Source of the DNA: Carboxylicivirga linearis
GTDB lineage: Bacteria; Bacteroidota; Bacteroidia; Bacteroidales; Marinilabiliaceae
Length of the DNA: 64,000 nucleotides
Direction: 5' to 3'
Assembly: GCF_018271995.1 (NCBI RefSeq)
Contig: NZ_JAGUCO010000001.1
Coordinates: 248,001 to 312,000, forward strand
Made by a program: the position numbers and the translations under genes
In this document: piece by piece, positions 1 through 64,000 of the stretch
How positions within the stretch are numbered: position 1 is the stretch's first letter
How the letters are laid out: the number at the start of each line of letters is the position of its first letter
The notes under the pieces: model-generated
Told to the model about the DNA's origin: nothing
Seen by the model: the letters and a program-made list of their open reading frames with translations, nothing else
The model's database searches: none

Positions 1-352
1 CGCTTATCACCACTAATGGGGTAGAATCAACCATTGCATCAGCAATACCTGTTACGGCATTGGTTGCCCCTGGTCCACTTGTAACAAAGCTTACTCCTAC
101 TTTACCAGTTACTCTCGCATATCCCTGAGCTGCATGAATTGCTCCTTGTTCATGACGAACTAAGACATGATGTAATTTGTCGTTGTAATGATATAGAGCA
201 TCATAAACGGGCATGATGGCTCCTCCTGGATATCCAAACAGTAGGTCAACGCCTTCATGCAATAATGATTGAATTACGGCCTCTGAACCATTCATTCTTT
301 GCTTTTTCATTGGATTTGCTTCCTGTGTTTTTGGTTGCGTTTTTGTTTCCAT
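1..352 (-). CDS. ilvB: Acetolactate synthase large subunit, N-terminal part (cut by window edge)
   Basis: The minus-strand frame opens with ATG at 352 and runs off the left edge, giving about 117 residues. It reads as the N-terminal ThDP-binding domain of acetohydroxyacid synthase. It has the [15 protein letters not shown] stretch near residue 40, the catalytic glutamate context [16 protein letters not shown] near 65-80, and the [14 protein letters not shown] motif near 95. The enzyme condenses pyruvate with pyruvate or 2-ketobutyrate in the first common step of Val, Leu and Ile synthesis. It lies 58 bp downstream of ilvD on the same strand, so both should be one transcript under the attenuator upstream of ilvD. 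A second in-frame Met at residue 15 is an alternative start. The catabolic or anabolic form cannot be settled from the fragment, but the ilvD linkage favours anabolic. Confidence 0.93.
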
Positions 353-410
353 ATCACTTGAAGTTTTATGGGTGTTTCAAGTGCATTTTAATATGTGCAC
401 CTGTGTTTTT

Positions 411-2240
411 TTAATCAATTAATCTCACTGCGCCTTTATCAGCCGAGCTTACCAGGCTGGAATAAGCTTTTAATGCTTTTGATATGTTCCTGACTCGGTC
501 ACCAGGCTGAAATGCCTTACTTCCTTTTGCTTCTTCTTCCTTGCGGCGTTGAGTCAGTTCTTCGTCTGAGATATTGAGTTCTATTTTGCGATTTGGAATG
601 TCAATGGTAATTGGGTCACCGTCTTTAACAAGAGCAATAGCTCCGCCTGCTGCTGCTTCGGGAGATGCATGTCCGATAGATAAACCGGAAGTACCTCCAG
701 AGAAACGACCATCGGTTAATAAAGCACACTCTTTACCTAAGTGTTTTGATTTAAGGTATGATGTTGGATAAAGCATCTCCTGCATACCCGGTCCTCCTTT
801 AGGTCCTTCGTAACGGATTATAACTACGTCCCCTGATTTTACTTCATCAGATAAGATACCATCAATGGCATCATCCTGTGATTCATATACACGTGCCGTT
901 CCATTAAAAGTAAAGATGGATTCATCCACACCTGCTGTTTTAACAATACATCCTTTCTCGGCAATATTACCAAACAACACGGCTAATCCACCATCCTGAA
1001 AATAGGCGTTTTCTATATCGCGAATACACCCCTTGGCACGGTCTAAATCCAATTCAGCATATTTGGTTTTTTGCGATCCCATGGTAAGGTTAAACATGCC
1101 GGCTGGTGCACTTGAATACACTTCATAAGCTTCTTCAATGGCAGTGCCTGCAGCAACGTCGTAATCTTTTAAGGCATCACCTAAAGTAGGATAATCAACA
1201 CGACTAACATCGGTATGCAATAAACCGCCTCGATTCAACTCAGCCAAGATTCCTAAAATACCACCAGCACGGTTTACATCTTCAATATGATAATGTGAGT
1301 TTGGAGCCACCTTTGACAATACGGGTGATTTACGCGATAAGCGATCGATATCATCCATGGTGAAATCAACACCTGCTTCGTGCGCTATAGCTAATATATG
1401 CAGTACTGTATTGGTTGATCCGCCCATAGCAATATCCAGGGTCATTGCATTCTCAAAAGCTTTATAAGTGGCAATGGAGCGTGGTAAAACTGAATCATCA
1501 CCATCGCGGTAATGTTTATATGTAATATCAACAATTAAGTCAGCAGCTTTTTCAAACAAGCGTTTTCTGTTCTGGTGTGTTGCAACAATAGTTCCGTTAC
1601 CCGGTAATGCTAAACCTAATGCTTCATTTAAGCAGTTCATAGAGTTAGCTGTAAACATTCCGGAACAAGAGCCACATGTAGGACATGCGTTACGCTCTAC
1701 GGCACTTACTTCCTCATCCGAAACGGTATCGTCGGCCGCCATAACCATAGCATCCACTAAATCTAAGGCTTTATCACCCACTTTACCTGCTTCCATTGGT
1801 CCGCCTGATACGAAAATGGTTGGAATATTTAATCGCATAGAAGCCATTAACATTCCCGGAGTAATTTTATCGCAGTTGCTGATACAAACCATGGCATCTA
1901 CTTTATGAGCATTGGCCATGTATTCAACACTGTCGGCGATAATGTCTCGCGATGGCAAAGAATATAACATTCCGTCATGTCCCATAGCTATTCCATCATC
2001 AATTGCAATGGTGTTGAATTCGGCAGCAAAACAGCCATTAGCTTCAATTCTTTTCTTTACCATTTGACCTATGTCGTGCAAATGCACATGCCCCGGAACA
2101 AACTGGGTAAATGAATTTACAACGGCAATAACCGGCTTACCAAAATGATCTTCCTTCATGCCATTGGCTCGCCAAAGACTGCGGGCTCCGGCCATTCGTC
2201 TTCCTTGGGTTGTTGTTGCGCTTCTTAATATTCGTTTCAT
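411..2240 (-). CDS. ilvD: Dihydroxy-acid dehydratase
   Basis: This is a 609-residue IlvD/Edd family protein. It dehydrates 2,3-dihydroxy-isovalerate and 2,3-dihydroxy-3-methylvalerate to the keto acids that precede Val and Ile. Cysteines at 119 and 123 ([13 protein letters not shown]) and at 186, 189 and 192 ([10 protein letters not shown]) supply the iron-sulfur cluster. The N-terminal [12 protein letters not shown] stretch matches the E. coli-type oxygen-sensitive [4Fe-4S] enzyme, which lacks the Cys found there in [2Fe-2S] types. [14 protein letters not shown] near 510 is the usual C-terminal signature. Length is normal. The start at 2240 fits the conserved N-terminus. ilvB follows on the same strand. 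The leader peptide, terminator and promoter upstream indicate control by attenuation through charged branched-chain tRNAs. Confidence 0.97.
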
Positions 2241-2263
2241 TTGATTTTTATGGTTGTTTTGCT

Positions 2264-2300
2264 AAAAAAAAAGCCTTTCTCTATGCTGTGAGAAAGGCTT
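2264..2300 (-). promoter_or_regulatory. ilv attenuator: intrinsic terminator in the leader of ilvD
   Basis: Read on the minus strand, an 11-bp perfect stem (AAGCCTTTCTC, plus-strand 2271-2281, against GAGAAAGGCTT, 2290-2300) with an 8-nt loop is followed by a run of nine T. It sits 24 bp upstream of the ilvD start, so it would stop transcription before the operon. A competing pairing exists: GTGAGAA, encoded at 2334-2340, can pair with TTCTCAC, encoded at 2288-2294, with two more G-C pairs after one mismatch, and this would destroy the terminator. A third pairing, ATTCTC inside the leader codons with GAGAAT, would free the terminator again. This is the classical 1:2 / 2:3 / 3:4 attenuator layout. 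Confidence 0.88.
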
Positions 2301-2345
2301 AATGATATTTTATATTCAATTAACTATACACCATTCTCACGACCC

Positions 2346-2408
2346 TCAGCTAATAATGACTAAGAGAATAATAATAATATCGAGAACGAGTGTCAAGTTG
2401 AATTTCAT
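2346..2408 (-). CDS. ilvL: ilv operon leader peptide (20 aa, BCAA-rich)
   Basis: A minus-strand ORF reads MKFNLTLVLDIIIILLVIIS then TGA. It has six Ile, five Leu and two Val, so 13 of 20 residues are branched-chain, including four consecutive ATT codons. It begins about 18 nt after the predicted transcription start and ends 46 nt before the terminator hairpin that precedes ilvD. Ribosome stalling at the Ile/Leu/Val codons when the charged tRNAs are scarce would favour the antiterminator. No strong Shine-Dalgarno sequence is visible, which is normal in Bacteroidota. The symbol is by analogy with enterobacterial ilvL; homology is not implied. Confidence 0.88.
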   Translation of the reverse strand: MKFNLTLVLDIIIILLVIIS

Positions 2409-2432
2409 CTTTGCTTGTGCTTTTTACGTTAG

Positions 2433-2463
2433 CAAATGTAGAATTGATTTTGGTAACTCCAAA
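2433..2463 (-). promoter_or_regulatory. Promoter of the ilv leader-ilvD-ilvB operon
   Basis: On the minus strand, TTTG (2460-2463) is followed by 19 nt and TACATTTG (2433-2440). This matches the Bacteroidota primary sigma factor pattern TTTG-N19-TAnnTTTG exactly. The predicted start of transcription is about 2426, just upstream of the leader peptide ATG at 2408. Confidence 0.8.
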
Positions 2464-2502
2464 GAAATAATCAAAAAAAATAGAAAAAAAATTACCATCT
2501 GA

Positions 2503-2702
2503 AAGCTAGGAGTAATATTAGCTTATTAATTTTATGTATTTATTTGTGATATTGTGTGGTTCGAAAAAGCTATGTATATAAAAGGACTTTGAGGTGTTAT
2601 TTATAATAGCAGACAGACAGATATTTAGAATGCTTGGTCGGTTTTTTGATAGTGGTTGATTTTAGTAAAAAACTGTAAGTTCAGAATGTTCAACAATATT
2701 TT
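2503..2702. other. Intergenic, no recognised feature
   Basis: AT-rich sequence between the ilv promoter and the 3' end of the exported-protein pair. I see no ORF, strong hairpin or repeat in it. Confidence 0.5.
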
Positions 2703-3488
2703 TTAATGTTTGATCGAAATTGTATCCGTACTCAAAGCTAAAAAATCATCAAAAGCTGCCCCAACCTCAACTAACATATCATATTCCGATAGCTTGGGAT
2801 CAATTTTATGCTTAGTTCTTAAGAATACAATGAATGAATCCAGTTTTGGTCCTTCAAGTTTTGTGAAGTACTGTAAGTTATCTCTTGACGTAATTTTATT
2901 GTAAAGAGCGCATTGCTTTTCTTTGGCTAAAGTATTGGCATACTGCTTTTGATCATTGTTTTTAATTTTACTTACCAGGCTCACAATTGAACCAAGTGAA
3001 GTGCCAAAAGTTCCGCTTTCTGCTTTTTGCTCAGCAAGGGCTCCTCTAACATCTATTGTAAATGGAAGTTTGTATTCGCCTGTTTCTAATAAAGGCATAT
3101 TTGCAACTCTACTTCTAAAGGCAGCATATGATCTAAAGTGCACAACATTTACTTCATCCAGTGCGTAAGTTCTTGGGCTTACTCTCAGAATAAGTGTATC
3201 CGTATTCAGATTGTAATCAGTTAATGACCAACTGTTCAAATCGTACCCCATACATCGAAACAAAAGAGTGTCTGTAGTGGATACATCCATTCTAAAAACT
3301 CCATCATTATTGGTTTCTTTACCCAGGCCAGTTTTACTGTTAGCAATAAAGGCAAAAGGAACTGGTGTATTACTGTTTTCCTCCAGAACTTTAGCCAATA
3401 TGCTTTTGTTGGTTTGGGTTTGAGCAATGCCATTGCTAATAACTACTAAGCAAACCGCCAGTATAATATAGATTCTTTTTCCCTTCAT
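2703..3488 (-). CDS. Exported protein with carboxypeptidase-regulatory-like domain (second of a pair)
   Basis: 261 residues with a signal peptide at 1-22 ending ...NGIAQ. Residues about 28-105 look like a CarboxypepD_reg-like beta-sandwich: an ILAKVLEENSNTPVPFAFI opening, then a GVFRMDV strand and a TLLFRCMGYD strand. This domain is common at the N-terminus of Bacteroidota exported and TonB-linked proteins. The motif YALDEVNVVHF closes the domain, as DEV[NV]V does in TonB-dependent receptor plug boundaries, but no barrel follows. The C-terminal 130 residues are helical with no recognised fold. The gene overlaps its upstream paralogue as TAATG, so the two are translationally coupled. Substrate and partner are unknown. 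Confidence 0.75.
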   Translation of the reverse strand: MKGKRIYIILAVCLVVISNGIAQTQTNKSILAKVLEENSNTPVPFAFIANSKTGLGKETNNDGVFRMDVSTTDTLLFRCMGYDLNSWSLTDYNLNTDTLILRVSPRTYALDEVNVVHFRSYAAFRSRVANMPLLETGEYKLPFTIDVRGALAEQKAESGTFGTSLGSIVSLVSKIKNNDQKQYANTLAKEKQCALYNKITSRDNLQYFTKLEGPKLDSFIVFLRTKHKIDPKLSEYDMLVEVGAAFDDFLALSTDTISIKH

Positions 3489-4264
3489 TATTGGTTCGAT
3501 TCGTTCTGATATTGCTTATATAAATACATTACTTTATTGGTAATGGATGTTTCGTTATCTCCTTCATTAAGAGAGATATTTAGGTTGCAATATATTAAAA
3601 AATTGTCCAGCTCCTGACCTTCAAAAGAGGTTATTTTCTGAACCAGTTCTCTGGTTAGACGACTTCTTATCTTATCTTCCTGCACTTGCTTTAGCGATTT
3701 TACTCTTTGTCGTTCTTTTGGGCTCGCATAGTAATAGATAAAGTTGACTGGTTGAAATATGGCTGCAATAATGGGAGGCTTTTCATTATATATTGGTCTG
3801 GCGTGAGCTAAAGAGTCGAAGGGCTTAGTGTTGCGAAATGACGGATCCAACTCCTTTTGTTTTTCACGTATCTCAACTAATTTATCTGTAAATTGATGGT
3901 ATTCTTTAAATGCGGAGACATTCACTTCATCTAATTCATAGTGAATAGGCTGAAGTTTGATTATTTTAATTTCTGAATCCTGATTTAGCAATGAGTCTAA
4001 ATAAATTATTTTAGAGATATAACCAAGTGCTAATACCTTAATGCTATCTCCGGCAGGAAAGTTAACTTTAAATGTGCCCAGTGAATCGCACGCAAACATT
4101 AAGCTGCGTTTGTAACTTCCAACTTGTGTATTGGGAATAGGTTCGTTGCTTTTGGCGTCAACTACCCTCCCGTGAATCCAATTCTCGTATTTATGCTGAG
4201 CATTTATTTGTATGCTTAAAAATAATAGAATATAGATAAGCGTAAATAGTAAATTTATTCTCAT
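3488..4264 (-). CDS. Exported protein with carboxypeptidase-regulatory-like domain (first of a pair)
   Basis: 258 residues, signal peptide 1-22 ending ...QINAQ. It has the same architecture as the gene downstream. A CarboxypepD_reg-like domain (IHGRVVDAKSNEPIPNTQV, then GTFKVNF and IKVLALGYISK) ends at YELDEVNVSAF. A charged helical region of about 140 residues follows (FTDKLVEIREKQKELD..., TRELVQKITSFEGQELDNF). Both paralogues end their shared part with a FEGQELDNFLIYCNLN / LEGPKLDSFIVFLRT stretch, which points to an ancient duplication. The stop codon overlaps the next start by one base. No function is known; envelope location is inferred from the signal peptide. Confidence 0.75.
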   Translation of the reverse strand: MRINLLFTLIYILLFLSIQINAQHKYENWIHGRVVDAKSNEPIPNTQVGSYKRSLMFACDSLGTFKVNFPAGDSIKVLALGYISKIIYLDSLLNQDSEIKIIKLQPIHYELDEVNVSAFKEYHQFTDKLVEIREKQKELDPSFRNTKPFDSLAHARPIYNEKPPIIAAIFQPVNFIYYYASPKERQRVKSLKQVQEDKIRSRLTRELVQKITSFEGQELDNFLIYCNLNISLNEGDNETSITNKVMYLYKQYQNESNQ

Positions 4265-4420
4265 TGGTTGGGGTAATTACCTATACAAGATAATGCAAAT
4301 TGTTTTTGTAGGGTTGCCTGATAATTGAATTAATTGTTTTTGAACGCTAAGCAATAAGTTTTAAAATATTAACATCAATGGATGAATTGGTTAAAATCAG
4401 ACGAAGTAGTCCTTTTAGGG

Positions 4421-4450
4421 TTGATTACTTATTTATAAGCTTTATTTTTG
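4421..4450 (+). promoter_or_regulatory. Promoter of dapD
   Basis: TTG at 4421-4423, a 19-nt spacer and TATTTTTG at 4443-4450 match the Bacteroidota TTTG-N19-TAnnTTTG pattern. The predicted start of transcription is near 4457, about 20 nt before the dapD ATG. Confidence 0.7.
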
Positions 4451-4475
4451 CAGCAAAATTTTAAAGTCATCAAAT

Positions 4476-5291
4476 ATGAGCGATTTGAAAAATATGATTG
4501 AACAAGCTTGGGAAGACCGAAGCTTATTAAATAATGCTGAAACTGTTGAAGCAATTAAAACAGTAGTTGAAAAACTAGATAAAGGTGAGTTGCGCACCGC
4601 TGAGCCAAATGGCGACGAGTGGATTGTAAATGAGTGGGTGAAAAAAGCTGTAATCTTATATTTCCCAACTCAAAAAATGGAAACTATTGAAGTGGGACCC
4701 TTTGAATTTCATGATAAAATTGCCTTGAAGAAGGATTATCAGAAATTAGGTGTACGCGTAGTTCCTCATGCCGTAGCACGTTATGGAGCATTTATTGAAA
4801 GTGGAGTTGTTATGATGCCTTCATATGTAAATATTGGTGCGCATGTAGAAACTGGAACAATGGTGGATACCTGGGCAACGGTTGGTAGTTGTGCTCAGAT
4901 TGGTAAGAATGTTCACTTAAGTGGTGGTGTTGGTATTGGAGGTGTTTTGGAGCCTGTTCAGGCTGCACCGGTAATTATTGAAGATGATGCTTTTATCGGA
5001 TCGCGTTGTATTGTGGTAGAAGGTTGTCGTGTGGGTAAAGAAGCTGTGTTGGGTGCCAATGTTGTATTGACAGGATCAACTAAGATAATTGATGTTACAG
5101 GTGATGAGCCGATTGAATATAAAGGATATGTTCCTCCTCGTTCTGTAGTTATCCCAGGTTCATATACTAAGAAATTCCCTGCCGGAGATTTTCAGGTTCC
5201 GGCTGCCTTAATTATTGGTAAGCGTAAAGAATCAACGGATAAGAAAACTTCGTTAAACGATGCATTACGCGAAAATAATGTAGCTGTTTAA
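4476..5291 (+). CDS. dapD: 2,3,4,5-tetrahydropyridine-2,6-dicarboxylate N-succinyltransferase
   Basis: 271 residues, the normal DapD length. The enzyme transfers succinyl from succinyl-CoA to tetrahydrodipicolinate in the meso-diaminopimelate/lysine pathway. An N-terminal helical domain (1-100) is followed by a left-handed beta-helix of hexapeptide repeats at about 105-220 (ARYGAFIESGVVMMPSYVNIG, AHVETGTMVDTWATVGSCAQIG). The GGVGIGGVLEP loop and FIGSRCIVVEG are DapD signatures. The gene is flanked by its own promoter and terminator, so it is monocistronic. It makes the lysine precursor close to the kamA-ablB genes that consume lysine, but no shared transcript is indicated. Confidence 0.97.
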   Translation: MSDLKNMIEQAWEDRSLLNNAETVEAIKTVVEKLDKGELRTAEPNGDEWIVNEWVKKAVILYFPTQKMETIEVGPFEFHDKIALKKDYQKLGVRVVPHAVARYGAFIESGVVMMPSYVNIGAHVETGTMVDTWATVGSCAQIGKNVHLSGGVGIGGVLEPVQAAPVIIEDDAFIGSRCIVVEGCRVGKEAVLGANVVLTGSTKIIDVTGDEPIEYKGYVPPRSVVIPGSYTKKFPAGDFQVPAALIIGKRKESTDKKTSLNDALRENNVAV

Positions 5292-5346
5292 TTTTCGATT
5301 AATAGATTTATATTGGGCCAATAACTGGCTTAATCAAGAAATATAA

Positions 5347-5377
5347 AACCGTTGGGCTTACGCTTGGCGGTTTTTTT
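5347..5377 (+). terminator. Terminator of dapD
   Basis: Arms AACCGTTGGGC (5347-5357) and GCTTGGCGGTT (about 5362-5372) form an 11-bp stem with several G-U pairs and a 4-nt loop, followed by a T-run through 5377. Confidence 0.8.
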
Positions 5378-5427
5378 GTGTGATATTTTTAAAGGAAAAA
5401 CATTATTTTTGCATCAAATACCTGATT

Positions 5428-5925
5428 ATGGATACTAATGATATTTTAATTAAGATTAGAAAGATCGTTCGGTCTGTTGACATTGAATCAAAAAAGATTC
5501 AAAAAGAATATGGTGTAAGTATTCCACAGGTACTTTGTCTTAACTTTCTGCACGATTCTCCTAATTACCAGGCTACACAAGGTGAGATTCGTAAGTTCTT
5601 AAATTTAAACTCCTCAACAGTTAGCGGTATCATAAACAGACTGGAAAAGAAAGGCTATTTGGCTCGTTTGCCCAAAACTGGTGATAAAAGGGTTGTAAAT
5701 ATTGCTTTAACTTCGGCAGGTGATACTTTGTTGGATAGGATTCCGGCACTACTGCACGAGCAATTATCCGAAAAGCTTCAAAATTTGGAACCATCCGAAT
5801 TTAAAAAAGTGGAGGATAGTTTAGATACCTTAGTAACACTTCTTGATATTGAAAAAATTGAAGCATCTCCTTTATTCACAATGGATATCAGCCTCGAGAA
5901 TAACGAGGATGAAGTGCTTGAATAA
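5428..5925 (+). CDS. MarR-family transcriptional regulator
   Basis: 165 residues from ATG 5428. An upstream in-frame start at 5380 would lie before the likely -7 box TATTTTTG at 5404-5411, so 5428 is preferred. A winged helix-turn-helix runs from about 45 to 115 (TQGEIRKFLNLNSSTVSGIINRLEKKGYL then RLPKTGDKRVVNIALT for the wing). Flanking helices suit dimerisation. It precedes kamA by about 250 bp on the same strand. Control of the kamA-ablB operon, perhaps in response to salt, is plausible from position only; no ligand can be inferred. The acidic tail (ENNEDEVLE) is unremarkable. Confidence 0.88.
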   Translation: MDTNDILIKIRKIVRSVDIESKKIQKEYGVSIPQVLCLNFLHDSPNYQATQGEIRKFLNLNSSTVSGIINRLEKKGYLARLPKTGDKRVVNIALTSAGDTLLDRIPALLHEQLSEKLQNLEPSEFKKVEDSLDTLVTLLDIEKIEASPLFTMDISLENNEDEVLE

Positions 5926-6178
5926 TCATAAATTTTAATTAAGAATCTTTTAAAATAATCTGAATATCTTCATTTTGTTTTAGAATTGTTATTTTCTTTT
6001 CCTAATTTTGTTCGCATAGAAACTAAATACACTTCAGGCTATCAAATTTAGTATTATTCATTAATAATTACAGTCGGTAAAACCCAGAAAATCCGACTTT
6101 TCAAAAAATCATTTTATTAACCTTTTGTATATTTTTGCCTGAAAAGTGTTGTATACAAAAAGACAAGAAGAATATTCT

Positions 6179-7495
6179 ATGATTTACAACAGCGCACAAA
6201 AAGAGATTGCAAATAAGATTGCTACATCATCAAAGCTTTCTAATTGGAAGGATTGGAGATGGCAATTGAAACATTCAATAAGATCACTGGAGAAATTTGA
6301 ATTCTTAACCGGAATTAAGTTTGATGATACTGAAAGAAAGGAGTTAGAGAAAACATTTGAGAAATTCCCCTTATCCATCACTCCTTATTATTTGTCGTTA
6401 ATTGATAAAAGTAACTTTCGACACGACCCCGTTTTTAAGCAGTCTTTTGGGAGTGTTGATGAGCTAACTACTTTGCAATCAGAATTGGAAGATCCATTGT
6501 CGGAAGATAAAGACAGTCCGGTAAGAGGCATTACTCATCGCTATCCCGATCGTGTTTTATTTCATGTAAGTAATGTTTGTTCAATGTATTGCCGTCACTG
6601 TACTCGTAAGCGTAAAGTGGGTGATGTGGACTTTGTTCCATCATACGATGAATTGAAGGAGGGAATTGAGTACATTAAAAGAACACCTCAGGTGCGCGAC
6701 GTATTATTATCGGGTGGCGACCCTTTTATGTTACCCGACGATAAGATTGATTGGTTGCTATCTGAAATAACAAAAATACCACATGTAGAATTAGTTCGTA
6801 TAGGAACTAGAATGCCTGTTGTATTACCTTATAGAATCACGGATGAGTTGATTTCGATATTGAAAAAATACCAGCCTGTTTGGATTAACACGCATTTTAA
6901 CCATCCAAATGAAATCACTGCCTCTGCAAAAGAGGCTATAAGAAAATTAGCTGACGGAGGTTTCCCATTAGGTAATCAGTCGGTATTGTTGGCTGATGTT
7001 AATGATTGTCCGCGTATTATGAAAACCTTATTGCATAAGTTGGTTAAAAACCGTGTACGTCCGTACTATCTATACCAATGTGATTTATCAGAAGGACTAT
7101 CTCATTTCCGTACTCCAATCGGAAAAGGAATTGAAATTATGGAAAGTCTTGTGGGGCATACCAGTGGATTTGCTCGTCCAACCTATGTGATTGATGCTCC
7201 TGGTGGAGGAGGTAAAATTCCGGTTATGCCTAATTATATTATTTCGTGGTCGACTAATAAGGTGGTGCTTAGAAATTATGAAGGGGTGATTACAACCTAT
7301 AAAGAGCCGGATAGCTACGAGCCAAAGATGTGTGATAGAAATTGCGAGGAATGCGATTTGGAACTAAAAATATCTGAGAAGGATGAAGAATTGGAAGCTG
7401 TTGGTATTGAAAAGCTACTGGCTGATAACGATGATACAATTTCGTTAGTTCCGGAGAATAATGAACGTTTTCAAAGGAGGGATGATAATGAGTGA
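6179..7495 (+). CDS. kamA: Lysine 2,3-aminomutase
   Basis: 438 residues from ATG 6179. This radical-SAM, PLP-dependent enzyme converts L-lysine to L-beta-lysine. The radical-SAM motif CSMYCRHC places Cys at 134, 138 and 141. The [10 protein letters not shown] motif follows near 175, and DAPGGGGK near 340 carries the PLP lysine. The C-terminal CDRNCEECD cluster (about 390-400) is typical of KamA/AblA and binds zinc in the clostridial enzyme. A GTG start at 6146 is possible but lies about 9 nt after a -7-like TATTTTTG (6130-6137), so 6179 fits better. ablB overlaps the 3' end by 8 bp, which indicates the N-acetyl-beta-lysine osmolyte route and not lysine fermentation. Confidence 0.95.
7473..7480 (+). 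promoter_or_regulatory. Strong Shine-Dalgarno deciding the ablB start
   Basis: AAAGGAGG lies 7 nt before ATG 7488 and inside the kamA coding end. Strong SD sequences are rare in this window. Its spacing selects 7488 over ATG 7482 (1 nt away) and over the in-frame upstream start at 7461. Confidence 0.7.
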
Positions 7496-8327
7496 TACCA
7501 TTGAAGTAATGGGACAAAAGTCCTTAATTCAACATGGAAAACACAATAATAGAATATATTTAATGAAATTAGACTTGCAGGAGGCAGAGCAGGTAATTGA
7601 TCAGCTCTCCGATCTTGCTCGTCAATATGGATATACCAAAATATTTTGCAAAGTACCTAAGCAGGTTGCTCCTTTGTTTATAGCAGATGGTTACCTGATG
7701 GAGGGACAAATACCACATTTTTATGAAGGTGAAAACGATGTTTGCTTTATGGCTAAGTTTCTTAGTTCAGATCGTATCCTTCATATCGAAAAAGATCAAT
7801 TGAGTGAATTAAGTTCTTTGCTTCAGGAAAATCCGGGTTCGAAACTAAACTTCGATTCCAGAGCTTCGGAATATGAAGTTAGAAGACTGACCGAAGATGA
7901 TGTTGATGAGATTGTAGGTATTTACAAGGAGGTATTTAAGACTTATCCTTTTCCTATTCATGATCCGGAATACATTCGTCAAACCATGACAGAGAATGTA
8001 CAGTATTATGGAGCTGTTAAAGATGGGGTAATAGGGGCCTTGGCGTCATCAGAAATTGATTTTAAAGGTAAGAATGCTGAAATGACAGACTTTGCCACAG
8101 GAGGTATTCATAGAGGTAATGGTTTATCAACAATGCTGTTATCGGCAATGGAAAAGGAAATGAAGAAGCAGGGAATATTCACCTTGTATACCATCGCCAG
8201 ACTTAACTCAGTTCCGATGAACAAAACCTTTATCAGAGCCGGTTATACCTATTCTGGTACGCTGGTGAAGAATACCAATATTGCAGGTACTATTGAAAGT
8301 ATGAACGTATATTTTAAACACATATAA
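7488..8327 (+). CDS. ablB: Beta-lysine N6-acetyltransferase
   Basis: 279 residues. This GNAT enzyme acetylates beta-lysine to N-epsilon-acetyl-beta-lysine, a compatible solute known from methanogens and some bacteria. The N-terminal half (about 1-130) is the AblB-specific region ([32 protein letters not shown]-like). The C-terminal half (about 135-279) is a GNAT fold: [20 protein letters not shown] as beta1-alpha1, the acetyl-CoA loop region [17 protein letters not shown] near 205-220, and a final [15 protein letters not shown] segment. Coupling to kamA by an 8-bp overlap is the usual ablAB arrangement. The strong SD fixes the start. Confidence 0.92.
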
Positions 8328-8331
8328 AATC

Positions 8332-8496
8332 ATGTCTAAAACACTATGCCCTTACGCAAAAGATTGTCCTGTATTCAAGGGAAAAGAGGATACGGGAAAA
8401 GTACCGTTAAACATTTATCGAAATGTGTTTTGTTACAGAGGCATGGGTGGATGGACTAACTGTAGTACTTATAATAATAACTCAAAAACAGATTAA
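8332..8496 (+). CDS. Small four-cysteine protein (54 aa), function unknown
   Basis: ATG 8332 opens a 54-codon ORF, 4 bp after the ablB stop and 3 bp before the next gene, so it is embedded in the operon. The peptide starts MSKTLCPYAKDCPVF and later has NVFCYRGMGGWTNCSTY. Its four Cys are at about 6, 12, 34 and 44. The C-x5-C-P and late C-x9-C pairs suggest one metal or Fe-S site. The pattern recalls short Cys4 proteins seen beside redox and regulatory genes in many bacteria, but I cannot name a family. Coding is supported by the tight spacing on both sides and the conserved-looking Cys/aromatic pattern. No signal peptide. Confidence 0.7.
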   Translation: MSKTLCPYAKDCPVFKGKEDTGKVPLNIYRNVFCYRGMGGWTNCSTYNNNSKTD

Positions 8497-8499
8497 TTA

Positions 8500-8727
8500 A
8501 TGGCAGAAAAAAAACTTCTAAAATTATCGACGATTCCAGAGAGAGAGAAAAGAGTTTTAAAGTTTTTACATGAAAACGGAAGCTGTATGTATGGAAATAT
8601 TTTTAAGGAATTAAAGATCCCTCCAACTAAAGGTTCCGAAATCATTTTGTCATTGACTTACAAAGGGTATATTAAAAATGTGGGTAAAACTTCACATTAT
8701 CAATTGGATGTAGAGTTGCAGAATTGA
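8500..8727 (+). CDS. Small winged-helix-like protein
   Basis: 75 residues. The sequence is almost one helix-turn-helix unit: EREKRVLKFLHENGSCMYG, then IFKELKIPPTKGSEIILSL as the turn and recognition helix, then KGYIKNVGKTSHYQL as a beta-wing. The size suits a stand-alone DNA-binding module or a partner of the Cys4 protein encoded 3 bp upstream. No effector domain is present. It sits inside the kamA-ablB run, so a local regulator is plausible; that is inferred from position only. Confidence 0.72.
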   Translation: MAEKKLLKLSTIPEREKRVLKFLHENGSCMYGNIFKELKIPPTKGSEIILSLTYKGYIKNVGKTSHYQLDVELQN

Positions 8728-8746
8728 GAAAATAAAAATTTAAGGG

Positions 8747-9361
8747 ATGGAACAAATACTTAGATCTGTAACCATGCTTTTGGTGTTACTCAATCCTTTT
8801 CTGATCATTGTTTATCTTATTGATATTGTAAAGAAAAAGCCAAAGGATATTTTTCGACAAATCATGTTCAGAGCTTCTTTAATTAGCTCTGTGGTATTTT
8901 GTTTATTCGCCTTATTGGGCGATACCATTTTTAAGTCGGTATTTAATGCCAGCTTTGCTTCGTTTCAGATTTTTGGTGGCGTTATTTTTCTGCTTACAGG
9001 TATACAATTTGTATTTAAAGGAAGTGCTTCCATCGAATCATTACGAGGAGAATCGAAATATGTGGCCGGTGCCATTGCAATGCCCATATTTATTGGTCCC
9101 GGAACTATTAGTTATAGCGTTTTTATAGGAGAACGATTAAATAAATTACACGCAGTTATTGCTATTGTGTTGGCAGTGGCTTTGTGTAGCACCATCATCC
9201 TTTTTCTTAAATACCTGCACGATAAAATACATCAACAAAAAGAAGAGCTGATAGAGCAATACATCGATATTGCCGGACGTGTTATTGCTCTTTTGATCGG
9301 TACTGTATCCATTGAATTGATTATGGATGGACTCGATCATTGGCTTAAAATTATTGGATAA
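8747..9361 (+). CDS. MarC-family integral membrane protein
   Basis: 204 residues, with about six hydrophobic segments at about 5-25, 42-64, 70-92, 103-125, 135-155 and 175-195. The FQIFGGVIFLLTGIQFVF segment and AIAMPIFIGPGTISYSV match the MarC/YhgN family, whose signature is A.P...GPG. MarC proteins have no settled substrate; older links to antibiotic resistance have not held. The start at 8747 has an AAGGG sequence just upstream. It is 19 bp after the winged-helix gene, and the SSF symporter begins on the next base, so it is probably part of the kamA operon. Confidence 0.82.
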   Translation: MEQILRSVTMLLVLLNPFLIIVYLIDIVKKKPKDIFRQIMFRASLISSVVFCLFALLGDTIFKSVFNASFASFQIFGGVIFLLTGIQFVFKGSASIESLRGESKYVAGAIAMPIFIGPGTISYSVFIGERLNKLHAVIAIVLAVALCSTIILFLKYLHDKIHQQKEELIEQYIDIAGRVIALLIGTVSIELIMDGLDHWLKIIG

Positions 9362-10765
9362 ATGCATATTGTAGATATACTGATTTTTTGTACCTACCTC
9401 ATTGCTATGCTTGGGGTAGGTTTTTATTTCATGAAGAAGAATAATTCTACCGATGACTATTATGTTGGAGGAAGAAAACTAAGTAGTCTTCATATTGGCT
9501 TGTCGGTGGTGGCAACTGATGTTGGAGGTGGCTTTTCCATTGGTTTGGGTGGCCTTGGTTTTACTATGGGATTATCCGGAAGCTGGTTGCTTTTTACGGG
9601 CTTGTTAGGTGCTTGGTTAAGTGGAGTTCTGCTTATTCCAAAAGTATCGGACCTGGCACGTGAGAAAGGATTTCTTTCCTTTCCTCAATATCTTGAGCAC
9701 GTATTTGATAAGCGGGTGGCTTTGCTGGCAGGATTAATTTCAGCTATTGGATATATTGGTTTTACCAGTTCTCAGATATTGGCTGGAGCTAAACTGGCAT
9801 CGTCTACTTTTCCAGCTCTCAGCATCGATCAGGCATTATTAGTGATGGGTACCGTAGCGGTAGTTTATACCGTTTTGGGTGGACTAAAAGCTGTTATCTA
9901 TACCGATACTATTCAGTGGATTGTACTAATGGGTGGTTTGATATTGGTTGGACTTCCTTTTGCTTATACTGAAATAGGAGGGATGGAAGCCATACAAAAT
10001 ACTTTAGCCCCTTCTTTTTTAAGTCTGAAAGCCGTTAGCTGGCAAAAGATAGTAAACTGGATGTTTACTATTATTCCTATTTGGTTTATCGGAATGACAT
10101 TATATCAGCGCATTTATGCTGCCAAAGATACCAAAACAGCTCAACGAGGCTGGTTTATTGCCGGTTTGTTCGAATATCCAATTATGGCTTTTATTGGTGT
10201 ACTACTGGGTATGTTTGCTCGTGTAGCTCTTGAAAATAATCAATTACCCGGATATACTTTTACCAATCTCGATGCGGAGATGGGATTACCAGTATTGCTA
10301 AAAACCATCTTACCAGTGGGTTTTTTGGGGATTGTTTTATCAGCCTATTTCTCGGCAATTATGTCAACAGCAGATAGCTGTTTGATGGCAGCTTCTGGTA
10401 ATATCTTAACCGATGTGTTGAAGAAACATAAGGCAAAGAAAAGTCTGCGATATTCGCAATTACTTACCTTATTAATAGGAGTGGTCGCTCTTTCGCTGGC
10501 TTTAATAAAGACTAGTGTACTCGATATGATGCTACATTCCTATTCGTTTATGGTTTCAGGAATGATTGTACCTGTGTTGGCAGCCTTGTTTACCAAACAA
10601 ACCAGCTCGGTTGCAGCTCTTGCTTCTATGGTAACCGGTGGTTTTACAACTTTAACTTTAATACTTTCCGGAGTTACATTGCCATTAGGGTTAGATGCTA
10701 ATATATATGGTATAGCGGGTGCTTTACTGGTATATGTAGCAGCCAGTAAAATTGATGGAAAATAA
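9362..10765 (+). CDS. Sodium:solute symporter family protein
   Basis: 467 residues with about 12-13 membrane spans. It is an SSF (PutP/PanF-like) member. STDDYYVGGRKLSSL near 30 is the classic start of TM2, followed by GLSVVATDVGGGFSIG-like TM2. A GYIGFTSSQILAGAKL segment is TM4, TVLGGLKAVIYTDTIQWIV is the GG.kaV..TD..Q signature near 170-190, and LSAYFSAIMSTADSCLMAAS is TM9 with the sodium-site serines. The substrate is unknown. It begins on the base after the MarC stop codon. In a kamA-ablB operon, uptake of a compatible solute or of lysine would make sense, but this is inference. Confidence 0.9.
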   Translation: MHIVDILIFCTYLIAMLGVGFYFMKKNNSTDDYYVGGRKLSSLHIGLSVVATDVGGGFSIGLGGLGFTMGLSGSWLLFTGLLGAWLSGVLLIPKVSDLAREKGFLSFPQYLEHVFDKRVALLAGLISAIGYIGFTSSQILAGAKLASSTFPALSIDQALLVMGTVAVVYTVLGGLKAVIYTDTIQWIVLMGGLILVGLPFAYTEIGGMEAIQNTLAPSFLSLKAVSWQKIVNWMFTIIPIWFIGMTLYQRIYAAKDTKTAQRGWFIAGLFEYPIMAFIGVLLGMFARVALENNQLPGYTFTNLDAEMGLPVLLKTILPVGFLGIVLSAYFSAIMSTADSCLMAASGNILTDVLKKHKAKKSLRYSQLLTLLIGVVALSLALIKTSVLDMMLHSYSFMVSGMIVPVLAALFTKQTSSVAALASMVTGGFTTLTLILSGVTLPLGLDANIYGIAGALLVYVAASKIDGK

Positions 10766-11346
10766 GATTTGTTCTGCCGGGAAAACTCTTTTGGACTAGA
10801 AACAAAATAGAACACTATGGGGTGTATCAAGTCAAAAGTAAAAGTTAAACACTTATCGCTACGCACTTTCTAATTGCTTCGGTCTTCCGTCTCCGGTCTT
10901 CTTACATATTATATAGGCAGAAGAATATTTAAGTGAATGATAAAGGCACTATGCACTTCTTACTATGCACTGTAACATATTGTATCGGACTGTGGACTTT
11001 GCTCTTCGCACTTTTTTTATTTCAAAAGTTAAAAGTCAAATTTCAAAAGCATTGCACTTTTTATTTCTTGAAATTATATGGTCAGTAGTCAGTAAAGAGT
11101 ATCAAGACATAAATATTAAAATGATTATGTATTTGTAAATCGCTAATGGTTTTTAATCACTATGCACTTGTTTCGGACTTCGGACTCTGACCTTCGGACT
11201 GTTTAAATTTAAAAGCGGTGTACTTTATTACTACTTCAGTCTTTCGTTTCTTTTCAGCAGGCAGTACGTGCAGGCCCTAGCCTGAGATGTCATAGGTATA
11301 CTGTTTTAAATAGAATAGTACCTAACACGCATTAAACCTAACTACT
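10766..11346. other. Degenerate low-complexity intergenic stretch
   Basis: About 580 bp without a credible gene. It is built from recurring short words: CTTCCG/CTCCGGTCTTCT near 10885-10903, CTATGCACTT near 10940 and again near 11160, and GGACTTCGGACT-like words near 11170-11205. TTAAAAGTC is followed by the related TCAAATTTCAAAAG near 11030-11050. Similar words recur at 15490-15690. It looks like decayed repeat DNA. The DUF5683 promoter presumably lies at its right end. Confidence 0.55.
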
Positions 11347-11934
11347 ATGAAACTAAAAAAGGCATTTTTAGTGCTTTGTGCTTTTGTCTTGTCATGTTTA
11401 ACGTCTTATTCTCAAGAAAAAAAGAATGTAAAAGAAGAATCCTATCAATCTCCTTCCAAAGCTGCTCTTTATTCAGCTATCATTCCCGGTGCCGGTCAGG
11501 TTTACAACAAAGCCTATTGGAAAGTGCCTGTTGTGTATGCCGGTATCGGTATGTTTGGATATTTTATTTGGTTTAATAACAAGTTTTATCACGAATACCG
11601 CAATGCGTATCGCGACTTTGAAATACGTGATCCTAATAATACATCCTACCTAAAATACGTAAAGAATGGTTGGCAGAATGTTGATATTTATGGCAGCCAC
11701 GAAAAAGAGTTCGAGAGTGCTTTAAAAAATAAGGTTGATCATTATAAACGCTATCGCGATTTTAGTTATATAGGAATGGCGACCTGGTACGTTCTACAGA
11801 TTGTAGAGGCAAGTGTTGATGCCCATTTTTCACAATTCTCGGTGAGTGACGAACTAACTATTCATTTAAGTCCCTATTCAAAACCTGTAAATAATACATC
11901 TAATTTAGGTTTACAGGTATTGCTTACTTTTTAA
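11347..11934 (+). CDS. DUF5683 domain protein
   Basis: 195 residues with a signal peptide (1-22, ...SCLTSYSQ). The YQSPSKAALYSAIIPGAGQVYNKAYWKVPVVYAG stretch at about 32-66 is the DUF5683 hallmark, including the SAIIPGAGQ motif, followed by one hydrophobic segment (GMFGYFIWFNNKFYHEYRNAY). A DF..Y...R.YRDFSYIGMATWYVLQIVEASVDAHF segment near 130-165 ends the domain. In many Bacteroidota the homologue lies beside parB and dapB; here it stands alone between non-coding stretches. Function is unknown and envelope location is inferred. Confidence 0.82.
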   Translation: MKLKKAFLVLCAFVLSCLTSYSQEKKNVKEESYQSPSKAALYSAIIPGAGQVYNKAYWKVPVVYAGIGMFGYFIWFNNKFYHEYRNAYRDFEIRDPNNTSYLKYVKNGWQNVDIYGSHEKEFESALKNKVDHYKRYRDFSYIGMATWYVLQIVEASVDAHFSQFSVSDELTIHLSPYSKPVNNTSNLGLQVLLTF

Positions 11935-12448
11935 AAAAAGAAAAATAACGAATGACACAGATTATTGAATACACCCTCATTCTGCTCAGGATATGCAAAA
12001 AATTACTAAAGGGAGAGTGAACCATGCTCATTATTTCAAATAATATTGCTCAGGGGAGTGGCCATATTGCTTGTTGAGCGTGAGATATTGCTCGGTAAAT
12101 TTAATATTTTACTCAGGGAGATTGAGAAATTACTAATGGGACGCATAAAATCGCTCATTATTTCAAAAAAAACGACCAAAAAGGTGGTGCTAACAGGTAA
12201 TTGATTGGTGATTTCTACTTGTGGAGATTAATATTTTACCGATTGAGATTGAGAAATTACAAGAGAAGTGGTTTAATTCTTACGAGAGATCAGAAAAAGA
12301 TTGCGAGAATACCTTACCATTAAACGAGAAGTGGTCAAAATTATCAGAGAGAATGAAAATATTAAACGAGAACTATAAAAAGTCCCCGTGAGCTGGTAAA
12401 AACTTCCGGGGGATAGTAAAATAAAGGGTTTTGTGAAAGTATAGTCCT
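11935..12448. other. Non-coding stretch of imperfect internal repeats
   Basis: About 510 bp with no ORF. It contains imperfect duplicated units. AATATTTTAC followed by GAGATTGAGAAATTAC occurs at about 12109-12137 and 12229-12260. GCTCATTATTTCAAA occurs near 12026 and 12151. AAACGAGAA-type words recur from 12323 to 12371. Overall it looks like a decayed duplicated or mobile sequence next to the CPBP remnant. Confidence 0.5.
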
Positions 12449-12643
12449 ATGTGGGCCATTGCCCTTTCTACCTTACTTTTTGCATTGATGCATCCTACAT
12501 TGGCTCAGTTGCCATCGGCTATTATATTTAGTGCATTGTTTGGCTTTGCTTTTTATAAAACCAAAAGTATAGGATTGACAATTGTTTTGCATTTTGTGGC
12601 AAACACGTCATCGTTACTTATTAAGTACTGGTTGCTAAGTTAG
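12449..12643 (+). pseudogene. CPBP (Abi) intramembrane protease, C-terminal remnant
   Basis: Only 64 residues remain from the first ATG: two hydrophobic segments with LLFALMHPTLAQLPSAI (CPBP motif 2) and IVLHFVANTSSLL (motif 3). The family needs an upstream EExxxR motif and at least three more membrane helices, and these are absent; the frame is closed by TGA 13 bp before the ATG. The missing 5' part coincides with the degenerate repeat stretch, so truncation by insertion or deletion is likely. An intact mini-gene is less likely because the catalytic Glu pair is missing. Confidence 0.65.
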
Positions 12644-12672
12644 CTTTAGATTGTTAAATAAATAGATTATAA

Positions 12673-13650
12673 ATGAAGTACAGAGCATTAACAATAAGTG
12701 CATGCATATGGTTGGTAGTATTTTTGATGATTAAAGTCTACCGACCCTATATTTTTTCAAATGGCATCAACGATTATTATATGGCAGGTTCATTTCCCAG
12801 TGTTTTATATCCGACAGGGGTCTTTTTTTTCGGATATCAAATTTGGTATAAAAAGATTACGGTAAAAAAACTTTTGTGGGCCACCATTTGGGCTGGTTAC
12901 ATTTTTGAATTAGCTGATGTGTTAGTACCCCCTCATAACATAGATATCCCCGATTTAATAGCCCTAAGTATTGGCTCAGCTCTCTGTTATTGGCTGGTGA
13001 TGAATAAAAAAGTGCAGGCTTTTTTACTAAGTCAACGCAACCCATTGTTTATAAATGCATCTTTCATCAAAACAAACCACAAATTGCACATGATGAAAAA
13101 TCTAACCATTACGTTATTTGCCTTATTAAGCCTGATGGCTTGCAGTAAAGAAAACGAAAAACCCGTTATTGAAGAAACTCCGTTTGCTACCGCGTGTCCT
13201 GTTGATTATGTATTTATTACGGAGAACGGTAATAGTCTGATTGATTTGGATCAATCCGAAACTTTTCCTGCTATCTTTTCGATTGATCCATCAGAAATTG
13301 ACAGGCAAGAGGTTTTAGAGTATCAAAACAAGTTTTATTATAACGGAAATGCCAATGAGGTTTGGTATAATGCAGACCTGGATAAAAACATGTGGAGCAC
13401 TGTTATTTATGGAATGGTTCCTAAAACTGAAGCAAAATCATTTATAGGGTTTAATAATTTTGATACTGATAGCATTACAACCGTTACCAGCTATTCTGCC
13501 GAGTGTATAGGTGCCCAATATTGTGTTACTATCCATGAGGTGTATTACAATCAAACATTAGTTTATTCCGATGGTACTTTATCGGATGAACTTACTCCCG
13601 ACTATGTACAAATTGTAAAAACAGAAAGTGAAACCGAAGTGCATCTATAG
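12673..13650 (+). CDS. In-frame fusion: VanZ-like membrane protein and lipoprotein
   Basis: One 325-codon frame holds two unlike parts. Residues 1-115 form a small membrane protein with about four hydrophobic segments, and the ELADVLVPP...DIPDLIALSIGSALCYWL stretch resembles VanZ/DUF2809-type proteins. Residues 140-157 then read as a complete lipoprotein signal, MMKNLTITLFALLSLMAC, with the lipobox Cys at 157. A soluble domain of about 165 residues with several aromatic beta-strands follows and has no recognised family. The second part probably has its own start at ATG 13090 or 13093. Either the first gene lost its stop codon or the two reading frames happen to coincide. Functions are unknown. 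Confidence 0.7.
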   Translation: MKYRALTISACIWLVVFLMIKVYRPYIFSNGINDYYMAGSFPSVLYPTGVFFFGYQIWYKKITVKKLLWATIWAGYIFELADVLVPPHNIDIPDLIALSIGSALCYWLVMNKKVQAFLLSQRNPLFINASFIKTNHKLHMMKNLTITLFALLSLMACSKENEKPVIEETPFATACPVDYVFITENGNSLIDLDQSETFPAIFSIDPSEIDRQEVLEYQNKFYYNGNANEVWYNADLDKNMWSTVIYGMVPKTEAKSFIGFNNFDTDSITTVTSYSAECIGAQYCVTIHEVYYNQTLVYSDGTLSDELTPDYVQIVKTESETEVHL

Positions 13651-13661
13651 TTGAAAAAATA

Positions 13662-13695
13662 AAGCCAATGGCTGTTAGATAATAGCTGTTGGCTT
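13662..13695. terminator. Stem-loop after the fusion gene
   Basis: AAGCCAATGGCT (13662-13673) pairs with AGCTGTTGGCTT (13684-13695), 12 bp with two G-U pairs and a 10-nt loop. There is no T-run on the plus strand, but TTATTTTTT follows on the minus strand. The words match a dispersed repeat also found near 14360 and 44835, so it may be a repeat more than a terminator. Confidence 0.45.
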
Positions 13696-13793
13696 ATTGT
13701 ATGATTTAGTTAATTGTAAATAAACAGCTGCCTATTGCCTGAAAATCTAACTAACTAATCATATCTTGCAGGCTCAATTGTAAGTCATCCATT

Positions 13794-14357
13794 ATGCACG
13801 ACGATTTGAAGAAAGCCCTGGAGGTATTACGTAACGGGGGCATTATTTTATATCCAACGGATACTATTTGGGGAATTGGCTGTGATGCCACCAACGAAGA
13901 GGCCGTAAAGCGAATATATGAACTTAAACAACGTACCGATTCAAAAAGTATGTTGGTATTGCTCGATAATACGGCTAAGCTGGCTTCGTATGTAAATGAT
14001 ATTCCGGAGGTGGCTTATGATATGGCTGAGCTAACCAATAAACCGCTGACTATTATTTATGATGATGCTAAAAATCTGGCTAAAAATCTGATTGCCCAGG
14101 ATGGTAGTATTGGTATTAGGATTACTGAAGAGGAGTTTTCAAATCAATTATGTGCCCGTTTTAAAAAGCCTTTAGTAAGTACTTCAGCTAATGTAAGCGG
14201 TGAAGATTCTCCACAGCAATTTGATCAGATTAGTGAGGTTATTAAAGAGGGTGTTGATTATATTGTTGAATTTCGTCAGGAAGAAACAAAAAACCCTGCT
14301 CCATCAAGTATTATTAAAATTGGTAAGGGAGGAGAGATAAAGATTATACGGGAATAA
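13794..14357 (+). CDS. L-threonylcarbamoyladenylate synthase (Sua5/YciO/YrdC family)
   Basis: 187 residues covering one YrdC-type domain. GGIILYPTDTIWGIGCDA near 15-32 is the nucleotide/threonine-binding start, KQRTDSKSMLVLL near 48-60 is the KxR...K motif, and LVSTSANVSGEDSP near 125-140 is the SANxSG signature. The family makes threonylcarbamoyl-AMP from Thr, bicarbonate and ATP for t6A37 of ANN-decoding tRNAs. It is the short form without the Sua5 C-terminal domain, so TsaC-like or YciO-like status cannot be separated by eye. A thioesterase follows 39 bp later on the same strand. Confidence 0.88.
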   Translation: MHDDLKKALEVLRNGGIILYPTDTIWGIGCDATNEEAVKRIYELKQRTDSKSMLVLLDNTAKLASYVNDIPEVAYDMAELTNKPLTIIYDDAKNLAKNLIAQDGSIGIRITEEEFSNQLCARFKKPLVSTSANVSGEDSPQQFDQISEVIKEGVDYIVEFRQEETKNPAPSSIIKIGKGGEIKIIRE

Positions 14358-14396
14358 GCCGTTAGCCATCAGCTACTAGCTATTAGCTTAAAAATT

Positions 14397-14819
14397 ATGC
14401 AAGAAATTATATTCCACCACAGCACTTCGGTGCAGATACGTTTTAACGATATTGATTCATTCGGACATGTGAATAATGCAACCCTTCAGGAGTATTTCGA
14501 CCTGGGGCGCATGCATTATATTCATGATGTGTTTGGTGATAACTTTTTTAAAAGAACTCAGGCCTTAATCATAGCTTCTATTCATACCGATTTTGTTTTA
14601 CCCGTGTTCCTAAAGGATCGGATTGAGGTAAAAACAGCCATTGTAAAGTTGGGTAACAAAAGCCTTGAAATGGAACAGCATATTATTGATACGAAAGATA
14701 ACAGTACAAAGGTGATATGTAAATCGGTAATGGTGGCTTTCGACACTAAAATGCATCAGTCCATTGAGATGTTGCAAGAATGGCGCGAGAAGATTGCTGA
14801 GATGGAGAAATGGTTTTAG
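14397..14819 (+). CDS. Acyl-CoA thioesterase, hotdog fold (YbgC/FadM-like)
   Basis: 140 residues. The 4-hydroxybenzoyl-CoA-thioesterase-type hotdog signature is visible: VQIRFNDIDSFGHVNNATLQEYFD at about 12-35 has the Asp-x-x-Gly-His-Val-Asn core (the catalytic Asp and the helix cap). The following strands (TDFVLPVFLKDRIEVKTAIVKLGNKSLEMEQ) match the family. It probably hydrolyses an acyl-CoA or acyl-ACP; the physiological substrate is unknown. The 39-bp gap from the YrdC-family gene is filled by a dispersed repeat word. The ATG at 14397 is preferred because the hotdog motif begins at the usual distance from it. Confidence 0.85.
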   Translation: MQEIIFHHSTSVQIRFNDIDSFGHVNNATLQEYFDLGRMHYIHDVFGDNFFKRTQALIIASIHTDFVLPVFLKDRIEVKTAIVKLGNKSLEMEQHIIDTKDNSTKVICKSVMVAFDTKMHQSIEMLQEWREKIAEMEKWF

Positions 14820-14844
14820 ATGTTTAATTGTTGATTTGTGAATT

Positions 14845-14881
14845 TGTTGAACTGGCAATTAAACAAATAAACAGTTCAACA
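14845..14881. terminator. Weak stem-loop between convergent thioesterase and rimM
   Basis: TGTTGAACT (14845-14853) and AGTTCAACA (14873-14881) form a 9-bp perfect stem with a 19-nt loop. There is no clear T-run, so terminator activity is uncertain, but it sits exactly between convergent genes. Confidence 0.4.
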
Positions 14882-14887
14882 ACTAAA

Positions 14888-15415
14888 CTATTCAAGGTCA
14901 ATCAATCCTTCTGGTAATTCAAAAATTATAACTTCGTTTTCGTCGTCGATATTCACAATAAAATCTTCAACGATGGGGATTAATATTTCACGGCCTTCAA
15001 ATTCGATTTCAAAAAGCGGATTATTCGAGATGTCTTTAATGGCAACAATTTTACCTAAGGGGCCAAATCCTACTACTTGAACTGAATACCCAACCAACTG
15101 ATAGGCCGAAAAAGCATCGCCTTCTGAGTCCTCATCAATATTTTCTTTTTTAACAAAAACGCGGGCATCCATCAGTCGCTCCATTTCTGTTTCTTCTTTG
15201 GCCAGTTCCAGTTTAACCAGCACGTCAGTTTTATTTTTTTCGCGCGCTTCTTCCATGAAAAAAGGAACTAATCCGCCGTCTAACTCAATAAACAAGAACT
15301 CGGTATCTATGTGGTCAATCGTAAATTCGTCAAACAAACGAACCACTAATTCACCTTTAATACCATGTGTTTTCACAATTAATCCAACTTGTTTACACTC
15401 GTGCTTGTCAATCAT
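14888..15415 (-). CDS. rimM: 16S rRNA processing protein RimM
   Basis: 175 residues. The N-terminal RimM domain begins VGLIVKTHGIKGELVVRLFDE (G.i.k.hGi.Ge) at about 10-30, and a C-terminal PRC-barrel (YQLVGYSVQVV...GPLGKIVAI, IPIVEDFIVNIDDENEVI) ends the protein. RimM assists maturation of the 30S head with ribosomal protein S19. The frame is open up to 15460, but a -7 box TACTTTTG lies at 15433-15440 on the minus strand, inside that extension, so the ATG at 15415 is the likely start. rpsP, the usual neighbour, is not next to it. The acidic patch (DEDSEGD) is unremarkable. Confidence 0.92.
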   Translation of the reverse strand: MIDKHECKQVGLIVKTHGIKGELVVRLFDEFTIDHIDTEFLFIELDGGLVPFFMEEAREKNKTDVLVKLELAKEETEMERLMDARVFVKKENIDEDSEGDAFSAYQLVGYSVQVVGFGPLGKIVAIKDISNNPLFEIEFEGREILIPIVEDFIVNIDDENEVIIFELPEGLIDLE

Positions 15416-15432
15416 CGTTATTGAGTTTTTTG

Positions 15433-15440
15433 CAAAAGTA
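15433..15440 (-). promoter_or_regulatory. -7 box upstream of rimM
   Basis: TACTTTTG on the minus strand fits TAnnTTTG. It lies 18 nt upstream of the chosen rimM start and argues against the longer ORF. A -33 TTG at 15458-15460 has a 17-nt spacer, so the match is imperfect. Confidence 0.5.
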
Positions 15441-15460
15441 AGGATTCTATAATAGATCAA

Positions 15461-15697
15461 TAGGTGTTATTCTTATTTTTTGTGATTAACCGAAGCCGTC
15501 AGTCCGAAGTCCGCCACTGGGTGTGACAGCTTAGCCTTTATTCCAATAAGTACAATTAGCCTCCTATGTCTTCTATCTCCGGTCTTCTGTCTTCATTAAA
15601 AAAGGTCTTAATACTTCAAAATACTACTGACCACAGACTAATTACTAACCAACTATTACTACTTTTAAGTCTTCAAAAACTAAAATACAATTCAACT
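15461..15697. other. Word-repeat intergenic patch before mpl
   Basis: Contains GTCAGTCCGAAGTCCGCC near 15500 and CTATCTCCGGTCTTCTGTC near 15572. These share words with the 10.8-11.3 kb patch. The frame is accidentally open into mpl, which creates a false N-terminal extension. Confidence 0.5.
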
Positions 15698-17053
15698 ATG
15701 AGGGTTCATTTTATTGCAATCGGGGGAAGTGCTATGCATAATCTGGCTATTGCCTTACATCTGAAAGGATTTACCGTAACCGGTTCCGACGATGAGGTGT
15801 TTGAACCTTCAAAGTCCCGTTTGGCAGCTCATGGTTTATTGCCCAAAAAAGAAGGCTGGGATGAGATGAATATCAGCGATGAACTGGATGCAATTATTTT
15901 GGGTATGCATGCCCGAAAAGACAATCCTGAGTTGGTAAAAGCGCAACAATTGGGATTGAAAATCTATTCGTATCCCGAATATTTATACGAACAAACCAAA
16001 GATAAAACGCGTGTGGTTATTGGCGGAAGTCATGGTAAAACAACCACAACCGCAATGGTTATGCATGTGTTAAAAGCTTTGGGTAAGGACTTCGATTATA
16101 TGGTTGGAGCTCAACTCGAAGGTTTTGATACCATGGTTCGCTTAACCAAAGATGCACCGATAGCTGTTTTTGAAGGAGACGAATATTTATCATCGCCCAT
16201 TGATTTAACCCCAAAATTCCATTGGTACAAGCCTCAGGTAGCTATGTTAACAGGTATTGCCTGGGACCATATGAACGTATTTCCAACCTGGGAGAATTAT
16301 ATCAGTCAGTTTACCATTTTTGCCGACAGCATGCCTGATGATGCCACTTTGGTTTTTTTTAACGAGGATGAAGAGTTGGTTAAGTTGGGAGAGCATCAAA
16401 AAAGTAGGTTGAATGTTCAGGAATACTCGACCTTGCCTTACAAAAAGAAAAACGGAAAAGTAGTAGTTTTATGGGAAGGTAACGAATACCCTATGGCAAT
16501 CTTTGGCGATCATAATCTGCAAAATATGAATGGTGCACGGTTGGTTTGTAATCAAATTGGCATTTCGGATGAAGAATTCCTATCAGCCATAAGTAATTTT
16601 GAAGGAGCAGCTAAGCGTCTTCAGTTGCTAGAGAAGAATGAAACAACTCATATTTATCTTGATTTTGCTCATTCACCATCTAAATTAAAAGCAACTACCA
16701 ACGCTATGAAGCAACAATTTTCTGATCGCAAATTAATTGCTGTGATGGAGTTGCATACATTTAGTAGTTTGAACAAAAAATTCTTACCTCAGTATAAACA
16801 TACAATGGAAATGGCTGATCAAGCTGTTGTTTTTTATAATCCGGAAGTGTTAAAACATAAGCAATTGCCCGATCTTTCGAAACAGGAAGTTAGTGAAGCC
16901 TTCGATCAGGATGGCTTGTTGGTGATGACGCAATCAGATGAGTTAGTAAGTTGGTTAAAAGAGCAAGATTTAACGAATTCAAATTTACTAATTATGACAT
17001 CAGGTAACTTCTCGGGTGTTGATTTGAAAAAGCTGGCTGCTGAACTGATCTAA
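15698..17053 (+). CDS. mpl: UDP-N-acetylmuramate:L-alanyl-gamma-D-glutamyl-meso-diaminopimelate ligase
   Basis: 451 residues, as expected for Mpl. It recycles murein tripeptide by joining it to UDP-MurNAc. The Mur ligase order is clear. A Rossmann-like N-domain opens MRVHFIAIGGSAMHNLA. The central ATPase has the P-loop GGSHGKTTTTAMV near 115-127, FEGDEYLSSP near 165, and HMNVF near 210. A C-domain has YLDFAHSPSK near 330 and FNPE/NSNLLIMTSGNFSG near the end. Mpl and MurC are similar, but the 'IGGSAMHNLA' start and absence of a division-gene neighbourhood favour Mpl. An open frame back to 15566 encodes repeat-derived sequence and is excluded. Confidence 0.9.
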   Translation: MRVHFIAIGGSAMHNLAIALHLKGFTVTGSDDEVFEPSKSRLAAHGLLPKKEGWDEMNISDELDAIILGMHARKDNPELVKAQQLGLKIYSYPEYLYEQTKDKTRVVIGGSHGKTTTTAMVMHVLKALGKDFDYMVGAQLEGFDTMVRLTKDAPIAVFEGDEYLSSPIDLTPKFHWYKPQVAMLTGIAWDHMNVFPTWENYISQFTIFADSMPDDATLVFFNEDEELVKLGEHQKSRLNVQEYSTLPYKKKNGKVVVLWEGNEYPMAIFGDHNLQNMNGARLVCNQIGISDEEFLSAISNFEGAAKRLQLLEKNETTHIYLDFAHSPSKLKATTNAMKQQFSDRKLIAVMELHTFSSLNKKFLPQYKHTMEMADQAVVFYNPEVLKHKQLPDLSKQEVSEAFDQDGLLVMTQSDELVSWLKEQDLTNSNLLIMTSGNFSGVDLKKLAAELI

Positions 17054-17223
17054 GACTGTTGAGGTGTTTGATGGTTCGCTTGATACCTATATGGTTGTGA
17101 AACGAATCTGGAATTCAATAAAAAAATAAAAAAAGCTTGTAACTTATTGTAATATCAAGGCGTCCTATTTATCGTAGCATTAAGTTGCTGTAAAATTGAA
17201 TATTAATTAAAATACCCCTTGAT

Positions 17224-18255
17224 ATGAGAAATGTATTCAGAAGCGGTTTGTTTTTGTTATCAACAATCGTTTTAGTCCTTTCTGTTTCGTGCGTAGAGGC
17301 ACAAAATTTAATCGACAAAGTTGATGAAACTTATAGTAATGTCACTTCGGTGGAAGTTGAAGGTTCTTTTTGTTCTGTTAAAATCGTTGGAGGATCTTCT
17401 AATGATGTAGACTTTTCCGGAGAGATTCTGTCATCGCGCGATTATGAAATGAAGATTCGCCATAATATGAGTGGAGGAACTTTGCGTGTTTGGATAGATC
17501 GTCCAAGGTCAATCAGTGGAAATATTAAAGGTAAACTGGAGTTTAGGGTTCCTGAGAACACCAATATTATGGTGGATAATTCAAGTGGAAGCGTAAGCGT
17601 TGAAGGTATTGGTCAGAGCAATGTAAGACTAAAAGCCTCTAGTGGAAGCATTCGAGCACGAGATATCAATTCCGATTTAAGTGCAACAGCATCATCCGGA
17701 AGCTTATCTATTGAAGGAATAGGTGGTGATGTGCGAGCAGGAACATCATCTGGTTCACAACGTATTAATGGCGTTAAAGGAAATCTGAAAACAAAAGCAT
17801 CTTCAGGTAGCTTAAAAGTTGAGAATGTGGGCGGTGATGTTGATTTGAATACTTCATCCGGAGGTCAGTCTATTCGCATGGTTGATGGTAATCTTTGGAC
17901 TTCGGCTACATCAGGAAGCTTAAATATTGATGATGTAACAGGTGATGTAAAAGCCAGCACTTCATCCGGAAGTATAAAGTTAGATAGAGTCACAGGAGCT
18001 GTTAATCTTTCAAGTTCAAGTGGCAGCCAGCGTGGTACTAATATTAAATTAACCGGTGCATCTTATTTTAAAGCGTCGTCGGGTAGTGTAAGTATGGATT
18101 TATTGAATGATATGGAAGAATTGAGTTTTGCCTTGTCTGCTTCATCAGGTGGCTTAAACGCAAAAGGTAACACTGGCAGAAAGAAATTGGTTATTGATCG
18201 CGGTCCTATTAAGGTTGTGGGTAATACAAGTTCTGGAAGTCAGAATTACAGGTAA
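17224..18255 (+). CDS. Exported DUF4097-type beta-strand repeat protein
   Basis: 343 residues with a signal peptide 1-26 (...SVSCVEAQ); the Cys at 23 sits near a possible lipobox. From about 110 to 290 it is built of units of about 20 residues with the core (A/T)SSGS followed by two short strands and G(D/N)V/L, at least eight copies. Such DUF4097/adhesin-like repeats form a beta-solenoid with serine-glycine turns. Function is unknown; related proteins are often near anti-sigma or DUF2807 genes, which are absent here. The repetitive codons are divergent, so the repeat is old. A strong terminator follows. Confidence 0.82.
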   Translation: MRNVFRSGLFLLSTIVLVLSVSCVEAQNLIDKVDETYSNVTSVEVEGSFCSVKIVGGSSNDVDFSGEILSSRDYEMKIRHNMSGGTLRVWIDRPRSISGNIKGKLEFRVPENTNIMVDNSSGSVSVEGIGQSNVRLKASSGSIRARDINSDLSATASSGSLSIEGIGGDVRAGTSSGSQRINGVKGNLKTKASSGSLKVENVGGDVDLNTSSGGQSIRMVDGNLWTSATSGSLNIDDVTGDVKASTSSGSIKLDRVTGAVNLSSSSGSQRGTNIKLTGASYFKASSGSVSMDLLNDMEELSFALSASSGGLNAKGNTGRKKLVIDRGPIKVVGNTSSGSQNYR

Positions 18256-18280
18256 GTTTTGGTGATAAGTGATAAATAGA

Positions 18281-18321
18281 AAGTCCCTGTTGGAATTGCT
18301 TCCAGCAGGGACTTCATTTTT
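18281..18321. terminator. Bidirectional terminator
   Basis: AAGTCCCTGTTGGAA (18281-18295) pairs along all 15 positions (one G-U) with TTCCAGCAGGGACTT (18300-18314), loop 4 nt, followed by CATTTTTAT. It lies between convergent genes ending at 18255 and 18365. Confidence 0.85.
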
Positions 18322-18364
18322 ATAGGGGTAAAATGAGGTTCTAAATAAAGTAGACGGTTAACTA

Positions 18365-18805
18365 TTAATAATAAACGACATATGAATTGGAATTATTGTC
18401 CTGCGTAAAATCAGCACCTTCAATTTCAATGTCGTTGTATTCCGTCCAGCTGCAGCAATCATCTGATTTACGGCTTGCGTCAACAGTTAGGGTAAACACT
18501 TCTTCATCCGCAAGAAACAATTTGGCTGCAATAATTTCTGTTTGCCATCCAATACTACCAATCATTATAACATTGTAATCGTTTTCATCAAGAAAGTCAA
18601 ACTCAACATCCTCGTTGGTAGATTCATTGATCAGTCGAAGGTTATCAGGATTGGCCAGACCGGATGTGAAAATATTTACATCAGTTTCGGCATCTCTGAT
18701 TTCAAAATAAAAAGGCGAAGGAGGTGTCATGCATGGATCGCATTCCTCTTTGCAGGAACTCAAAATGAATAGAGTAGTTACAAATAGAATTAGTTTGATT
18801 TTCAT
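18365..18805 (-). CDS. Putative lipoprotein, function unknown
   Basis: 146 residues. The N-terminus MKIKLILFVTTLFILSSC is a lipoprotein signal with lipobox LSSC (Cys 18), followed by KEECDPC. The mature part is acidic and probably beta-rich, with a second Cys pair (DDCCSW) near 115. No known domain is recognised. It starts 9 bp after the barrel-like protein gene upstream on the same strand, so the two are probably co-transcribed and may act together at the outer membrane. Confidence 0.72.
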   Translation of the reverse strand: MKIKLILFVTTLFILSSCKEECDPCMTPPSPFYFEIRDAETDVNIFTSGLANPDNLRLINESTNEDVEFDFLDENDYNVIMIGSIGWQTEIIAAKLFLADEEVFTLTVDASRKSDDCCSWTEYNDIEIEGADFTQDNNSNSYVVYY

Positions 18806-18814
18806 CTGTTTTTA

Positions 18815-19546
18815 TTAGTTAAAGTAAAAGCCAAGTTTGATTGCCAGTCGGTTGTATTGATCATACAAAGTTGATTTATAATTCATATAAACCTCAGTTT
18901 TCTCAGTTTTTATTTCCTGATATTGATAACCAACTTCAGCTACCAATCCAAAGCCTGAATGGGTCCATATTCGTAGTCCTGCGCCACCGCCGTACCTTAT
19001 GCCTCCCATTGAATTGTATTCGTAAGATGAAGTGTTTTTTCTGTCATCAATAGAGAAAGCCCATCCGCCATGAGTGAAAAGGTATGGAGCTTTCGGATTA
19101 TTATTGAAGAAATATTGGAGTTCTGCATAAACCGGTAAAATGGCTTCCTGGTATAGTTCTATTCCGGTACCAAGGCCAGCAGATATTTTGGGAAGAATGT
19201 AGTATCCCATAGATGAGGTGAGCACAAAAGGTGCTTGCTCGTTGTTTGAAGAACTACCGGCCAGTATTCCAACGGTTGTTTTGTTAAAGAATCCTTTGTT
19301 AGTAATAGGTTGGCTGTTGTTTATTCTTTCTGCCTTCCCATTTACTTCAATCTTTTCAATTTCTTGGTTGCTCAGCATAAGTTCATGTGAGCCTGTTTGT
19401 ATTTTTAAACCCTCATCAGGTATAATTTCCAGTATTTCGCACTTAATAACAGTGCCATTCTTAAGGTAAACGGTGCTTTTGTGCTTTTGAGCAAATACAC
19501 TTAATGTACTGCAAAGAAGAACTATTAGAAGTAGGTTCTTTTTCAT
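18815..19546 (-). CDS. Putative outer-membrane beta-barrel protein
   Basis: 243 residues from ATG 19546; a start at 19567 would add seven residues before the signal peptide. Signal peptide MKKNLLLIVLLCSTLSVFA. Residues about 22-60 (KSTVYLKNGTVIKCEILEI, LMLSNQEIEKI) resemble the short beta-domain often placed before Bacteroidota barrels. Residues about 90-243 alternate hydrophobic residues and end with ...NRLAIKLGFYFN, where a terminal aromatic marks an outer-membrane barrel. This predicts an eight-strand porin-like fold. No ligand can be proposed. The lipoprotein gene follows 9 bp later. Confidence 0.72.
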   Translation of the reverse strand: MKKNLLLIVLLCSTLSVFAQKHKSTVYLKNGTVIKCEILEIIPDEGLKIQTGSHELMLSNQEIEKIEVNGKAERINNSQPITNKGFFNKTTVGILAGSSSNNEQAPFVLTSSMGYYILPKISAGLGTGIELYQEAILPVYAELQYFFNNNPKAPYLFTHGGWAFSIDDRKNTSSYEYNSMGGIRYGGGAGLRIWTHSGFGLVAEVGYQYQEIKTEKTEVYMNYKSTLYDQYNRLAIKLGFYFN

Positions 19547-19788
19547 CGGTAAAGGGTTTAGATTCATTTACCCTTATGATGAAGATATGTGAAAAGGGTT
19601 GCGTATCAAATTATTTACATTCATTAAAAAAGTTGTTTTACAATTAAAGAATTTTTTTGCTAATGAATTCTTTGGGAAGTATTAATATATTGATAATAAG
19701 TGTATATGGTGGTTTTGTCGCTTGATTATTAATGTGAATTTGAGTAACTTTTATTGTGTTCTTTATTACTCATCTAAAATTAAGAATC

Positions 19789-21336
19789 ATGAAAGCAAAA
19801 AGTTTACTCCTTGCGTTTTTTGTTATTTCAATAACAGTATCTATATCCTCTTTGGCTCAAAACGAGTCTGGTCATCTCTCGTATTACACCTATGCTCAAT
19901 CGCTTCAATTTCAGAGGCAGTACTATACCTCTCCAGCCAATTATTTTCAGTATTCCACTATTATTGATGCTAATGGAACCTTGTATTCCCTAGTTGTGGA
20001 TAACTATGAATTACATTGCTTTACAAAGCAAAACGACTCTGAGGAATGGCAGAAAGAATTAATCCCAACTGGTCATGATGGAGATATTTATATCGCATTT
20101 ATAGGCTTAACGGGAAATAACCAAAGGGTAATAGCTTATAGTTATAATCCGTACTTTAATTATGGGGCGGCTACTCCTTATGGATATGAGTTTTGGTGCA
20201 CAACCGTTATTTTAATAGAAACAAGTGAGGGTTGGGTGGAAAAAGTATACTTTACTCAACCTCAAGACTCGTGGTCATATAATTATGGATTGATACCCTT
20301 TGCCATTAATTCAGATGTTGATGGGACAGTACATTTAATTTTGCACAGAAGAGGATGGTATAATTATGGAGGCGCGTTGTATGAGGTTATTGTGGATTAT
20401 AGTAACAATCAGGCAAATTGGGGTGAAATGACGCAGATTCATGTGTACTCTGAAGGGACAATTGACAGAGGTACATCCTGGGTAGGTCGGCAGGTAATTA
20501 AGAATGATGAGCAACATTTGGTTTATTATAAGCAGGCACCAGCATCAGGCACTTATTATATCGATTATGCATTAAAATCCGGCGGGGTTTGGCAGCAACC
20601 TACAAGATTAAGAACTACTACCAAAGGGAATTATCATTATTATGATTTAGATATGGCTAATGATGGTAACTATTACTTTATGTATATAGAAAACAATGAA
20701 CCTGAAGGGCCAACCATTTGGCTAAGTAAAAATGGAATAAACCTGAATACTTCTTTCGTGCCATTTGAAACGGGTGATGTTACAATAAAAGCAAATCTAT
20801 TTCCATTAGATGATGGATCGGCACGTGTGCTTGTTTTTCTTAAGGATAAACTTCCAAAGATATTTGAATATGATGGTTTGACATTGACAGAATTAGATCC
20901 GTTAACTTTTGATAATACTCAGGCATCCGATCTGTTTATTGGAAAATCATTTGTTCCCATACCTAATTATGCCATGCTAAATGATGGTGTGAATGCTATG
21001 GGCTTTTCATCAGATAATGTAAGTACTTCATCTTCCGGAGATGTAACTACATATTACCAGTACGATAGGCTTTTTGTTGAGGTTGATTGGCAAGGTGTGC
21101 CTTCATCAACAAATAATGTTAAAGTTGAAAAGATTATTGTTTATCCTAATCCAGCAAGTGAATCGATTCGTATAAGTAATGTTGACAAAGGAAGTCTTAT
21201 TAATGTTTATAATATTAATGGAGAATTGGTCAAGTCAATGGTTTATGAAACAGAGGAAATTAATATAGGAGACTTGCCTGTTGGTATGTATGTTTTGAAT
21301 GTGGGAGATGTATACCTTAAATTTATTAAACTGTAA
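19789..21336 (+). CDS. Secreted protein with type IX secretion C-terminal sorting domain
   Basis: 515 residues from ATG 19789; the open frame from 19756 adds a non-signal extension. Signal peptide about 1-24 (...SISSLAQ). The body (about 30-440) has repeated strand patterns (GTLYSLVVDNYEL, VHLILHRRGWYNYGG, YYFMYIENNEPEGPTIWLS) like a BNR or beta-propeller fold, rich in Tyr and Asn. The last 70 residues carry a T9SS type A sorting domain: IIVYPNPASESIRIS, then INVYNINGELVKSM, then LPVGMYVLNV...KFIKL. The protein should be exported through the type IX system and anchored to or released from the surface. The ligand or substrate is unknown. Confidence 0.85.
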   Translation: MKAKSLLLAFFVISITVSISSLAQNESGHLSYYTYAQSLQFQRQYYTSPANYFQYSTIIDANGTLYSLVVDNYELHCFTKQNDSEEWQKELIPTGHDGDIYIAFIGLTGNNQRVIAYSYNPYFNYGAATPYGYEFWCTTVILIETSEGWVEKVYFTQPQDSWSYNYGLIPFAINSDVDGTVHLILHRRGWYNYGGALYEVIVDYSNNQANWGEMTQIHVYSEGTIDRGTSWVGRQVIKNDEQHLVYYKQAPASGTYYIDYALKSGGVWQQPTRLRTTTKGNYHYYDLDMANDGNYYFMYIENNEPEGPTIWLSKNGINLNTSFVPFETGDVTIKANLFPLDDGSARVLVFLKDKLPKIFEYDGLTLTELDPLTFDNTQASDLFIGKSFVPIPNYAMLNDGVNAMGFSSDNVSTSSSGDVTTYYQYDRLFVEVDWQGVPSSTNNVKVEKIIVYPNPASESIRISNVDKGSLINVYNINGELVKSMVYETEEINIGDLPVGMYVLNVGDVYLKFIKL

Positions 21337-21342
21337 ATTAAG

Positions 21343-21558
21343 AAAGAGGGTGTCCAAAAACTAAACATCGTAACAACGTTAGTTTCAATTTGTAATAAAT
21401 ATCACTTTATGTTACACCTAAATCCCCTGAAGGGGACTTAAGCCTCCCTTTTAGGGGAGCCTGCCTGCTGCAGGCAGGGTTTGGTGGGGTAAAATGAAAG
21501 TAGAGTTACAAATTGAAAGATTGCGTATTTGCGGAATTACTTTTTGGACACCCTCTTT
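21343..21558. mobile_element. MITE-like 216-bp element with nested inverted repeats
   Basis: The ends are perfect 18-bp inverted repeats: AAAGAGGGTGTCCAAAAA at 21343-21360 and its reverse complement at 21541-21558. A second 13-bp perfect pair lies inside (TTTCAATTTGTAA at 21383-21395, TTACAAATTGAAA at 21506-21518). The core (about 21419-21490) has the CCCCTGAAGGGG and TTTTAGGGGAG words and a CTGCCTG/CAGGCAG hairpin at 21461-21477. No ORF for a transposase is present. It fills the gap between two convergent genes and may also act as their terminator. Confidence 0.75.
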
Positions 21559-21568
21559 ATCTTTCGTA

Positions 21569-21910
21569 TTATAAGATAGAATCAATGTTTTCTGCGGGTC
21601 GTCCTAAAACGGCCTTGTCGCCATTAATAATGATTGGTCTTTCAATTAATTTTGGATATTCTACCATGGCCAGTATCCATTCTTCATCAGATAACTCCTT
21701 ATCTTCAAACTCTTCTTTAAAGATATCTTCTTTAGTGCGAATGATCTCTAAAGGACGTTTTCCTAATTTTCGCAATACTTCTTGCAGCTCATCTGGTGTT
21801 ATGGGTTCATCAAGGTATTTGAATATTTCAAATTCAACGCCTTTGTCTTCTAGATATTTAACTCCGGCCCGACTTTTGCCACATCGGGGATTATGAAATA
21901 TTTGTATCAT
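21569..21910 (-). CDS. ArsC/Spx-type thioredoxin-fold protein (arsenate-reductase-like)
   Basis: 113 residues. The N-terminal IFHNPRCGKSRAGVKYL has the single catalytic Cys (Cys10) in the NPRCGKSR context of the glutathione/glutaredoxin-type ArsC and YffB families. IEYPKLIERPIIINGDKAVLGRP near 85-105 is the conserved C-terminal strand and the RP/GRP signature. ArsC reduces arsenate; many homologues have no arsenic role. There are no ars genes around it, so it is probably a housekeeping YffB/ArsC-like reductase. It starts 15 bp after prfB on the same strand. Confidence 0.85.
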   Translation of the reverse strand: MIQIFHNPRCGKSRAGVKYLEDKGVEFEIFKYLDEPITPDELQEVLRKLGKRPLEIIRTKEDIFKEEFEDKELSDEEWILAMVEYPKLIERPIIINGDKAVLGRPAENIDSIL

Positions 21911-21925
21911 GCTATTGGATTTTAA

Positions 21926-23030
21926 TTAGTTGTCATAAACTTCCTGTGCACCGTATTCCATTAAATAGGCTTTTATAAAGTCATCAATTTCTCCATCTAA
22001 AACACCTTGCACATTGGATGTTTCGTGATTGGTTCTGACATCTTTAACCATTTTATAAGGTTGAAGCACGTATGAGCGAATTTGTGAACCCCATTCAATC
22101 TTCTTTTTCTGCGATTCAATCTTATTTTGCTCTTCTAATTGTTTGCGTAATTCAATCTCATAAAGCTGCGACTTTAACAAGCGCATGGCGTTTTCTTTGT
22201 TGGCAAGCTGCGATCGTGATTCGGTATTTTCAATGATGATACCCGATGGTATATGTCGCAATCTAACACCGGTTTCTACCTTATTCACATTTTGCCCGCC
22301 GGCACCTCCTGATCGGAAGGTGTCCCACTCAATATCACTTGGATTAACATCAATCTCAATGCTATCATCAATTAGTGGAATTACAAAAACCGAAGTAAAT
22401 GAGGTCATTCGTTTATTGGCTGAGTTAAATGGTGAAAGGCGTACCAAGCGATGTACACCATTTTCGCTTTTTAAATAGCCATAAGCAAAATCACCTTCAA
22501 ACTGCAAAGTAACAGTTTTAATACCTGCTTCGTCGCCTTCTTGATAGTTTACTTCTTTTACTTTGTAGTTATGAGCCTCGCCCCAGCGTATGTACATGCG
22601 CATCAACATTTGTGCCCAGTCCTGACTTTCTGTACCACCGGCGCCGGCATTAATTTTAAGAACCGCACCCATTTTGTCTTCATCGCGGCGAAGCATATTT
22701 TTCAGCTCCAGCTTTTCAATCAATTCAAGTGTGGCCTGGTATTGTTCATCAACATCCGCAGCTTCAGCTTCACCTGCTTTATGAAAATCAAATAATACCT
22801 GCAAATCTTCAATGGATGCTTTTACTTCGTTATATTCATTAACCCAACTTTTCAATTCGCGAAGTTTCTTCATCTGTACTTCTGCCTTCTTGGCATCGTC
22901 CCAGAAGTCAGGAGCCTGCGATCGCATCTCTTCTTCATCTATTTCAATAACCTTGCGATCGATGTCAAAGATACCTCCTTAACGCCAATTCGCGTCCACT
23001 TAAGTCTTTTAGTGTTTCTTGTGTAATCAT
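21926..23030 (-). CDS. prfB: Peptide chain release factor 2, with programmed +1 frameshift
   Basis: The gene starts at ATG 23030, reads 21 codons to an in-frame TGA (22965-22967), and shifts +1 at CTT-TGA-C to continue in the frame ending at 21926, giving 367 residues. The site has AGGAGG three bases before CTT, as in E. coli RF2: this SD-like element plus slow termination at its own UGA autoregulates synthesis. The product has the GGQ loop ([16 protein letters not shown], near residue 245) for peptide release and an SPF-type anticodon tripeptide ([11 protein letters not shown]). It releases at UGA and UAA. The ArsC-like gene follows. Confidence 0.96.
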
Positions 23031-23134
23031 TGATTTTTTTATTTGATACAAAGGTAACAAACCAACAGGATATTTTGGTTCAAAAGATGTTTTGAAAGGA
23101 TATTTGAGGTAGGACTTTTTGTTGATGTATTTAG

Positions 23135-24619
23135 TTAATCTGGATAAATGCTTTTATCAACTTCTTTGCAATATCTCGAAAGGTATTTATAAGCCTCGTA
23201 GTTTCCCAGGTTTCCGGCTTTATTCCAATCACCACAAGCTTCTTCTTTTAAGCCAATATTATATTTAGCAATTCCCCTGTTAATAAACGCATGTACGTCT
23301 TCGGCATTTTTTTCAATAGCCTTGTCATAGTCTTCAATGGCACCTAATAAATCTTTGTTATCAGCACGCATTATTCCTCTCAGGGTGTAAATGCCTGATA
23401 AGTTAGGATTGAGATAGATAGTTTTACTTATATCTTCAAGGGTGCCTTCTTTGTTGTCGGAATATTTAAAACGTAAACGACTACGTTCGTAATAGGCTGT
23501 AGCTTCTAATGAATCGTGTAAAATAGCTTCCGTGCATCGGTTATACGCTTCCTGAATATTTTCTCTTCGTTCGAGATCTATCATTGCTTGCTGAACGATG
23601 GCTGCCGCAAAGTTTGGTTGATGATCTAGGCATAAGGTAAAGTTAATCTGAGCTTCATTTTTCTTTTTCTCTTCCAAATCAATCAATCCTTGTAGGTAAT
23701 ACTGAAGATAGAAATTGGGATTTATCCGGTTACAATCCTTAAAATCTTCACGACTTCCTACTTTGTTGTTGTATTTGTATCGGGCATAGGCTCTTAGGCT
23801 TCGTGCCTCCACATCATCAATGGTTTGATTAATGTGTTTACTCAGTTGGCGGGCTGCATTAATATAATCTTCAATCAGAATATTGAATATTCCTAAGCTT
23901 ATCTCAGGACTAAATAGCATGCTCAGTTCTGGATTCATCTTAATATTCTCAATTTGCAGGTTGATATCTACCCAGTTTGAATCATTAAGCAGGTAAGAAT
24001 TATATACTATCTTTTTTTGTTTTTGTGGTAGGCTTTTGATTATGCCCACCAATTCGCCTTTGTAGTTAATTGCCGGTGCCCCATTGGTAGAAGATGATAT
24101 AGATTCGCTGATAACACCAGATCGACTCACAAATGGGAAATAAGCAATTTGTGATACCGGAGCCAGATAGGTGCCATCCTCTTCTTCGTCCTCGTCGTTT
24201 TGAGGCAATATCATTGTAAGTACTTCTTCATTTTCTTTAAAGGATACTTTCGATGGCAATAAATAATTAAAAAGCCTGGTTCTGTTGGAGGACTCAACCT
24301 TAATTAATGCCAGGTTGGTATAAGGATGTACAGATATTACTCGTTCAATATTGTAGTCACGGCCACTTCGCAGCTCTACAATGGCAGAGTCTGCTTTCTC
24401 AAAAATTGAACTCGTTGTAATAGCTAAACCATTGGGTGAAATAAAGAATCCGGCCGAAGAACCAATTTGCCTGCCTTGTTTGTCGAAACTTATTGCTTCA
24501 AATACTGTCTTTTCACTTTTTTCAATTATCTGTACCAGGCTTTGTGTTTTAGCATTAAAACTGAAAGTTAAAAGAGCTAATATGAATAGTATGGGTAGAG
24601 TTTGCCTCATTAATTTCAT
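23135..24619 (-). CDS. Exported trypsin-fold pseudoprotease with TPR repeats
   Basis: 494 residues. Signal peptide about 1-25. Residues about 30-200 read like a DegP-type trypsin fold: GFFISPNGLAITTSSIFEKA, then HPYTNLALIKV, then SSTNGAPAINYKGELVGI. Each catalytic position is replaced: the His site by Ser71, the Asp site by Asn102 and the Ser site (GNSGGP) by Asn179 in TNGAP. So it keeps the fold but not the chemistry. An acidic loop (NDEDEEEDG) interrupts it at 141-149. Residues about 240-490 are TPR-like helical pairs (ADNKDLLGAIEDYDKAIEKN, FINRGIAKYNIGLKEEACGDW). A scaffold or peptide-binding role in the periplasm is likely; the partner is unknown. Confidence 0.75.
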   Translation of the reverse strand: MKLMRQTLPILFILALLTFSFNAKTQSLVQIIEKSEKTVFEAISFDKQGRQIGSSAGFFISPNGLAITTSSIFEKADSAIVELRSGRDYNIERVISVHPYTNLALIKVESSNRTRLFNYLLPSKVSFKENEEVLTMILPQNDEDEEEDGTYLAPVSQIAYFPFVSRSGVISESISSSTNGAPAINYKGELVGIIKSLPQKQKKIVYNSYLLNDSNWVDINLQIENIKMNPELSMLFSPEISLGIFNILIEDYINAARQLSKHINQTIDDVEARSLRAYARYKYNNKVGSREDFKDCNRINPNFYLQYYLQGLIDLEEKKKNEAQINFTLCLDHQPNFAAAIVQQAMIDLERRENIQEAYNRCTEAILHDSLEATAYYERSRLRFKYSDNKEGTLEDISKTIYLNPNLSGIYTLRGIMRADNKDLLGAIEDYDKAIEKNAEDVHAFINRGIAKYNIGLKEEACGDWNKAGNLGNYEAYKYLSRYCKEVDKSIYPD

Positions 24620-24849
24620 TTAAATTATCTCAAAAATAATAATTCAAAGATGTAAGTTCTTTAAGTTTTGTCATATGTACAATAAATCAAATTAAACAGC
24701 TGAAAATTTTACATTAATTACTAACTATTCGAAGGACTAATTGTTTGAATATAGTTTTTGTTTGCAAAGATTTATGTGCAGATCCGGAATTTGGTTCTGA
24801 TATTGTATTTATACCAGAATGAGTTAGTATAGAAGAAAAGTATAGAAAC

Positions 24850-24882
24850 AAAAAAAGGACAGCAATTTGCTGTCCTTTTTTT
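24850..24882 (-). terminator. Terminator of tRNA-His
   Basis: GGACAGCA/TGCTGTCC is an 8-bp stem with a 3-nt loop (24857-24875), extended by A/T pairs and flanked by A7 and T7 runs. On the minus strand it lies just downstream of the tRNA; it can act in both directions. Confidence 0.85.
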
Positions 24883-24885
24883 ATG

Positions 24886-24960
24886 GGTGAAAGACCGGTC
24901 TCGAACCGGCGACCTCTGGAACCACAATCCAGCGCTCTAACCAACTGAGCTACAATCACC
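24886..24960 (-). tRNA. tRNA-His (GTG anticodon)
   Basis: The minus strand folds as a cloverleaf. The D-arm GCTCAGTTGGTTAGAGC, the anticodon stem CTGGA-TCCAG with loop TTGTGGT (anticodon GTG), and the T-arm GCCGG-TTCGAGA-CCGGT are all clear. An extra G at 24960 would be the G-1 typical of tRNA-His. The acceptor strands GTGATTG and CTTTCAC pair except for two U-U oppositions at 5-68 and 6-67. CCA is not fully encoded. The terminator follows directly. Confidence 0.93.
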
Positions 24961-25156
24961 ATTTTTTCTAAAGCGATGCAAAGATAATATTATCGAATTG
25001 AATCTTGCAATAGTTGGGCGAAAAAAATTAAATCTTTTTCTTTGTCATCGATTATTCAATACGGTTTTATTGCAATTAGTGCAATTCAATTATTTGGAAT
25101 TCAACAAAGTAAAATCTGTGATATAAAATCGTTAATGAATGTAAATTACTTTAGAG

Positions 25157-25843
25157 ATGAAATTTTTTATCGAAAATAAGGAGCTGGATAAAGAACTTGA
25201 GATGATTTTGAATCAGATTAAGCTTCGGATGAATGGGACGACTGTTGGTCAAATGGAAGGTCGCGGAATAAAATACCGGGTTAATTACGGTGTTGGATTT
25301 CCGCATCTAAAAGAGATAGCTTCTTCTCATAATTCTGATTATAATTTGGCCGAAAGACTATGGTTGAAAGAAATCAGAGAGACAATGCTTCTAGGGGCAA
25401 TGTTGGTTCCTCAAAGCGAAATGACCATAGAAAGATGTAGAGAATGGAGTCAATTAATTACAAATATTGACTTGGTTGAAAGAACATCCATGGTGTTGTG
25501 GGGGCATTTGCCTATAGCTGAAGAATTAGTGAATGAGTGGAAGTGTAGCGAGAATCAATGGCTAAAACTTTTGGCAAATTATACAAAAGGGTGGTCTGTT
25601 CAATATACAAACAAGTGTACCGAGCTAATGATTGATGAGCTAATTTCGGAAGATTTGACTGAAGCCGATTATGGTTATCTTAAGTCTGTAGCTTTTGCAA
25701 TCAAAAAAATGTTACGTGTATTGGGTAAAAGTACGGTAAAGCTAAAGGGATGGATTGAAGAAGTAAATTGTATTGAGAATAAGGGGCTTCAGCTTATTGT
25801 TCAGGATGTAATTGGTGAAATTGAGTTTGTAGAAGATAAATAA
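25157..25843 (+). CDS. DNA alkylation repair protein, AlkD-like HEAT repeat
   Basis: 228 residues. It is all-helical with HEAT-like pairs. LAERLWLKEIRETMLLGAMLVP at about 68-90 matches the 'LW..e.hE.r..a..ll' core of the DNA alkylation repair (AlkC/AlkD) superfamily. WSQLITNIDLVERTSM near 100-118 fits the 'W...i.n.DlvD' repeat. AlkD excises bulky 3-methyladenine or 7-methylguanine without base flipping. The catalytic Asp/Trp positions of B. cereus AlkD cannot be assigned by eye, so the activity is not certain. No other repair gene is nearby. Confidence 0.72.
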   Translation: MKFFIENKELDKELEMILNQIKLRMNGTTVGQMEGRGIKYRVNYGVGFPHLKEIASSHNSDYNLAERLWLKEIRETMLLGAMLVPQSEMTIERCREWSQLITNIDLVERTSMVLWGHLPIAEELVNEWKCSENQWLKLLANYTKGWSVQYTNKCTELMIDELISEDLTEADYGYLKSVAFAIKKMLRVLGKSTVKLKGWIEEVNCIENKGLQLIVQDVIGEIEFVEDK

Positions 25844-25969
25844 TAAAAGAGTTTCTGCATTTTGCAATGTGGAAAAAATCATATTTCATTAGTTTAATAA
25901 GGGTTATTTTTGCACAAATTTAGATATGCTGATATCTTCAATGTACAGACTAATTAAATCGTTCAAAAG

Positions 25970-27439
25970 ATGAGTAATCTGGAATCTCATTTCGAAAAGT
26001 TTCGCAATAATACTATTGGAAACAAGGCTATGATTCAAACCCCCTATGGTGAAAAACCATTGATTTATGCTGACTGGATAGCCAGTGGAAGGCTATATGA
26101 GCCTATCGAAAATATTATGAAGGAAAAAATTGGTCCGATGGTGGCTAACACACATTCCGAATCGAGTGATACAGGAATGATTATGACCAATATTTACAAG
26201 TTATCTCATCGAATTATAAAAAAACATGTCAATGCTGGCAATGATGATATTATTATTACCGCCGGGTTTGGTATGACTAATGTTATAAATAAGTTACAGC
26301 GTATATTGGGAATGCGCGTGCCTGAACAGGCTAAGCGTTTTTGCAGTATGCCAGCCGAACAGCGTCCTGTAGTATTTGTAACTCATATGGAACATCACTC
26401 CAATCATACTTCATGGTTAGAAACCAATGCCGATGTGGTTGTTTTGGAGCCTGATGATCAGTTATTGGTTGATCCGGAATCGTTACGACGTGAAATAAAG
26501 AAGTATGAAAACAGAACTCTAAAGATAGGATCTTTTTCAGCATGTTCTAATGTAACGGGAGTGAGAACTCCGTATTATGAACTAGCAAAGATTATGCATC
26601 AGAACGGCGGATTCTGTTTTGTTGATTTTGCAGCCTCAGCACCCTACGATACTATAAATATGCATCCTGAAGATCCGCAGGAAAGTTTAGACGCTATCTT
26701 TTTTTCGCCTCATAAGTTTTTAGGTGGCCCTGGAAGTTCAGGGGTGATGGTATTTAATCGAGCCTTGTATCACAACATGGCGCCTGACAATTCAGGAGGA
26801 GGTACCGTTGACTGGACAAATCGTTGGGGCAAATACAGGTATATCGACGATATTGAGGCACGCGAAGATGGAGGCACGCCTGGATTTTTACAATCCATTA
26901 AGGCCGCTTTAGTAGTTAAGCTAAAAGAAGAGATGGGGACGGATAAAATCCATGCCCGGGAAAATGAGATGATTGAAAAGATATTTCGGGAATTTCGTTC
27001 TATACCAGGTATGAATATTTTGGCTGATAATGTAGAACAACGATTAGGTGCTATTTCATTTTATATTGATAATCTGCATTTTAATCTGGCGGTTCGGCTC
27101 TTGAATGACCGATATGGAATTCAGGTGCGTGGAGGATGTTCGTGTGCTGGTACTTATGGTCATTATTTATTACACGTAGATTATTATACATCCAATAAGA
27201 TTACCAGTAAAATCAATCATGGAGATTTATCGGAAAAACCGGGTTGGATTCGAATGTCAATCCATCCAACAATGACTGATAAAGAGCTGGATTATGTTAT
27301 TGATGCGGTAAAAGAAATTGCCACAAACTGGCAAATATGGGAGTCCGATTACGAGTACAATCCAGCCAGAAATGAATTCTATCATAAAGATTTTCCTGCA
27401 AAACAACCGGAAGATTACGAGAACTGGTTTTGGTTCTAG
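25970..27439 (+). CDS. Aminotransferase class V (cysteine-desulfurase-like)
   Basis: 489 residues, longer than the usual 400-residue SufS/Csd. The fold-type I PLP signature is clear. FVTHMEHHSNHTSW near 135-150 and the FVDFAASAPYD stretch near 218-228 carry the PLP Asp. SPHKFLGGPGSSG near 245-257 has the Schiff-base Lys, and RGGCSCAGTYGHYLL near 385-400 holds the candidate sulfur-accepting Cys. The C-terminal extension (about 455-489) is aromatic and acidic. No iron-sulfur assembly genes neighbour it, so the substrate may not be cysteine. A GNAT protein gene follows after 65 bp. Confidence 0.82.
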   Translation: MSNLESHFEKFRNNTIGNKAMIQTPYGEKPLIYADWIASGRLYEPIENIMKEKIGPMVANTHSESSDTGMIMTNIYKLSHRIIKKHVNAGNDDIIITAGFGMTNVINKLQRILGMRVPEQAKRFCSMPAEQRPVVFVTHMEHHSNHTSWLETNADVVVLEPDDQLLVDPESLRREIKKYENRTLKIGSFSACSNVTGVRTPYYELAKIMHQNGGFCFVDFAASAPYDTINMHPEDPQESLDAIFFSPHKFLGGPGSSGVMVFNRALYHNMAPDNSGGGTVDWTNRWGKYRYIDDIEAREDGGTPGFLQSIKAALVVKLKEEMGTDKIHARENEMIEKIFREFRSIPGMNILADNVEQRLGAISFYIDNLHFNLAVRLLNDRYGIQVRGGCSCAGTYGHYLLHVDYYTSNKITSKINHGDLSEKPGWIRMSIHPTMTDKELDYVIDAVKEIATNWQIWESDYEYNPARNEFYHKDFPAKQPEDYENWFWF

Positions 27440-27504
27440 GAAAATTAAAATATTCGTATATTTTTGTGGTGAGACCAGTGGTTTCACCATTTTTTTTGTG
27501 ATTT

Positions 27505-28704
27505 ATGAAGATATTAGAAGTAAAAGATAAAGTTTCGAGAAAGCAGTTCTTAGAGGTTGTTGAGGATATCTACCAAAATGATGATGCTTATGTGCGCCCT
27601 TTGGATGGCATGATAGAAGAAATTTTTGATCCTTCGCAGAATATCTTTTTTACACATGGCTCAGCTACAAGGTTTATATTAAAAATTGAGAATCGTGTTG
27701 TTGGTAGGGTTGCCGCCTTTATAAACGAAAAGAAAGCTTTTGGTTTTGAACAGCCTACCGGAGGTTTGGGGTTCTTTGAATGTATAGATAATAAAGAAGC
27801 TGCTTTTAAATTATTTGATACAGCAAAAGAATGGCTTAAGGAAAGAGGTATGGAGGCCATGGATGGTCCGATAAACTTTGGCGAGAATGACAATTTCTGG
27901 GGATTATTAGTTGATGGTTTTACCCAACCTGGATTTGGGATGCAATACAATCCGCCGTATTATAAAAAGTTTTTTGAGGAATATGGTTTCTCGAATTATT
28001 TCGAGCAAATAACCAATCACCTGGATTTAACGGTGCCCTTTCCTGAACGTTTTTGGAAAATTGCCGGATGGGTTGTTAAAAAAGAAGGATTTAACTTCAA
28101 ACATTTCTCTTGGAATCAAGGAAGTAAGTTTTTAGATGACTTTGAGACTGTTTACAACGATGCCTGGCGTTATCACGAAAACTTTAAGCCTATCGATCGA
28201 AAAGTGTTGGAAACAACTATGAATAAGGCAAAGCCATTTATGATGGAAGATTTAATTTGGTTTGCTTATCACCATGATGACCCAATTGGATTTATTGTTC
28301 TATTTCCTGATGTGAATCAAATTGTTAAGGGGTTTAAAGGAAAGATGAATGCTTTAAACAAGTTAAAATTCTTATGGGGGAAATATTCAAATAAAATGAC
28401 GCGTGCCAGAGTGGTTATTTTGGGGGTTGTACCAAAGTTTCAACGATCGGGTATTGAATCCGGATTATTCTGGAATTTAAAAGGTGCGGTGGAGAAGAAG
28501 CCTTATTTGAAAGAACTCGAGCTTTCATGGGTAGGTGATTTTAATCCTAAGATGAGGGTATTGCAGGAGTCAATGGGAGCTTCTTTTGGCAAGAAACATA
28601 TTACTTACCGATACCTCTTTAATGGCCAGAAAATAAGCAAAGAAAGGGCTTCGCAGATACCGGTAGATACAAAGTATTCTGAAGATGATAAAAAAGTTTT
28701 GTAA
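27505..28704 (+). CDS. GNAT-superfamily acetyltransferase-like protein
   Basis: 399 residues, intracellular, without signal peptide. The central and C-terminal part carries GNAT features: VVILGVVPKFQRSGIESGLFWNLKG at about 310-335 is the acetyl-CoA-binding beta4-alpha3 with a Q/RxxGxE/G variant, and ELSWVGDFNPKMRVLQESMGASFGKKH at about 348-372 is the closing N...G segment. The N-terminal 150 residues resemble a second, degenerate acyltransferase lobe (RVVGRVAAFIN, GFFECIDNKEAAFKLFDTAKEWL). This two-lobed architecture is common in Bacteroidota proteins of unknown acceptor. The class V aminotransferase lies 65 bp upstream. Confidence 0.75.
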   Translation: MKILEVKDKVSRKQFLEVVEDIYQNDDAYVRPLDGMIEEIFDPSQNIFFTHGSATRFILKIENRVVGRVAAFINEKKAFGFEQPTGGLGFFECIDNKEAAFKLFDTAKEWLKERGMEAMDGPINFGENDNFWGLLVDGFTQPGFGMQYNPPYYKKFFEEYGFSNYFEQITNHLDLTVPFPERFWKIAGWVVKKEGFNFKHFSWNQGSKFLDDFETVYNDAWRYHENFKPIDRKVLETTMNKAKPFMMEDLIWFAYHHDDPIGFIVLFPDVNQIVKGFKGKMNALNKLKFLWGKYSNKMTRARVVILGVVPKFQRSGIESGLFWNLKGAVEKKPYLKELELSWVGDFNPKMRVLQESMGASFGKKHITYRYLFNGQKISKERASQIPVDTKYSEDDKKVL

Positions 28705-28721
28705 ATTCTGTGTTTAAATCT

Positions 28722-28752
28722 TTTGTCATTAATAATTTATGAATTATCTTTG
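28722..28752 (+). promoter_or_regulatory. Promoter of rpmE2
   Basis: TTTG at 28722-28725, a 19-nt spacer and TATCTTTG at 28745-28752 match the Bacteroidota TTTG-N19-TAnnTTTG pattern exactly. The predicted leader is about 40 nt. Confidence 0.78.
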
Positions 28753-28798
28753 CAGCCCGAATAAGAATTAGAATAGTAAGGATTTAAAGCATATAACA

Positions 28799-29059
28799 AT
28801 GAAACAAGGAATTCATCCGGATAATTACAGATTGGTAGCTTTTACCGATATGTCAAACGGGGAAACATTCATTACTCGTTCTACTGTTGCAACAAAAGAT
28901 ACTGTTGAAATCGACGGGACTGAATATCCTCAAGTGAAGTTGGAAATTTCTAACACATCACACCCATTTTACACTGGTAAAATGAAATTAGTAGATACTG
29001 CAGGACGTGTTGATAAGTTTATGAGCCGTTATCAAAAACATTTCGACAAACGTAAGTAA
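28799..29059 (+). CDS. rpmE2: 50S ribosomal protein L31 type B
   Basis: 86 residues. It is the zinc-free (C-minus) paralogue: no Cys occurs, while type A L31 uses a four-Cys zinc site. GIHPDNYRLVAFTDMSNGETFITRS, SHPFYTGKM and GRVDKFMSRYQKHF are type B signatures. L31 bridges the 50S and 30S subunits. In other bacteria rpmE2 is often repressed by Zur and used in zinc starvation, but the zinc-type palindrome seen before zur (59.9 kb) is absent here and a strong constitutive-looking promoter is present. A terminator follows, so it is monocistronic. Confidence 0.95.
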   Translation: MKQGIHPDNYRLVAFTDMSNGETFITRSTVATKDTVEIDGTEYPQVKLEISNTSHPFYTGKMKLVDTAGRVDKFMSRYQKHFDKRK

Positions 29060-29082
29060 TAACTACTTATTAAGATATAGAG

Positions 29083-29111
29083 AAAGCTTCGGAACATCCG
29101 GAGCTTTTTTT
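29083..29111 (+). terminator. Terminator of rpmE2
   Basis: AAAGCTTCGGA (29083-29093) pairs with TCCGGAGCTTT (29097-29107) with one G-U pair; the T-run follows immediately. Confidence 0.88.
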
Positions 29112-29263
29112 GTATTTTTAAGTCTACAAATACTTGAAAGATGTAGATTTGATCAAGTATATTTTTGTCTTAGGGGTAATTTCGGGGAAGATGTATCTTT
29201 TACTAATACCGACCGTAGGATATTGGAGAAGGTATTCAACGATACTTTAAATTGCAGAAGTGC

Positions 29264-29350
29264 CCTTCAAAAGTTTTTGGCACGTCTATTGACACTATAG
29301 AATTCGTTGAATTTTAATGAGCTTTGCAGACATATTGACAGTTTGTCTGC
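29264..29350 (+). promoter_or_regulatory. Possible sigma-54-like promoter and hairpin before lon
   Basis: TTTTTGGCACG followed by TCTATTGAC (about 29274-29292) has the -24 TGGCACG element and correct spacing, but the -12 dinucleotide is GA where GC is expected. Further down, GCAGACA (29326-29332) and TGTCTGC (29344-29350) form a 7-bp hairpin ending 18 bp before the lon ATG. Both are candidate control sites. Confidence 0.35.
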
Positions 29351-29368
29351 CTATTTGAGATAGTTAAT

Positions 29369-31822
29369 ATGAATAAAAATAAAACAAAGCAAAATAATCT
29401 CTACTTTTCAGATGTATTTGAGTCTGATGCTGAGTTTATTCCGATTGTTGCAGAGGGTGATGAAAAAAGTGTGAATGAACTGGAAGTGCCTGACACATTG
29501 CCAATATTACCTTTAAGAAATACAGTGTTATTTCCGGGGGTAATTATTCCTATTTCTTTAGGAAGAGCAAAATCACTTCAGTTGATTAAAGATGTGCAGC
29601 GCAATAAAGGTTACTTTGGTGCTGTTGCTCAGCGAGATGTTAAAGTAGATGATCCTCAGAAAGAAGATCTATATGAAGTGGGAACTATGGCCAAGGTGAT
29701 TAAAATCCTTGAAATGCCCGATGATTCTACTTCAGTTATCATTCAAGGAAAAAAACGCTTTCGTTTAGATGAAATAGTTACCGATGAGCCATATCATATG
29801 GCCAAAGTGACAGGGTTAGAAGATATTGAACCCACAGATAAAACGAAAGGTGAATTTGAAGCTGTTGTTAGCTCAATCAAAGATTTGTCGTTGAGAGTAA
29901 TTAAAGCATCTTCGCATATTCCACCAGAGGCATCATTTGCCATAAAGAATATTGAGAATGATGGTTTCCTTATCAACTTTGTTGGTTCTAACTCAGAAAT
30001 GTCTGTTGAGGAAAAGCAAAAAGTGCTTGAACTGGAAGGGTTACTAGACCGAGGAATGGCTCTTTTGGAACATTTGGCACGCGAAGTACAGATGCAAGAG
30101 TTGAAAAACGATATTCAAAGCAAAGTTAAGCAAGATATAGATCAACAACAGCGCGAATATCTGCTTCAGCAACAAATTAAAACCATTCAGGATGAGTTAG
30201 GCTCTAGCCCAATTGAGCAAGAGGTAAGAGTTCTAAAAGAAAGAGCTGAAAAGAAAAAATGGGGTAAAGAAGTTAAGGAATTGTTTGAGAAAGAATTGGA
30301 CAAGTTGCAGCGTTTAAATCCTGCAGCTGGAGAATACTCTGTTCAATATAATTATCTTCAAACATTGCTTGATATCCCATGGAATGAATATACCAAGGAT
30401 AACTACGACTTAAAGAGGGCTGAGAGATTTCTGAATAGAGATCATTATGGTTTGGATAAGGTAAAGGAACGTATTCTTGAACATCTGGCCGTTCTTAAAT
30501 TAAAAGGTGAATTAAAATCGCCTATTATCTGTTTATATGGACCTCCGGGAGTTGGAAAAACTTCATTAGGTAAATCGGTTGCTGATGCAGTTGGACGGAA
30601 GTATGTTCGAATGTCGTTGGGTGGCGTACATGATGAGGCTGAGATTAGAGGACATCGAAAAACATATATTGGCGCTATGCCAGGTCGTATCATTCAGAAT
30701 ATTAAGAAAGCAGGTTCTGCAAACCCTGTATTTATTTTGGATGAGATAGATAAAATTAGCAGTAGTTTCCATGGTGATCCGGCTTCAGCTTTATTAGAGG
30801 TTCTGGATCCTGAGCAAAACGAACATTTTCATGATAACTTTCTGGAAGTAGATTTCGATTTGTCAAATGTGATGTTTATCGCTACTGCCAACACTATCGG
30901 TAATATTGCTCAGCCATTGCTTGATCGCATGGAATTAATCGATGTAAGTGGATATATTTTAGAAGAGAAAGTGGAAATCGCTCGTCGTCATTTACTTCCT
31001 CATCAAATGGAGAACCATGGCATCGAAAAAGGTAAGTTATCTATCAATAAAAACGTACTAGGTTACATTGTAGAGTCGTACACGCGAGAGTCGGGTGTTC
31101 GTGAACTAAATAAGGTTTTGGCAAAGCTTTGTCGTAAAGTAGCCTTGAAAATTGCCAAAGAAGAGGAAGTCAAGAAAAATCTTGTCATTAAAGATGTTGC
31201 CGAATATCTAGGAACACCTCGTTTCTCTAAAGACAAATGGCAGGATAATTCAACAGCCGGTGTAGTAACTGGTTTGGCATGGACAGCTGTTGGTGGGGAG
31301 ATTCTTTTTGTAGAAAGCAGTATAAGTAAAGGTAAAGGCAAGTTGACGCTTACCGGTAACTTAGGTGATGTGATGAAAGAATCTGCTGTGTTAGCGTTGG
31401 AGTATCTTAGGGCTAATGCTGAAATGCTGGGGCTGAAAACTGAAACCTTTGACGATTGGAATGTACATGTTCATGTTCCTGAGGGGGCTATTCCTAAAGA
31501 TGGTCCTTCAGCTGGTGTTACTATGGTCACTTCATTGGCATCCATCTTTACTCAACGTAAAGTGAGAGCCCGATTGGCTATGACCGGTGAGATAACACTG
31601 AGAGGAAAGGTTTTACCTGTTGGTGGAATTAAAGAAAAAATATTAGCTGCCAAACGGGCTGGTATTTCAGACATTATTCTTTCGCAGGAAAACAAGAAAG
31701 ATATTGATGACATTAAGGATATGTACCTGGATGGATTAACTTTCCATTTTGTGAAGGAAATATCGGAAGTACTCGAATTTGCGCTTCTCGATGAAAAAGT
31801 AAGTAAACCAATTGATATATAA
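29369..31822 (+). CDS. lon: ATP-dependent protease Lon
   Basis: 817 residues. It is a soluble AAA+ serine protease that degrades damaged and regulatory proteins. An N-terminal substrate domain (LPILPLRNTVLFPGVIIPI at about 44-62) comes first, then a coiled region. The AAA module follows, with Walker A GPPGVGKTS near 390 and Walker B VFILDEIDKI near 453. The protease domain ends the protein, with the Ser-Lys dyad in PKDGPSAGVTM (Ser near 713) and GGIKEKILAAKRAG (Lys near 756). Length and order are typical. It has a hydrophilic N-terminal extension of about 40 residues. A strong bidirectional terminator follows. Confidence 0.97.
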   Translation: MNKNKTKQNNLYFSDVFESDAEFIPIVAEGDEKSVNELEVPDTLPILPLRNTVLFPGVIIPISLGRAKSLQLIKDVQRNKGYFGAVAQRDVKVDDPQKEDLYEVGTMAKVIKILEMPDDSTSVIIQGKKRFRLDEIVTDEPYHMAKVTGLEDIEPTDKTKGEFEAVVSSIKDLSLRVIKASSHIPPEASFAIKNIENDGFLINFVGSNSEMSVEEKQKVLELEGLLDRGMALLEHLAREVQMQELKNDIQSKVKQDIDQQQREYLLQQQIKTIQDELGSSPIEQEVRVLKERAEKKKWGKEVKELFEKELDKLQRLNPAAGEYSVQYNYLQTLLDIPWNEYTKDNYDLKRAERFLNRDHYGLDKVKERILEHLAVLKLKGELKSPIICLYGPPGVGKTSLGKSVADAVGRKYVRMSLGGVHDEAEIRGHRKTYIGAMPGRIIQNIKKAGSANPVFILDEIDKISSSFHGDPASALLEVLDPEQNEHFHDNFLEVDFDLSNVMFIATANTIGNIAQPLLDRMELIDVSGYILEEKVEIARRHLLPHQMENHGIEKGKLSINKNVLGYIVESYTRESGVRELNKVLAKLCRKVALKIAKEEEVKKNLVIKDVAEYLGTPRFSKDKWQDNSTAGVVTGLAWTAVGGEILFVESSISKGKGKLTLTGNLGDVMKESAVLALEYLRANAEMLGLKTETFDDWNVHVHVPEGAIPKDGPSAGVTMVTSLASIFTQRKVRARLAMTGEITLRGKVLPVGGIKEKILAAKRAGISDIILSQENKKDIDDIKDMYLDGLTFHFVKEISEVLEFALLDEKVSKPIDI

Positions 31823-31824
31823 TA

Positions 31825-31856
31825 AAAAAGGTCAGCGAAAGCTGACCTTTTTTTAT
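31825..31856. terminator. Bidirectional terminator between lon and the ADP-ribosylglycohydrolase homologue
   Basis: AAAAAGGTCAGC (31825-31836), loop GAAA, GCTGACCTTTTT (31841-31852): a 12-bp perfect stem with a GNRA tetraloop and T-run in both directions. Confidence 0.92.
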
Positions 31857-32669
31857 TTAGTGAAAATTAAATTTTATATCCTGGTTGCTGTGTAATACTT
31901 CTGCGCAGAATAGGTCTTCAAAATTCTCCATTACACTTTCCATCTCTGGATCAATTCTGGAAAGAGTTTTTCTTAATAGAGCTTTGGGAATATGCTTATA
32001 GTAGGCCTGAGATAATCCTCCTGTTATTGAGGCAATAGTATTCGAAGGTCCATCAAGCCATATGGCTTTTCTAATAGCGTCTTCAAAATTAGATGAGTCA
32101 ATAAAAGCAAGTAAAGCTGCAGGAGCAGGTGAATTATATTTCTTCATTAATTCATTTACTTCATCCTTATCAATGGTAGCTGGAAGATCATAACCGATTT
32201 TTGTTTTTAAAAATTCTCTTATTTCTTCTTTACTACCTCCTTTTTTTGAGATAAATATAGCACCGGTCATTGCTTGAGCGGCTTTCACTTTTGGTTCGAG
32301 TGCATGAGTTATCACAGTTGCTTTTTCAGCAAGTTCCAATGCTTCATCTAATGACTGTGATGCAAAACCAATAGGTGCTACTCTACGTGCAGCTCCATCA
32401 CCTGAACTATTGTATTGTTGATTAGGTTTGTCAGTCAGGGCCCAGTCAAGGAATTTTTGTCGATAGCCTGCTTTGGGGAATTTTCGTGCCCATTGACGTA
32501 AGCTAACGTCAAACGGAACTTTTTTTATGATTGCATCAGCAATGGCGATGGTTAGGACAGTGTCTGTAGTATAAGCCGAAAAGGGCTTTAATAATTGAAA
32601 TTCAGTAGTGCTTTGGGGCGACTCAATAAAAGCCGACCCGATAATGTCTCCGATTATTGATCCTCTCAT
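31857..32669 (-). CDS. ADP-ribosylglycohydrolase-family protein with altered metal site
   Basis: 270 residues with the DraG/ARH-type all-helical fold: MRGSIIGDIIGSAF at the start, AYTTDTVLTIAIADA near 32-46, SSGDGAARRVAPIGFAS near 88-104 and a final LDGPSNTIASITGGLSQAYY near 205-224. Active members use TDDT and GGDxDTIA to hold two Mg or Mn ions. Here these read TTDT (34-37) and DGPSNTIA (206-213), so the first Asp is Thr and both C-terminal Asp are Pro and Asn. Mono-metal use, another reaction or a pseudoenzyme is likely. The neighbourhood (lon, AI-2E permease) gives no ADP-ribosyltransferase partner. Confidence 0.82.
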   Translation of the reverse strand: MRGSIIGDIIGSAFIESPQSTTEFQLLKPFSAYTTDTVLTIAIADAIIKKVPFDVSLRQWARKFPKAGYRQKFLDWALTDKPNQQYNSSGDGAARRVAPIGFASQSLDEALELAEKATVITHALEPKVKAAQAMTGAIFISKKGGSKEEIREFLKTKIGYDLPATIDKDEVNELMKKYNSPAPAALLAFIDSSNFEDAIRKAIWLDGPSNTIASITGGLSQAYYKHIPKALLRKTLSRIDPEMESVMENFEDLFCAEVLHSNQDIKFNFH

Positions 32670-32919
32670 GATGTGTATGGGTAATGGGCATTTACATTAA
32701 GGTGATTTTGTTAACTCTCTGGTGCATTTTTTTCTTCGGTATGAAAGTAGTGAAAAAATATAGATAGACGTTTAATAATGTTATAATTTTAGTATTTAGA
32801 TGGCTTAAATAGTGTGTTTTGTCGACTTTTAGACTTATATATTTAAAAAGAAAATATGTTTTTCTCAATATTTTAAGATAACTTGTTAAAAGGATCAAAT
32901 TCTTCAAATATTTTGTTTA

Positions 32920-34029
32920 ATGACAGAAAGGCTAAAGTATATTCTATGGTTTGTTTTAGCATGTTGTACCGTTGTTCTTTTGTGGTATTTCAGAGCGGTT
33001 GTTTCCTTTGTTTTGGTTTCTGTTGTTATATCATTGGTTATTCGCCCAATTTTTGATTTAATAAAGAAGATCAAAATCAGAGATTGGCAAATCTCAAACT
33101 CATTATCTGCATTACTAACAGTGCTAATCTTGTGGGTATTCGTTTTCAGTTTTTTTAGACTGACAGTACCTTTTGTAATTAAAGAAATTCATTTTCTAAG
33201 TAGTGTTGATATTGACGTTGTTTTTCTAAAGGCCGAAAGATTAGTTGATAATTTGTTAGAGCCACTTAATCATTCCGAGTTCGGAAAAGCCGGCTTAGAG
33301 GTTCTTGAAGATCAAATTAAGGAAACTGCTATTACCTTTTTTGATTTTACGCAGTTAAGGAGTTTATTTACCGGAGTTCTTGGTTTTTTAGGAGGCTTGT
33401 TCATATTTATTTTCAGTGTATCTTTTATCACTTTCTTTTTTCTAAAAGAAGAGTGGTTAATAATTGAAGGGTTGTTACTATTTGTTCCTTCCCATTACGA
33501 GAGTGCTTTAAAGCACATGCTGGCGTCCATTAAAACCCTACTTCGCAGATATTTTATTGGAGTTATCATACAGGTCACATTAATTTCTCTTTTTGTGACC
33601 ATTGGATTTTTAATTGTTGGTATTGAATTTCAACATGCTGTTATTATTGGCCTTTTCTCAGGATTGATTAATGTGATACCTTATTTAGGACCATTAATTG
33701 GTGCCTTTTTCGGATACTTGGTTGGCTTAATAGTATATGTACAGTTAGCAGTGCCACCTGATTTTTTCAATTTTGTATTAGGTATCTTTTTCGTTTACTT
33801 GATTGTACAGTTGATGGATAATCTCATCTTTCAGCCATTTATTTTTTCATCCAGTGTAAGAGCTCATCCGTTAGAGATTTTTCTAATAATTCTAATGTCT
33901 GGCTATATGGCTGGAATACCAGGTATGTTTTTAGCTATTCCTGTTTATACTATTATTAGAGTTGTAGCCAAGGAGTTCTTCTTTAATTATAAATTGGTGA
34001 AAAAGCTTACAGAAAATCTAAAAGAATAA
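32920..34029 (+). CDS. AI-2E family transporter (permease)
   Basis: 369 residues with about eight membrane segments: four in the first 180 residues, a charged middle loop, and four from about 205 to 360. The LFSGLINVIPYLGPLIGAFFGYLVGL segment near 247-272 is the family signature (N.iP..Gp), and the end GYMAGIPGMFLAIPVYTIIRVV near 328-350 is also typical. The family (UPF0118/YdiK/TqsA) includes autoinducer-2 exporters and Na+/H+ antiporters; substrate cannot be fixed. It is followed 180 bp later by the ACIII operon, with no sign of shared transcription. Confidence 0.85.
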   Translation: MTERLKYILWFVLACCTVVLLWYFRAVVSFVLVSVVISLVIRPIFDLIKKIKIRDWQISNSLSALLTVLILWVFVFSFFRLTVPFVIKEIHFLSSVDIDVVFLKAERLVDNLLEPLNHSEFGKAGLEVLEDQIKETAITFFDFTQLRSLFTGVLGFLGGLFIFIFSVSFITFFFLKEEWLIIEGLLLFVPSHYESALKHMLASIKTLLRRYFIGVIIQVTLISLFVTIGFLIVGIEFQHAVIIGLFSGLINVIPYLGPLIGAFFGYLVGLIVYVQLAVPPDFFNFVLGIFFVYLIVQLMDNLIFQPFIFSSSVRAHPLEIFLIILMSGYMAGIPGMFLAIPVYTIIRVVAKEFFFNYKLVKKLTENLKE

Positions 34030-34051
34030 AGGAGTAAAAAATCTTAAAAAC

Positions 34052-34059
34052 TATATTTG
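34052..34059 (+). promoter_or_regulatory. -7 box candidate of the ACIII operon
   Basis: TATATTTG fits TAnnTTTG. No TTG lies 19 nt upstream, so this is a partial match only. Its use would give a leader of about 150 nt before actA. Confidence 0.35.
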
Positions 34060-34209
34060 TTTGTGTAAACAATCTTCAACTTAAATCGTTATGAATGGTT
34101 AAAAGTTGAAATGTTAAAAAAGATTAATAGCTAATAATTCAAAATCTGTTGATTAGATGATACTTATGAAAATAGGTTGGTCTAATTTGATGAAAAATAA
34201 TAAGTCAAT

Positions 34210-35358
34210 ATGGTTAAAACTTTATCTAAGTCCCGTTCTTCCGGGAAGATTTTCTTAAAGTTTTTCTTAATTTTTTTAATAGTTTCCTCAACTACAAATG
34301 TTGGGGCACAAGAAAAACATAGTCAAAAGGGAGCTCCGGAACCTGACTTAAAAGTTGGTGAAAGGCTGTATTACGGACTGATTTCAACGGGTGAAGATGC
34401 TAAGGCATGTGCCTCTTGCCACACCTATTACACTTCTGATACAATCAATTGGAATCCATCTGCTTTAGAAATGGCACAAGTAGCTGCAGATATGGATTTG
34501 GCAACTTTCAAGAGTCATTTATTAACCCCGTCGGGTGCAATGCGCGAAAAGGTGCATATAAATTACGAACTAACGGATGAGCAGTTATTCAATCTGCATG
34601 GATACCTAACGGAACTTGCCGATTCTGGTGTTCCTCAAAAGAAAATGTCTATTAATACCATTTTGATTTTTCTATTGTTGGGAGTTTTAATGGCTGTTGC
34701 TTTGGTGGATATTTTCTTTACTAAAAAGATTAAATTTAAGCTTATACATATTCTTATCATCATGGCTGGCTTGGCTTATCAGGGTAAAGTTATTGCACAT
34801 ACATTAATCGATTTCGGAAGAAGTCCGGATTATATGCCGGATCAACCCATCAAGTTCTCGCATAAAGTTCATGCTCAGGATAATCAAATTGACTGTAACT
34901 ATTGTCATTATAATGCACAGCATGGAAAGTCAGCAGGTATTCCAAGTGCGGGTTTATGTATGAATTGTCATATGGTTGTTCGAAACGGTACGAACTCCGG
35001 GCAATTTGAAATAGCAAAGATAGTTGATGCCTACGAAAACAATAATGACATTGAATGGATACGAATTCATAATCTTCCTGATCATGTGTATTTTAATCAC
35101 TCTCAACATGTAAATGCCGGTCAGTTAGATTGTGCCGAATGTCATGGTACTGTTGAAGAAATGCATATACTGAAACAAGAGAATGATCTATCAATGGGAT
35201 GGTGTCTCGACTGTCATAAAAAAACCAATGTGAATTTCCGTGATAATGATTACTACAAGACCTTTGAAGCCTTGCATAAAGATATTCAGGAGGGTGCTCT
35301 TGATTCAATTAAGGCTGCTGATGTAGGAGCTAACGACTGTATGAATTGTCACCATTAA
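34210..35358 (+). CDS. actA: Alternative complex III subunit ActA, multiheme cytochrome c
   Basis: 382 residues with six CxxCH heme sites: CASCH (67-71), CNYCH, CMNCH, CAECH, CLDCH and a final CMNCH. Residues 1-33 hold a signal peptide. Residues about 40-140 are a separate monoheme cytochrome c-like domain (LYYGLISTGEDAKACASCH...LHGYLTEL). A membrane segment at about 145-165 and another near 175-195 follow, and the C-terminal pentaheme domain corresponds to classical ActA. The protein takes electrons from the ActB/ActC core and passes them toward the oxidase. The N-terminal heme domain is an addition to the pentaheme form. It is the first gene of the act operon. Confidence 0.9.
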   Translation: MVKTLSKSRSSGKIFLKFFLIFLIVSSTTNVGAQEKHSQKGAPEPDLKVGERLYYGLISTGEDAKACASCHTYYTSDTINWNPSALEMAQVAADMDLATFKSHLLTPSGAMREKVHINYELTDEQLFNLHGYLTELADSGVPQKKMSINTILIFLLLGVLMAVALVDIFFTKKIKFKLIHILIIMAGLAYQGKVIAHTLIDFGRSPDYMPDQPIKFSHKVHAQDNQIDCNYCHYNAQHGKSAGIPSAGLCMNCHMVVRNGTNSGQFEIAKIVDAYENNNDIEWIRIHNLPDHVYFNHSQHVNAGQLDCAECHGTVEEMHILKQENDLSMGWCLDCHKKTNVNFRDNDYYKTFEALHKDIQEGALDSIKAADVGANDCMNCHH

Positions 35359-35407
35359 TTATTAATCAACAGAGGTATATCCCTTTAAAATATAATCAGT
35401 TATTACT

Positions 35408-38371
35408 ATGAAGCAATACTGGAAAAGCATTGAGGAATTAGTACCCGAAGAGGAGGTGGTGCAGGAGAAGAAATCTTCGTTTCTTCTTTCTGACGGGAAT
35501 GACTCTTCAAAAAATTCACGTCGCGATTTTCTGAAATATTTTGGATTTGGAATCGCTTCGGCTGCTGTTTTGGCCGGATGTGAACGTCCTGTGAAAAAAG
35601 CAATCCCATTATTAATACAACCCGAAGAAGTTAAACCTGGCACAGCCAATTATTACGCTTCTACCTTCTACGATGGTTCGGAAATGGTGCCTATACTAGT
35701 TAAGGTACGTGATGGAAGACCCATAAAAATTGAAGGAAATGACCTGTGCAAATTAACAGGTGGTGCAGCTTCTGCACGTATTCAGGCATCTTTACTGAAT
35801 TTATATGATGAGTCAAGACCCGCTCAACCAATGATTGACGGTAAACCTGCCTCATGGGAACAGGTAGATGCTGATATGATAAAGATTCTGGAAGAATGGG
35901 ATGCAAATAACGAATTTGTTATTCTTACTCCAACCTTGATAAGTCCATCGACACAAAAACTTATAAACGATTTCAAGGATAAATTTCCTTTTGTTGTTCA
36001 CGAAACATTTGATGCTTATTCGTATTCGGCATTACGTAAGGCTTTTGAACTTAATTATGGTAAGGCTATTATACCATCATATCGATTGGATGAAGCAAAG
36101 CTGGTAGTTGGGTTTAATGCTGATTTTTTAGGCACATGGTTACAACCAGTAGTTTTCGGACGTCAATATGCTGAGGCTCGAAAGTTAACTGGCGGAAAGC
36201 GTGAGATGATGCGCCATGTTCAGTTTGAGTCAACCATGACTCTTACCGGATCTAACGCCGATGAGCGGGTTCCAATGCCTGCTTTGGATGAGGCTCATTA
36301 TGTAGCGGCATTATTTTCTGTTTTAGCCAAGAAGGCGGGAGTGAACGTACCTTCAATAAAGGCTCCGGTTCAGATAGAAAAAATTGCAGAAGAACTCTGG
36401 CAGGCAAAAGGAAAATCACTAGTGCTTTCAGGAAGTAACAATGTAGATGTTCAGTCCCTAATTTGTGGTATAAATCATATATTAGAAAATGAAGGTCAAA
36501 CACTTCGATTAGATACTCCAATAAATTTATTTCAGGGTGATGATACAAAGTTAGATGCCCTGCTTAATAGAATAGAACTTGGTAAAGTTAGGGCTTTAAT
36601 GATGTGGGGTGCTAATCCATTATATCATGCTCCATTATCAGGAAGAATGCAAGCGGCTTTTGATAAAGTAGAATTAAAAATAGCTGCTCAGTCGCAACAA
36701 ACCGAATCAACTGTAGATTGTAAGTATGTGTTACCAACTCCACATTTCCTTGAAAGTTGGGATGATGCAGAACTGACACCCGGTTTATTTACTTTAACCC
36801 AACCTGCCATCAGACCAATATTTAAAACGCGGCATGCGCAGGAAAGTATAATGGCCTGGGCCGGAATGGAAGGAAAGTTCTATGATTACATAAAGCTTAA
36901 CTGGAAAGAAAATATTTATAATATCAACTTGGCAAAAGGAAAACAGTTTGAAACATTCTGGAAGACTTCCTTGCGTGACGGTTTAGTATTTGATGAAGAA
37001 AGAATGCAGACAGCACCTGCTTTTTCAGGTGTTGATACCAATATTGCTTCTCAATACAACAGTACAAAATCAGGTAATGATTTAGAATTAGTATTATATC
37101 AGAATGTTCCCATTGGAGACGGAACTCTGGCAAATAATCCTTGGTTACAGGAGTTACCTGATCCGGTGAGTCGTGTGTGTTGGGACAATTATGTGGCTGT
37201 TTCTCCTGCTTTTGCTGCATTACGAGGATGGTCTCAGGGAGATGTGGTAACAGTTAGTGGCATTGATTTGCCGGTGTTGATTCAACCTGGTCAGGCACGA
37301 AATACATTGGCTGTAGCACTTGGCTATGGGCGAAAGAATGCTGGGCGTGTTGCAACTGATTTAGGAAAAGATGTTTATCCTCTGGTTGAAATGAAGGATG
37401 GATATCGCCAGTATTTGGTACCTAAGGTAGAAGCGGTAGCAACAGGTTCTACTTATGAGTTAGCCGCAACGCAATCGCATCATTCCATGGAAGGTAGAGC
37501 TTTGGTAAGAGAAACAACCATTGCAGAATATTTGAAGAATCCGGCTTCCGGAAATGAGATGCATGAAAAAGTTGAGAAGCTACATACTTCCCTTTATCAT
37601 GAACATGATTATAAGGGGCATCACTGGGGAATGGCGATTGACTTACATTCTTGTATTGGTTGTAATGCTTGTGTGGTAGCTTGTTCAGCTGAAAATAATG
37701 TGCCGGTGGTTGGACGAAATGAGGTGCGTCGATCACATGAGATGCATTGGATTCGTTTGGATAGATATTATGCGGGTGATTCAGATAATCCAGAGGTGGT
37801 TCGTCAGCCTGTGATGTGTCAGCATTGCGATAATGCACCATGTGAAAATGTGTGTCCGGTAGCTGCCACCAACCATAGCTCTGAAGGTATCAACCAAATG
37901 GCTTATAATCGTTGTATCGGAACAAGATATTGTAATAATAACTGTCCTTACAAGGTGCGTCGTTTCAACTGGTATGATTACACAGGAGCTGATACGATTC
38001 CAAATAACAGAGTGGATCCTGCCGGTATGACACTGGATTTAAAACGAATGGTTTTGAATCCTGATGTAACCGTTCGGGCTAAAGGAGTAATTGAAAAATG
38101 CTCGATGTGTATTCAGCGTATTCAGGAGAAAAAGCTGACAGCTAAGCGTGAAGGCCGAATGTTGGAAGATGGTGAAATTAAAACGGCTTGTCAGCAAACA
38201 TGTCCGGCTAATGCCATCACATTCGGAGATATGAATGATGAGAACAGCAATATTTCAAAATTGTTGAAGGATGCACGTCAATATGGATTATTGGAAGAGC
38301 TGCATACTTTGCCATCTGTTGTTTATCTGTCTAAAGTTAGAAATAAAGATCAAAATAAAACGCTAAGCTAA
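35408..38371 (+). CDS. actB: Alternative complex III subunit ActB, molybdopterin-type iron-sulfur protein
   Basis: 987 residues. [22 protein letters not shown] at about 38-59 is a twin-arginine signal with a lipobox Cys. Residues about 65-700 resemble a molybdopterin oxidoreductase but belong to the ActB family, which has lost the cofactor. Residues about 740-970 are a ferredoxin-like domain with four clusters: [37 protein letters not shown], and CSMCIQ...CQQTCP, giving three [4Fe-4S] and one [3Fe-4S] in studied ACIII. It lies on the periplasmic side. The stop overlaps the actC start (TAATG). Confidence 0.95.
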
Positions 38372-39738
38372 TGTACGTATCGCCAGTAAGAGAACCGCTC
38401 ATTAGCGGAGAAAAAAGCTATAGTAAAGTCACTGAGGAGATATATGCGCCAATGACCGGGCGACCGGGAAAAACCTGGTATGCCGGTTTAACGTTGGCAC
38501 TCATAGCCTTAATGTTTGGCTTGTTTTCCATTTTTGTTACCGTTTGGGATGGTATTGGAACCTGGGGTCTTAACAGAACCATTGGATGGGGTTGGGGAAT
38601 TACCAACTTTGTGTGGTGGGTAGGTATTGGTCACGCAGGAACCTTTATCTCAGCCATCTTATTGTTGTTTCGTCAGAAATGGCGTACTTCTATCAACCGA
38701 AGTGCTGAAGCAATGACCATATTTGCCGTAATGTGTGCCGGGTTATTTCCGTTGATTCACATGGGGCGTTTACCATTAGGATTTTTCATCTTCCCATATC
38801 CTAATACCAGAGATGTTTGGGTAAACTTTAACTCCCCTCTTCTATGGGACGTTTTCGCTATCTCAACATATTTGACAGTTTCACTGCTTTTCTGGTATAT
38901 GGGATTGATTCCTGATATCGGTACTATTCGTGACAGACTGAAAAATGGTATCAAGAAAAAGATCTATGCCTTCTTAAGTTTTGGATGGACAGGTTCGGCT
39001 CGTCACTGGATGCGTCATGAGTCAATGAGTTTAATATTGGCTGGTTTGGCTGCTCCATTAGTTTTATCAGTGCACACTATTGTAAGTTTCGACTTTGCAA
39101 CTTCGGTAATACCTGGTTGGCACACTACAATCTTTCCACCTTACTTTGTTTCAGGTGCTGTATTCTCGGGTTTTGCAATGGTATTAACGCTAATGATAAT
39201 TACCCGTAAAGCCATTAATCTCGAAGATTATATCACCAAATCGCACTTGGAGTCGATGAATAAAATCATCATTGCAACCGGGTCGATTGTGGGAATAGCC
39301 TATATAACTGAGTTGTTTATCGCCTGGTATTCAGGAGTTATTTATGAGCAATATGCTTTTATCAACCGCGCCTTTGGTCCATATTGGTGGGCCTATTGGA
39401 TTATGATGACTTGTAATGTGATAACTCCTCAGCTATTCTGGATAAAAAGTATACGTCGAAGTTTTACAGCCACTTTTATCATTTCCATTTTTGTGAATAT
39501 TGGTATGTGGTTCGAGCGCTTCGTAATTATTGTTACCTCTCTGCATCGCGACTTTCTTCCATCGAGTTGGAGTATGTACTCACCAACCTGGGTTGAAGTA
39601 GGAATCTATTTAGGAACATTTGGTTTGTTCTTTACTCTCTTCTTCTTGTTCATTCGTTTCTTCCCGGTAATTGCTATTGCTGAGGTTAAGAGTGTATTGA
39701 AGACTTCTGCAGAGAAATTTATTAAAAAAGGAAAATAA
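38371..39738 (+). CDS. actC: Alternative complex III subunit ActC, NrfD/PsrC-like membrane protein
   Basis: 455 residues with about ten membrane helices. The NrfD/PsrC family signature is seen in [21 protein letters not shown] near 85-105 and [12 protein letters not shown] near 125-137. It forms one of the two quinol-oxidising membrane subunits of ACIII; the second is ActF. It is translated from an overlapping TAATG with actB. ActD follows after 6 bp. Length and topology fit the Flavobacterium and Rhodothermus ActC. Confidence 0.93.
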
Positions 39739-39744
39739 AGAGCT

Positions 39745-40266
39745 ATGAAGAATAAGACATACGTTTCAGGATATTTTCCGGATGATAAGGATCTGATTAT
39801 TGCCATTAAAGAGCTACAGGAAAAAAATGTGGATATCACTGATGTGCGCACCCCATTTCCTGTGCATGGATTAGATAAAGTATTAAAGATGCGTAGATCG
39901 AGGCTGCCACGTGCCGGCTTTATTGCAGGTACAATAGGTGCTGTTATCGGCTTTGGTTTTCAGGCTTGGGTTTTTACAGAGGCATGGCCACTCAATTTTG
40001 GTGGTAAGCCCTATTTGTCGGTACCTTCTTTTGTTCCCGTAACCTTTGAGCTAACGGTTCTGTTTGCCGCTTTTGCCTTGGTATTTGGGTTCTTATTAAG
40101 AAGTCATCTGGGGCCGGGAGCTGATAATCATATTTTTGATGAGGAGGTAACCAACGATCGTTTTCAGATATTACTGGAAGCCAAAGACGGACAAGTAGAT
40201 TCTTTGCAGGAATCTTTACAGTCGGTTGGAGCATTAGGAGTTCAATTACACGAAGTTAAATCATAA
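39745..40266 (+). CDS. actD: Alternative complex III subunit ActD (DUF3341)
   Basis: 173 residues. The N-terminal 45 residues (VSGYFPDDKDLIIAIKELQEKNVDITDVRTPFPVHGLDK) form the soluble DUF3341 head, followed by two membrane helices at about 55-75 and 95-125 with the usual FGLLLRSHLGPGA-like loop (FGFLLRSHLGPGADNH). The C-terminus is a short soluble domain. ActD is a structural subunit without cofactors. It is 6 bp after actC and 9 bp before actF. Confidence 0.92.
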   Translation: MKNKTYVSGYFPDDKDLIIAIKELQEKNVDITDVRTPFPVHGLDKVLKMRRSRLPRAGFIAGTIGAVIGFGFQAWVFTEAWPLNFGGKPYLSVPSFVPVTFELTVLFAAFALVFGFLLRSHLGPGADNHIFDEEVTNDRFQILLEAKDGQVDSLQESLQSVGALGVQLHEVKS

Positions 40267-40275
40267 ACGATAATC

Positions 40276-41442
40276 ATGTATAAGTCATTTGAATTTACGC
40301 AAAAACTAAAAACCTTTTTGATTGCGCTAATGGTTATCGGAGCTGTATTAACGATTGCCGGGGTGTTTCTCAATCTGGACCATACTCATCGAATATGGGC
40401 CAATGTGTTATTGAATGGGTTTTACTTTACAGCCATTGCAATGAGTGCATTCTTTTTTGTGGTGGTGCATATATTAGGAGAATCGGGTTGGCATACTACT
40501 ATTCAGCGTATTCCCGAAGCCATGGGACAATATGTTCCATTTGGCGGAGTGATTATGTTGCTGGTATTAGTGGGTATGCACGATATTTACCATTGGACGC
40601 ATATCGATCCTGATGATACCGTACTGCTGGGAAAAGCTCCTTTTCTGAATCCTCTTTTCTTTAGTGTCAGAACGGTTGTTTATATATTAGTTTGGACATT
40701 ATTAGTTCGTAAAATACGCAAGCTTTCATTGGCATCCGACGAATCAACCGATATAAAGTTATTTACCCGCAGTCGTAATTGGGCAGGTATCTTTATAGTG
40801 TTATTTGCCATAACCAGTTCTACTTCGGCCTGGGATTGGATCATGTCTATCGACTCACATTGGTATAGTACTTTATTCGGTTGGTATATTTTTGTCAGCA
40901 CTTTTGTGGCAGCAGTGTCTGTTATCATCATTCTGCTGTTTGTATTGCGTCGAATGGGATATATGGATCATGTGAATGATGAGCATATGCATGACTTGGG
41001 AAAATATTTGTTCGGCTTTAGTATTTTTTGGATGTACCTGTGGATTTCGCAATACTTATTGATATGGTACAGTAACATACCGGAAGAGACAATTTATTAT
41101 GTAACGCGTCAGAATGATTTTGAACTGATTTTCTGGGCTAATGTGATCATTAATTTCTTAGCACCATTTTTAATTCTTATGCCTCGAGGAACCAAGCGTA
41201 AGATGAACTGGTTGTTGATTGCTGCCATCATTGTTTTTGTGGGGCACTGGATTGATATGTATGTAGCCATTTGGCCCGGAGCTATTGGGCATGCCGAATT
41301 TGGGGTTCTTGAAATTGGGATGACTATTTTAGTGGCTGGTATTTTTCTATTCCTGTTTTTTAAACAGTTTGCAAAGGCACCCGTTGTGCCTGAGAATCAC
41401 CCGTACTTTAAAGAGAGTTTTGACTATGACAATATTCGCTAA
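40276..41442 (+). CDS. actF: Alternative complex III subunit ActF, quinol-binding membrane protein
   Basis: 388 residues with about ten hydrophobic segments. ESGWHTTIQRIPEAMGQYVPFGG near 73-95 and SSTSAWDWIMSIDSHWYSTLFGWYIF near 180-205 are ActF landmarks; the latter holds conserved Asp and His residues. ActF is the ActC-like second membrane subunit of the quinol:cytochrome c oxidoreductase. In the ActABCDEF gene order used in Flavobacterium and Rhodothermus it is last. Here it precedes the ActE cytochrome, separated from it by 4 bp. Confidence 0.9.
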   Translation: MYKSFEFTQKLKTFLIALMVIGAVLTIAGVFLNLDHTHRIWANVLLNGFYFTAIAMSAFFFVVVHILGESGWHTTIQRIPEAMGQYVPFGGVIMLLVLVGMHDIYHWTHIDPDDTVLLGKAPFLNPLFFSVRTVVYILVWTLLVRKIRKLSLASDESTDIKLFTRSRNWAGIFIVLFAITSSTSAWDWIMSIDSHWYSTLFGWYIFVSTFVAAVSVIIILLFVLRRMGYMDHVNDEHMHDLGKYLFGFSIFWMYLWISQYLLIWYSNIPEETIYYVTRQNDFELIFWANVIINFLAPFLILMPRGTKRKMNWLLIAAIIVFVGHWIDMYVAIWPGAIGHAEFGVLEIGMTILVAGIFLFLFFKQFAKAPVVPENHPYFKESFDYDNIR

Positions 41443-41446
41443 CGAT

Positions 41447-42007
41447 ATGAAGAAACCAATAAAGATATTCAGTTTGGGAGTGGCCTTAATTGCTTTGATG
41501 GCTTCGTGCGATAAAAATCGTAATCATCCGGGATATAGCTATTTTCCTGATATGGAAAATTCGCAAGCCTATGAAACGTATGCTGAGAGTCCGGTTTGGG
41601 AAGACGGTAAAACCAATCAGTTGCCTCCTGAAGGAACAGTGCCTCGTGAGATGATTCCTTTCGATTTCGAAAAAACTGACGTTAATCGTACATGGGCTGG
41701 ACAAGAGTTGGAAAATCCATACCATGGCGAAGCTGAAATAGTAGAGAGAGGTAAAGAACTATATGGTATTTATTGTATCAATTGTCATGGTGATAATGGG
41801 GATGGGAAAGGGTTTTTATACACTTCCGGTAAATATCCATATCCTCCGGCTACCTTATTATCCGATAAGATTAAAGATAATCCCGATGGAGAAATATTTC
41901 ATGTAATTACCGTTGGATTTGGGATGATGGGATCACATGCGGCTCAGGTAATTCCCGATGACCGATGGAAGATCATAAGTTATATTCGGCAAGAACTGCA
42001 TCAATAA
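41447..42007 (+). CDS. actE: Alternative complex III subunit ActE, monoheme cytochrome c lipoprotein
   Basis: 186 residues from ATG 41447; an upstream in-frame start at 41369 would overlap actF. The N-terminus MKKPIKIFSLGVALIALMASC is a lipoprotein signal (lipobox MASC), so the protein is anchored to a membrane. One heme c site, GIYCINCHGDNGDGKG near 110-125, begins a class I cytochrome c domain; GFGMMGSHA near 160 supplies the distal Met. It passes electrons out of ACIII. It is the last gene of the act operon and is followed by a terminator. Confidence 0.9.
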   Translation: MKKPIKIFSLGVALIALMASCDKNRNHPGYSYFPDMENSQAYETYAESPVWEDGKTNQLPPEGTVPREMIPFDFEKTDVNRTWAGQELENPYHGEAEIVERGKELYGIYCINCHGDNGDGKGFLYTSGKYPYPPATLLSDKIKDNPDGEIFHVITVGFGMMGSHAAQVIPDDRWKIISYIRQELHQ

Positions 42008-42023
42008 TAGTTTGTTAATAATA

Positions 42024-42060
42024 AAGAAGCCACCAGAGCAATTAGCAATGGTGGCTTCTT
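42024..42060. terminator. Bidirectional terminator after the ACIII operon
   Basis: AAGAAGCCACCA and TGGTGGCTTCTT form a 12-bp perfect stem with a 13-nt loop, between convergent genes. An AT-rich, T-containing tail follows on both strands. Confidence 0.75.
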
Positions 42061-42077
42061 ATTATATATGATATTTC

Positions 42078-42818
42078 TTATAATCTGATACCTTCTGAAG
42101 AAACAGGTACAACCACACTTTCATTTGCCTCCTGATGAGTTGTTGAAGCCAAATTATTATTCGTTGTGCCTTCTTCCTGATAGGCTTCTTTTACTTTATC
42201 TTCTTTATTAGATTCCTGTACACGCATAGCAAGAGCATTTTGGATATTGATTCTACGCCCGTTTTTAAACGACATGATAAATGCATCTTCGAAGCCCATG
42301 TCTCTAACCACATCAAGAAATTCATCAGCCTCTTTATAATCTATAAATTCACCTAAAGTAAACTGGTTAATTCCTTCATAAGTATCCTGTTTAATGCCGA
42401 GTAGATTATCTTCATATTTATCAAGATCAATACCTGTGTAGGCACCAATTTGAATAGCAAAGATAATGCCGTCATAATCTTCTTTAGGTATGGCTCCTTT
42501 ATGTGTATTGTAAATTATGTGACTTACAGTGTCCTCTTCTACCGGTTGCTCAGGTACTGTATCTTTAGGAGTGACCACTTCAGCTTGTAGAGGTGCTTTC
42601 TCTATAGAACTACCTATTCCGGGAAGCATAATCAATCCTTTAAACAATAGAATTGAAAGTAAGGACACGAAAAATACAAGTTGAAAATATAAACTCCTGC
42701 GGAGTGTGCCTATTTTAGAAGATTGCTTTTGGCTGGATGAACGTAAGCGCTGGACTTCTTTTTCCATAGCTTCAATCCGAAGCCTTGTTTTTTGCTCGTT
42801 GAACTCGTTTTCGGACAT
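42078..42818 (-). CDS. Membrane-anchored SPOR-like protein
   Basis: 246 residues from ATG 42818; a GTG start at 42839 would add seven residues. A coiled N-terminal region (EQKTRLRIEAMEKEVQRLR) is followed by one membrane segment (FQLVFFVSLLSILLFKGLI) at about 45-63. A disordered acidic linker comes next, then a SPOR-type fold at about 115-200: IIFAIQIGAYTGI, QFTLGEFIDYKEADEFLDVV, GFEDAFIMSF. SPOR domains bind denuded peptidoglycan at division sites. It is probably an inner-membrane protein with a periplasmic C-terminus. No division genes neighbour it. Confidence 0.75.
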   Translation of the reverse strand: MSENEFNEQKTRLRIEAMEKEVQRLRSSSQKQSSKIGTLRRSLYFQLVFFVSLLSILLFKGLIMLPGIGSSIEKAPLQAEVVTPKDTVPEQPVEEDTVSHIIYNTHKGAIPKEDYDGIIFAIQIGAYTGIDLDKYEDNLLGIKQDTYEGINQFTLGEFIDYKEADEFLDVVRDMGFEDAFIMSFKNGRRINIQNALAMRVQESNKEDKVKEAYQEEGTTNNNLASTTHQEANESVVVPVSSEGIRL

Positions 42819-42950
42819 GTCAGGTGTTTTATTTAGCACTAAAATAGTTTAAAAAACTATGATTCAATACAAATTCTTCTTTTTTTACCCTTAAAACCCC
42901 TGATTTGTTTCTAAATAGGTGTTAAATTCAATTAATTTGGTGATTTTAGT

Positions 42951-43565
42951 CTAAAATCCTGCCGATTGAAGCACTTCCAGAATGGATGGGTAAGTGTTTT
43001 GTTTGATATCATCCAATTTTGTAACAGCTAACCATTGCGCACTAACAATATTTTCCTCAGTCTGTGGAACAGGTTCTGTAATGGCATTAAATTTCATCAT
43101 ATACCAAACGGTTTCCTTTAAATAATTGATACCTTTTTGTTGGTATGTATGAAAAGTAGAGCATAGTTTATATTCAAGCTGCAACGGAGTTATGCCACAT
43201 TCTTCTGTAACTTCCCGTAAGGCTGTTTCTTCAATGCTTTCATCTAATTCGGCCTTGCCTTTGGGTAAGTCATATACACCCAACCGATGTATTACCAATA
43301 AATCATCATTAGCATTTGAAACTAACCCTCCGGCTGCCACAATAAATTTATAGCATTTTTTCAGTTCAGTTAATAACTGATCTTTGGGTCTTCCGTACAA
43401 AAAAGCCTTTTGTAAATCAGTATTGTCTTCAAACGACTCAATAAATAACTTCAACTCATGATGCGAGGTAAATTTATGTAATGCATCAAAGTCGTTAGAA
43501 ATAAGGTCTTGTTCTAACGAGTCGGTTAAAAAAAGTATTCTATCCTTGAAAAAAACTTTATACAT
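42951..43565 (-). CDS. NUDIX hydrolase
   Basis: 204 residues from ATG 43565 (MYKVFFKDRILF). Starts further upstream (43574, 43601) run into the opposite pyrE gene. The Nudix box GKAELDESIEETALREVTEECG, near residues 115-136, matches GX5EX7REUXEEXGU fully. The N-terminal 70 residues form a separate domain typical of Bacteroidota NUDIX proteins. These enzymes cleave nucleoside diphosphate-X bonds; the substrate is unknown. It is divergent from pyrE with start codons only 8 bp apart, so each promoter must lie in or near the other gene. Confidence 0.88.
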   Translation of the reverse strand: MYKVFFKDRILFLTDSLEQDLISNDFDALHKFTSHHELKLFIESFEDNTDLQKAFLYGRPKDQLLTELKKCYKFIVAAGGLVSNANDDLLVIHRLGVYDLPKGKAELDESIEETALREVTEECGITPLQLEYKLCSTFHTYQQKGINYLKETVWYMMKFNAITEPVPQTEENIVSAQWLAVTKLDDIKQNTYPSILEVLQSAGF

Positions 43566-43572
43566 TTGCGAC

Positions 43573-44205
43573 ATGGAAAAATTAGCAGAAATCATAGCCA
43601 ATCAGCTGTTGCAAATTAAGGCAATTAAGTTGCAACCTGCAAACCCATTTACATGGGCATCGGGATGGAAATCGCCAATTTATTGCGATAACCGTAAAGC
43701 ACTTTCGTATCCTGAAGTGCGTGATTTTATTAAGTTACAATTTGCTCGTCTGGTGATGGAGATGTATCCTGAAGTGGATGTTATTGCGGGTGTGGCAACA
43801 GGCGCTATTGCACAAGGTGCTTTGGTGGCCGATTCAATTAATAAGCCATTTATCTATATCCGTTCATCGGCCAAGTCGCATGGTATGACTAACCTTATTG
43901 AAGGTGATTTGCAACCAGGGCAAAAAGTGGTTGTGATTGAAGATTTGATTTCAACTGGAGGAAGTAGCTTAAAAGCTGTTGAAGCCATTCGTGAAGCCGG
44001 AGCTGAAGTAATGGGTATGTTAGCTATTTTTACTTATGGCTTTGGTGTTGCTGAAGAAGCTTTTAAAACAGCTAATGTTGACTTAACAACTTTAAGCTCG
44101 TATGAGCAAATGATTCCATCTGCCAAAGAGTCAGGTTATGTATCAGCTGACGATGTGGCTACTCTGCAGGAATGGAGAAAAGATCCTGCCAGCTGGAAGA
44201 AGTAA
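43573..44205 (+). CDS. pyrE: Orotate phosphoribosyltransferase
   Basis: 210 residues from ATG 43573; an in-frame ATG at 43546 lies inside the divergent NUDIX gene. The enzyme converts orotate and PRPP to orotidine 5'-phosphate in pyrimidine synthesis. FTWASGWKSPIYCDNRKALSYP near 22-43 is the OPRTase signature, and VVVIEDLISTGGSSL near 117-131 is the PRPP-binding loop. The C-terminal extension (SAKESGYVSADDVATLQEWRKDP) is common in Bacteroidota. The -7-like TACATTTG at 43561-43568 would leave almost no leader, so the true promoter is unclear. Confidence 0.95.
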   Translation: MEKLAEIIANQLLQIKAIKLQPANPFTWASGWKSPIYCDNRKALSYPEVRDFIKLQFARLVMEMYPEVDVIAGVATGAIAQGALVADSINKPFIYIRSSAKSHGMTNLIEGDLQPGQKVVVIEDLISTGGSSLKAVEAIREAGAEVMGMLAIFTYGFGVAEEAFKTANVDLTTLSSYEQMIPSAKESGYVSADDVATLQEWRKDPASWKK

Positions 44206-44224
44206 GATATTTATGCATAAACTC

Positions 44225-44256
44225 AGAGCAAGTCAGGTAATGGCTTGCTCTTTTAT
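44225..44256 (+). terminator. Terminator of pyrE
   Basis: AGAGCAAGTCA (44225-44235) pairs with TGGCTTGCTCT (44241-44251), one G-U pair, 5-nt loop, followed by TTTATTTT. Confidence 0.78.
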
Positions 44257-44264
44257 TTTACGCT

Positions 44265-44675
44265 ATGACTAAGTTTGAAAGCAAAGTAAAAAAATCAGCG
44301 TATCCAGCTGAAACTATTTATAATTTTTTGGGCGATTTTGATCATTTTGGTGATTTAATTCCTAAAGACAAAATTAGCAATTGGAAGTCGGAAGGCGATA
44401 GTTGTCGATTTACCATTGATCCGGTTGGTGAAGTGGGATTGCGAATTATTGAAAAAGAAGAAAACAAAACCATTAAGTTTACAGCTGAGGGTAAAACGCC
44501 TTTTAATTTCTTTTTGTGGATTCAGTTAAAAGAAGTGGCCGAAGACGATACCCGCGTAAAGTTGACCATCAAGGCTGATATGAATCCGATGATTAAAATG
44601 GTTGCCAGCAAACCAATTAATAAGTTCCTGGAAGTTCTTTCTGATGCAATTGCCAATCATCAATACGATAAATAA
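44265..44675 (+). CDS. SRPBCC-fold (START-like) protein
   Basis: 136 residues. The pattern ESKVKKSAYPAETIYNFLGDFDHFGDLIP (strand, two short helices), then CRFTIDPVGEVGLRIIEKEENKTIKFTAEG (strands) and a long C-terminal helix (NPMIKMVASKPINKFLEVLSDAIANHQ) fits the SRPBCC/polyketide-cyclase superfamily, whose members bind a hydrophobic ligand in a deep cavity. Ligand unknown. It is 60 bp after pyrE but behind its terminator. REP-like hairpins follow its stop codon. Confidence 0.75.
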   Translation: MTKFESKVKKSAYPAETIYNFLGDFDHFGDLIPKDKISNWKSEGDSCRFTIDPVGEVGLRIIEKEENKTIKFTAEGKTPFNFFLWIQLKEVAEDDTRVKLTIKADMNPMIKMVASKPINKFLEVLSDAIANHQYDK

Positions 44676-44679
44676 TTAC

Positions 44680-44770
44680 TACAGGTAGTCCCGGAGGGAC
44701 GCCTGTAATAGCATCGTACGAAAGTGCAATGTTGTTGATGATAATCAGATAGTCCCGCAGGGATGCCTGT
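44680..44770. repeat. REP-like hairpin doublet
   Basis: Copy 1 (44680-44707) reads ACAGG-TA-GTCCC-gga-GGGAC-G-CCTGT and is nearly a perfect palindrome. Copy 2 (44746-44770) has the same centre (GTCCC-gca-GGGAT) and a decayed outer arm, in the same orientation 65 bp on. Short GC-rich hairpins of this kind occur as dispersed extragenic repeats in Bacteroidota. Confidence 0.75.
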
Positions 44771-44833
44771 AAAGAATTTAGGCTAATTTTATTCCATCTT
44801 TATATAATAGTATAAATAAGATGCGAACCTTAT

Positions 44834-44871
44834 GGCAGCTAATAGCTAATAGCCATTGGCTGATGGCTATT
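44834..44871. repeat. Dispersed AGCTAATAGCC repeat word
   Basis: GCAGCTAATAGCTAATAGCC followed by ATTGGCTGATGGCTAT is the reverse complement of the words seen near 14360-14390 and 13664-13695. It forms internal hairpins around AGCCATTGGCT and lies at the 3' end of the Xre-like gene. Confidence 0.6.
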
Positions 44872-45226
44872 ATTCCTCCTTATTCAACTCGTCTTTTATA
44901 AGTTGTTCTATCTTTTCGAGTTTACCAAGGGGGATTGAATTAATAGTTTTTACCAAATCTATCTCATTATCTGTTTGCCGAAGACTGTTCAGAGGATGCT
45001 CGGCTTCAAGTTCTGATTTCGAATCCGGAATCCAGGCAACTACATCATTAGGAGTACATTTTAATAAAATACATAATTTCTCAAGATGAATCATGCCTAA
45101 ACGTTTCACTTTGTTGTTTTTGATGCGCGAGGCTAATGTGTCAGAAAAACCTGCATTACGCAAATAGGTGAAAGGATGAGCTATACCCCGTGCCTTAAAA
45201 ATGCGATCAAATCGATAGATTAACAT
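44870..45226 (-). CDS. Cro/C1 (Xre)-type DNA-binding protein
   Basis: 118 residues. An HTH_26/Cro-C1-type domain fills about 1-70: FTYLRNAGFSDTLASRIKNNKVKRLGMIHLEKLCILLKCTPNDVVAW. The 'LekLC..L.cTpnDv..w.p' phrase is the family signature. The C-terminal part (LRQTDNEIDLVKTINSIPLGKLEKIEQLIKDEL) is a charged helix likely used for oligomerisation. No toxin gene is coupled to it on either side, so a free-standing regulator is likelier than an antitoxin. Its targets are unknown. A 360-bp gap precedes it on its upstream side. Confidence 0.85.
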   Translation of the reverse strand: MLIYRFDRIFKARGIAHPFTYLRNAGFSDTLASRIKNNKVKRLGMIHLEKLCILLKCTPNDVVAWIPDSKSELEAEHPLNSLRQTDNEIDLVKTINSIPLGKLEKIEQLIKDELNKEE

Positions 45227-45584
45227 GGGTCTGATTTTTAGTTACTGATTAAAAGTACTTAATATTTAAAAGTAAGTATTTTTTAACTAAAAATAAGTGC
45301 TTTGTAATTTAAAATAAGTCGTAAATGCTATACCCATTATATGTTATGATATATATTGATTAGCTTATTCTTAATGGAAATTAGTTTGTGTTTAAATCAA
45401 ATACGTTATTGTTCTTATTAAAATCGTTTATGCTTTGCAACAATTACTTTATGATATGCATTAAATGATTTATGCTTACATTAAAATAGCAATTGAAGGG
45501 AATTGAATAGGCTTTGATTAATATTAAGTATGCTCTATCGCATAATAGTATGCTCTATCGCATAATAGTATGCTCTATAAGCAA
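45227..45584. other. AT-rich intergenic with a 20-bp tandem repeat
   Basis: The left part carries the presumed promoter of the Xre-like gene. The right end holds the tandem repeat at 45527-45578. No gene is visible; short TATGC words are frequent. Confidence 0.5.
45527..45578. repeat. Tandem 20-bp repeat, 2.6 copies
   Basis: AGTATGCTCTATCGCATAAT occurs at 45527-45546 and 45547-45566 exactly, and its first 12 bases repeat at 45567-45578. Each unit contains the inverted pair TATGC-N6-GCATA. It ends 7 bp before the birA stop codon. Confidence 0.9.
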
Positions 45585-46334
45585 CTATTCCTGTACAAAT
45601 TCAACCTCTTTAAAAGCATATTCGCGTAAAGAACCTTCTTCATCCTTAAGGGTCAACAATCCCATTTCATTCACACTTTTAATAGAGGCTCTGAAGTAGC
45701 CATTTTCATCTTTAAAGGGGTGTTTACCAATATTTCGGTAGAGTAAACTAAAATATTCGTGGTCAATATCTTTCTCCATGCCCTGCTTCAATTGATTGTA
45801 TCTTTTCTGAATATGATTGATAATCTTGTCAAGTAATTCATCCAAATCAAAGTCAGTCATACTAATGCCTTTTAACGATACAGGGTTAGGTGCATCAGAA
45901 ACAAAGTTCGTTTGATTAACATTTAAACCAATACCAATGATACAATAGTCAAGATGAGGTCCCAGGATAGAATTTTCAATTAAAATGCCTGCCAGTTTCT
46001 TATCTCCAATATAAATATCGTTGGGCCATTTAATAGTAATACCACATAAAAACTCTCGAATGGTGTCAATCAATCCCAGCGAAACTATTTTAGAAATATA
46101 AAATTGCTTGTGAGGTTCAAGAAAATCGGGACGAAGCAATAGACTAAAAGTAAGATTTTTCCCTTTTTCGCTTTCCCATGTGTTACCGGCCTGCCCCTTA
46201 CCAGCTACCTGATGACTGGTAGTAATGATGATACCTTCATCAAGTTGATGTCGGCCCAGCACCTGCTTCATTTCTTCATTGGTTGATGGCAGTTCGTTGT
46301 ATCTTATGTAAGTCTTTTCGAAATTATGTGTCAT
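45585..46334 (-). CDS. birA: Biotin--[acetyl-CoA-carboxylase] ligase
   Basis: 249 residues, the short form without the N-terminal repressor helix-turn-helix, so it is a ligase only. GKGQAGNTWESEKGKNLTFSLLL near 45-67 is the ATP/biotin loop (GRGRxxxxW variant), and TIKWPNDIYIGDKKLAGILIE near 100-120 carries the catalytic Lys (KWPND). IIGIGLNVNQ near 138 and the C-terminal SH3-like domain (FRASIKSVNEMGLLTLKDEEGS) complete the fold. It biotinylates carboxylase carrier protein. It is divergent from rsfS; the short intergenic carries the TTTACC-GAAA-GGTAAA hairpin. Confidence 0.92.
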   Translation of the reverse strand: MTHNFEKTYIRYNELPSTNEEMKQVLGRHQLDEGIIITTSHQVAGKGQAGNTWESEKGKNLTFSLLLRPDFLEPHKQFYISKIVSLGLIDTIREFLCGITIKWPNDIYIGDKKLAGILIENSILGPHLDYCIIGIGLNVNQTNFVSDAPNPVSLKGISMTDFDLDELLDKIINHIQKRYNQLKQGMEKDIDHEYFSLLYRNIGKHPFKDENGYFRASIKSVNEMGLLTLKDEEGSLREYAFKEVEFVQE

Positions 46335-46423
46335 CCTTTCAGTATTGATGTAAAAATGTCAGTTTATGAAAACTAACTTTACCGAAAGGTAAAAATACAT
46401 CATTTATATATATCTAAAAGTGC

Positions 46424-46431
46424 TATCTTTG
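46424..46431 (+). promoter_or_regulatory. -7 box of the rsfS-ftsH run
   Basis: TATCTTTG fits TAnnTTTG, but no TTG is seen 19 nt upstream. Its use would give a leader of about 105 nt to rsfS. Confidence 0.4.
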
Positions 46432-46542
46432 ACAGATTGATTTTTTGCGATATTGCCTAACGAGCTGCACTGTATCGCATTATACTGTAAAAGCTACAAA
46501 AATCCGAAACTAAGATTTAAGAAAAAAAGAATCAGAAAGGGA

Positions 46543-46914
46543 ATGAAGGAAGAAAATATGACTGCCAAACAATTAGTGAATACCATTGTTGAAGGAATAC
46601 AAGAAAAGAAAGGCACAAATATTGCGATACTCGACCTTACTGAGTTGGATAATACCATTTGTCAGTATTTTGTAATTTGCGATGGCGACAGTAACACACA
46701 TGTTGATGCCGTAGCTAATTCTGTTGATGATTATGTGCGAAAGCATGCTGGTGAAAAGCCAAATCACACCGAAGGATTTACAAATGCAGAGTGGATTTTA
46801 CTCGATTACTTTGACGTAATAGTTCACGTATTTCAACGATCACAGAGGGAGTTCTACAACTTAGAAAATTTATGGGCTGATGCTGAACGCACAGACATAG
46901 AGAATTTGTTTTAA
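46543..46914 (+). CDS. rsfS: Ribosome silencing factor RsfS
   Basis: 123 residues from ATG 46543; a start at 46558 is an alternative, while the open frame back to 46453 is likely untranslated because it is Arg/Lys-rich and non-conserved. The family core is clear: LVNTIVEGIQEKKGTNIAILDLTELDNTICQYFVICDGDSNTHVDAVA, then EGFTNAEWILLDYFDVIVHVF near 80-100. RsfS binds L14 on the 50S subunit and blocks joining with 30S when nutrients fall. ftsH follows 18 bp on, a linkage conserved in Bacteroidota. Confidence 0.92.
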   Translation: MKEENMTAKQLVNTIVEGIQEKKGTNIAILDLTELDNTICQYFVICDGDSNTHVDAVANSVDDYVRKHAGEKPNHTEGFTNAEWILLDYFDVIVHVFQRSQREFYNLENLWADAERTDIENLF

Positions 46915-46932
46915 AATTAGATGCATTAACAT

Positions 46933-49002
46933 ATGGCAAACGAAAAACCAAAAGGTCAAGGAAACGATAAAGAAAAATCGAAATTGCCCAAGTTCAACAT
47001 GTACTGGGCCTATGGATTAATTGCCGTTGCCTTGTTGCTGGTGAGTCGCATGGATTTTGGCCAGAGCGCACACAGCATTTCTTATAGCGATTTCAGAAAA
47101 GAAATTCTAGAAAGTGGTGATATAAAAGAAATCATGGTCATTCGCAACGAAGGGATTGCGGAAATTACCATGCAGGAAGATAAGTTGGATAAGTATAAAC
47201 ATCTCTTTAATGAGAATATTACTAATTCAGGACCTCCAGCTGCAGGTCCACATTTTAAGGTGACCCTGCCTTCAATGGAAGTTTTTAACCAGGATAAACA
47301 TCTTGCTGAAGAAAAACTGGGAATGGAAATTCCTGATGATTACGAAAACCGTACTGATTTCTTCGGTGAATTTTTCACATTTATGTGGCCTTTATTGCTT
47401 TTAATAGCAGTATGGGTATTTATTTTCCGCAGGATGGGAGCCCAGGGGGGTGCCGGTGGAGCCGGTAACATCTTTAATGTGGGTAAATCAAAAGCAAAGA
47501 TGTTCGATAAAGAATCCAGCATTAATGTTACCTTCCAGGATGTAGCTGGTTTAGTTGAAGCCAAGCAGGAGCTGGAAGAGATTGTTGAGTTCTTAAAGAA
47601 ACCGGAAAAATATACCGAGCTGGGTGGTAAGATACCTAAAGGAGCTCTTTTGGTAGGCCCTCCGGGAACTGGTAAAACACTTTTGGCAAAGGCTGTAGCT
47701 GGTGAGGCTAATGTCCCATTTTTTAGCATGTCGGGTTCCGATTTTGTTGAGATGTTTGTGGGAGTTGGAGCTAGTCGTGTTCGTGACTTGTTTAAGAAAG
47801 CCAAAGAAAAAGCACCTTGTATTGTATTTATCGACGAGATTGATGCTATTGGTCGAGCTCGTGGTAAAAGCCCAAATATGGGAGCTAACGATGAGCGTGA
47901 GAATACATTGAACCAGCTGTTAACCGAGATGGATGGTTTCGGAACCAATAGTGGGGTTATTATTTTAGCTGCTACTAACCGTGCCGATATTTTGGATAGA
48001 GCCTTGATGCGTGCCGGGCGTTTCGATCGTCAGATACATGTTGAGTTGCCGGATTTAAAAGAGCGTAAAGCTATTTTTGATGTTCACTTACGCCCATTAC
48101 GATTAAGCAAGGATGTTGAAAGTAAGTTTTTGGCAAAACAAACACCAGGTTTCTCTGGTGCCGATATTGCCAATGTTTGCAACGAGGCCGCTTTGATTGC
48201 AGCGCGTGGCAACAAAAAGATTGTTGAGAAAGAAGATTTTCTAAGTGCGGTTGATCGTATTGTAGGTGGATTAGAAAAGAAAAATAAAATTATATCAAAA
48301 GATGAACGTTCGGCTGTTGCTTATCACGAAGCGGGTCATGCTACCATTAGTTGGTTACTTGAATATGCCCATCCGTTGGTGAAAGTAACTATTGTTCCTC
48401 GTGGAAAAGCATTAGGTGCAGCCTGGTATTTGCCCGAAGAGCGTCAGTTGACAACTACTGAGCAAATATTGGATGAGATGTGTTCTGCTTTAGGTGGACG
48501 TGCAGCTGAAGAAATCATGTTTGGTAAAATTAGTACCGGAGCATTAAATGACCTGGAAAAAGTTACCAAACAAGCCTACGCTATGGTTACCTATTTTGGT
48601 ATGAGTGAAAAGGTAGGTAACAAGAGTTTCTTCGATTCATCTGGTCAGTCGGAATATTCATTCCAGAAACCATATAGCGAAAAAACTGCTGAGTTGATTG
48701 ATGAAGAGGTAAGCCGAATTATTGATGAGCAGTATGCACGCGCTAAAAAGATATTGATTGATAACCACGATAAACATGTTCAGTTGGCAGAAGTTCTATT
48801 GGAGCGTGAGGTTATCTTTAGCGAAGATTTAGAAAAATTGTTTGGTAAGCGTAAGCTTTCTGAGCATGTGATTGACGAAGAAGATTTGGAGGGTGATGCG
48901 GATGAGGAAGTTTCAACTGAAATAGAAGCTCCAAAAGCTGAAGAAGAAGCTCCGGAAGCTTCATCTGAAACATCTGATAAAAATGAGTCAGAGCCAAAAT
49001 AA
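46933..49002 (+). CDS. ftsH: ATP-dependent zinc metalloprotease FtsH
   Basis: 689 residues. Two membrane segments (about 22-40 and 150-170) flank a periplasmic domain with the SYSDFRKEIL start. The AAA module has Walker A VGPPGTGKT near 238-246, Walker B IVFIDEIDAIG near 297, and the second-region-of-homology arginine in RAGRFDRQ. The zinc site HEAGH near 460 and the distal Asp (LNDLEKVT) mark the M41 peptidase. It degrades membrane and regulatory proteins. The acidic tail (EEDLEGDADEEVSTE...) is longer than in E. coli. The LUD gene overlaps its 3' end by 20 bp. Confidence 0.97.
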   Translation: MANEKPKGQGNDKEKSKLPKFNMYWAYGLIAVALLLVSRMDFGQSAHSISYSDFRKEILESGDIKEIMVIRNEGIAEITMQEDKLDKYKHLFNENITNSGPPAAGPHFKVTLPSMEVFNQDKHLAEEKLGMEIPDDYENRTDFFGEFFTFMWPLLLLIAVWVFIFRRMGAQGGAGGAGNIFNVGKSKAKMFDKESSINVTFQDVAGLVEAKQELEEIVEFLKKPEKYTELGGKIPKGALLVGPPGTGKTLLAKAVAGEANVPFFSMSGSDFVEMFVGVGASRVRDLFKKAKEKAPCIVFIDEIDAIGRARGKSPNMGANDERENTLNQLLTEMDGFGTNSGVIILAATNRADILDRALMRAGRFDRQIHVELPDLKERKAIFDVHLRPLRLSKDVESKFLAKQTPGFSGADIANVCNEAALIAARGNKKIVEKEDFLSAVDRIVGGLEKKNKIISKDERSAVAYHEAGHATISWLLEYAHPLVKVTIVPRGKALGAAWYLPEERQLTTTEQILDEMCSALGGRAAEEIMFGKISTGALNDLEKVTKQAYAMVTYFGMSEKVGNKSFFDSSGQSEYSFQKPYSEKTAELIDEEVSRIIDEQYARAKKILIDNHDKHVQLAEVLLEREVIFSEDLEKLFGKRKLSEHVIDEEDLEGDADEEVSTEIEAPKAEEEAPEASSETSDKNESEPK

Positions 49003-49633
49003 ACAATCAAATAACGACCGTGAAAGAATCTTAAACAGATTAAGATCGGCAAAGAATATAAATGACGGATCGATCTCGGCAAGAGATCGATCCGTTCGTG
49101 TTTTTCCTCAGCCTGAAAATTTGTTGGCTACCTTTAAAGATGAACTCTCAAAAATAAAAGGCAAGGCAATTGAGTTTTCGGGAAGTGAAGAATTGATTTT
49201 AGTGGTTCAGCAGATGGTTGAAGAGCGCCAATGGAAATATTTATTTACTCGCGATCCATATTTATTTAATCTCTTCAATGATAAGATTAACACCAGTTCA
49301 AATGAAGATGATTTTGAGCATATGGAGGCTGGCATAACTACATGTGAGTATCTGATCTCGCGCACAGGTTCGGTTGTCGTTAGTTCCATCCAGCCATCAG
49401 GTAGGTTGATGAATATTTTTCCTCCCGTACATTTAGTTGTGGCCAAAGCATCGCAATTGGTTCCTTTTATAGAAGAAGCTATACAAGGAATGAAAGAGAG
49501 ATATGAAGGTGCATTGCCTTCGCAAATGACGATTATTACCGGAGCCAGCCGAACAGCCGACATTGAGAAGACGCTGGTTATGGGTGCTCATGGCCCCAAA
49601 GAACTGATTGTGTTAATAGACATTGATGCTTAA
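48983..49633 (+). CDS. LUD-domain (LutC/YkgG-like) protein
   Basis: 216 residues. The domain spans about 90-215: AGITTCEYLISRTGSVVVSS, then IFPPVHLVVAKASQLVPFIEEAI, then MTIITGASRTADIEKTLVMGAHGPKELIVLIID-like end. ITGASRTADIE and GVHGP-type strings are LutC/YkgG signatures. LutC works with LutA and LutB in lactate oxidation, but those genes are absent here; the solo form next to ftsH is a recurring Bacteroidota arrangement with unknown role. It overlaps ftsH by 20 bp. An 11-bp perfect palindrome lies within its 5' region (49067-49093). Confidence 0.85.
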   Translation: MSQSQNKQSNNDRERILNRLRSAKNINDGSISARDRSVRVFPQPENLLATFKDELSKIKGKAIEFSGSEELILVVQQMVEERQWKYLFTRDPYLFNLFNDKINTSSNEDDFEHMEAGITTCEYLISRTGSVVVSSIQPSGRLMNIFPPVHLVVAKASQLVPFIEEAIQGMKERYEGALPSQMTIITGASRTADIEKTLVMGAHGPKELIVLIDIDA

Positions 49634-49684
49634 TTTTCAAATTTGCAAGGATATATTAACTTTGCACCGCATTAATGTCAATCG

Positions 49685-50494
49685 ATGAATAATTTTATAC
49701 AGCGCACCTTAACAGGTATCCTCTTCGTAGTAACGGTTGTTGGGTCTATCCTATACCATCCTGTTTTGTTTTTTTTAGTTTGTTTATTGGTTGCATTTGT
49801 TGGAATGCTTGAGCTGAAACGCTTGCTGGAACGCAAATACGACAAAGTTAATCTATTGGCAGCCCTATCGCTGGGACTGGCTTTTCAACTTTTGGTTTTT
49901 CTCGACACAATGGATCTGTTGAATCAAAGTTGGTATGTGATCTTAATGCCAATTATCTGGATTCCTTTCGTTCGGGAATTGTTTAAAGGAGGTGAAAATC
50001 CTTTTCAACGCATTGCTCTTACCTTATTGGTACCTATATATGTATCATTACCCATGTCTTTCTTGTATCTAACAGGATGGGTCGACGGCGAATTCAATGG
50101 ATTTTATCTGTTGGGTTTTTTTGCTATGGTTTGGTGTAACGATACAGGCGCTTATCTTGTGGGTGTTACCCTTGGAAAGCATAAATTATATGAAAGAATT
50201 TCACCAAAAAAGACCTGGGAAGGATTTATTGGCGGAGTTATATTTACATTTGCAGCCGCTTATATTATTTTTAAGCTAACCGGTTTGGCTGCATTAGGTG
50301 TATGGATGGGTGCCGGCCTCATTATATCAGTGTTTGGAACATTGGGTGATTTAATTGAATCAATGTTGAAAAGAAATGTTGACATTAAAGATTCAGGTAA
50401 TATATTGCCAGGACATGGCGGAATACTTGATCGATTTGATGCCGTTTTATTTTCGGCACCAATGGTGTTTGCACTATTTGTTTTATTCGGATAA
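49685..50494 (+). CDS. cdsA: Phosphatidate cytidylyltransferase
   Basis: 269 residues with about eight membrane segments. It makes CDP-diacylglycerol from phosphatidate and CTP. The C-terminal signature is clear: KKTWEGFIGGVIFT near 178-191 and DIKDSGNILPGHGGILDRFDAVLFSAP near 235-260 (family S.....K..PGHGG.lDR.D). A -7-like TAACTTTG (49657-49664) lies upstream, so it may have its own promoter besides read-through from the LUD gene. psd follows after 15 bp, which places both phospholipid genes in one unit. Confidence 0.95.
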   Translation: MNNFIQRTLTGILFVVTVVGSILYHPVLFFLVCLLVAFVGMLELKRLLERKYDKVNLLAALSLGLAFQLLVFLDTMDLLNQSWYVILMPIIWIPFVRELFKGGENPFQRIALTLLVPIYVSLPMSFLYLTGWVDGEFNGFYLLGFFAMVWCNDTGAYLVGVTLGKHKLYERISPKKTWEGFIGGVIFTFAAAYIIFKLTGLAALGVWMGAGLIISVFGTLGDLIESMLKRNVDIKDSGNILPGHGGILDRFDAVLFSAPMVFALFVLFG

Positions 50495-50509
50495 TTGTAA
50501 TTTTTAAAT

Positions 50510-51163
50510 ATGACTATACATAAAGAAGGGTACTCAACATTATTTGTAGTGCTTATTGTTTTATTGGCCATCAATACTGGTATTTATTTTTTAGGCGGTA
50601 TTGAAATTACAAAATATACCACGCTAGCATCGGTAATATTTTATTTCTTAATTGTTAATTTCTTCAGAAGTCCTAAAAGAGATGCCATAATTCAGGATGG
50701 AGCAATTATTGCCCCTGCTGATGGTAAAGTTGTTACTATTGAAGAAGTTGAAGAAGGTGAGTTTTTGAAAACCAAATGTCTTCAGGTTTCAATATTTATG
50801 TCTGTTTTTAATGTGCATATTAACTGGTTTCCTATAAAAGGAGTAGTGAAGTATTTCAGACATCATAACGGACGATTTATGGCTGCCTATTTGCCAAAAT
50901 CATCAACCGAAAACGAACGTACAACAGTTGTTTTGGAGAACAGTAAAGGTACACAGATATTAGTTCGTCAGGTTGCCGGAGCAATGGCTCGCCGAATTGT
51001 GTGTTATGCCGAAGAAGAAAAGAAGGTGGCACAGGCAGAGCAAATGGGTTTTATTAAATTTGGTTCAAGAGTTGATTTGTATTTGCCTTTGGATTCAAGA
51101 ATTGATGTTGAACTAGAGCAAAAGGTAACGGGCCGACAAACAATTATTGGCTGGTTAAAATAA
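50510..51163 (+). CDS. psd: Phosphatidylserine decarboxylase (archaeal/PSD-A-like, short form)
   Basis: 217 residues, the short Psd form with one N-terminal pair of membrane segments (about 8-50). FRSPKRDAIIQDGAIIAPADGKVVTIEEVEE near 53-85 and VSIFMSVFNVHINWFPIKGVV near 95-115 are family signatures. The self-cleavage site is in GFIKFGSRVDLYLP (about 183-196), where Ser of FGS becomes the pyruvoyl group. It makes phosphatidylethanolamine from phosphatidylserine. It lies 15 bp after cdsA. pssA is not in the window. A terminator follows. Confidence 0.93.
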   Translation: MTIHKEGYSTLFVVLIVLLAINTGIYFLGGIEITKYTTLASVIFYFLIVNFFRSPKRDAIIQDGAIIAPADGKVVTIEEVEEGEFLKTKCLQVSIFMSVFNVHINWFPIKGVVKYFRHHNGRFMAAYLPKSSTENERTTVVLENSKGTQILVRQVAGAMARRIVCYAEEEKKVAQAEQMGFIKFGSRVDLYLPLDSRIDVELEQKVTGRQTIIGWLK

Positions 51164-51187
51164 AAAGATACTACTATTTAGATAGAA

Positions 51188-51216
51188 GGGTTGCCGTTTT
51201 GGCAGCCCTTTTTTTG
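51188..51216 (+). terminator. Terminator of cdsA-psd
   Basis: GGGTTGCC (51188-51195), loop GTTTT, GGCAGCCC (51201-51208): 8-bp stem with one G-U pair, followed by a T-run. Confidence 0.88.
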
Positions 51217-51427
51217 TGTCGTTTATTCATTGAATTTTAACACATCTTAAACCATAGTCCAACTTTATTGTTATAAAAGTGCTTTGGGGATGATGGTTTA
51301 AGGTGTTAGTAATGCGCTGTTTGTCATTAAAACATATAATGTAGAAAAAAGAGCAAAATTGTTAAAAAGAATAAAAGATTAAAAAGTATTATTTATATTT
51401 TAGCAGCTCGTCAAGAATTGTGAATAT

Positions 51428-52189
51428 ATGAGGAAGATATTAATCATTTTAAGTACCGTTTTATTCTTATTTGATTCCGCAGCTCAGAATCCGGAAAAAA
51501 TAGGAATTATTGAACACCTGGATGAAACTGTTCCTGACGATATTGAATTGGTGGATATAAATGGAGATAAGGTCAAAATTGGTACTTTATTTACAAAGCC
51601 TACTGTTTTTAACTTTGTCTATTATCGTTGTCCTGGAATTTGTACCCCTTTAATGGATGGTATTACCGAAGTGGTTAATGGTTCTGATATGGTTTTAGGA
51701 GAAGATTACCAGATTGTAACAGTTAGCTTCGATTATACCGAAGGATCCGATTTGGCATTGAAGAAGAGAAATAACTACTCGATGTTGGTTAAGCAGGAAG
51801 GTATGGAAAAGGGGTGGTTGTTTTATACTGCCGATAGTTTGAATGTTACACGATTAACCAATGCACTTGGGTTTAGTTTCAAACGTACCGGTAATGATTT
51901 TATACATACTGCTGGTTTAATTCTTATTAGTCCGGAAGGAAAAATTACAAGGTACTTAAACGGTACTTATTTTTTACCATTCGAATTTAAATTAGCTGTT
52001 ATTGAAGCATCCAAAGGAATACCGGGACCAACTGTCAATCGGATATTGCAATTCTGTTATAGTTACGATCCTGTTGGACAATCATATGTTTTAAACATTA
52101 CAAAAGTAGCCGGAATATTAATATTGGTGATTGCCGCGTTGGTACTTCTGGTGTTAACGGTTAAACCCAAAAGAAAAGTAACTAATTAA
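51428..52189 (+). CDS. SCO1/SenC-family copper chaperone
   Basis: 253 residues. Signal peptide 1-19 (...FDSAAQ). A thioredoxin-like fold has the copper motif CPGIC at Cys68 and Cys72 and the distal His in DFIHTAGLILI near 157-166. One C-terminal membrane segment (ITKVAGILILVIAALVLLVL) ends the protein. SCO proteins deliver copper to CuA of the oxidase subunit II. It is first in the oxidase operon and lies 22 bp before coxA, which agrees with that role. The 260-bp gap upstream must hold the operon promoter. Confidence 0.93.
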   Translation: MRKILIILSTVLFLFDSAAQNPEKIGIIEHLDETVPDDIELVDINGDKVKIGTLFTKPTVFNFVYYRCPGICTPLMDGITEVVNGSDMVLGEDYQIVTVSFDYTEGSDLALKKRNNYSMLVKQEGMEKGWLFYTADSLNVTRLTNALGFSFKRTGNDFIHTAGLILISPEGKITRYLNGTYFLPFEFKLAVIEASKGIPGPTVNRILQFCYSYDPVGQSYVLNITKVAGILILVIAALVLLVLTVKPKRKVTN

Positions 52190-52211
52190 AATTAACATCA
52201 ATCCTTAGTCT

Positions 52212-53825
52212 ATGTCAAATCATATATCAGAAACTACAACACATGTTAGTTTTAGAGAAGAAAAAGGAAGATACAAGGGTATTTTTGCCTGGATCTTTTC
52301 AACTGATCATAAACGAATAGGGCTGCTGTATTTGTATGCCATCGTTACCTTCTTTTTAGTGGGAGTTTCGTTAGGGGCTGCCATGAAACTGGAATTGATT
52401 GCTCCGGGCAAAACGATAATGAATCCTGAAGCATACAATGCCATATTTACACTTCATGGTGTTATTATGATTTTTCTTGTTGTGGTGCCAGGTTTACCAG
52501 CTGTTTTCGGAAACTTCTTTTTACCGATAATGATTGGGGCTAAGGACGTGGCTTTTCCAAAATTAAACCTCTTGTCGTGGTGGGTTTATATGGTAGGAGC
52601 AGTAATTGCTTTGTCAGCTCTATTTATGGGAGGTGGACCGCCAGATACGGGTTGGACATTTTATGCTCCATATAGTTTTAAAACCAATACCAATATGCTT
52701 CCGGCTGTGATTGGGGCATTCGTTTTAGGATTCTCTTCCATTCTAACAGGTATTAATTTTATTGTCACTATTCATCGCTTAAGGGCTCCGGGAATGACCT
52801 GGTTCAGACTGCCTTTATTTCCATGGACACTGTATGGAACAGCATGGATTCAAATTCTGGCCACTCCAATCGTAGGTATCACCTTATTAATGATTGTTGG
52901 AGAAAGATTATTTCATATTGGATTCTTTGATCCTGCCTTAGGGGGTGATCCTATTTTATATCAGCATTTGTTCTGGATCTATTCACATCCGGCAGTATAT
53001 ATAATGATATTACCTGCCATGGGAGCTATCTCTGAGATCATTCCGACTTTTGCCAATAAATCGATATTTGGCTATAAAGCAATAGTTATATCAACCTTGG
53101 CCATTGCTTTTGTTGGATATTTTGTTTGGGGGCACCATATGTTTACTTCCGGAATGAGTGGAACAGCATTGTATACTTTTTCATTTCTAACATTTTTAGT
53201 TGCCATTCCTAGTGCTATTAAGGTCTTTAATTGGGTAGGAACATTGCATAAAGCATCCATACAATTAGAGCCACCGTTCTTTTGGGCAGCTTCATTCTTG
53301 TTTGTTTTTATGATTGGAGGTTTATCCGGATTGGCTTTAGGAGCTTTAGCAACAAATGTACATTTGCATGATACTGCTTTTGTTGTAGCACATTTCCATT
53401 TTATTGTCTTTGGAGGTGTTGGGTTTGCCTTTATGGGCGCCATCCATTATTGGTTTCCTAAAATTTGGGGTCGAATGTATAACACTAAAGTGGCTACCCG
53501 TGGTTGGATTATGTTCTTTATTGGATTTACCACTTTATATCTTCCAATGTTTTTCCTGGGAATAGATGGCATGCCTCGTCGTTATTACGATTATGTTGAT
53601 CGTTTTCATGGACCGAACATCATTTCAACTATTGGCTCATGGGTTATGATTGCCGGATTAATTATCATTTTGGTAAACCTGATTAGAGGAGCTAAAAAAG
53701 GACCAAAGGCAACAAAGAATCCATGGGGAGGAAAAACTTTGGAGTGGGAAGTGGATTCTCCTCCAACACTTGAAAATTTTGAAGAAATACCTGTTATTAA
53801 ACGTAGTCCATACGATTACAGATAA
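52212..53825 (+). CDS. coxA: Cytochrome c oxidase subunit I
   Basis: 537 residues, twelve membrane helices. The heme a and binuclear-centre ligands are visible: LHGVIMIF (TM2 His), YSHPAVYIMILP (TM6 His and Tyr), GHHMFTSG (CuB His pair) and HDTAFVVAHFHFIVFGG (TM10 His pair). YSHP with no following Glu marks the A2 type of heme-copper oxidase, as in Thermus and Rhodothermus caa3, not the A1 type with the Glu. It reduces oxygen and pumps protons. The operon order is sco, coxA, coxC, coxD, coxB. Confidence 0.96.
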   Translation: MSNHISETTTHVSFREEKGRYKGIFAWIFSTDHKRIGLLYLYAIVTFFLVGVSLGAAMKLELIAPGKTIMNPEAYNAIFTLHGVIMIFLVVVPGLPAVFGNFFLPIMIGAKDVAFPKLNLLSWWVYMVGAVIALSALFMGGGPPDTGWTFYAPYSFKTNTNMLPAVIGAFVLGFSSILTGINFIVTIHRLRAPGMTWFRLPLFPWTLYGTAWIQILATPIVGITLLMIVGERLFHIGFFDPALGGDPILYQHLFWIYSHPAVYIMILPAMGAISEIIPTFANKSIFGYKAIVISTLAIAFVGYFVWGHHMFTSGMSGTALYTFSFLTFLVAIPSAIKVFNWVGTLHKASIQLEPPFFWAASFLFVFMIGGLSGLALGALATNVHLHDTAFVVAHFHFIVFGGVGFAFMGAIHYWFPKIWGRMYNTKVATRGWIMFFIGFTTLYLPMFFLGIDGMPRRYYDYVDRFHGPNIISTIGSWVMIAGLIIILVNLIRGAKKGPKATKNPWGGKTLEWEVDSPPTLENFEEIPVIKRSPYDYR

Positions 53826-53837
53826 AATCCAAATAAT

Positions 53838-54458
53838 ATGAGTCAAACTATTGCATTATCACATGATATCCATCGCGACGATGAAGGGTCGAAGATTGGG
53901 ATGTGGCTTTTTATTTTTACCGAACTACTGCTTTTTGCCGGTTTGTTTATTGTGTATGGTGTTTATCGCTACTTAAATCCAGTAGCTTTTCATCTGGCAG
54001 CCGAAGAATTAAGTGTTACAGTAGGAACGGTAAATACCATAATACTTTTAGGAAGTAGTGCATGTATGGCAATGGCTAGTAGTGCCATTCGTATGCGAAA
54101 TAAAGGAATGACTATGCTAATGCTAGCCACTACATTATTTATTGCCTTTATGTTTCTGGTGAATAAATATTTCGAGTGGGAAGGTAAATTTCATCATGGT
54201 TTATTTCCCGGGAGTGAAGATTTATTGAAACTGGGGCAGGGAGATACCTTATTTTATGGATTATACTTTTTTATGACAGGGTTACATGCACTTCATATTA
54301 TAGTTGGTTTTATACTAATCACTATTGTAAGTGTAAGGGTTAATAATAATACACTAACAGCCGATAATCCTGTGTTGTTGGACAATGCCGGTTTATATTG
54401 GCATTTAGTTGATTTAATCTGGATATTCTTATTTCCATTATTTTACCTAATCGCTTAA
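53838..54458 (+). CDS. coxC: Cytochrome c oxidase subunit III
   Basis: 206 residues with five membrane segments. KIGMWLFIFTELLLFAGLFIVYGVYR near 19-44 (G...F...E......y..y) and GLHALHIIVGFILI near 148-162 are the family signatures, and WHLVDLIWIFLFPLFYL ends it. It stabilises the binuclear centre of subunit I. It starts 12 bp after coxA and precedes coxD by 10 bp. Confidence 0.93.
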   Translation: MSQTIALSHDIHRDDEGSKIGMWLFIFTELLLFAGLFIVYGVYRYLNPVAFHLAAEELSVTVGTVNTIILLGSSACMAMASSAIRMRNKGMTMLMLATTLFIAFMFLVNKYFEWEGKFHHGLFPGSEDLLKLGQGDTLFYGLYFFMTGLHALHIIVGFILITIVSVRVNNNTLTADNPVLLDNAGLYWHLVDLIWIFLFPLFYLIA

Positions 54459-54468
54459 ATACAGAACT

Positions 54469-54756
54469 ATGGAAAATCATAATGAACCACATATTGTACC
54501 CTTTAAGACCTACGGAATTATTTTGGCAGTATTAGTTGTATTGACCTTAATATCTGTCGCTGTTACTCAAATTGATTTAGCAAGTTTAACAGTGTTTACA
54601 GCTATTTTGCTGGCAACCATAAAATCCGGATTGGTATTGGTTTACTTTATGCACCTTAAGTTTGACAATAAGTTGTTGAAAGCATTGGTGTCAGCGGTGT
54701 TTATTCTTATTGCACTGGTGATGTTTGTAACATTTTTAGATTATAATTATCGATAA
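54469..54756 (+). CDS. coxD: Cytochrome c oxidase subunit IV
   Basis: 95 residues, three hydrophobic segments. KTYGIILAVLVVLTLISVAV, then ILLATIKSGLVLVYFMHLKFD and VFILIALVMFVTFLDYNYR match the prokaryotic cytochrome c oxidase IV (CaaD/CyoD-like) family, including the TIK.glv..yFMHLk phrase. It is a small structural subunit. It lies between coxC and coxB with short gaps (10 and 3 bp). Confidence 0.88.
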   Translation: MENHNEPHIVPFKTYGIILAVLVVLTLISVAVTQIDLASLTVFTAILLATIKSGLVLVYFMHLKFDNKLLKALVSAVFILIALVMFVTFLDYNYR

Positions 54757-54759
54757 GAT

Positions 54760-55710
54760 ATGATAGACAAAACTACACAAGATGCCTCCACTTTTGTTTC
54801 ACAGGTAGATTCTGCTTTCCTGTTTATTTTTGGCGTAGCGTTGCTTTTCCTTTTTGCGATTACAGCTGTTTTGGTGTACTATATTTTTCGATACAGAAAA
54901 AGTAAAAACCCTAAGGCAACTCATATTGAAGGAAGTACTAAACTTGAAATAATCTGGACCGTAATACCTACCATTTTGGTGTTGGTGATGTTTTCGTATG
55001 GATGGCAGGGATGGAAGTCACAAAAAGAGGTGCCTGATGATGCAATGCAAATAAAGGCTATTGCACGTATGTGGAGTTTTGCTTTTGAGTATGAGAATGG
55101 AATTGTAACAGATACTTTAATTGTACCTAAAGATAGACCAGTTAAGCTTGACCTGAAAGCTATGGATGTTATTCATAGTATGTATATTCCGGCTTTTAGA
55201 GTGAAGCAGGATATGGTTCCTGGAAAAGAATCATATATCTGGTTTGAGTCAGAAAGAGAAGGGAATTACGAGGTGTTTTGTGCAGAGTATTGTGGATTAA
55301 GGCACTCCTATATGATGTCGGCTGTTAAGGTAATTCCAGAAGTTGACTTTGATAAATGGATGGAAGAAAATACAGTTGCTATTGATGAAAACAATGAAGG
55401 AACCAATAAACGGTTGGCTGGTGTAAGCGTGCTACGAAAGTATGGATGTAATGCTTGTCATACAGTTGATGGAAGTAAATTGGTTGGACCTTCATATAAA
55501 GGAATACTTGGTAGTACCCGTACGGTGATTACTGATGGTGTAGAGAGAGAAGTATTTGGAGATGAAGAGTATATTCGCCGTTCAATAATGGATCCAAATG
55601 CTGATGTGGTTAAAGGCTATGATCAGGGGCTTATGTTATCTTATAAAGATCAGATTACAGAGCAGGAAATTAAGGACTTATTAGAGTATTTTCAATCATT
55701 ATCTGAATAA
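54760..55710 (+). CDS. coxB: Cytochrome c oxidase subunit II with fused cytochrome c
   Basis: 316 residues. Two membrane segments (about 18-42 and 62-82) lead to a periplasmic cupredoxin domain (about 95-205). It has the CuA site: HSMYIPAFRVKQDM supplies the first His, and CAEYCGLRHSYMM supplies two Cys, Glu, His and Met. Residues about 225-316 are a class I cytochrome c domain with heme site CNACH and the closing Met region (YDQGLMLSYKDQ). The fusion makes this a caa3-type oxidase, so no separate soluble cytochrome is needed. Its stop overlaps the ctaB start. Placement after subunits III and IV is unlike the common coxB-coxA order. Confidence 0.95.
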   Translation: MIDKTTQDASTFVSQVDSAFLFIFGVALLFLFAITAVLVYYIFRYRKSKNPKATHIEGSTKLEIIWTVIPTILVLVMFSYGWQGWKSQKEVPDDAMQIKAIARMWSFAFEYENGIVTDTLIVPKDRPVKLDLKAMDVIHSMYIPAFRVKQDMVPGKESYIWFESEREGNYEVFCAEYCGLRHSYMMSAVKVIPEVDFDKWMEENTVAIDENNEGTNKRLAGVSVLRKYGCNACHTVDGSKLVGPSYKGILGSTRTVITDGVEREVFGDEEYIRRSIMDPNADVVKGYDQGLMLSYKDQITEQEIKDLLEYFQSLSE

Positions 55711-56573
55711 TGAGTTTGTCATTTCTTCATATCAAAACATTGGGTAAGCTCTCAATATCTTTGCCCGTTGCCCTTACTGCCTATACAGGTTATATCATTT
55801 ACGATGAGTCTTTGTCTGTTTACGGATTATTAGTGGCGGTAGGAATATTTTTTTTATCTGCAGGGGCGTCATCATTAAATCAGATGCAGGAGCAAAAATT
55901 CGATGCATTAATGAGTCGGACAGCTAATCGCCCTCTTCCCTTAGGTGTTATAAATGGCTCATCCGCTTTTGTTATTACGTTTTTGTTTTTTTTGGTAGGG
56001 ACATTTGCGCTTCTGCCGTTTGGAATTTGGACCGTTATTAGTGGTTGGATGGGAGTTCTTTGGTATAACCTTTTTTACACTCCTATGAAAAGATGGAGTG
56101 CATTCTCTGTATTTCCGGGGGCTGTTGTTGGCGCTATACCACCTGTGGCTGGTTGGATTGCTGCCGGTGGTTCAATATTGGATGTGCGTATTCACTTTCT
56201 GGCATTATTTTTCTTCCTGGGACAAATGCCACATTTCTGGTTGTTAGTATTAAAATATGGTGATCAGTATCGTAAAGCTGGTTTTCCGGTTATTACAGAT
56301 GTGTTATCCGAAGAGCAAATAAACCGAATCAATTTGGTTTGGTTTCTGGCAACCTTTATTTCAGCAATGTTTCTGCCTTTTTTTAATGTGATTACTAATC
56401 GACCGGTAGTTTGGATTATAACTATATCAACTATTCTTATGATGGCATGGTCGGTTCGAATTACTCTGCAAGTACAAAAAGAAGGGCAGAGTCTTCATCT
56501 TAGAAAGATGTTTTTGTACTTCAACTCATTTTATTTATGGGTGATGATATTGATTTATGTAGATCAAATCTAG
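55710..56573 (+). CDS. ctaB: Protoheme IX farnesyltransferase
   Basis: 287 residues, about eight membrane segments. SLNQMQEQKFDALMSRTANRPLP at about 54-76 is the prenyl-diphosphate Asp-rich signature (N...D...D.....R.RP), and GQMPHFWLLVLKYGDQYRKAGFPV near 170-195 is the second (PHF......y..DY..ag.p). It converts heme b to heme o for the oxidase. The start overlaps the coxB stop (TAATG), which couples cofactor synthesis to the subunits. ctaA is not in the window. Confidence 0.93.
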   Translation: MSLSFLHIKTLGKLSISLPVALTAYTGYIIYDESLSVYGLLVAVGIFFLSAGASSLNQMQEQKFDALMSRTANRPLPLGVINGSSAFVITFLFFLVGTFALLPFGIWTVISGWMGVLWYNLFYTPMKRWSAFSVFPGAVVGAIPPVAGWIAAGGSILDVRIHFLALFFFLGQMPHFWLLVLKYGDQYRKAGFPVITDVLSEEQINRINLVWFLATFISAMFLPFFNVITNRPVVWIITISTILMMAWSVRITLQVQKEGQSLHLRKMFLYFNSFYLWVMILIYVDQI

Positions 56574-56591
56574 GATTTAATTATATACATC

Positions 56592-56906
56592 ATGAGAAAA
56601 ATTTTAAGTGTGCTATTTCTGATGGTTCTTGTTTTAGGAGCCTGTAACACTAAAAAGAGCGAACAAAAAGAAGATCAGCCTGTTTCTATAGAAAATGTTG
56701 GCAAGATTGAATTGAATGTGGAAGGTATGACCTGTGATGGTTGTGAAATGACCATTGAAAAAGGGTTGTTGACACTTGAAGGTGTTGCAGAGGTTAAAGC
56801 CGATCATGAAACAGGTAAAACGATTATTAAGGCTGATACTGTAAGAGTGAATAGGAAAGACCTGGTCAGAATTATTGAGAAAGTGGGATATAAAGCCAAA
56901 GAATAA
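56592..56906 (+). CDS. Lipoprotein with heavy-metal-associated (HMA) domain
   Basis: 104 residues. Lipoprotein signal MRKILSVLFLMVLVLGAC (lipobox LGAC, Cys18). Residues about 37-100 form an HMA fold: IELNVEGMTCDGCEMTIEKGLLTLEGV with the metal-binding MTCDGC, then KVGYKAKE at the end. Envelope-anchored copper binding is likely. It is the last gene of the oxidase operon, 18 bp after ctaB, so a role in copper supply to CuA or CuB alongside SCO is plausible. Confidence 0.88.
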   Translation: MRKILSVLFLMVLVLGACNTKKSEQKEDQPVSIENVGKIELNVEGMTCDGCEMTIEKGLLTLEGVAEVKADHETGKTIIKADTVRVNRKDLVRIIEKVGYKAKE

Positions 56907-57068
56907 GAAATAGTTTGACAATTAAAAGGTAGAGGGCGATGCATTGTGGTGGTGCGTCGCCTTTTATATTTATGGCCTGCAAATCGGAACTAATATATTT
57001 TTGGCAACCTTAATGACTACTTTAGGAAAGTAATTAAGTGTGATGTTTCAAATTTGGATGGTTCTTTT

Positions 57069-57887
57069 TTATCTTTTTTCAAATACGTATTTTAAAATTC
57101 GAAGTAGGGCATACATCCCTGTAAGGGTGAAAATGATTGTAGCTCCTGATGGCAGATCAAAGATATAGGCAAGTATCAGGCCTGAAATACTTCCTGTTAG
57201 GCTAATTACTACAGAGATGTATATAATAGATTTAAAGTTTTTAGAAAATAAATTGGCTGTTGATGGAGGAATGGTAAATAAGGAAAGTACAAGTATGATT
57301 CCCATTATTTTAATGGCCAATACAATTGATAAAGCAATAATTATTGAGATAATATAGCGTATTAATGTTGATTTGTAGCCAACTGTTTGTGCATAATCGC
57401 TATCAAAAGCAGTAAATAGTATTGGATGGTAAAATATCACTGTTAGAAGAATGATAATACAGGAAAGGATGGCCAGTAGGAATAGGTCTATCATTTTTAC
57501 AGTTAGTATGTCACCAAATAAAAAACTCATTAGGTTGGGTGTATAGCCTGGAGTTAGAAAAACAAAAATGATTCCAATGGCCATACCTAATGACCAGATG
57601 ATAGCAATGGCACTGTCTTCTCGTAGGCCTGCTTTTTTGCTGGTCCATTCTATACCCAAAGCCGATCCAATGGCAAAAACGGTCGCTCCCAGTATAGGTG
57701 ATAACCCCAGAAAATAGGCAATTCCCATACCCCCAAATGAAGCATGTGTTATCCCTCCACTTATAAAAACGTTTCGTCTAGCCACAATATAGGTTCCTAC
57801 AATACCTGCCATTAACGAAGTAAGTAATGCTGCCCATAATGCATTCTGAAAGAAGTTGAAAGATATTAACTCAATAAAATTATTCAT
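57069..57887 (-). CDS. znuB: Zinc ABC transporter permease
   Basis: 272 residues with about eight membrane segments. ABC-3 family signatures are visible: GIVGTYIVARRNVFISGGITHASFGGMGIAYFLGL near 25-60 and VKIMGIILVLSLFTIPPSTANLFSKN near 190-215. It overlaps znuC by 8 bp. It is the last gene of the zur-znuA-znuC-znuB transcript. The next plus-strand gene ends at 56906. Confidence 0.88.
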   Translation of the reverse strand: MNNFIELISFNFFQNALWAALLTSLMAGIVGTYIVARRNVFISGGITHASFGGMGIAYFLGLSPILGATVFAIGSALGIEWTSKKAGLREDSAIAIIWSLGMAIGIIFVFLTPGYTPNLMSFLFGDILTVKMIDLFLLAILSCIIILLTVIFYHPILFTAFDSDYAQTVGYKSTLIRYIISIIIALSIVLAIKIMGIILVLSLFTIPPSTANLFSKNFKSIIYISVVISLTGSISGLILAYIFDLPSGATIIFTLTGMYALLRILKYVFEKR

Positions 57888-58617
57888 GTTTATGGGTTTT
57901 TAGAACTCTGTGTGGAACAGTACCGTGACTAATAATTTCAATAGGACAGTTATAAGATTTTAGTACCTCGTTGGTTATTTTATTGGATTCGTGATAGTGT
58001 AATCCACCATTAACACACGCTATGGTTTTAACCATGGAAGAAATGGTTCCAACATCGTGAGAGACCAACAAAATAGCCATGTCTTTATTTAATTCACTCA
58101 ACAGGTTATATAGGTTCTCTTCAAACGTTTTGTCAACATAGGTGTTGGGTTCATCTAGTATCAATAAATGAGGATTGCTTATGAGCGCTCTGCACAAGAA
58201 TATTCTTTGCATTTGTCCTCCGGATAAGTCACCTATGGCTGTGTCTTTGTATTGATTCATTCCTACAAATTGAAGAAGTTCATCAATCTTTTGAGCGTTC
58301 TTTTTGTTAGAGCCTAACTTCCAGTTGTTGGCATGCCGACCAGAAAGGATTACTTCTTTTACAGATATCGGAAACTTTTTGTCGATGGTATTAATTTGCG
58401 GAAGATAGCCTATGCGTAAACCATCCTTTTTTACAACAGATCCTTGATAAGGTTCAATTAATTCCAAAAGCACTTTAAGAAGCGTTGTCTTACCTCCGCC
58501 ATTGGGACCAATAATACCAACAAAATCGTTTGGGTTTACATTTAGGTTGACTTCTCTCAACACGGTTTTTCCCTCGTATCCGGCAGATATATTTTTAAGC
58601 TGAAGCAGGTTCGACAT
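57880..58617 (-). CDS. znuC: Zinc ABC transporter ATP-binding protein
   Basis: 245 residues. Walker A GPNGGGKTT near 36-44, ABC signature LSGGQMQR near 137-144, Walker B LLILDEPNTYVD near 156-167 and switch His (LLVSHD) near 190. The C-terminal tail is His-containing (HYHES, SHGTVPHRVLKTHKHE), which fits a zinc system. It lies one base after znuA and overlaps znuB by 8 bp. Confidence 0.92.
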   Translation of the reverse strand: MSNLLQLKNISAGYEGKTVLREVNLNVNPNDFVGIIGPNGGGKTTLLKVLLELIEPYQGSVVKKDGLRIGYLPQINTIDKKFPISVKEVILSGRHANNWKLGSNKKNAQKIDELLQFVGMNQYKDTAIGDLSGGQMQRIFLCRALISNPHLLILDEPNTYVDKTFEENLYNLLSELNKDMAILLVSHDVGTISSMVKTIACVNGGLHYHESNKITNEVLKSYNCPIEIISHGTVPHRVLKTHKHE

Positions 58618-58618
58618 G

Positions 58619-59494
58619 TTAGTGTTTTTCGAGATGGGTTATAAAACGGTTCATTTCATCCAGCCAGTTCTCTGATAAAGGGTTTACCTGGACGGTTTGA
58701 GCATTAATTGCTTTGGCTATTGTTTCAGCGTTTGTTTTGTCAAATTCTTGCTGTATATAAATGGTTGAAATATTTTTGTCTAATGCTTCTTCAATGGTTT
58801 GTTTCATTCTGGCAGGAGTAGGTGTTTTTCCTTCAAATTCTATAGTCATTTGGTTAAAGTTATAAGCTTGAGCTAAATAACTGTAGGCTGGATGAAAAAT
58901 CATAAACGTTAATCCAGGATTGTTTTTTTGTAGTTCAACTAACCTTTCATCCATCTTTGATATCTCACTAGCAAATGAAGAATAGTTGGTTTCAATCGTA
59001 TTCTTATATTCAGGGAACAATTCTATTAATGCTGATTTAAGCGTGCTAATGATCATTAAAGCCTCCTTGGGTGAAGTCCAAGTATGGGGATCAGTTCCAT
59101 GGCTGCATTCCTCATCATGATGGTGGTCATGTTCAGCTTGAATGGGAGCAATACCTTCAGACATATTGTACCAGATCATTTCTTTATTGGCTTCTCTTAA
59201 CTTATCTTTCCAGGTATTTTCAAAGCTTAGATGCCCCATTAGAAAGTAGGCCTTAGAATTACTCAACTTTACCAATTGACTTGGTGTTGGAGAATAAGTG
59301 GCATGGCTTGCTCCGGCAGGTATCATAACATTCACTTCAAGTAAGGTGTCTGTTAGTTGCTCAATAAAAAATTTTTGTGGTGCTATACTAACTGTTACCG
59401 TTGGTTTGGTGGAGTGTTGTTTGCCTGATTGACATGCAAATAGTATAATCATTCCCAAAATGGGGAAGAAGAATTTCAAGTGTCTAAATTTCAT
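58619..59494 (-). CDS. znuA: Zinc ABC transporter solute-binding lipoprotein
   Basis: 291 residues from ATG 59494; an upstream in-frame start at 59530 overlaps zur. Lipoprotein signal MKFRHLKFFFPILGMIILFAC. A cluster-9 (TroA/ZnuA) fold: MIPAGASHATYSPTPSQL near 65-82 supplies the first His, the charged loop EHDHHHDEECSHGTDPH near 125-141 is the His-rich zinc loop, and FMIFHPAYSYLAQAYN near 200 the later His. It captures zinc in the periplasm for ZnuBC. The start is 4 bp after the zur stop. Confidence 0.9.
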   Translation of the reverse strand: MKFRHLKFFFPILGMIILFACQSGKQHSTKPTVTVSIAPQKFFIEQLTDTLLEVNVMIPAGASHATYSPTPSQLVKLSNSKAYFLMGHLSFENTWKDKLREANKEMIWYNMSEGIAPIQAEHDHHHDEECSHGTDPHTWTSPKEALMIISTLKSALIELFPEYKNTIETNYSSFASEISKMDERLVELQKNNPGLTFMIFHPAYSYLAQAYNFNQMTIEFEGKTPTPARMKQTIEEALDKNISTIYIQQEFDKTNAETIAKAINAQTVQVNPLSENWLDEMNRFITHLEKH

Positions 59495-59498
59495 TGGT

Positions 59499-59897
59499 TT
59501 ATTTATTACATTTTTGACAGGTGCCCTCAATAATTGTGTTTTGAGTACTAACTCTAAATCCTTGAGGTAAATCGCAACAAGGGAGAGGTGTGTCAGGAAG
59601 ACAAACTACTTTATCGCATTTAATACAATGAAAATGCGGATGGTCAGTGCTTTTGTTTTCTCTAATAAGTCTATACTTAGTAGATTGTTCATCTACCACT
59701 ATTTTATGAATAAGTCCTTTATCTTCAAATAATTTTATGGTACGATAGATTGTTACCCTGTCCACATTGTCGTCCAACTGTTGTTCAATTTCCTTGGATG
59801 ATAATGCCTCGTGGGCCTCAGCTAATATTTGAATCAGCTTAGTTCGTATCGAAGTACGACTTAAACCATGTTTTGCTAAGATATCTTCAGGTTTCAT
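59499..59897 (-). CDS. zur: Fur-family regulator, probable Zur
   Basis: 132 residues. The winged-helix domain (about 1-80) includes SSKEIEQQLDDNVDRVTIYRTIKLFEDKGLIHKI (the Fur recognition helix). The C-terminal zinc sites are HFHCIKCDKVVC (Cys pair) and GTCQKC near the end. znuA, znuC and znuB follow directly, so zinc is the expected corepressor. Two inverted repeats upstream of the ATG cover the promoter, so the operon is probably autorepressed. Fur or PerR roles are less likely given the context. Confidence 0.88.
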   Translation of the reverse strand: MKPEDILAKHGLSRTSIRTKLIQILAEAHEALSSKEIEQQLDDNVDRVTIYRTIKLFEDKGLIHKIVVDEQSTKYRLIRENKSTDHPHFHCIKCDKVVCLPDTPLPCCDLPQGFRVSTQNTIIEGTCQKCNK

Positions 59898-59899
59898 AA

Positions 59900-59916
59900 T
59901 TGCAACTTTGTTGCAA
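59900..59916 (-). promoter_or_regulatory. Zur operator 1 (perfect inverted repeat)
   Basis: TTGCAAC-TTT-GTTGCAA, a perfect 7-3-7 inverted repeat, lies 2 bp upstream of the zur ATG and overlaps the -7 box TACTTTTG (59914-59921 on the minus strand). Confidence 0.75.
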
Positions 59917-59921
59917 AAGTA
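59914..59921 (-). promoter_or_regulatory. -7 box of zur-znuACB
   Basis: TACTTTTG fits TAnnTTTG. A TTG lies 20 nt upstream on the minus strand, inside operator 2, so both promoter elements are covered by the inverted repeats. Confidence 0.65.
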
Positions 59922-59939
59922 TCACCTTAATTTAAATTC

Positions 59940-59954
59940 TGCAACATCGTTGCA
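59940..59954 (-). promoter_or_regulatory. Zur operator 2 (inverted repeat)
   Basis: TGCAAC-ATC-GTTGCA is a 6-3-6 repeat whose half-site matches operator 1. The two centres are 39 bp apart, close to four helical turns. It begins 5 bp after the stop of the LytTR gene. Confidence 0.7.
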
Positions 59955-59958
59955 AAGT

Positions 59959-60807
59959 TTAGCCATTCTTTTCAAACAGAGTGAAGACTTCTGTTGAATA
60001 CGTTTTTGATATGGGAACTTCGATGACTGGTTGAATATCAAGTTTAATACGCAACCCTTCTTTACTCCTTTCAATCAGTTTTACTTTTTTAAAGTTCACC
60101 ATATACGATCGATGGCATCTGATAACATCTAATGGGCGCAAGTACTCTTCCAGTTGCTTTAGAGTGTTGCGCAGAAGGAATTTTTCTTGCTTTTGATGAT
60201 CATTATAATAAATGGTAACATAGTTATCTGCTCCTCTTAAATACAACAAGTCATCAAGTTTTAAGGTTAAGCGCATGGTTCCTTTTTCATCATTAAATAT
60301 AACCATGCCCTTTTTTTCATTAGGAACATCAGTGTCAGCCTTCAGTTCTTCCAGTTTCTCTTTGTTGTCTTGCCAAGCAAAGTAAAGCCAAAGTGTAGAA
60401 TAGGGTAGTAAAAGCACTAATGACGTATTCAAAATAGATACTTTGATGGCTTCTTCAAAAGGGCGTAAATCTTTTAATATAAGTAATTCATATAGGGTGT
60501 AAAAAAGAGACATACTTAATATCTCAATGGCAATCCATATCAAATATTTACCCAAAGAAATTTTAACATTCCTCTTTGATATTTGGTACATTATTATTCT
60601 ACTTATTACTACTACTAATACCCCAGTAAGTATTACCAAACTTGAATAGAATAATAACTCAAGCTTGGAGATATTAAACCAGGTTGTAACACCAAATGGC
60701 GAGTAGATGTTAATAAAAACCAAGGCAAAGGCGGCCGTGAATAAAATCAGGCGAACTATGTTCTGTTTTTTTAATAAATATCCTGGTATGGGTTTACTGA
60801 AATCCAT
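59959..60807 (-). CDS. LytTR-type transcriptional regulator with membrane N-terminus
   Basis: 282 residues. Four hydrophobic segments at about 17-37, 45-70, 85-108 and 120-145 form a membrane domain. A linker and a LytTR DNA-binding domain at about 185-282 follow: LYLRGADNYVTIYYN, then LKQLEEYLRPLDVIRCHRSYMVNFKKVKLIERSKEGL. The H.SY.vN motif is the family hallmark. Such membrane LytTR proteins occur alone in Bacteroidota and may sense a membrane-soluble signal directly, since no histidine kinase is adjacent. Targets are unknown. It is upstream of zur but the operators lie between them, so zur has its own promoter. Confidence 0.87.
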   Translation of the reverse strand: MDFSKPIPGYLLKKQNIVRLILFTAAFALVFINIYSPFGVTTWFNISKLELLFYSSLVILTGVLVVVISRIIMYQISKRNVKISLGKYLIWIAIEILSMSLFYTLYELLILKDLRPFEEAIKVSILNTSLVLLLPYSTLWLYFAWQDNKEKLEELKADTDVPNEKKGMVIFNDEKGTMRLTLKLDDLLYLRGADNYVTIYYNDHQKQEKFLLRNTLKQLEEYLRPLDVIRCHRSYMVNFKKVKLIERSKEGLRIKLDIQPVIEVPISKTYSTEVFTLFEKNG

Positions 60808-61050
60808 GCTCTTTTTTTAACAACGCATAAAAATAATAAATAATAATACGATGAGATTGGAATTATGCACTTAAATATACTTAAAATTTTAATCCCTCTA
60901 TAGTGAATTTCACCCCTAAATAGCCATTTTAAGCCCTGTTTGCCCTTGCAAATCACATAAAATTGGATACTTAGCAATTCTTGTATTGGTTTGCATTGTC
61001 GATGCTTACAAACCACAAGAGCATCAGAAATAATTAACCGTAATTACCGA

Positions 61051-62196
61051 ATGAACTACTCTTATCTATATCAGACTCTAAAGGCACAATATTCATCAGG
61101 AGCTGCCACACACTCTCCTGATGAACGTGCCCTTGGAATAAGTTTTGAGGAGTTTCATTCACATACCTATGGTTACTCTGTTGATTATGGGTTTAATTCT
61201 AATTTTGATATAGAGCAGTGGGAGCATAATCCGAATAATGATTTTTCGTATCCGGTTATCAACCCAAATAAAAAAAACGCAAAGGCCGATAGTTGTATTG
61301 TTATGCTACATGGTTTGAATGAGCGTAGTTGGGATAAATATTTACCTTGGGCATATACCCTGGCAGTTTATACCGGCAAGCCTGTTATTCTTTTTCCTAT
61401 TGCATATCATATGAATCGTGCACCAAAAGAGTGGCGTGATCCACGAGTCATGAATCCTTTCGTTAAAGAGAGAAAATCAAATGATCCGTTGATAAGTCAG
61501 GCTAGTGTTGTGAATGTAGCATTAAGTTCAAGATTAACTAGCCGGCCTGAACGATTTCTTCTTTCAGGATACCAGGCGGCGAATGATTTAATGGAACTAA
61601 CGGCAGTAATACAGTCCGGTAATCATCCATTGTTTCAGAGTAACACCAATATTGATTTGTTTACCTATTCGATAGGTACATTTTTAACACAAATATTGAT
61701 GTTGGCACACGGTGATGAATATTTTTCTAATACGAGAATATTTAACTTCTGCGGAGGTAGTACGTTTGCAGATATGCATGGTACTTCGAAATATATTTTA
61801 GATAGTGCTGCGTTTAATAAGCTTCAATATTTCTATAATAATCAGATTTCGAATGAGGTTAAAAACAATTCATACTTATATGATGTTTTAAATCATACGG
61901 CATTGGGAGAGGCTTTTAAAAGTATGCTTTCGATGAATGGATTAAGAAAGGTGAAAGATAAGTACCTTTCATCAATAAAAGATAGGTTTACATCGGTTGT
62001 TCTTAAAAAAGATACTGTGATGAGGCCTGAAAATGTAAAAGAATCTTTAGCTGGAACTGATGTTGAAGAGTGGGATTTTAATTTTAATTATTCTCATGTC
62101 ACACCATTTCCACTACTTACTAATAAATTGGTAACTCAGGTCAACGAGGCTTTTGACAAGTTGATGGTTAAAGCCGCTTTGCTTTTTACAATTTAA
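61051..62196 (+). CDS. Alpha/beta-hydrolase-like protein
   Basis: 381 residues from ATG 61051; an open frame back to 60991 is Cys/Arg-rich and excluded. SCIVMLHGLNERSWDKYLPWAYTLAVYTGKPVILFPIAYH near 85-125 has the HG oxyanion-hole pair and strand-helix order of alpha/beta hydrolases. LFTYSIGTFLTQILMLAHG near 210-228 is the nucleophile-elbow position but reads Thr-Tyr-Ser-Ile-Gly, lacking the first Gly of GxSxG. A late His (NYSHVTPFPLL near 350) could complete a triad. It may be the DUF6051 family; not certain. No signal peptide, so cytosolic. Confidence 0.65.
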   Translation: MNYSYLYQTLKAQYSSGAATHSPDERALGISFEEFHSHTYGYSVDYGFNSNFDIEQWEHNPNNDFSYPVINPNKKNAKADSCIVMLHGLNERSWDKYLPWAYTLAVYTGKPVILFPIAYHMNRAPKEWRDPRVMNPFVKERKSNDPLISQASVVNVALSSRLTSRPERFLLSGYQAANDLMELTAVIQSGNHPLFQSNTNIDLFTYSIGTFLTQILMLAHGDEYFSNTRIFNFCGGSTFADMHGTSKYILDSAAFNKLQYFYNNQISNEVKNNSYLYDVLNHTALGEAFKSMLSMNGLRKVKDKYLSSIKDRFTSVVLKKDTVMRPENVKESLAGTDVEEWDFNFNYSHVTPFPLLTNKLVTQVNEAFDKLMVKAALLFTI

Positions 62197-62213
62197 TATC
62201 GGGATTGATCTGA

Positions 62214-62255
62214 AGAAAAAAAGGAGCTGACTTAACGAAGTCAGCTCCTTTTTTG
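62214..62255. terminator. Bidirectional terminator before transketolase
   Basis: AAGGAGCTGACTT (62221-62233), loop AACG, AAGTCAGCTCCTT (62238-62250): 13-bp perfect stem extended by A/T pairs, between convergent genes. Confidence 0.93.
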
Positions 62256-62270
62256 CCATTATATTATCTA

Positions 62271-64000
62271 CTAACCAAGTATTTCGGTTACTTGCTTAAA
62301 TACATTGTCGCCTGTAAAGCCGAATTCTTTATCAAGAACAGTATAAGGGGCTGAATAACCAAAGTGATTTAGTCCCCAAACTTTGCCATTAGCGCCAACT
62401 AATCCTTCCAGTGTAACAGCTAAACCGGCTGTCATACCAAAGCGTTTTACATTGACTGGCAATATTTCATTCTGATAAGCCTCATCCTGAGTTCGGAAAA
62501 GTCCCTCGGAAATAACCGAAACCACATTAACCTTCAATCCTTTTTGATCGCGAAGTAATTTAGCTCCTTCAACTAAAGTACTTACTTCTGAACCTGATGC
62601 TAACAATACAATGTCAGGCTGATCGGCATCTTTTTCAACAATATAAGCTCCTTTTTTAGCTTGCAATGCTGTTTGGTAAGATCCATTTGGAAGCTGAGTA
62701 ATGTTCTGACGAGATAGAATTAATGCAGTTGGTGTTTGAGTATTCTCCAAAGCCATCTGCCAGGCAACTGTAGTTTCATCGGCATCAGCAGGACGAACGA
62801 CCAACATGCTGTTTTGCCCGTGATGGTTTTGTAACTTCTCCATCAAACGTATTTGCGCTTCCTGTTCTATTGGTTGGTGTGTAGGACCATCTTCCCCAAC
62901 ACGGAATGCATCGTGAGTCCAAACGTATTTAACAGGTAATTGCATTAATCCAGCCATACGAGCAGCCGGCTTCATGTAATCAGAGAATACAAAGAAAGTT
63001 CCGCAAACAGGAATTACACCACCATGAAGTGCCATACCATTAGCAACGGCTCCCATGGTTAACTCGGCAACTCCAATTTGAAGAAATGCTCCTGAGAAAT
63101 CTCCTTTTTTAAAGATGGTTGTTTTCTTAAGAAATCCATCTGTTTTATCTGAGTTAGCTAAATCGGCCGACATCACAATCATATTTTCAACCTGATCGGC
63201 AAAGGCAGCTAATGCAGCAGCTGAGGCAGCACGTGTAGCTGAATTTGCTTTTTGCTCAATGGCTGCGTAATCAACTTCAGGAGCCTCACCAGATACATAT
63301 TTGGCTAATTTTTCAGCTAATTCAGGGTTTGCTTTTTCCCACTCTGCTTGTTCTGCTTTTTTAGCAGCAGCCTCTTTAGCTTTCTCTTCATTAACTTTAG
63401 CATAGGCCTCAGCAACTTCAGGGAATATCTGGAATGGATTTTCAGGATCAGCACCCAGATTTTTTATTGAGTCAGCAAATGAAGCACCTGCCGCACTTAA
63501 AGGTTGCCCATGAGTAGAAACCATTTTTTCAAAAGAAGCACCATCTTCTTTTACAGCTCCTTTACCCATAATGGTTTTACCAATAATAAGGAATGGTTTT
63601 TCTGTTTCAGCGTTGGCAGCATCTAAAGCTTTTCGAATCTCATCATGGTCGTTGCCGTCAATGGTCATGGTTGCCCATCCCCAGGCTTCATATTTTGCAG
63701 CGGTATCCTCAATGGTAACATCGTTGGTTGTTGTTGATAACTGAATGTCGTTTGAATCATAGAACATTACCAGATTGCTAAGACCTAAATTACCAGCAAT
63801 ACGACCAGTACCTTGAGAAATTTCTTCCTGAATACCACCATCAGAAATGAAGGTATACGTTTTGTGACTCATCCATTCTCCGAAACGAGCAGTTAAGAAG
63901 CGTTCAGCAATGGCAGCACCCAAAGCCATGGTATGACCTTGGCCTAATGGGCCAGAGGTGTTTTCAACTCCACGTTCAACATCTACTTCAGGGTGTCCGG
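62271..64000 (-). CDS. tkt: Transketolase, C-terminal 576 residues (cut by window edge)
   Basis: The minus-strand frame enters at 64000 with ...GHPEVDVERGVENTSGPLGQG and runs to a stop at 62271. The thiamine diphosphate motif is partly visible as SDGGIQEEISQGTGRIAGNLGLSNLVMFYDSNDIQLS (GDG-like; here SDGG). The Pyr domain has VWTHDAFRVGEDGPTHQP near the middle, and the C-terminal domain ends ...DNVFKQVTEILG. It moves two-carbon units in the non-oxidative pentose phosphate pathway. An Ala/Lys/Glu-rich helix (KVNEEKAKEAAAKKAEQ) sits in the linker. A start at Met 63929 would cut the catalytic GHPE region and is not the true start. Confidence 0.95.
   Translation of the reverse strand, partial: GHPEVDVERGVENTSGPLGQGHTMALGAAIAERFLTARFGEWMSHKTYTFISDGGIQEEISQGTGRIAGNLGLSNLVMFYDSNDIQLSTTTNDVTIEDTAAKYEAWGWATMTIDGNDHDEIRKALDAANAETEKPFLIIGKTIMGKGAVKEDGASFEKMVSTHGQPLSAAGASFADSIKNLGADPENPFQIFPEVAEAYAKVNEEKAKEAAAKKAEQAEWEKANPELAEKLAKYVSGEAPEVDYAAIEQKANSATRAASAAALAAFADQVENMIVMSADLANSDKTDGFLKKTTIFKKGDFSGAFLQIGVAELTMGAVANGMALHGGVIPVCGTFFVFSDYMKPAARMAGLMQLPVKYVWTHDAFRVGEDGPTHQPIEQEAQIRLMEKLQNHHGQNSMLVVRPADADETTVAWQMALENTQTPTALILSRQNITQLPNGSYQTALQAKKGAYIVEKDADQPDIVLLASGSEVSTLVEGAKLLRDQKGLKVNVVSVISEGLFRTQDEAYQNEILPVNVKRFGMTAGLAVTLEGLVGANGKVWGLNHFGYSAPYTVLDKEFGFTGDNVFKQVTEILG

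Follow-up and report, generated by a model that had tools for sequence, protein, structure and literature searches.

The ilv-leu operon of Carboxylicivirga linearis is preceded by a short reading frame rich in Ile, Leu and Val codons and by competing RNA structures that end in an intrinsic terminator. From comparative sequence analysis and folding models, we consider this arrangement to be a ribosome-mediated transcription attenuator controlling the operon, with a probability of roughly 0.9. The element lies on the minus strand upstream of ilvD, within a stretch of 64,000 nucleotides that we refer to as the window and to which all positions refer. Its features are the following.

2433..2463, minus strand: promoter, with TTTG at 2463-2460, a 19-nt spacer and TACATTTG at 2440-2433 (direct reading)
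2346..2408, minus strand: leader peptide ORF of 20 codons, MKFNLTLVLDIIIILLVIIS followed by TGA (direct reading and conservation)
2382..2393, minus strand: segment 1, ACACUCGUUCUC, partner of segment 2 in a protecting hairpin (leader fold)
2364..2369, minus strand: ATTCTC, the segment 1 proposed in the initial annotation (direct reading)
2358..2378, minus strand: control codons Ile11 to Val17, predicted stall sites, with Ile18 footprint-dependent (ribosome-masked folding)
2328..2340, minus strand: segment 2, GUGAGAAUGGUGU, partner of segment 1 or segment 3
2288..2300, minus strand: segment 3, AAGCCUUUCUCAC, 5' arm of the terminator plus two loop bases
2271..2281, minus strand: segment 4, GAGAAAGGCUU, 3' arm of the terminator
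2264..2272, minus strand: nine-T tract of the terminator, its first two T within the stem (direct reading)
411..2240, minus strand: ilvD, dihydroxy-acid dehydratase (NCBIfam NF009103.0, 1083.9 bits against a cut-off of 710)
2..352, minus strand: start of ilvB (acetolactate synthase large subunit), truncated at the window end

Operon, leader peptide and promoter

Following the operon downstream in the same genome, we found the gene order ilvD-ilvB-ilvN-ilvC-leuA-leuC-leuD-cimA-like. The genes ilvB, ilvN, ilvC, leuA, leuC and leuD all scored above their curated cut-offs; the CimA-like gene is a fragment below its cut-off, and the stretch read ends inside it. Reading of 2346-2408 bore out the initial annotation of a 20-codon ORF with six Ile, five Leu and two Val codons, that is, 13 of 20. 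The leader composition fits the operon, since the ilv and leu genes make Ile, Leu and Val: the products of the operon are the three amino acids composing the leader peptide. Among the best 80 of 557 matches, the closest ilvD is that of Marinilabiliaceae bacterium A049 (95% identity), and Carboxylicivirga and allied records show 86-88%.

The promoter proposed initially is present as well. Its TTTG and TACATTTG pair is of the Bacteroidota -33/-7 type, and the motif recurs before other leaders: TAnnTTTG was found in 74 of 80 distinct 90-nt regions preceding the leader ATG, compared with 6.9% of 1,600 mononucleotide shuffles; 52 of those regions carry the complete TTTG-N17-22-TAnnTTTG, which arises in 0.19% of shuffles. 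In eight of the 14 genus genomes (L014-L016, L018-L021, L023) the -7 box lies 69-88 nt upstream of the leader ATG, and in one (L012) no promoter box was found in the region preceding the ATG. Since the promoter location varies among genus mates, the close spacing of promoter and leader in the window is not a genus-wide feature.

Three other candidates in the region were set aside. A sigma-70-like TTGACA-N17-TATTAT (2396-2368) falls inside the leader ORF, and three such sites occur in the region against 2.5 expected; the ORF at 2424-2498 (minus strand) overlaps the promoter and hence lies outside the predicted transcript; and the plus-strand ORF at 2302-2502 is presumed spurious.

Competing RNA structures

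The terminator (2271-2300) has a perfect 11-bp stem and an 8-nt loop. Stem and nine-T run are as initially described, but the distance to ilvD, which starts at 2240, is 23 bases and not 24. Between 2100 and 2700 we counted two terminator-like sites, which are both strands of this one hairpin, compared with 0.3 +/- 0.5 in shuffles. The competing antiterminator was also correctly recognized, although its extent had been given as seven plus two pairs: GUGAGAA, one U.U mismatch and then GGU make 7 + 3 pairs with the 5' arm of the terminator. Likewise, ATTCTC can pair with GAGAAT as proposed, but the longer and earlier ACACUCGUUCUC serves better as segment 1. It is the segment used in the computed leader fold, which has an energy of -40.9 kcal/mol (z -5.0) and was equalled in stability by none of 200 shuffles.

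The pairing energies in the window leader are -20.5 (1:2), -12.5 (2:3) and -16.0 kcal/mol (3:4). By folding, once segment 4 is present the terminator prevails in each of the three states computed; therefore the switch would have to be decided during transcription, as a matter of timing. Classical attenuators likewise choose their structure while the transcript is being made.

We also searched the same genome for second attenuators with the pattern AAGCCTTTCTC. This gave nine matches, against four for the reversed pattern; of the nine, two are the arms of this terminator and six were inspected and rejected, and the ninth is on C126.

Conservation of the leader across ilvD loci

We compared 110 ilvD loci, nearly all from Bacteroidales, comprising 30 of the 48 matches among 60 relatives along with the 80 best of 557 confirmed matches in named genomes; the two sets overlap, and together hold 99 distinct upstream sequences. 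By a relaxed criterion (an ATG ORF of 8-45 codons with at least six and at least 38% Ile, Leu or Val, no more than 500 nt upstream), a leader is present at 92 of the 110 loci, 87 of which also show the terminator and the 2:3 pairing. No leader was found by this criterion at 18 loci, some of them with little upstream sequence, and five further loci have a leader without a terminator found within range; the terminator criterion was loosened midway, which reduced the leaders without terminator from 10 to 4, plus L103, excluded for distance. With a stricter criterion (an ATG ORF with at least eight Ile, Leu or Val in 12 codons, no more than 330 nt upstream) a leader was detected in 78 of 96 distinct ilvD loci; dinucleotide shuffles gave one in 50 of 1,920 cases and reverse complements in 5 of 96. 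The leader in the window has 11 such residues in its best 12 codons.

The short ORF, whose conservation in relatives the initial annotation had put forward as its own test, is kept together with the terminator and the 2:3 pairing in 14/14 genus genomes and in 30/30 family loci examined (of 48 matched). The peptide has the form M[KR]FNL[ST]L[IV]L[DN]IIIIL[LV]VII... in all 14 genus genomes. Judging by record titles among the best 80 of 557 matches, leaders are also found in Bacteroides, Phocaeicola, Parabacteroides, Dysgonomonas, Paludibacter, Alistipes, Tannerella and Apibacter mensalis, the last of which we take to be a flavobacterium. The six loci whose titles name Muribaculaceae or one of its genera (L087, L099, L101, L110, L112, L115) showed no leader with a terminator. 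At one locus (L054), the region 300-30 bases upstream of ilvD contains an extra terminator-like hairpin, with a CCTTTCTC arm, between the terminator of the leader and ilvD; perhaps it constitutes a second attenuation step.

Covariation of the competing stems

Compensatory changes in the stems, another point raised initially, were sought in an alignment of 63 non-redundant leaders (with L089 trimmed by hand) and in one of 31 family sequences (with L033 excluded). The terminator shows them, and so does the antiterminator when compared across the order. In the 63 leaders, 98.4% of terminator cells are paired, with 55 both-sided changes, where shuffles give 11.7 +/- 2.8 and slid controls never more than 15; for the antiterminator, 86.1% of cells are paired, with 27 both-sided changes against 8.8 +/- 2.5 in shuffles and a maximum of 13 in slid controls. 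Within the family the antiterminator is near-invariant (81.2% paired, a single both-sided cell), with covariation no higher than in shuffles; in 30 of the 31 sequences its eighth position does not pair. Segment 2 pairs with its own segment 3 at a mean of -16.8 kcal/mol and with foreign ones at -12.6. In 68 of 70 cases the own pairing beats the mean of the foreign ones, a comparison biased towards the own pairing because segment 2 was located through it.

For the 1:2 pairing, paired cells amount to 77.1%, compared with 35-53% in slid controls, and there are three both-sided cells against 2-5, that is, no excess. It is stronger than the mean synonymous codon draw in 47 of 71 leaders, reaching the 5% level or better in 10; the split is 26/29 in the family and 21/42 outside. 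Since the 1:2 pairing beats synonymous draws mainly inside the family, sequence comparison suggests that the four-segment form is likely there, and elsewhere points to a three-segment core. The initial claim that all four classical segments are present is supported within the family, where 1:2 is conserved, and only there.

Two other explanations were considered. The leader might act on translation or on ribosome re-initiation rather than on transcription: in Bacteroidetes, leader genes have been reported to peak in frequency 11-14 bp before genes (PMC4833913). Here, however, the leader stop codon is 105 nt upstream of ilvD, and the terminator that closes the competing structure has a U-tract and is conserved, with the 55 both-sided changes given above, which makes an action of this kind very improbable. 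Alternatively, a constitutive terminator against read-through from the upstream minus-strand genes (2703-4264) could lie by chance next to an AT-rich ORF; intrinsic terminators are common, and AT-rich DNA yields many Ile codons. A conserved promoter stands between those genes and the leader, and the leader, its spacing and its covariation are also conserved, so that coincidence is the least probable reading of all and can practically be dismissed.

Predicted control codons and ribosome-masked folding

The attenuator that we propose would work as follows. Transcription would start near 2430, and the leader would be translated by a ribosome close behind RNA polymerase. A shortage of charged Ile, Leu or Val tRNA would stall the ribosome at about codons 11-17, where it would mask segment 1 and leave segment 2 free; pairing of segments 2 and 3 ahead of the synthesis of segment 4 would then keep the terminator from forming, and the operon would be transcribed. 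With plentiful amino acids, a ribosome at the stop codon would mask segment 2, segments 3 and 4 would pair, and transcription would end upstream of ilvD. With no ribosome, 1:2 would form, giving the terminator by default.

Measured from the first base of the last Ile, Leu or Val codon of the densest stretch, the distance from the control codons to segment 2 has a median of 14 nt in 66 leaders (quartiles 12-15, range 2-17), and the position of the stop codon relative to the first base of segment 2 varies from 9 nt upstream to 21 nt downstream. In terms of a modelled ribosome, this spacing matches what the mechanism needs: a stalled ribosome would just clear segment 2, and one at the stop codon would mask it.

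We then folded the transcript, ending at the terminator loop, with the bases under a ribosome masked. For the leader in the window, 0.15 pairs of 2:3 are predicted when no ribosome is present. Placing the ribosome at any of codons 3-16 raises this to about 10 pairs, codon 17 still allows 8.2, and positions from codon 18 up to the stop leave 0-1.2. Shortening or lengthening the leading edge by 3 nt moves the last permissive codon to 18 or 16, respectively; therefore the status of Val17 and Ile18 depends on the assumed footprint. Accordingly placed by the model, Ile11 to Leu16 are the predicted control codons, Val17 and Ile18 are footprint-dependent, and Ile19 is predicted not to be one. Averaged over 86 loci, some of which are redundant, the model gives 2:3 pair counts of 5.4 without a ribosome, 10.2 with a stall at the core and 0.45 at the stop. 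The core stall exceeds the stop in 86/86 loci, a result partly built into the masking itself, and exceeds the state without ribosome in 73/86.

Comparison with known regulators

A metabolite riboswitch, a T-box or a protein-binding leader could in principle drive the same terminator, the ORF rich in Ile, Leu and Val being incidental; a terminator with a competing structure is, as generally known, shared by all these types of regulator, and there are weak matches to PyrR and Phe_leader below the gathering score. Nevertheless, no Rfam family reached its gathering score (Phe_leader gave 22.5 bits against 55), and conservation was seen in the codons, in how far they lie from segment 2 and in the two competing stems, but in no further structured domain. 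We therefore regard such a regulator as unlikely, if slightly less so than the other alternatives. A search of the leader against Rfam 15, including T-box, amino-acid leaders and riboswitches, gave no match at the gathering score, and permissive thresholds gave no relative. The sole Rfam match reaching the gathering score in the window is a tRNA gene at 24886-24959 (minus strand).

The enterobacterial ilvGMEDA, ilvBN and leu attenuators have a leader peptide rich in the amino acids of the operon and segments 1-4, and sense several amino acids together. The leader described here shares with them the leader-peptide logic, the antiterminator and terminator, and the ilv genes downstream; it differs in its Bacteroidota promoter and in being a single leader for a joint ilv-leu operon, and no relation was found in Rfam. 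A comparative study of 2004 reportedly predicted attenuators in several groups, Bacteroidetes/Chlorobi included. The Corynebacterium ilvBNC attenuator, as described in the searchable text of two papers (PMC11857589, PMC10272879), is similarly a leader or uORF on an ilv operon, in another phylum and with another first gene. Within the same phylum, leader-peptide attenuation has likewise been proposed for amino-acid operons of Flavobacterium psychrophilum, with structured 5' elements before pheA and hisG that have no Rfam hits; in the text that could be searched, no ilv leader is named (PMC9723704). The ilvD motif WRC-18-2 is another structured RNA upstream of ilvD and in some cases has a terminator, but, going by the available text, it is restricted to Veillonella and is a weak riboswitch candidate with little covariation, unlike this leader (PMC8632094).

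In the portions of the literature that could be searched, sORFs of B. thetaiotaomicron are called "reminiscent of leader peptides" (PMC7366714), the word "leader" is absent from the main text of a paper on Bacteroidota his genes (PMC8305728), and authors writing in 2010 stated that, to their knowledge, leader-peptide systems were unshown outside Proteobacteria and Actinobacteria (PMC2965389). We found no description of a Bacteroidales ilvD attenuator in the literature searched, a body that leaves most subscription papers and all supplements outside.

Other amino-acid leaders

Upstream of further amino-acid genes of the same genome, identified by profile match (hisG, trpE, pheA, thrA and metY, the last encoding O-acetylhomoserine sulfhydrylase), we observed other candidate leaders. 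About 280-30 bases upstream of hisG (L207, G000:C93:616566) there are two His-rich leaders in series, MTNCIHHHHHLNLQTR and then MNNKNHHSVHHFHANPQG, each with its own terminator, plain by eye. Two hisG leaders were found in 13/14 genus genomes and in L212, from another genus, and of 16 loci scanned, 14 have two terminators (further loci L208, L209, L211-L221); from sequence, the hisG operon thus appears to be preceded by two putative attenuators in series. A Trp leader, MNLITKNTGWWHHLILSTRS, precedes trpE (L170), and a Phe/Tyr leader with six Phe and three Tyr, MAHNFFYSFYYFFFNRLKEVGTL, precedes pheA (L174), both with a terminator plain by eye. A Thr leader, MIYNLTNTTTTTTTPWGV, precedes thrA (L175), where no terminator was identified by eye.

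The Met-rich leader before metY is the least expected among those of this genome. A uORF with a variable start and a constant Met-rich end (...MM[CY]MMMT.*) is present upstream of metY (L176, L177; L178-L191) in 14/14 genus genomes and contains Cys in 13 of them; weaker variants occur at L190, L193, L195, L196 and L199, and none was seen in most other loci of the 30 examined. The structure that follows has 98.7% of its cells paired in 14 sequences, most pairs being invariant and one having six both-sided cells; it has no U-tract terminator by eye and no Rfam match. The element perhaps senses Met/Cys.

Across the class, a model (R1) built from segment 2 and the terminator gave matches in 61 of 295 genomes. 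Among the 45 matches inspected, six lie before ilvD, seven before leuA, four before ilvB and one each before ilvE, thrA and trpB, the precision being low, since 25 of the 45 precede no recognised amino-acid gene; one locus each of leuA, ilvB, thrA, ilvE and trpB was checked against NCBIfam, and the remaining identities are by N-terminus likeness. Leader-terminator elements were observed before leuA (L124, L126, L130, L149-L151, L159), ilvE (L132), thrA (L129) and ilvB (L135, L140), for example MQTLQIIIIRILLVVLLVPSE before ilvE, MTINNTIITTIITTGIKDGGR before thrA and MKISTKNIISVVVVVS before ilvB.

Implications

In the papers that could be searched, attenuation in Bacteroidota is only mentioned in passing, and no Rfam family matches. 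The present analysis provides quantitative support for classical attenuation in this phylum; the mechanism itself is classical, and the interest lies in the comparative breadth and in what it implies for coupling. The leader ORFs are small genes probably missed by annotation. On balance, we lean towards viewing ribosome-mediated attenuation as a layer of amino-acid control that is both ancestral and general in Bacteroidales, embracing ilv/leu, his (two in series), trp, phe, thr and, upstream of metY, a putatively Met/Cys-sensing uORF that has a conserved RNA structure. If this is true, RNA polymerase and ribosome would need to move jointly at leaders in a phylum that initiates translation without Shine-Dalgarno sequences. 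The mechanism depends on a ribosome following RNA polymerase closely, so leaders of this type would offer a direct test of transcription-translation coupling in Bacteroidota.
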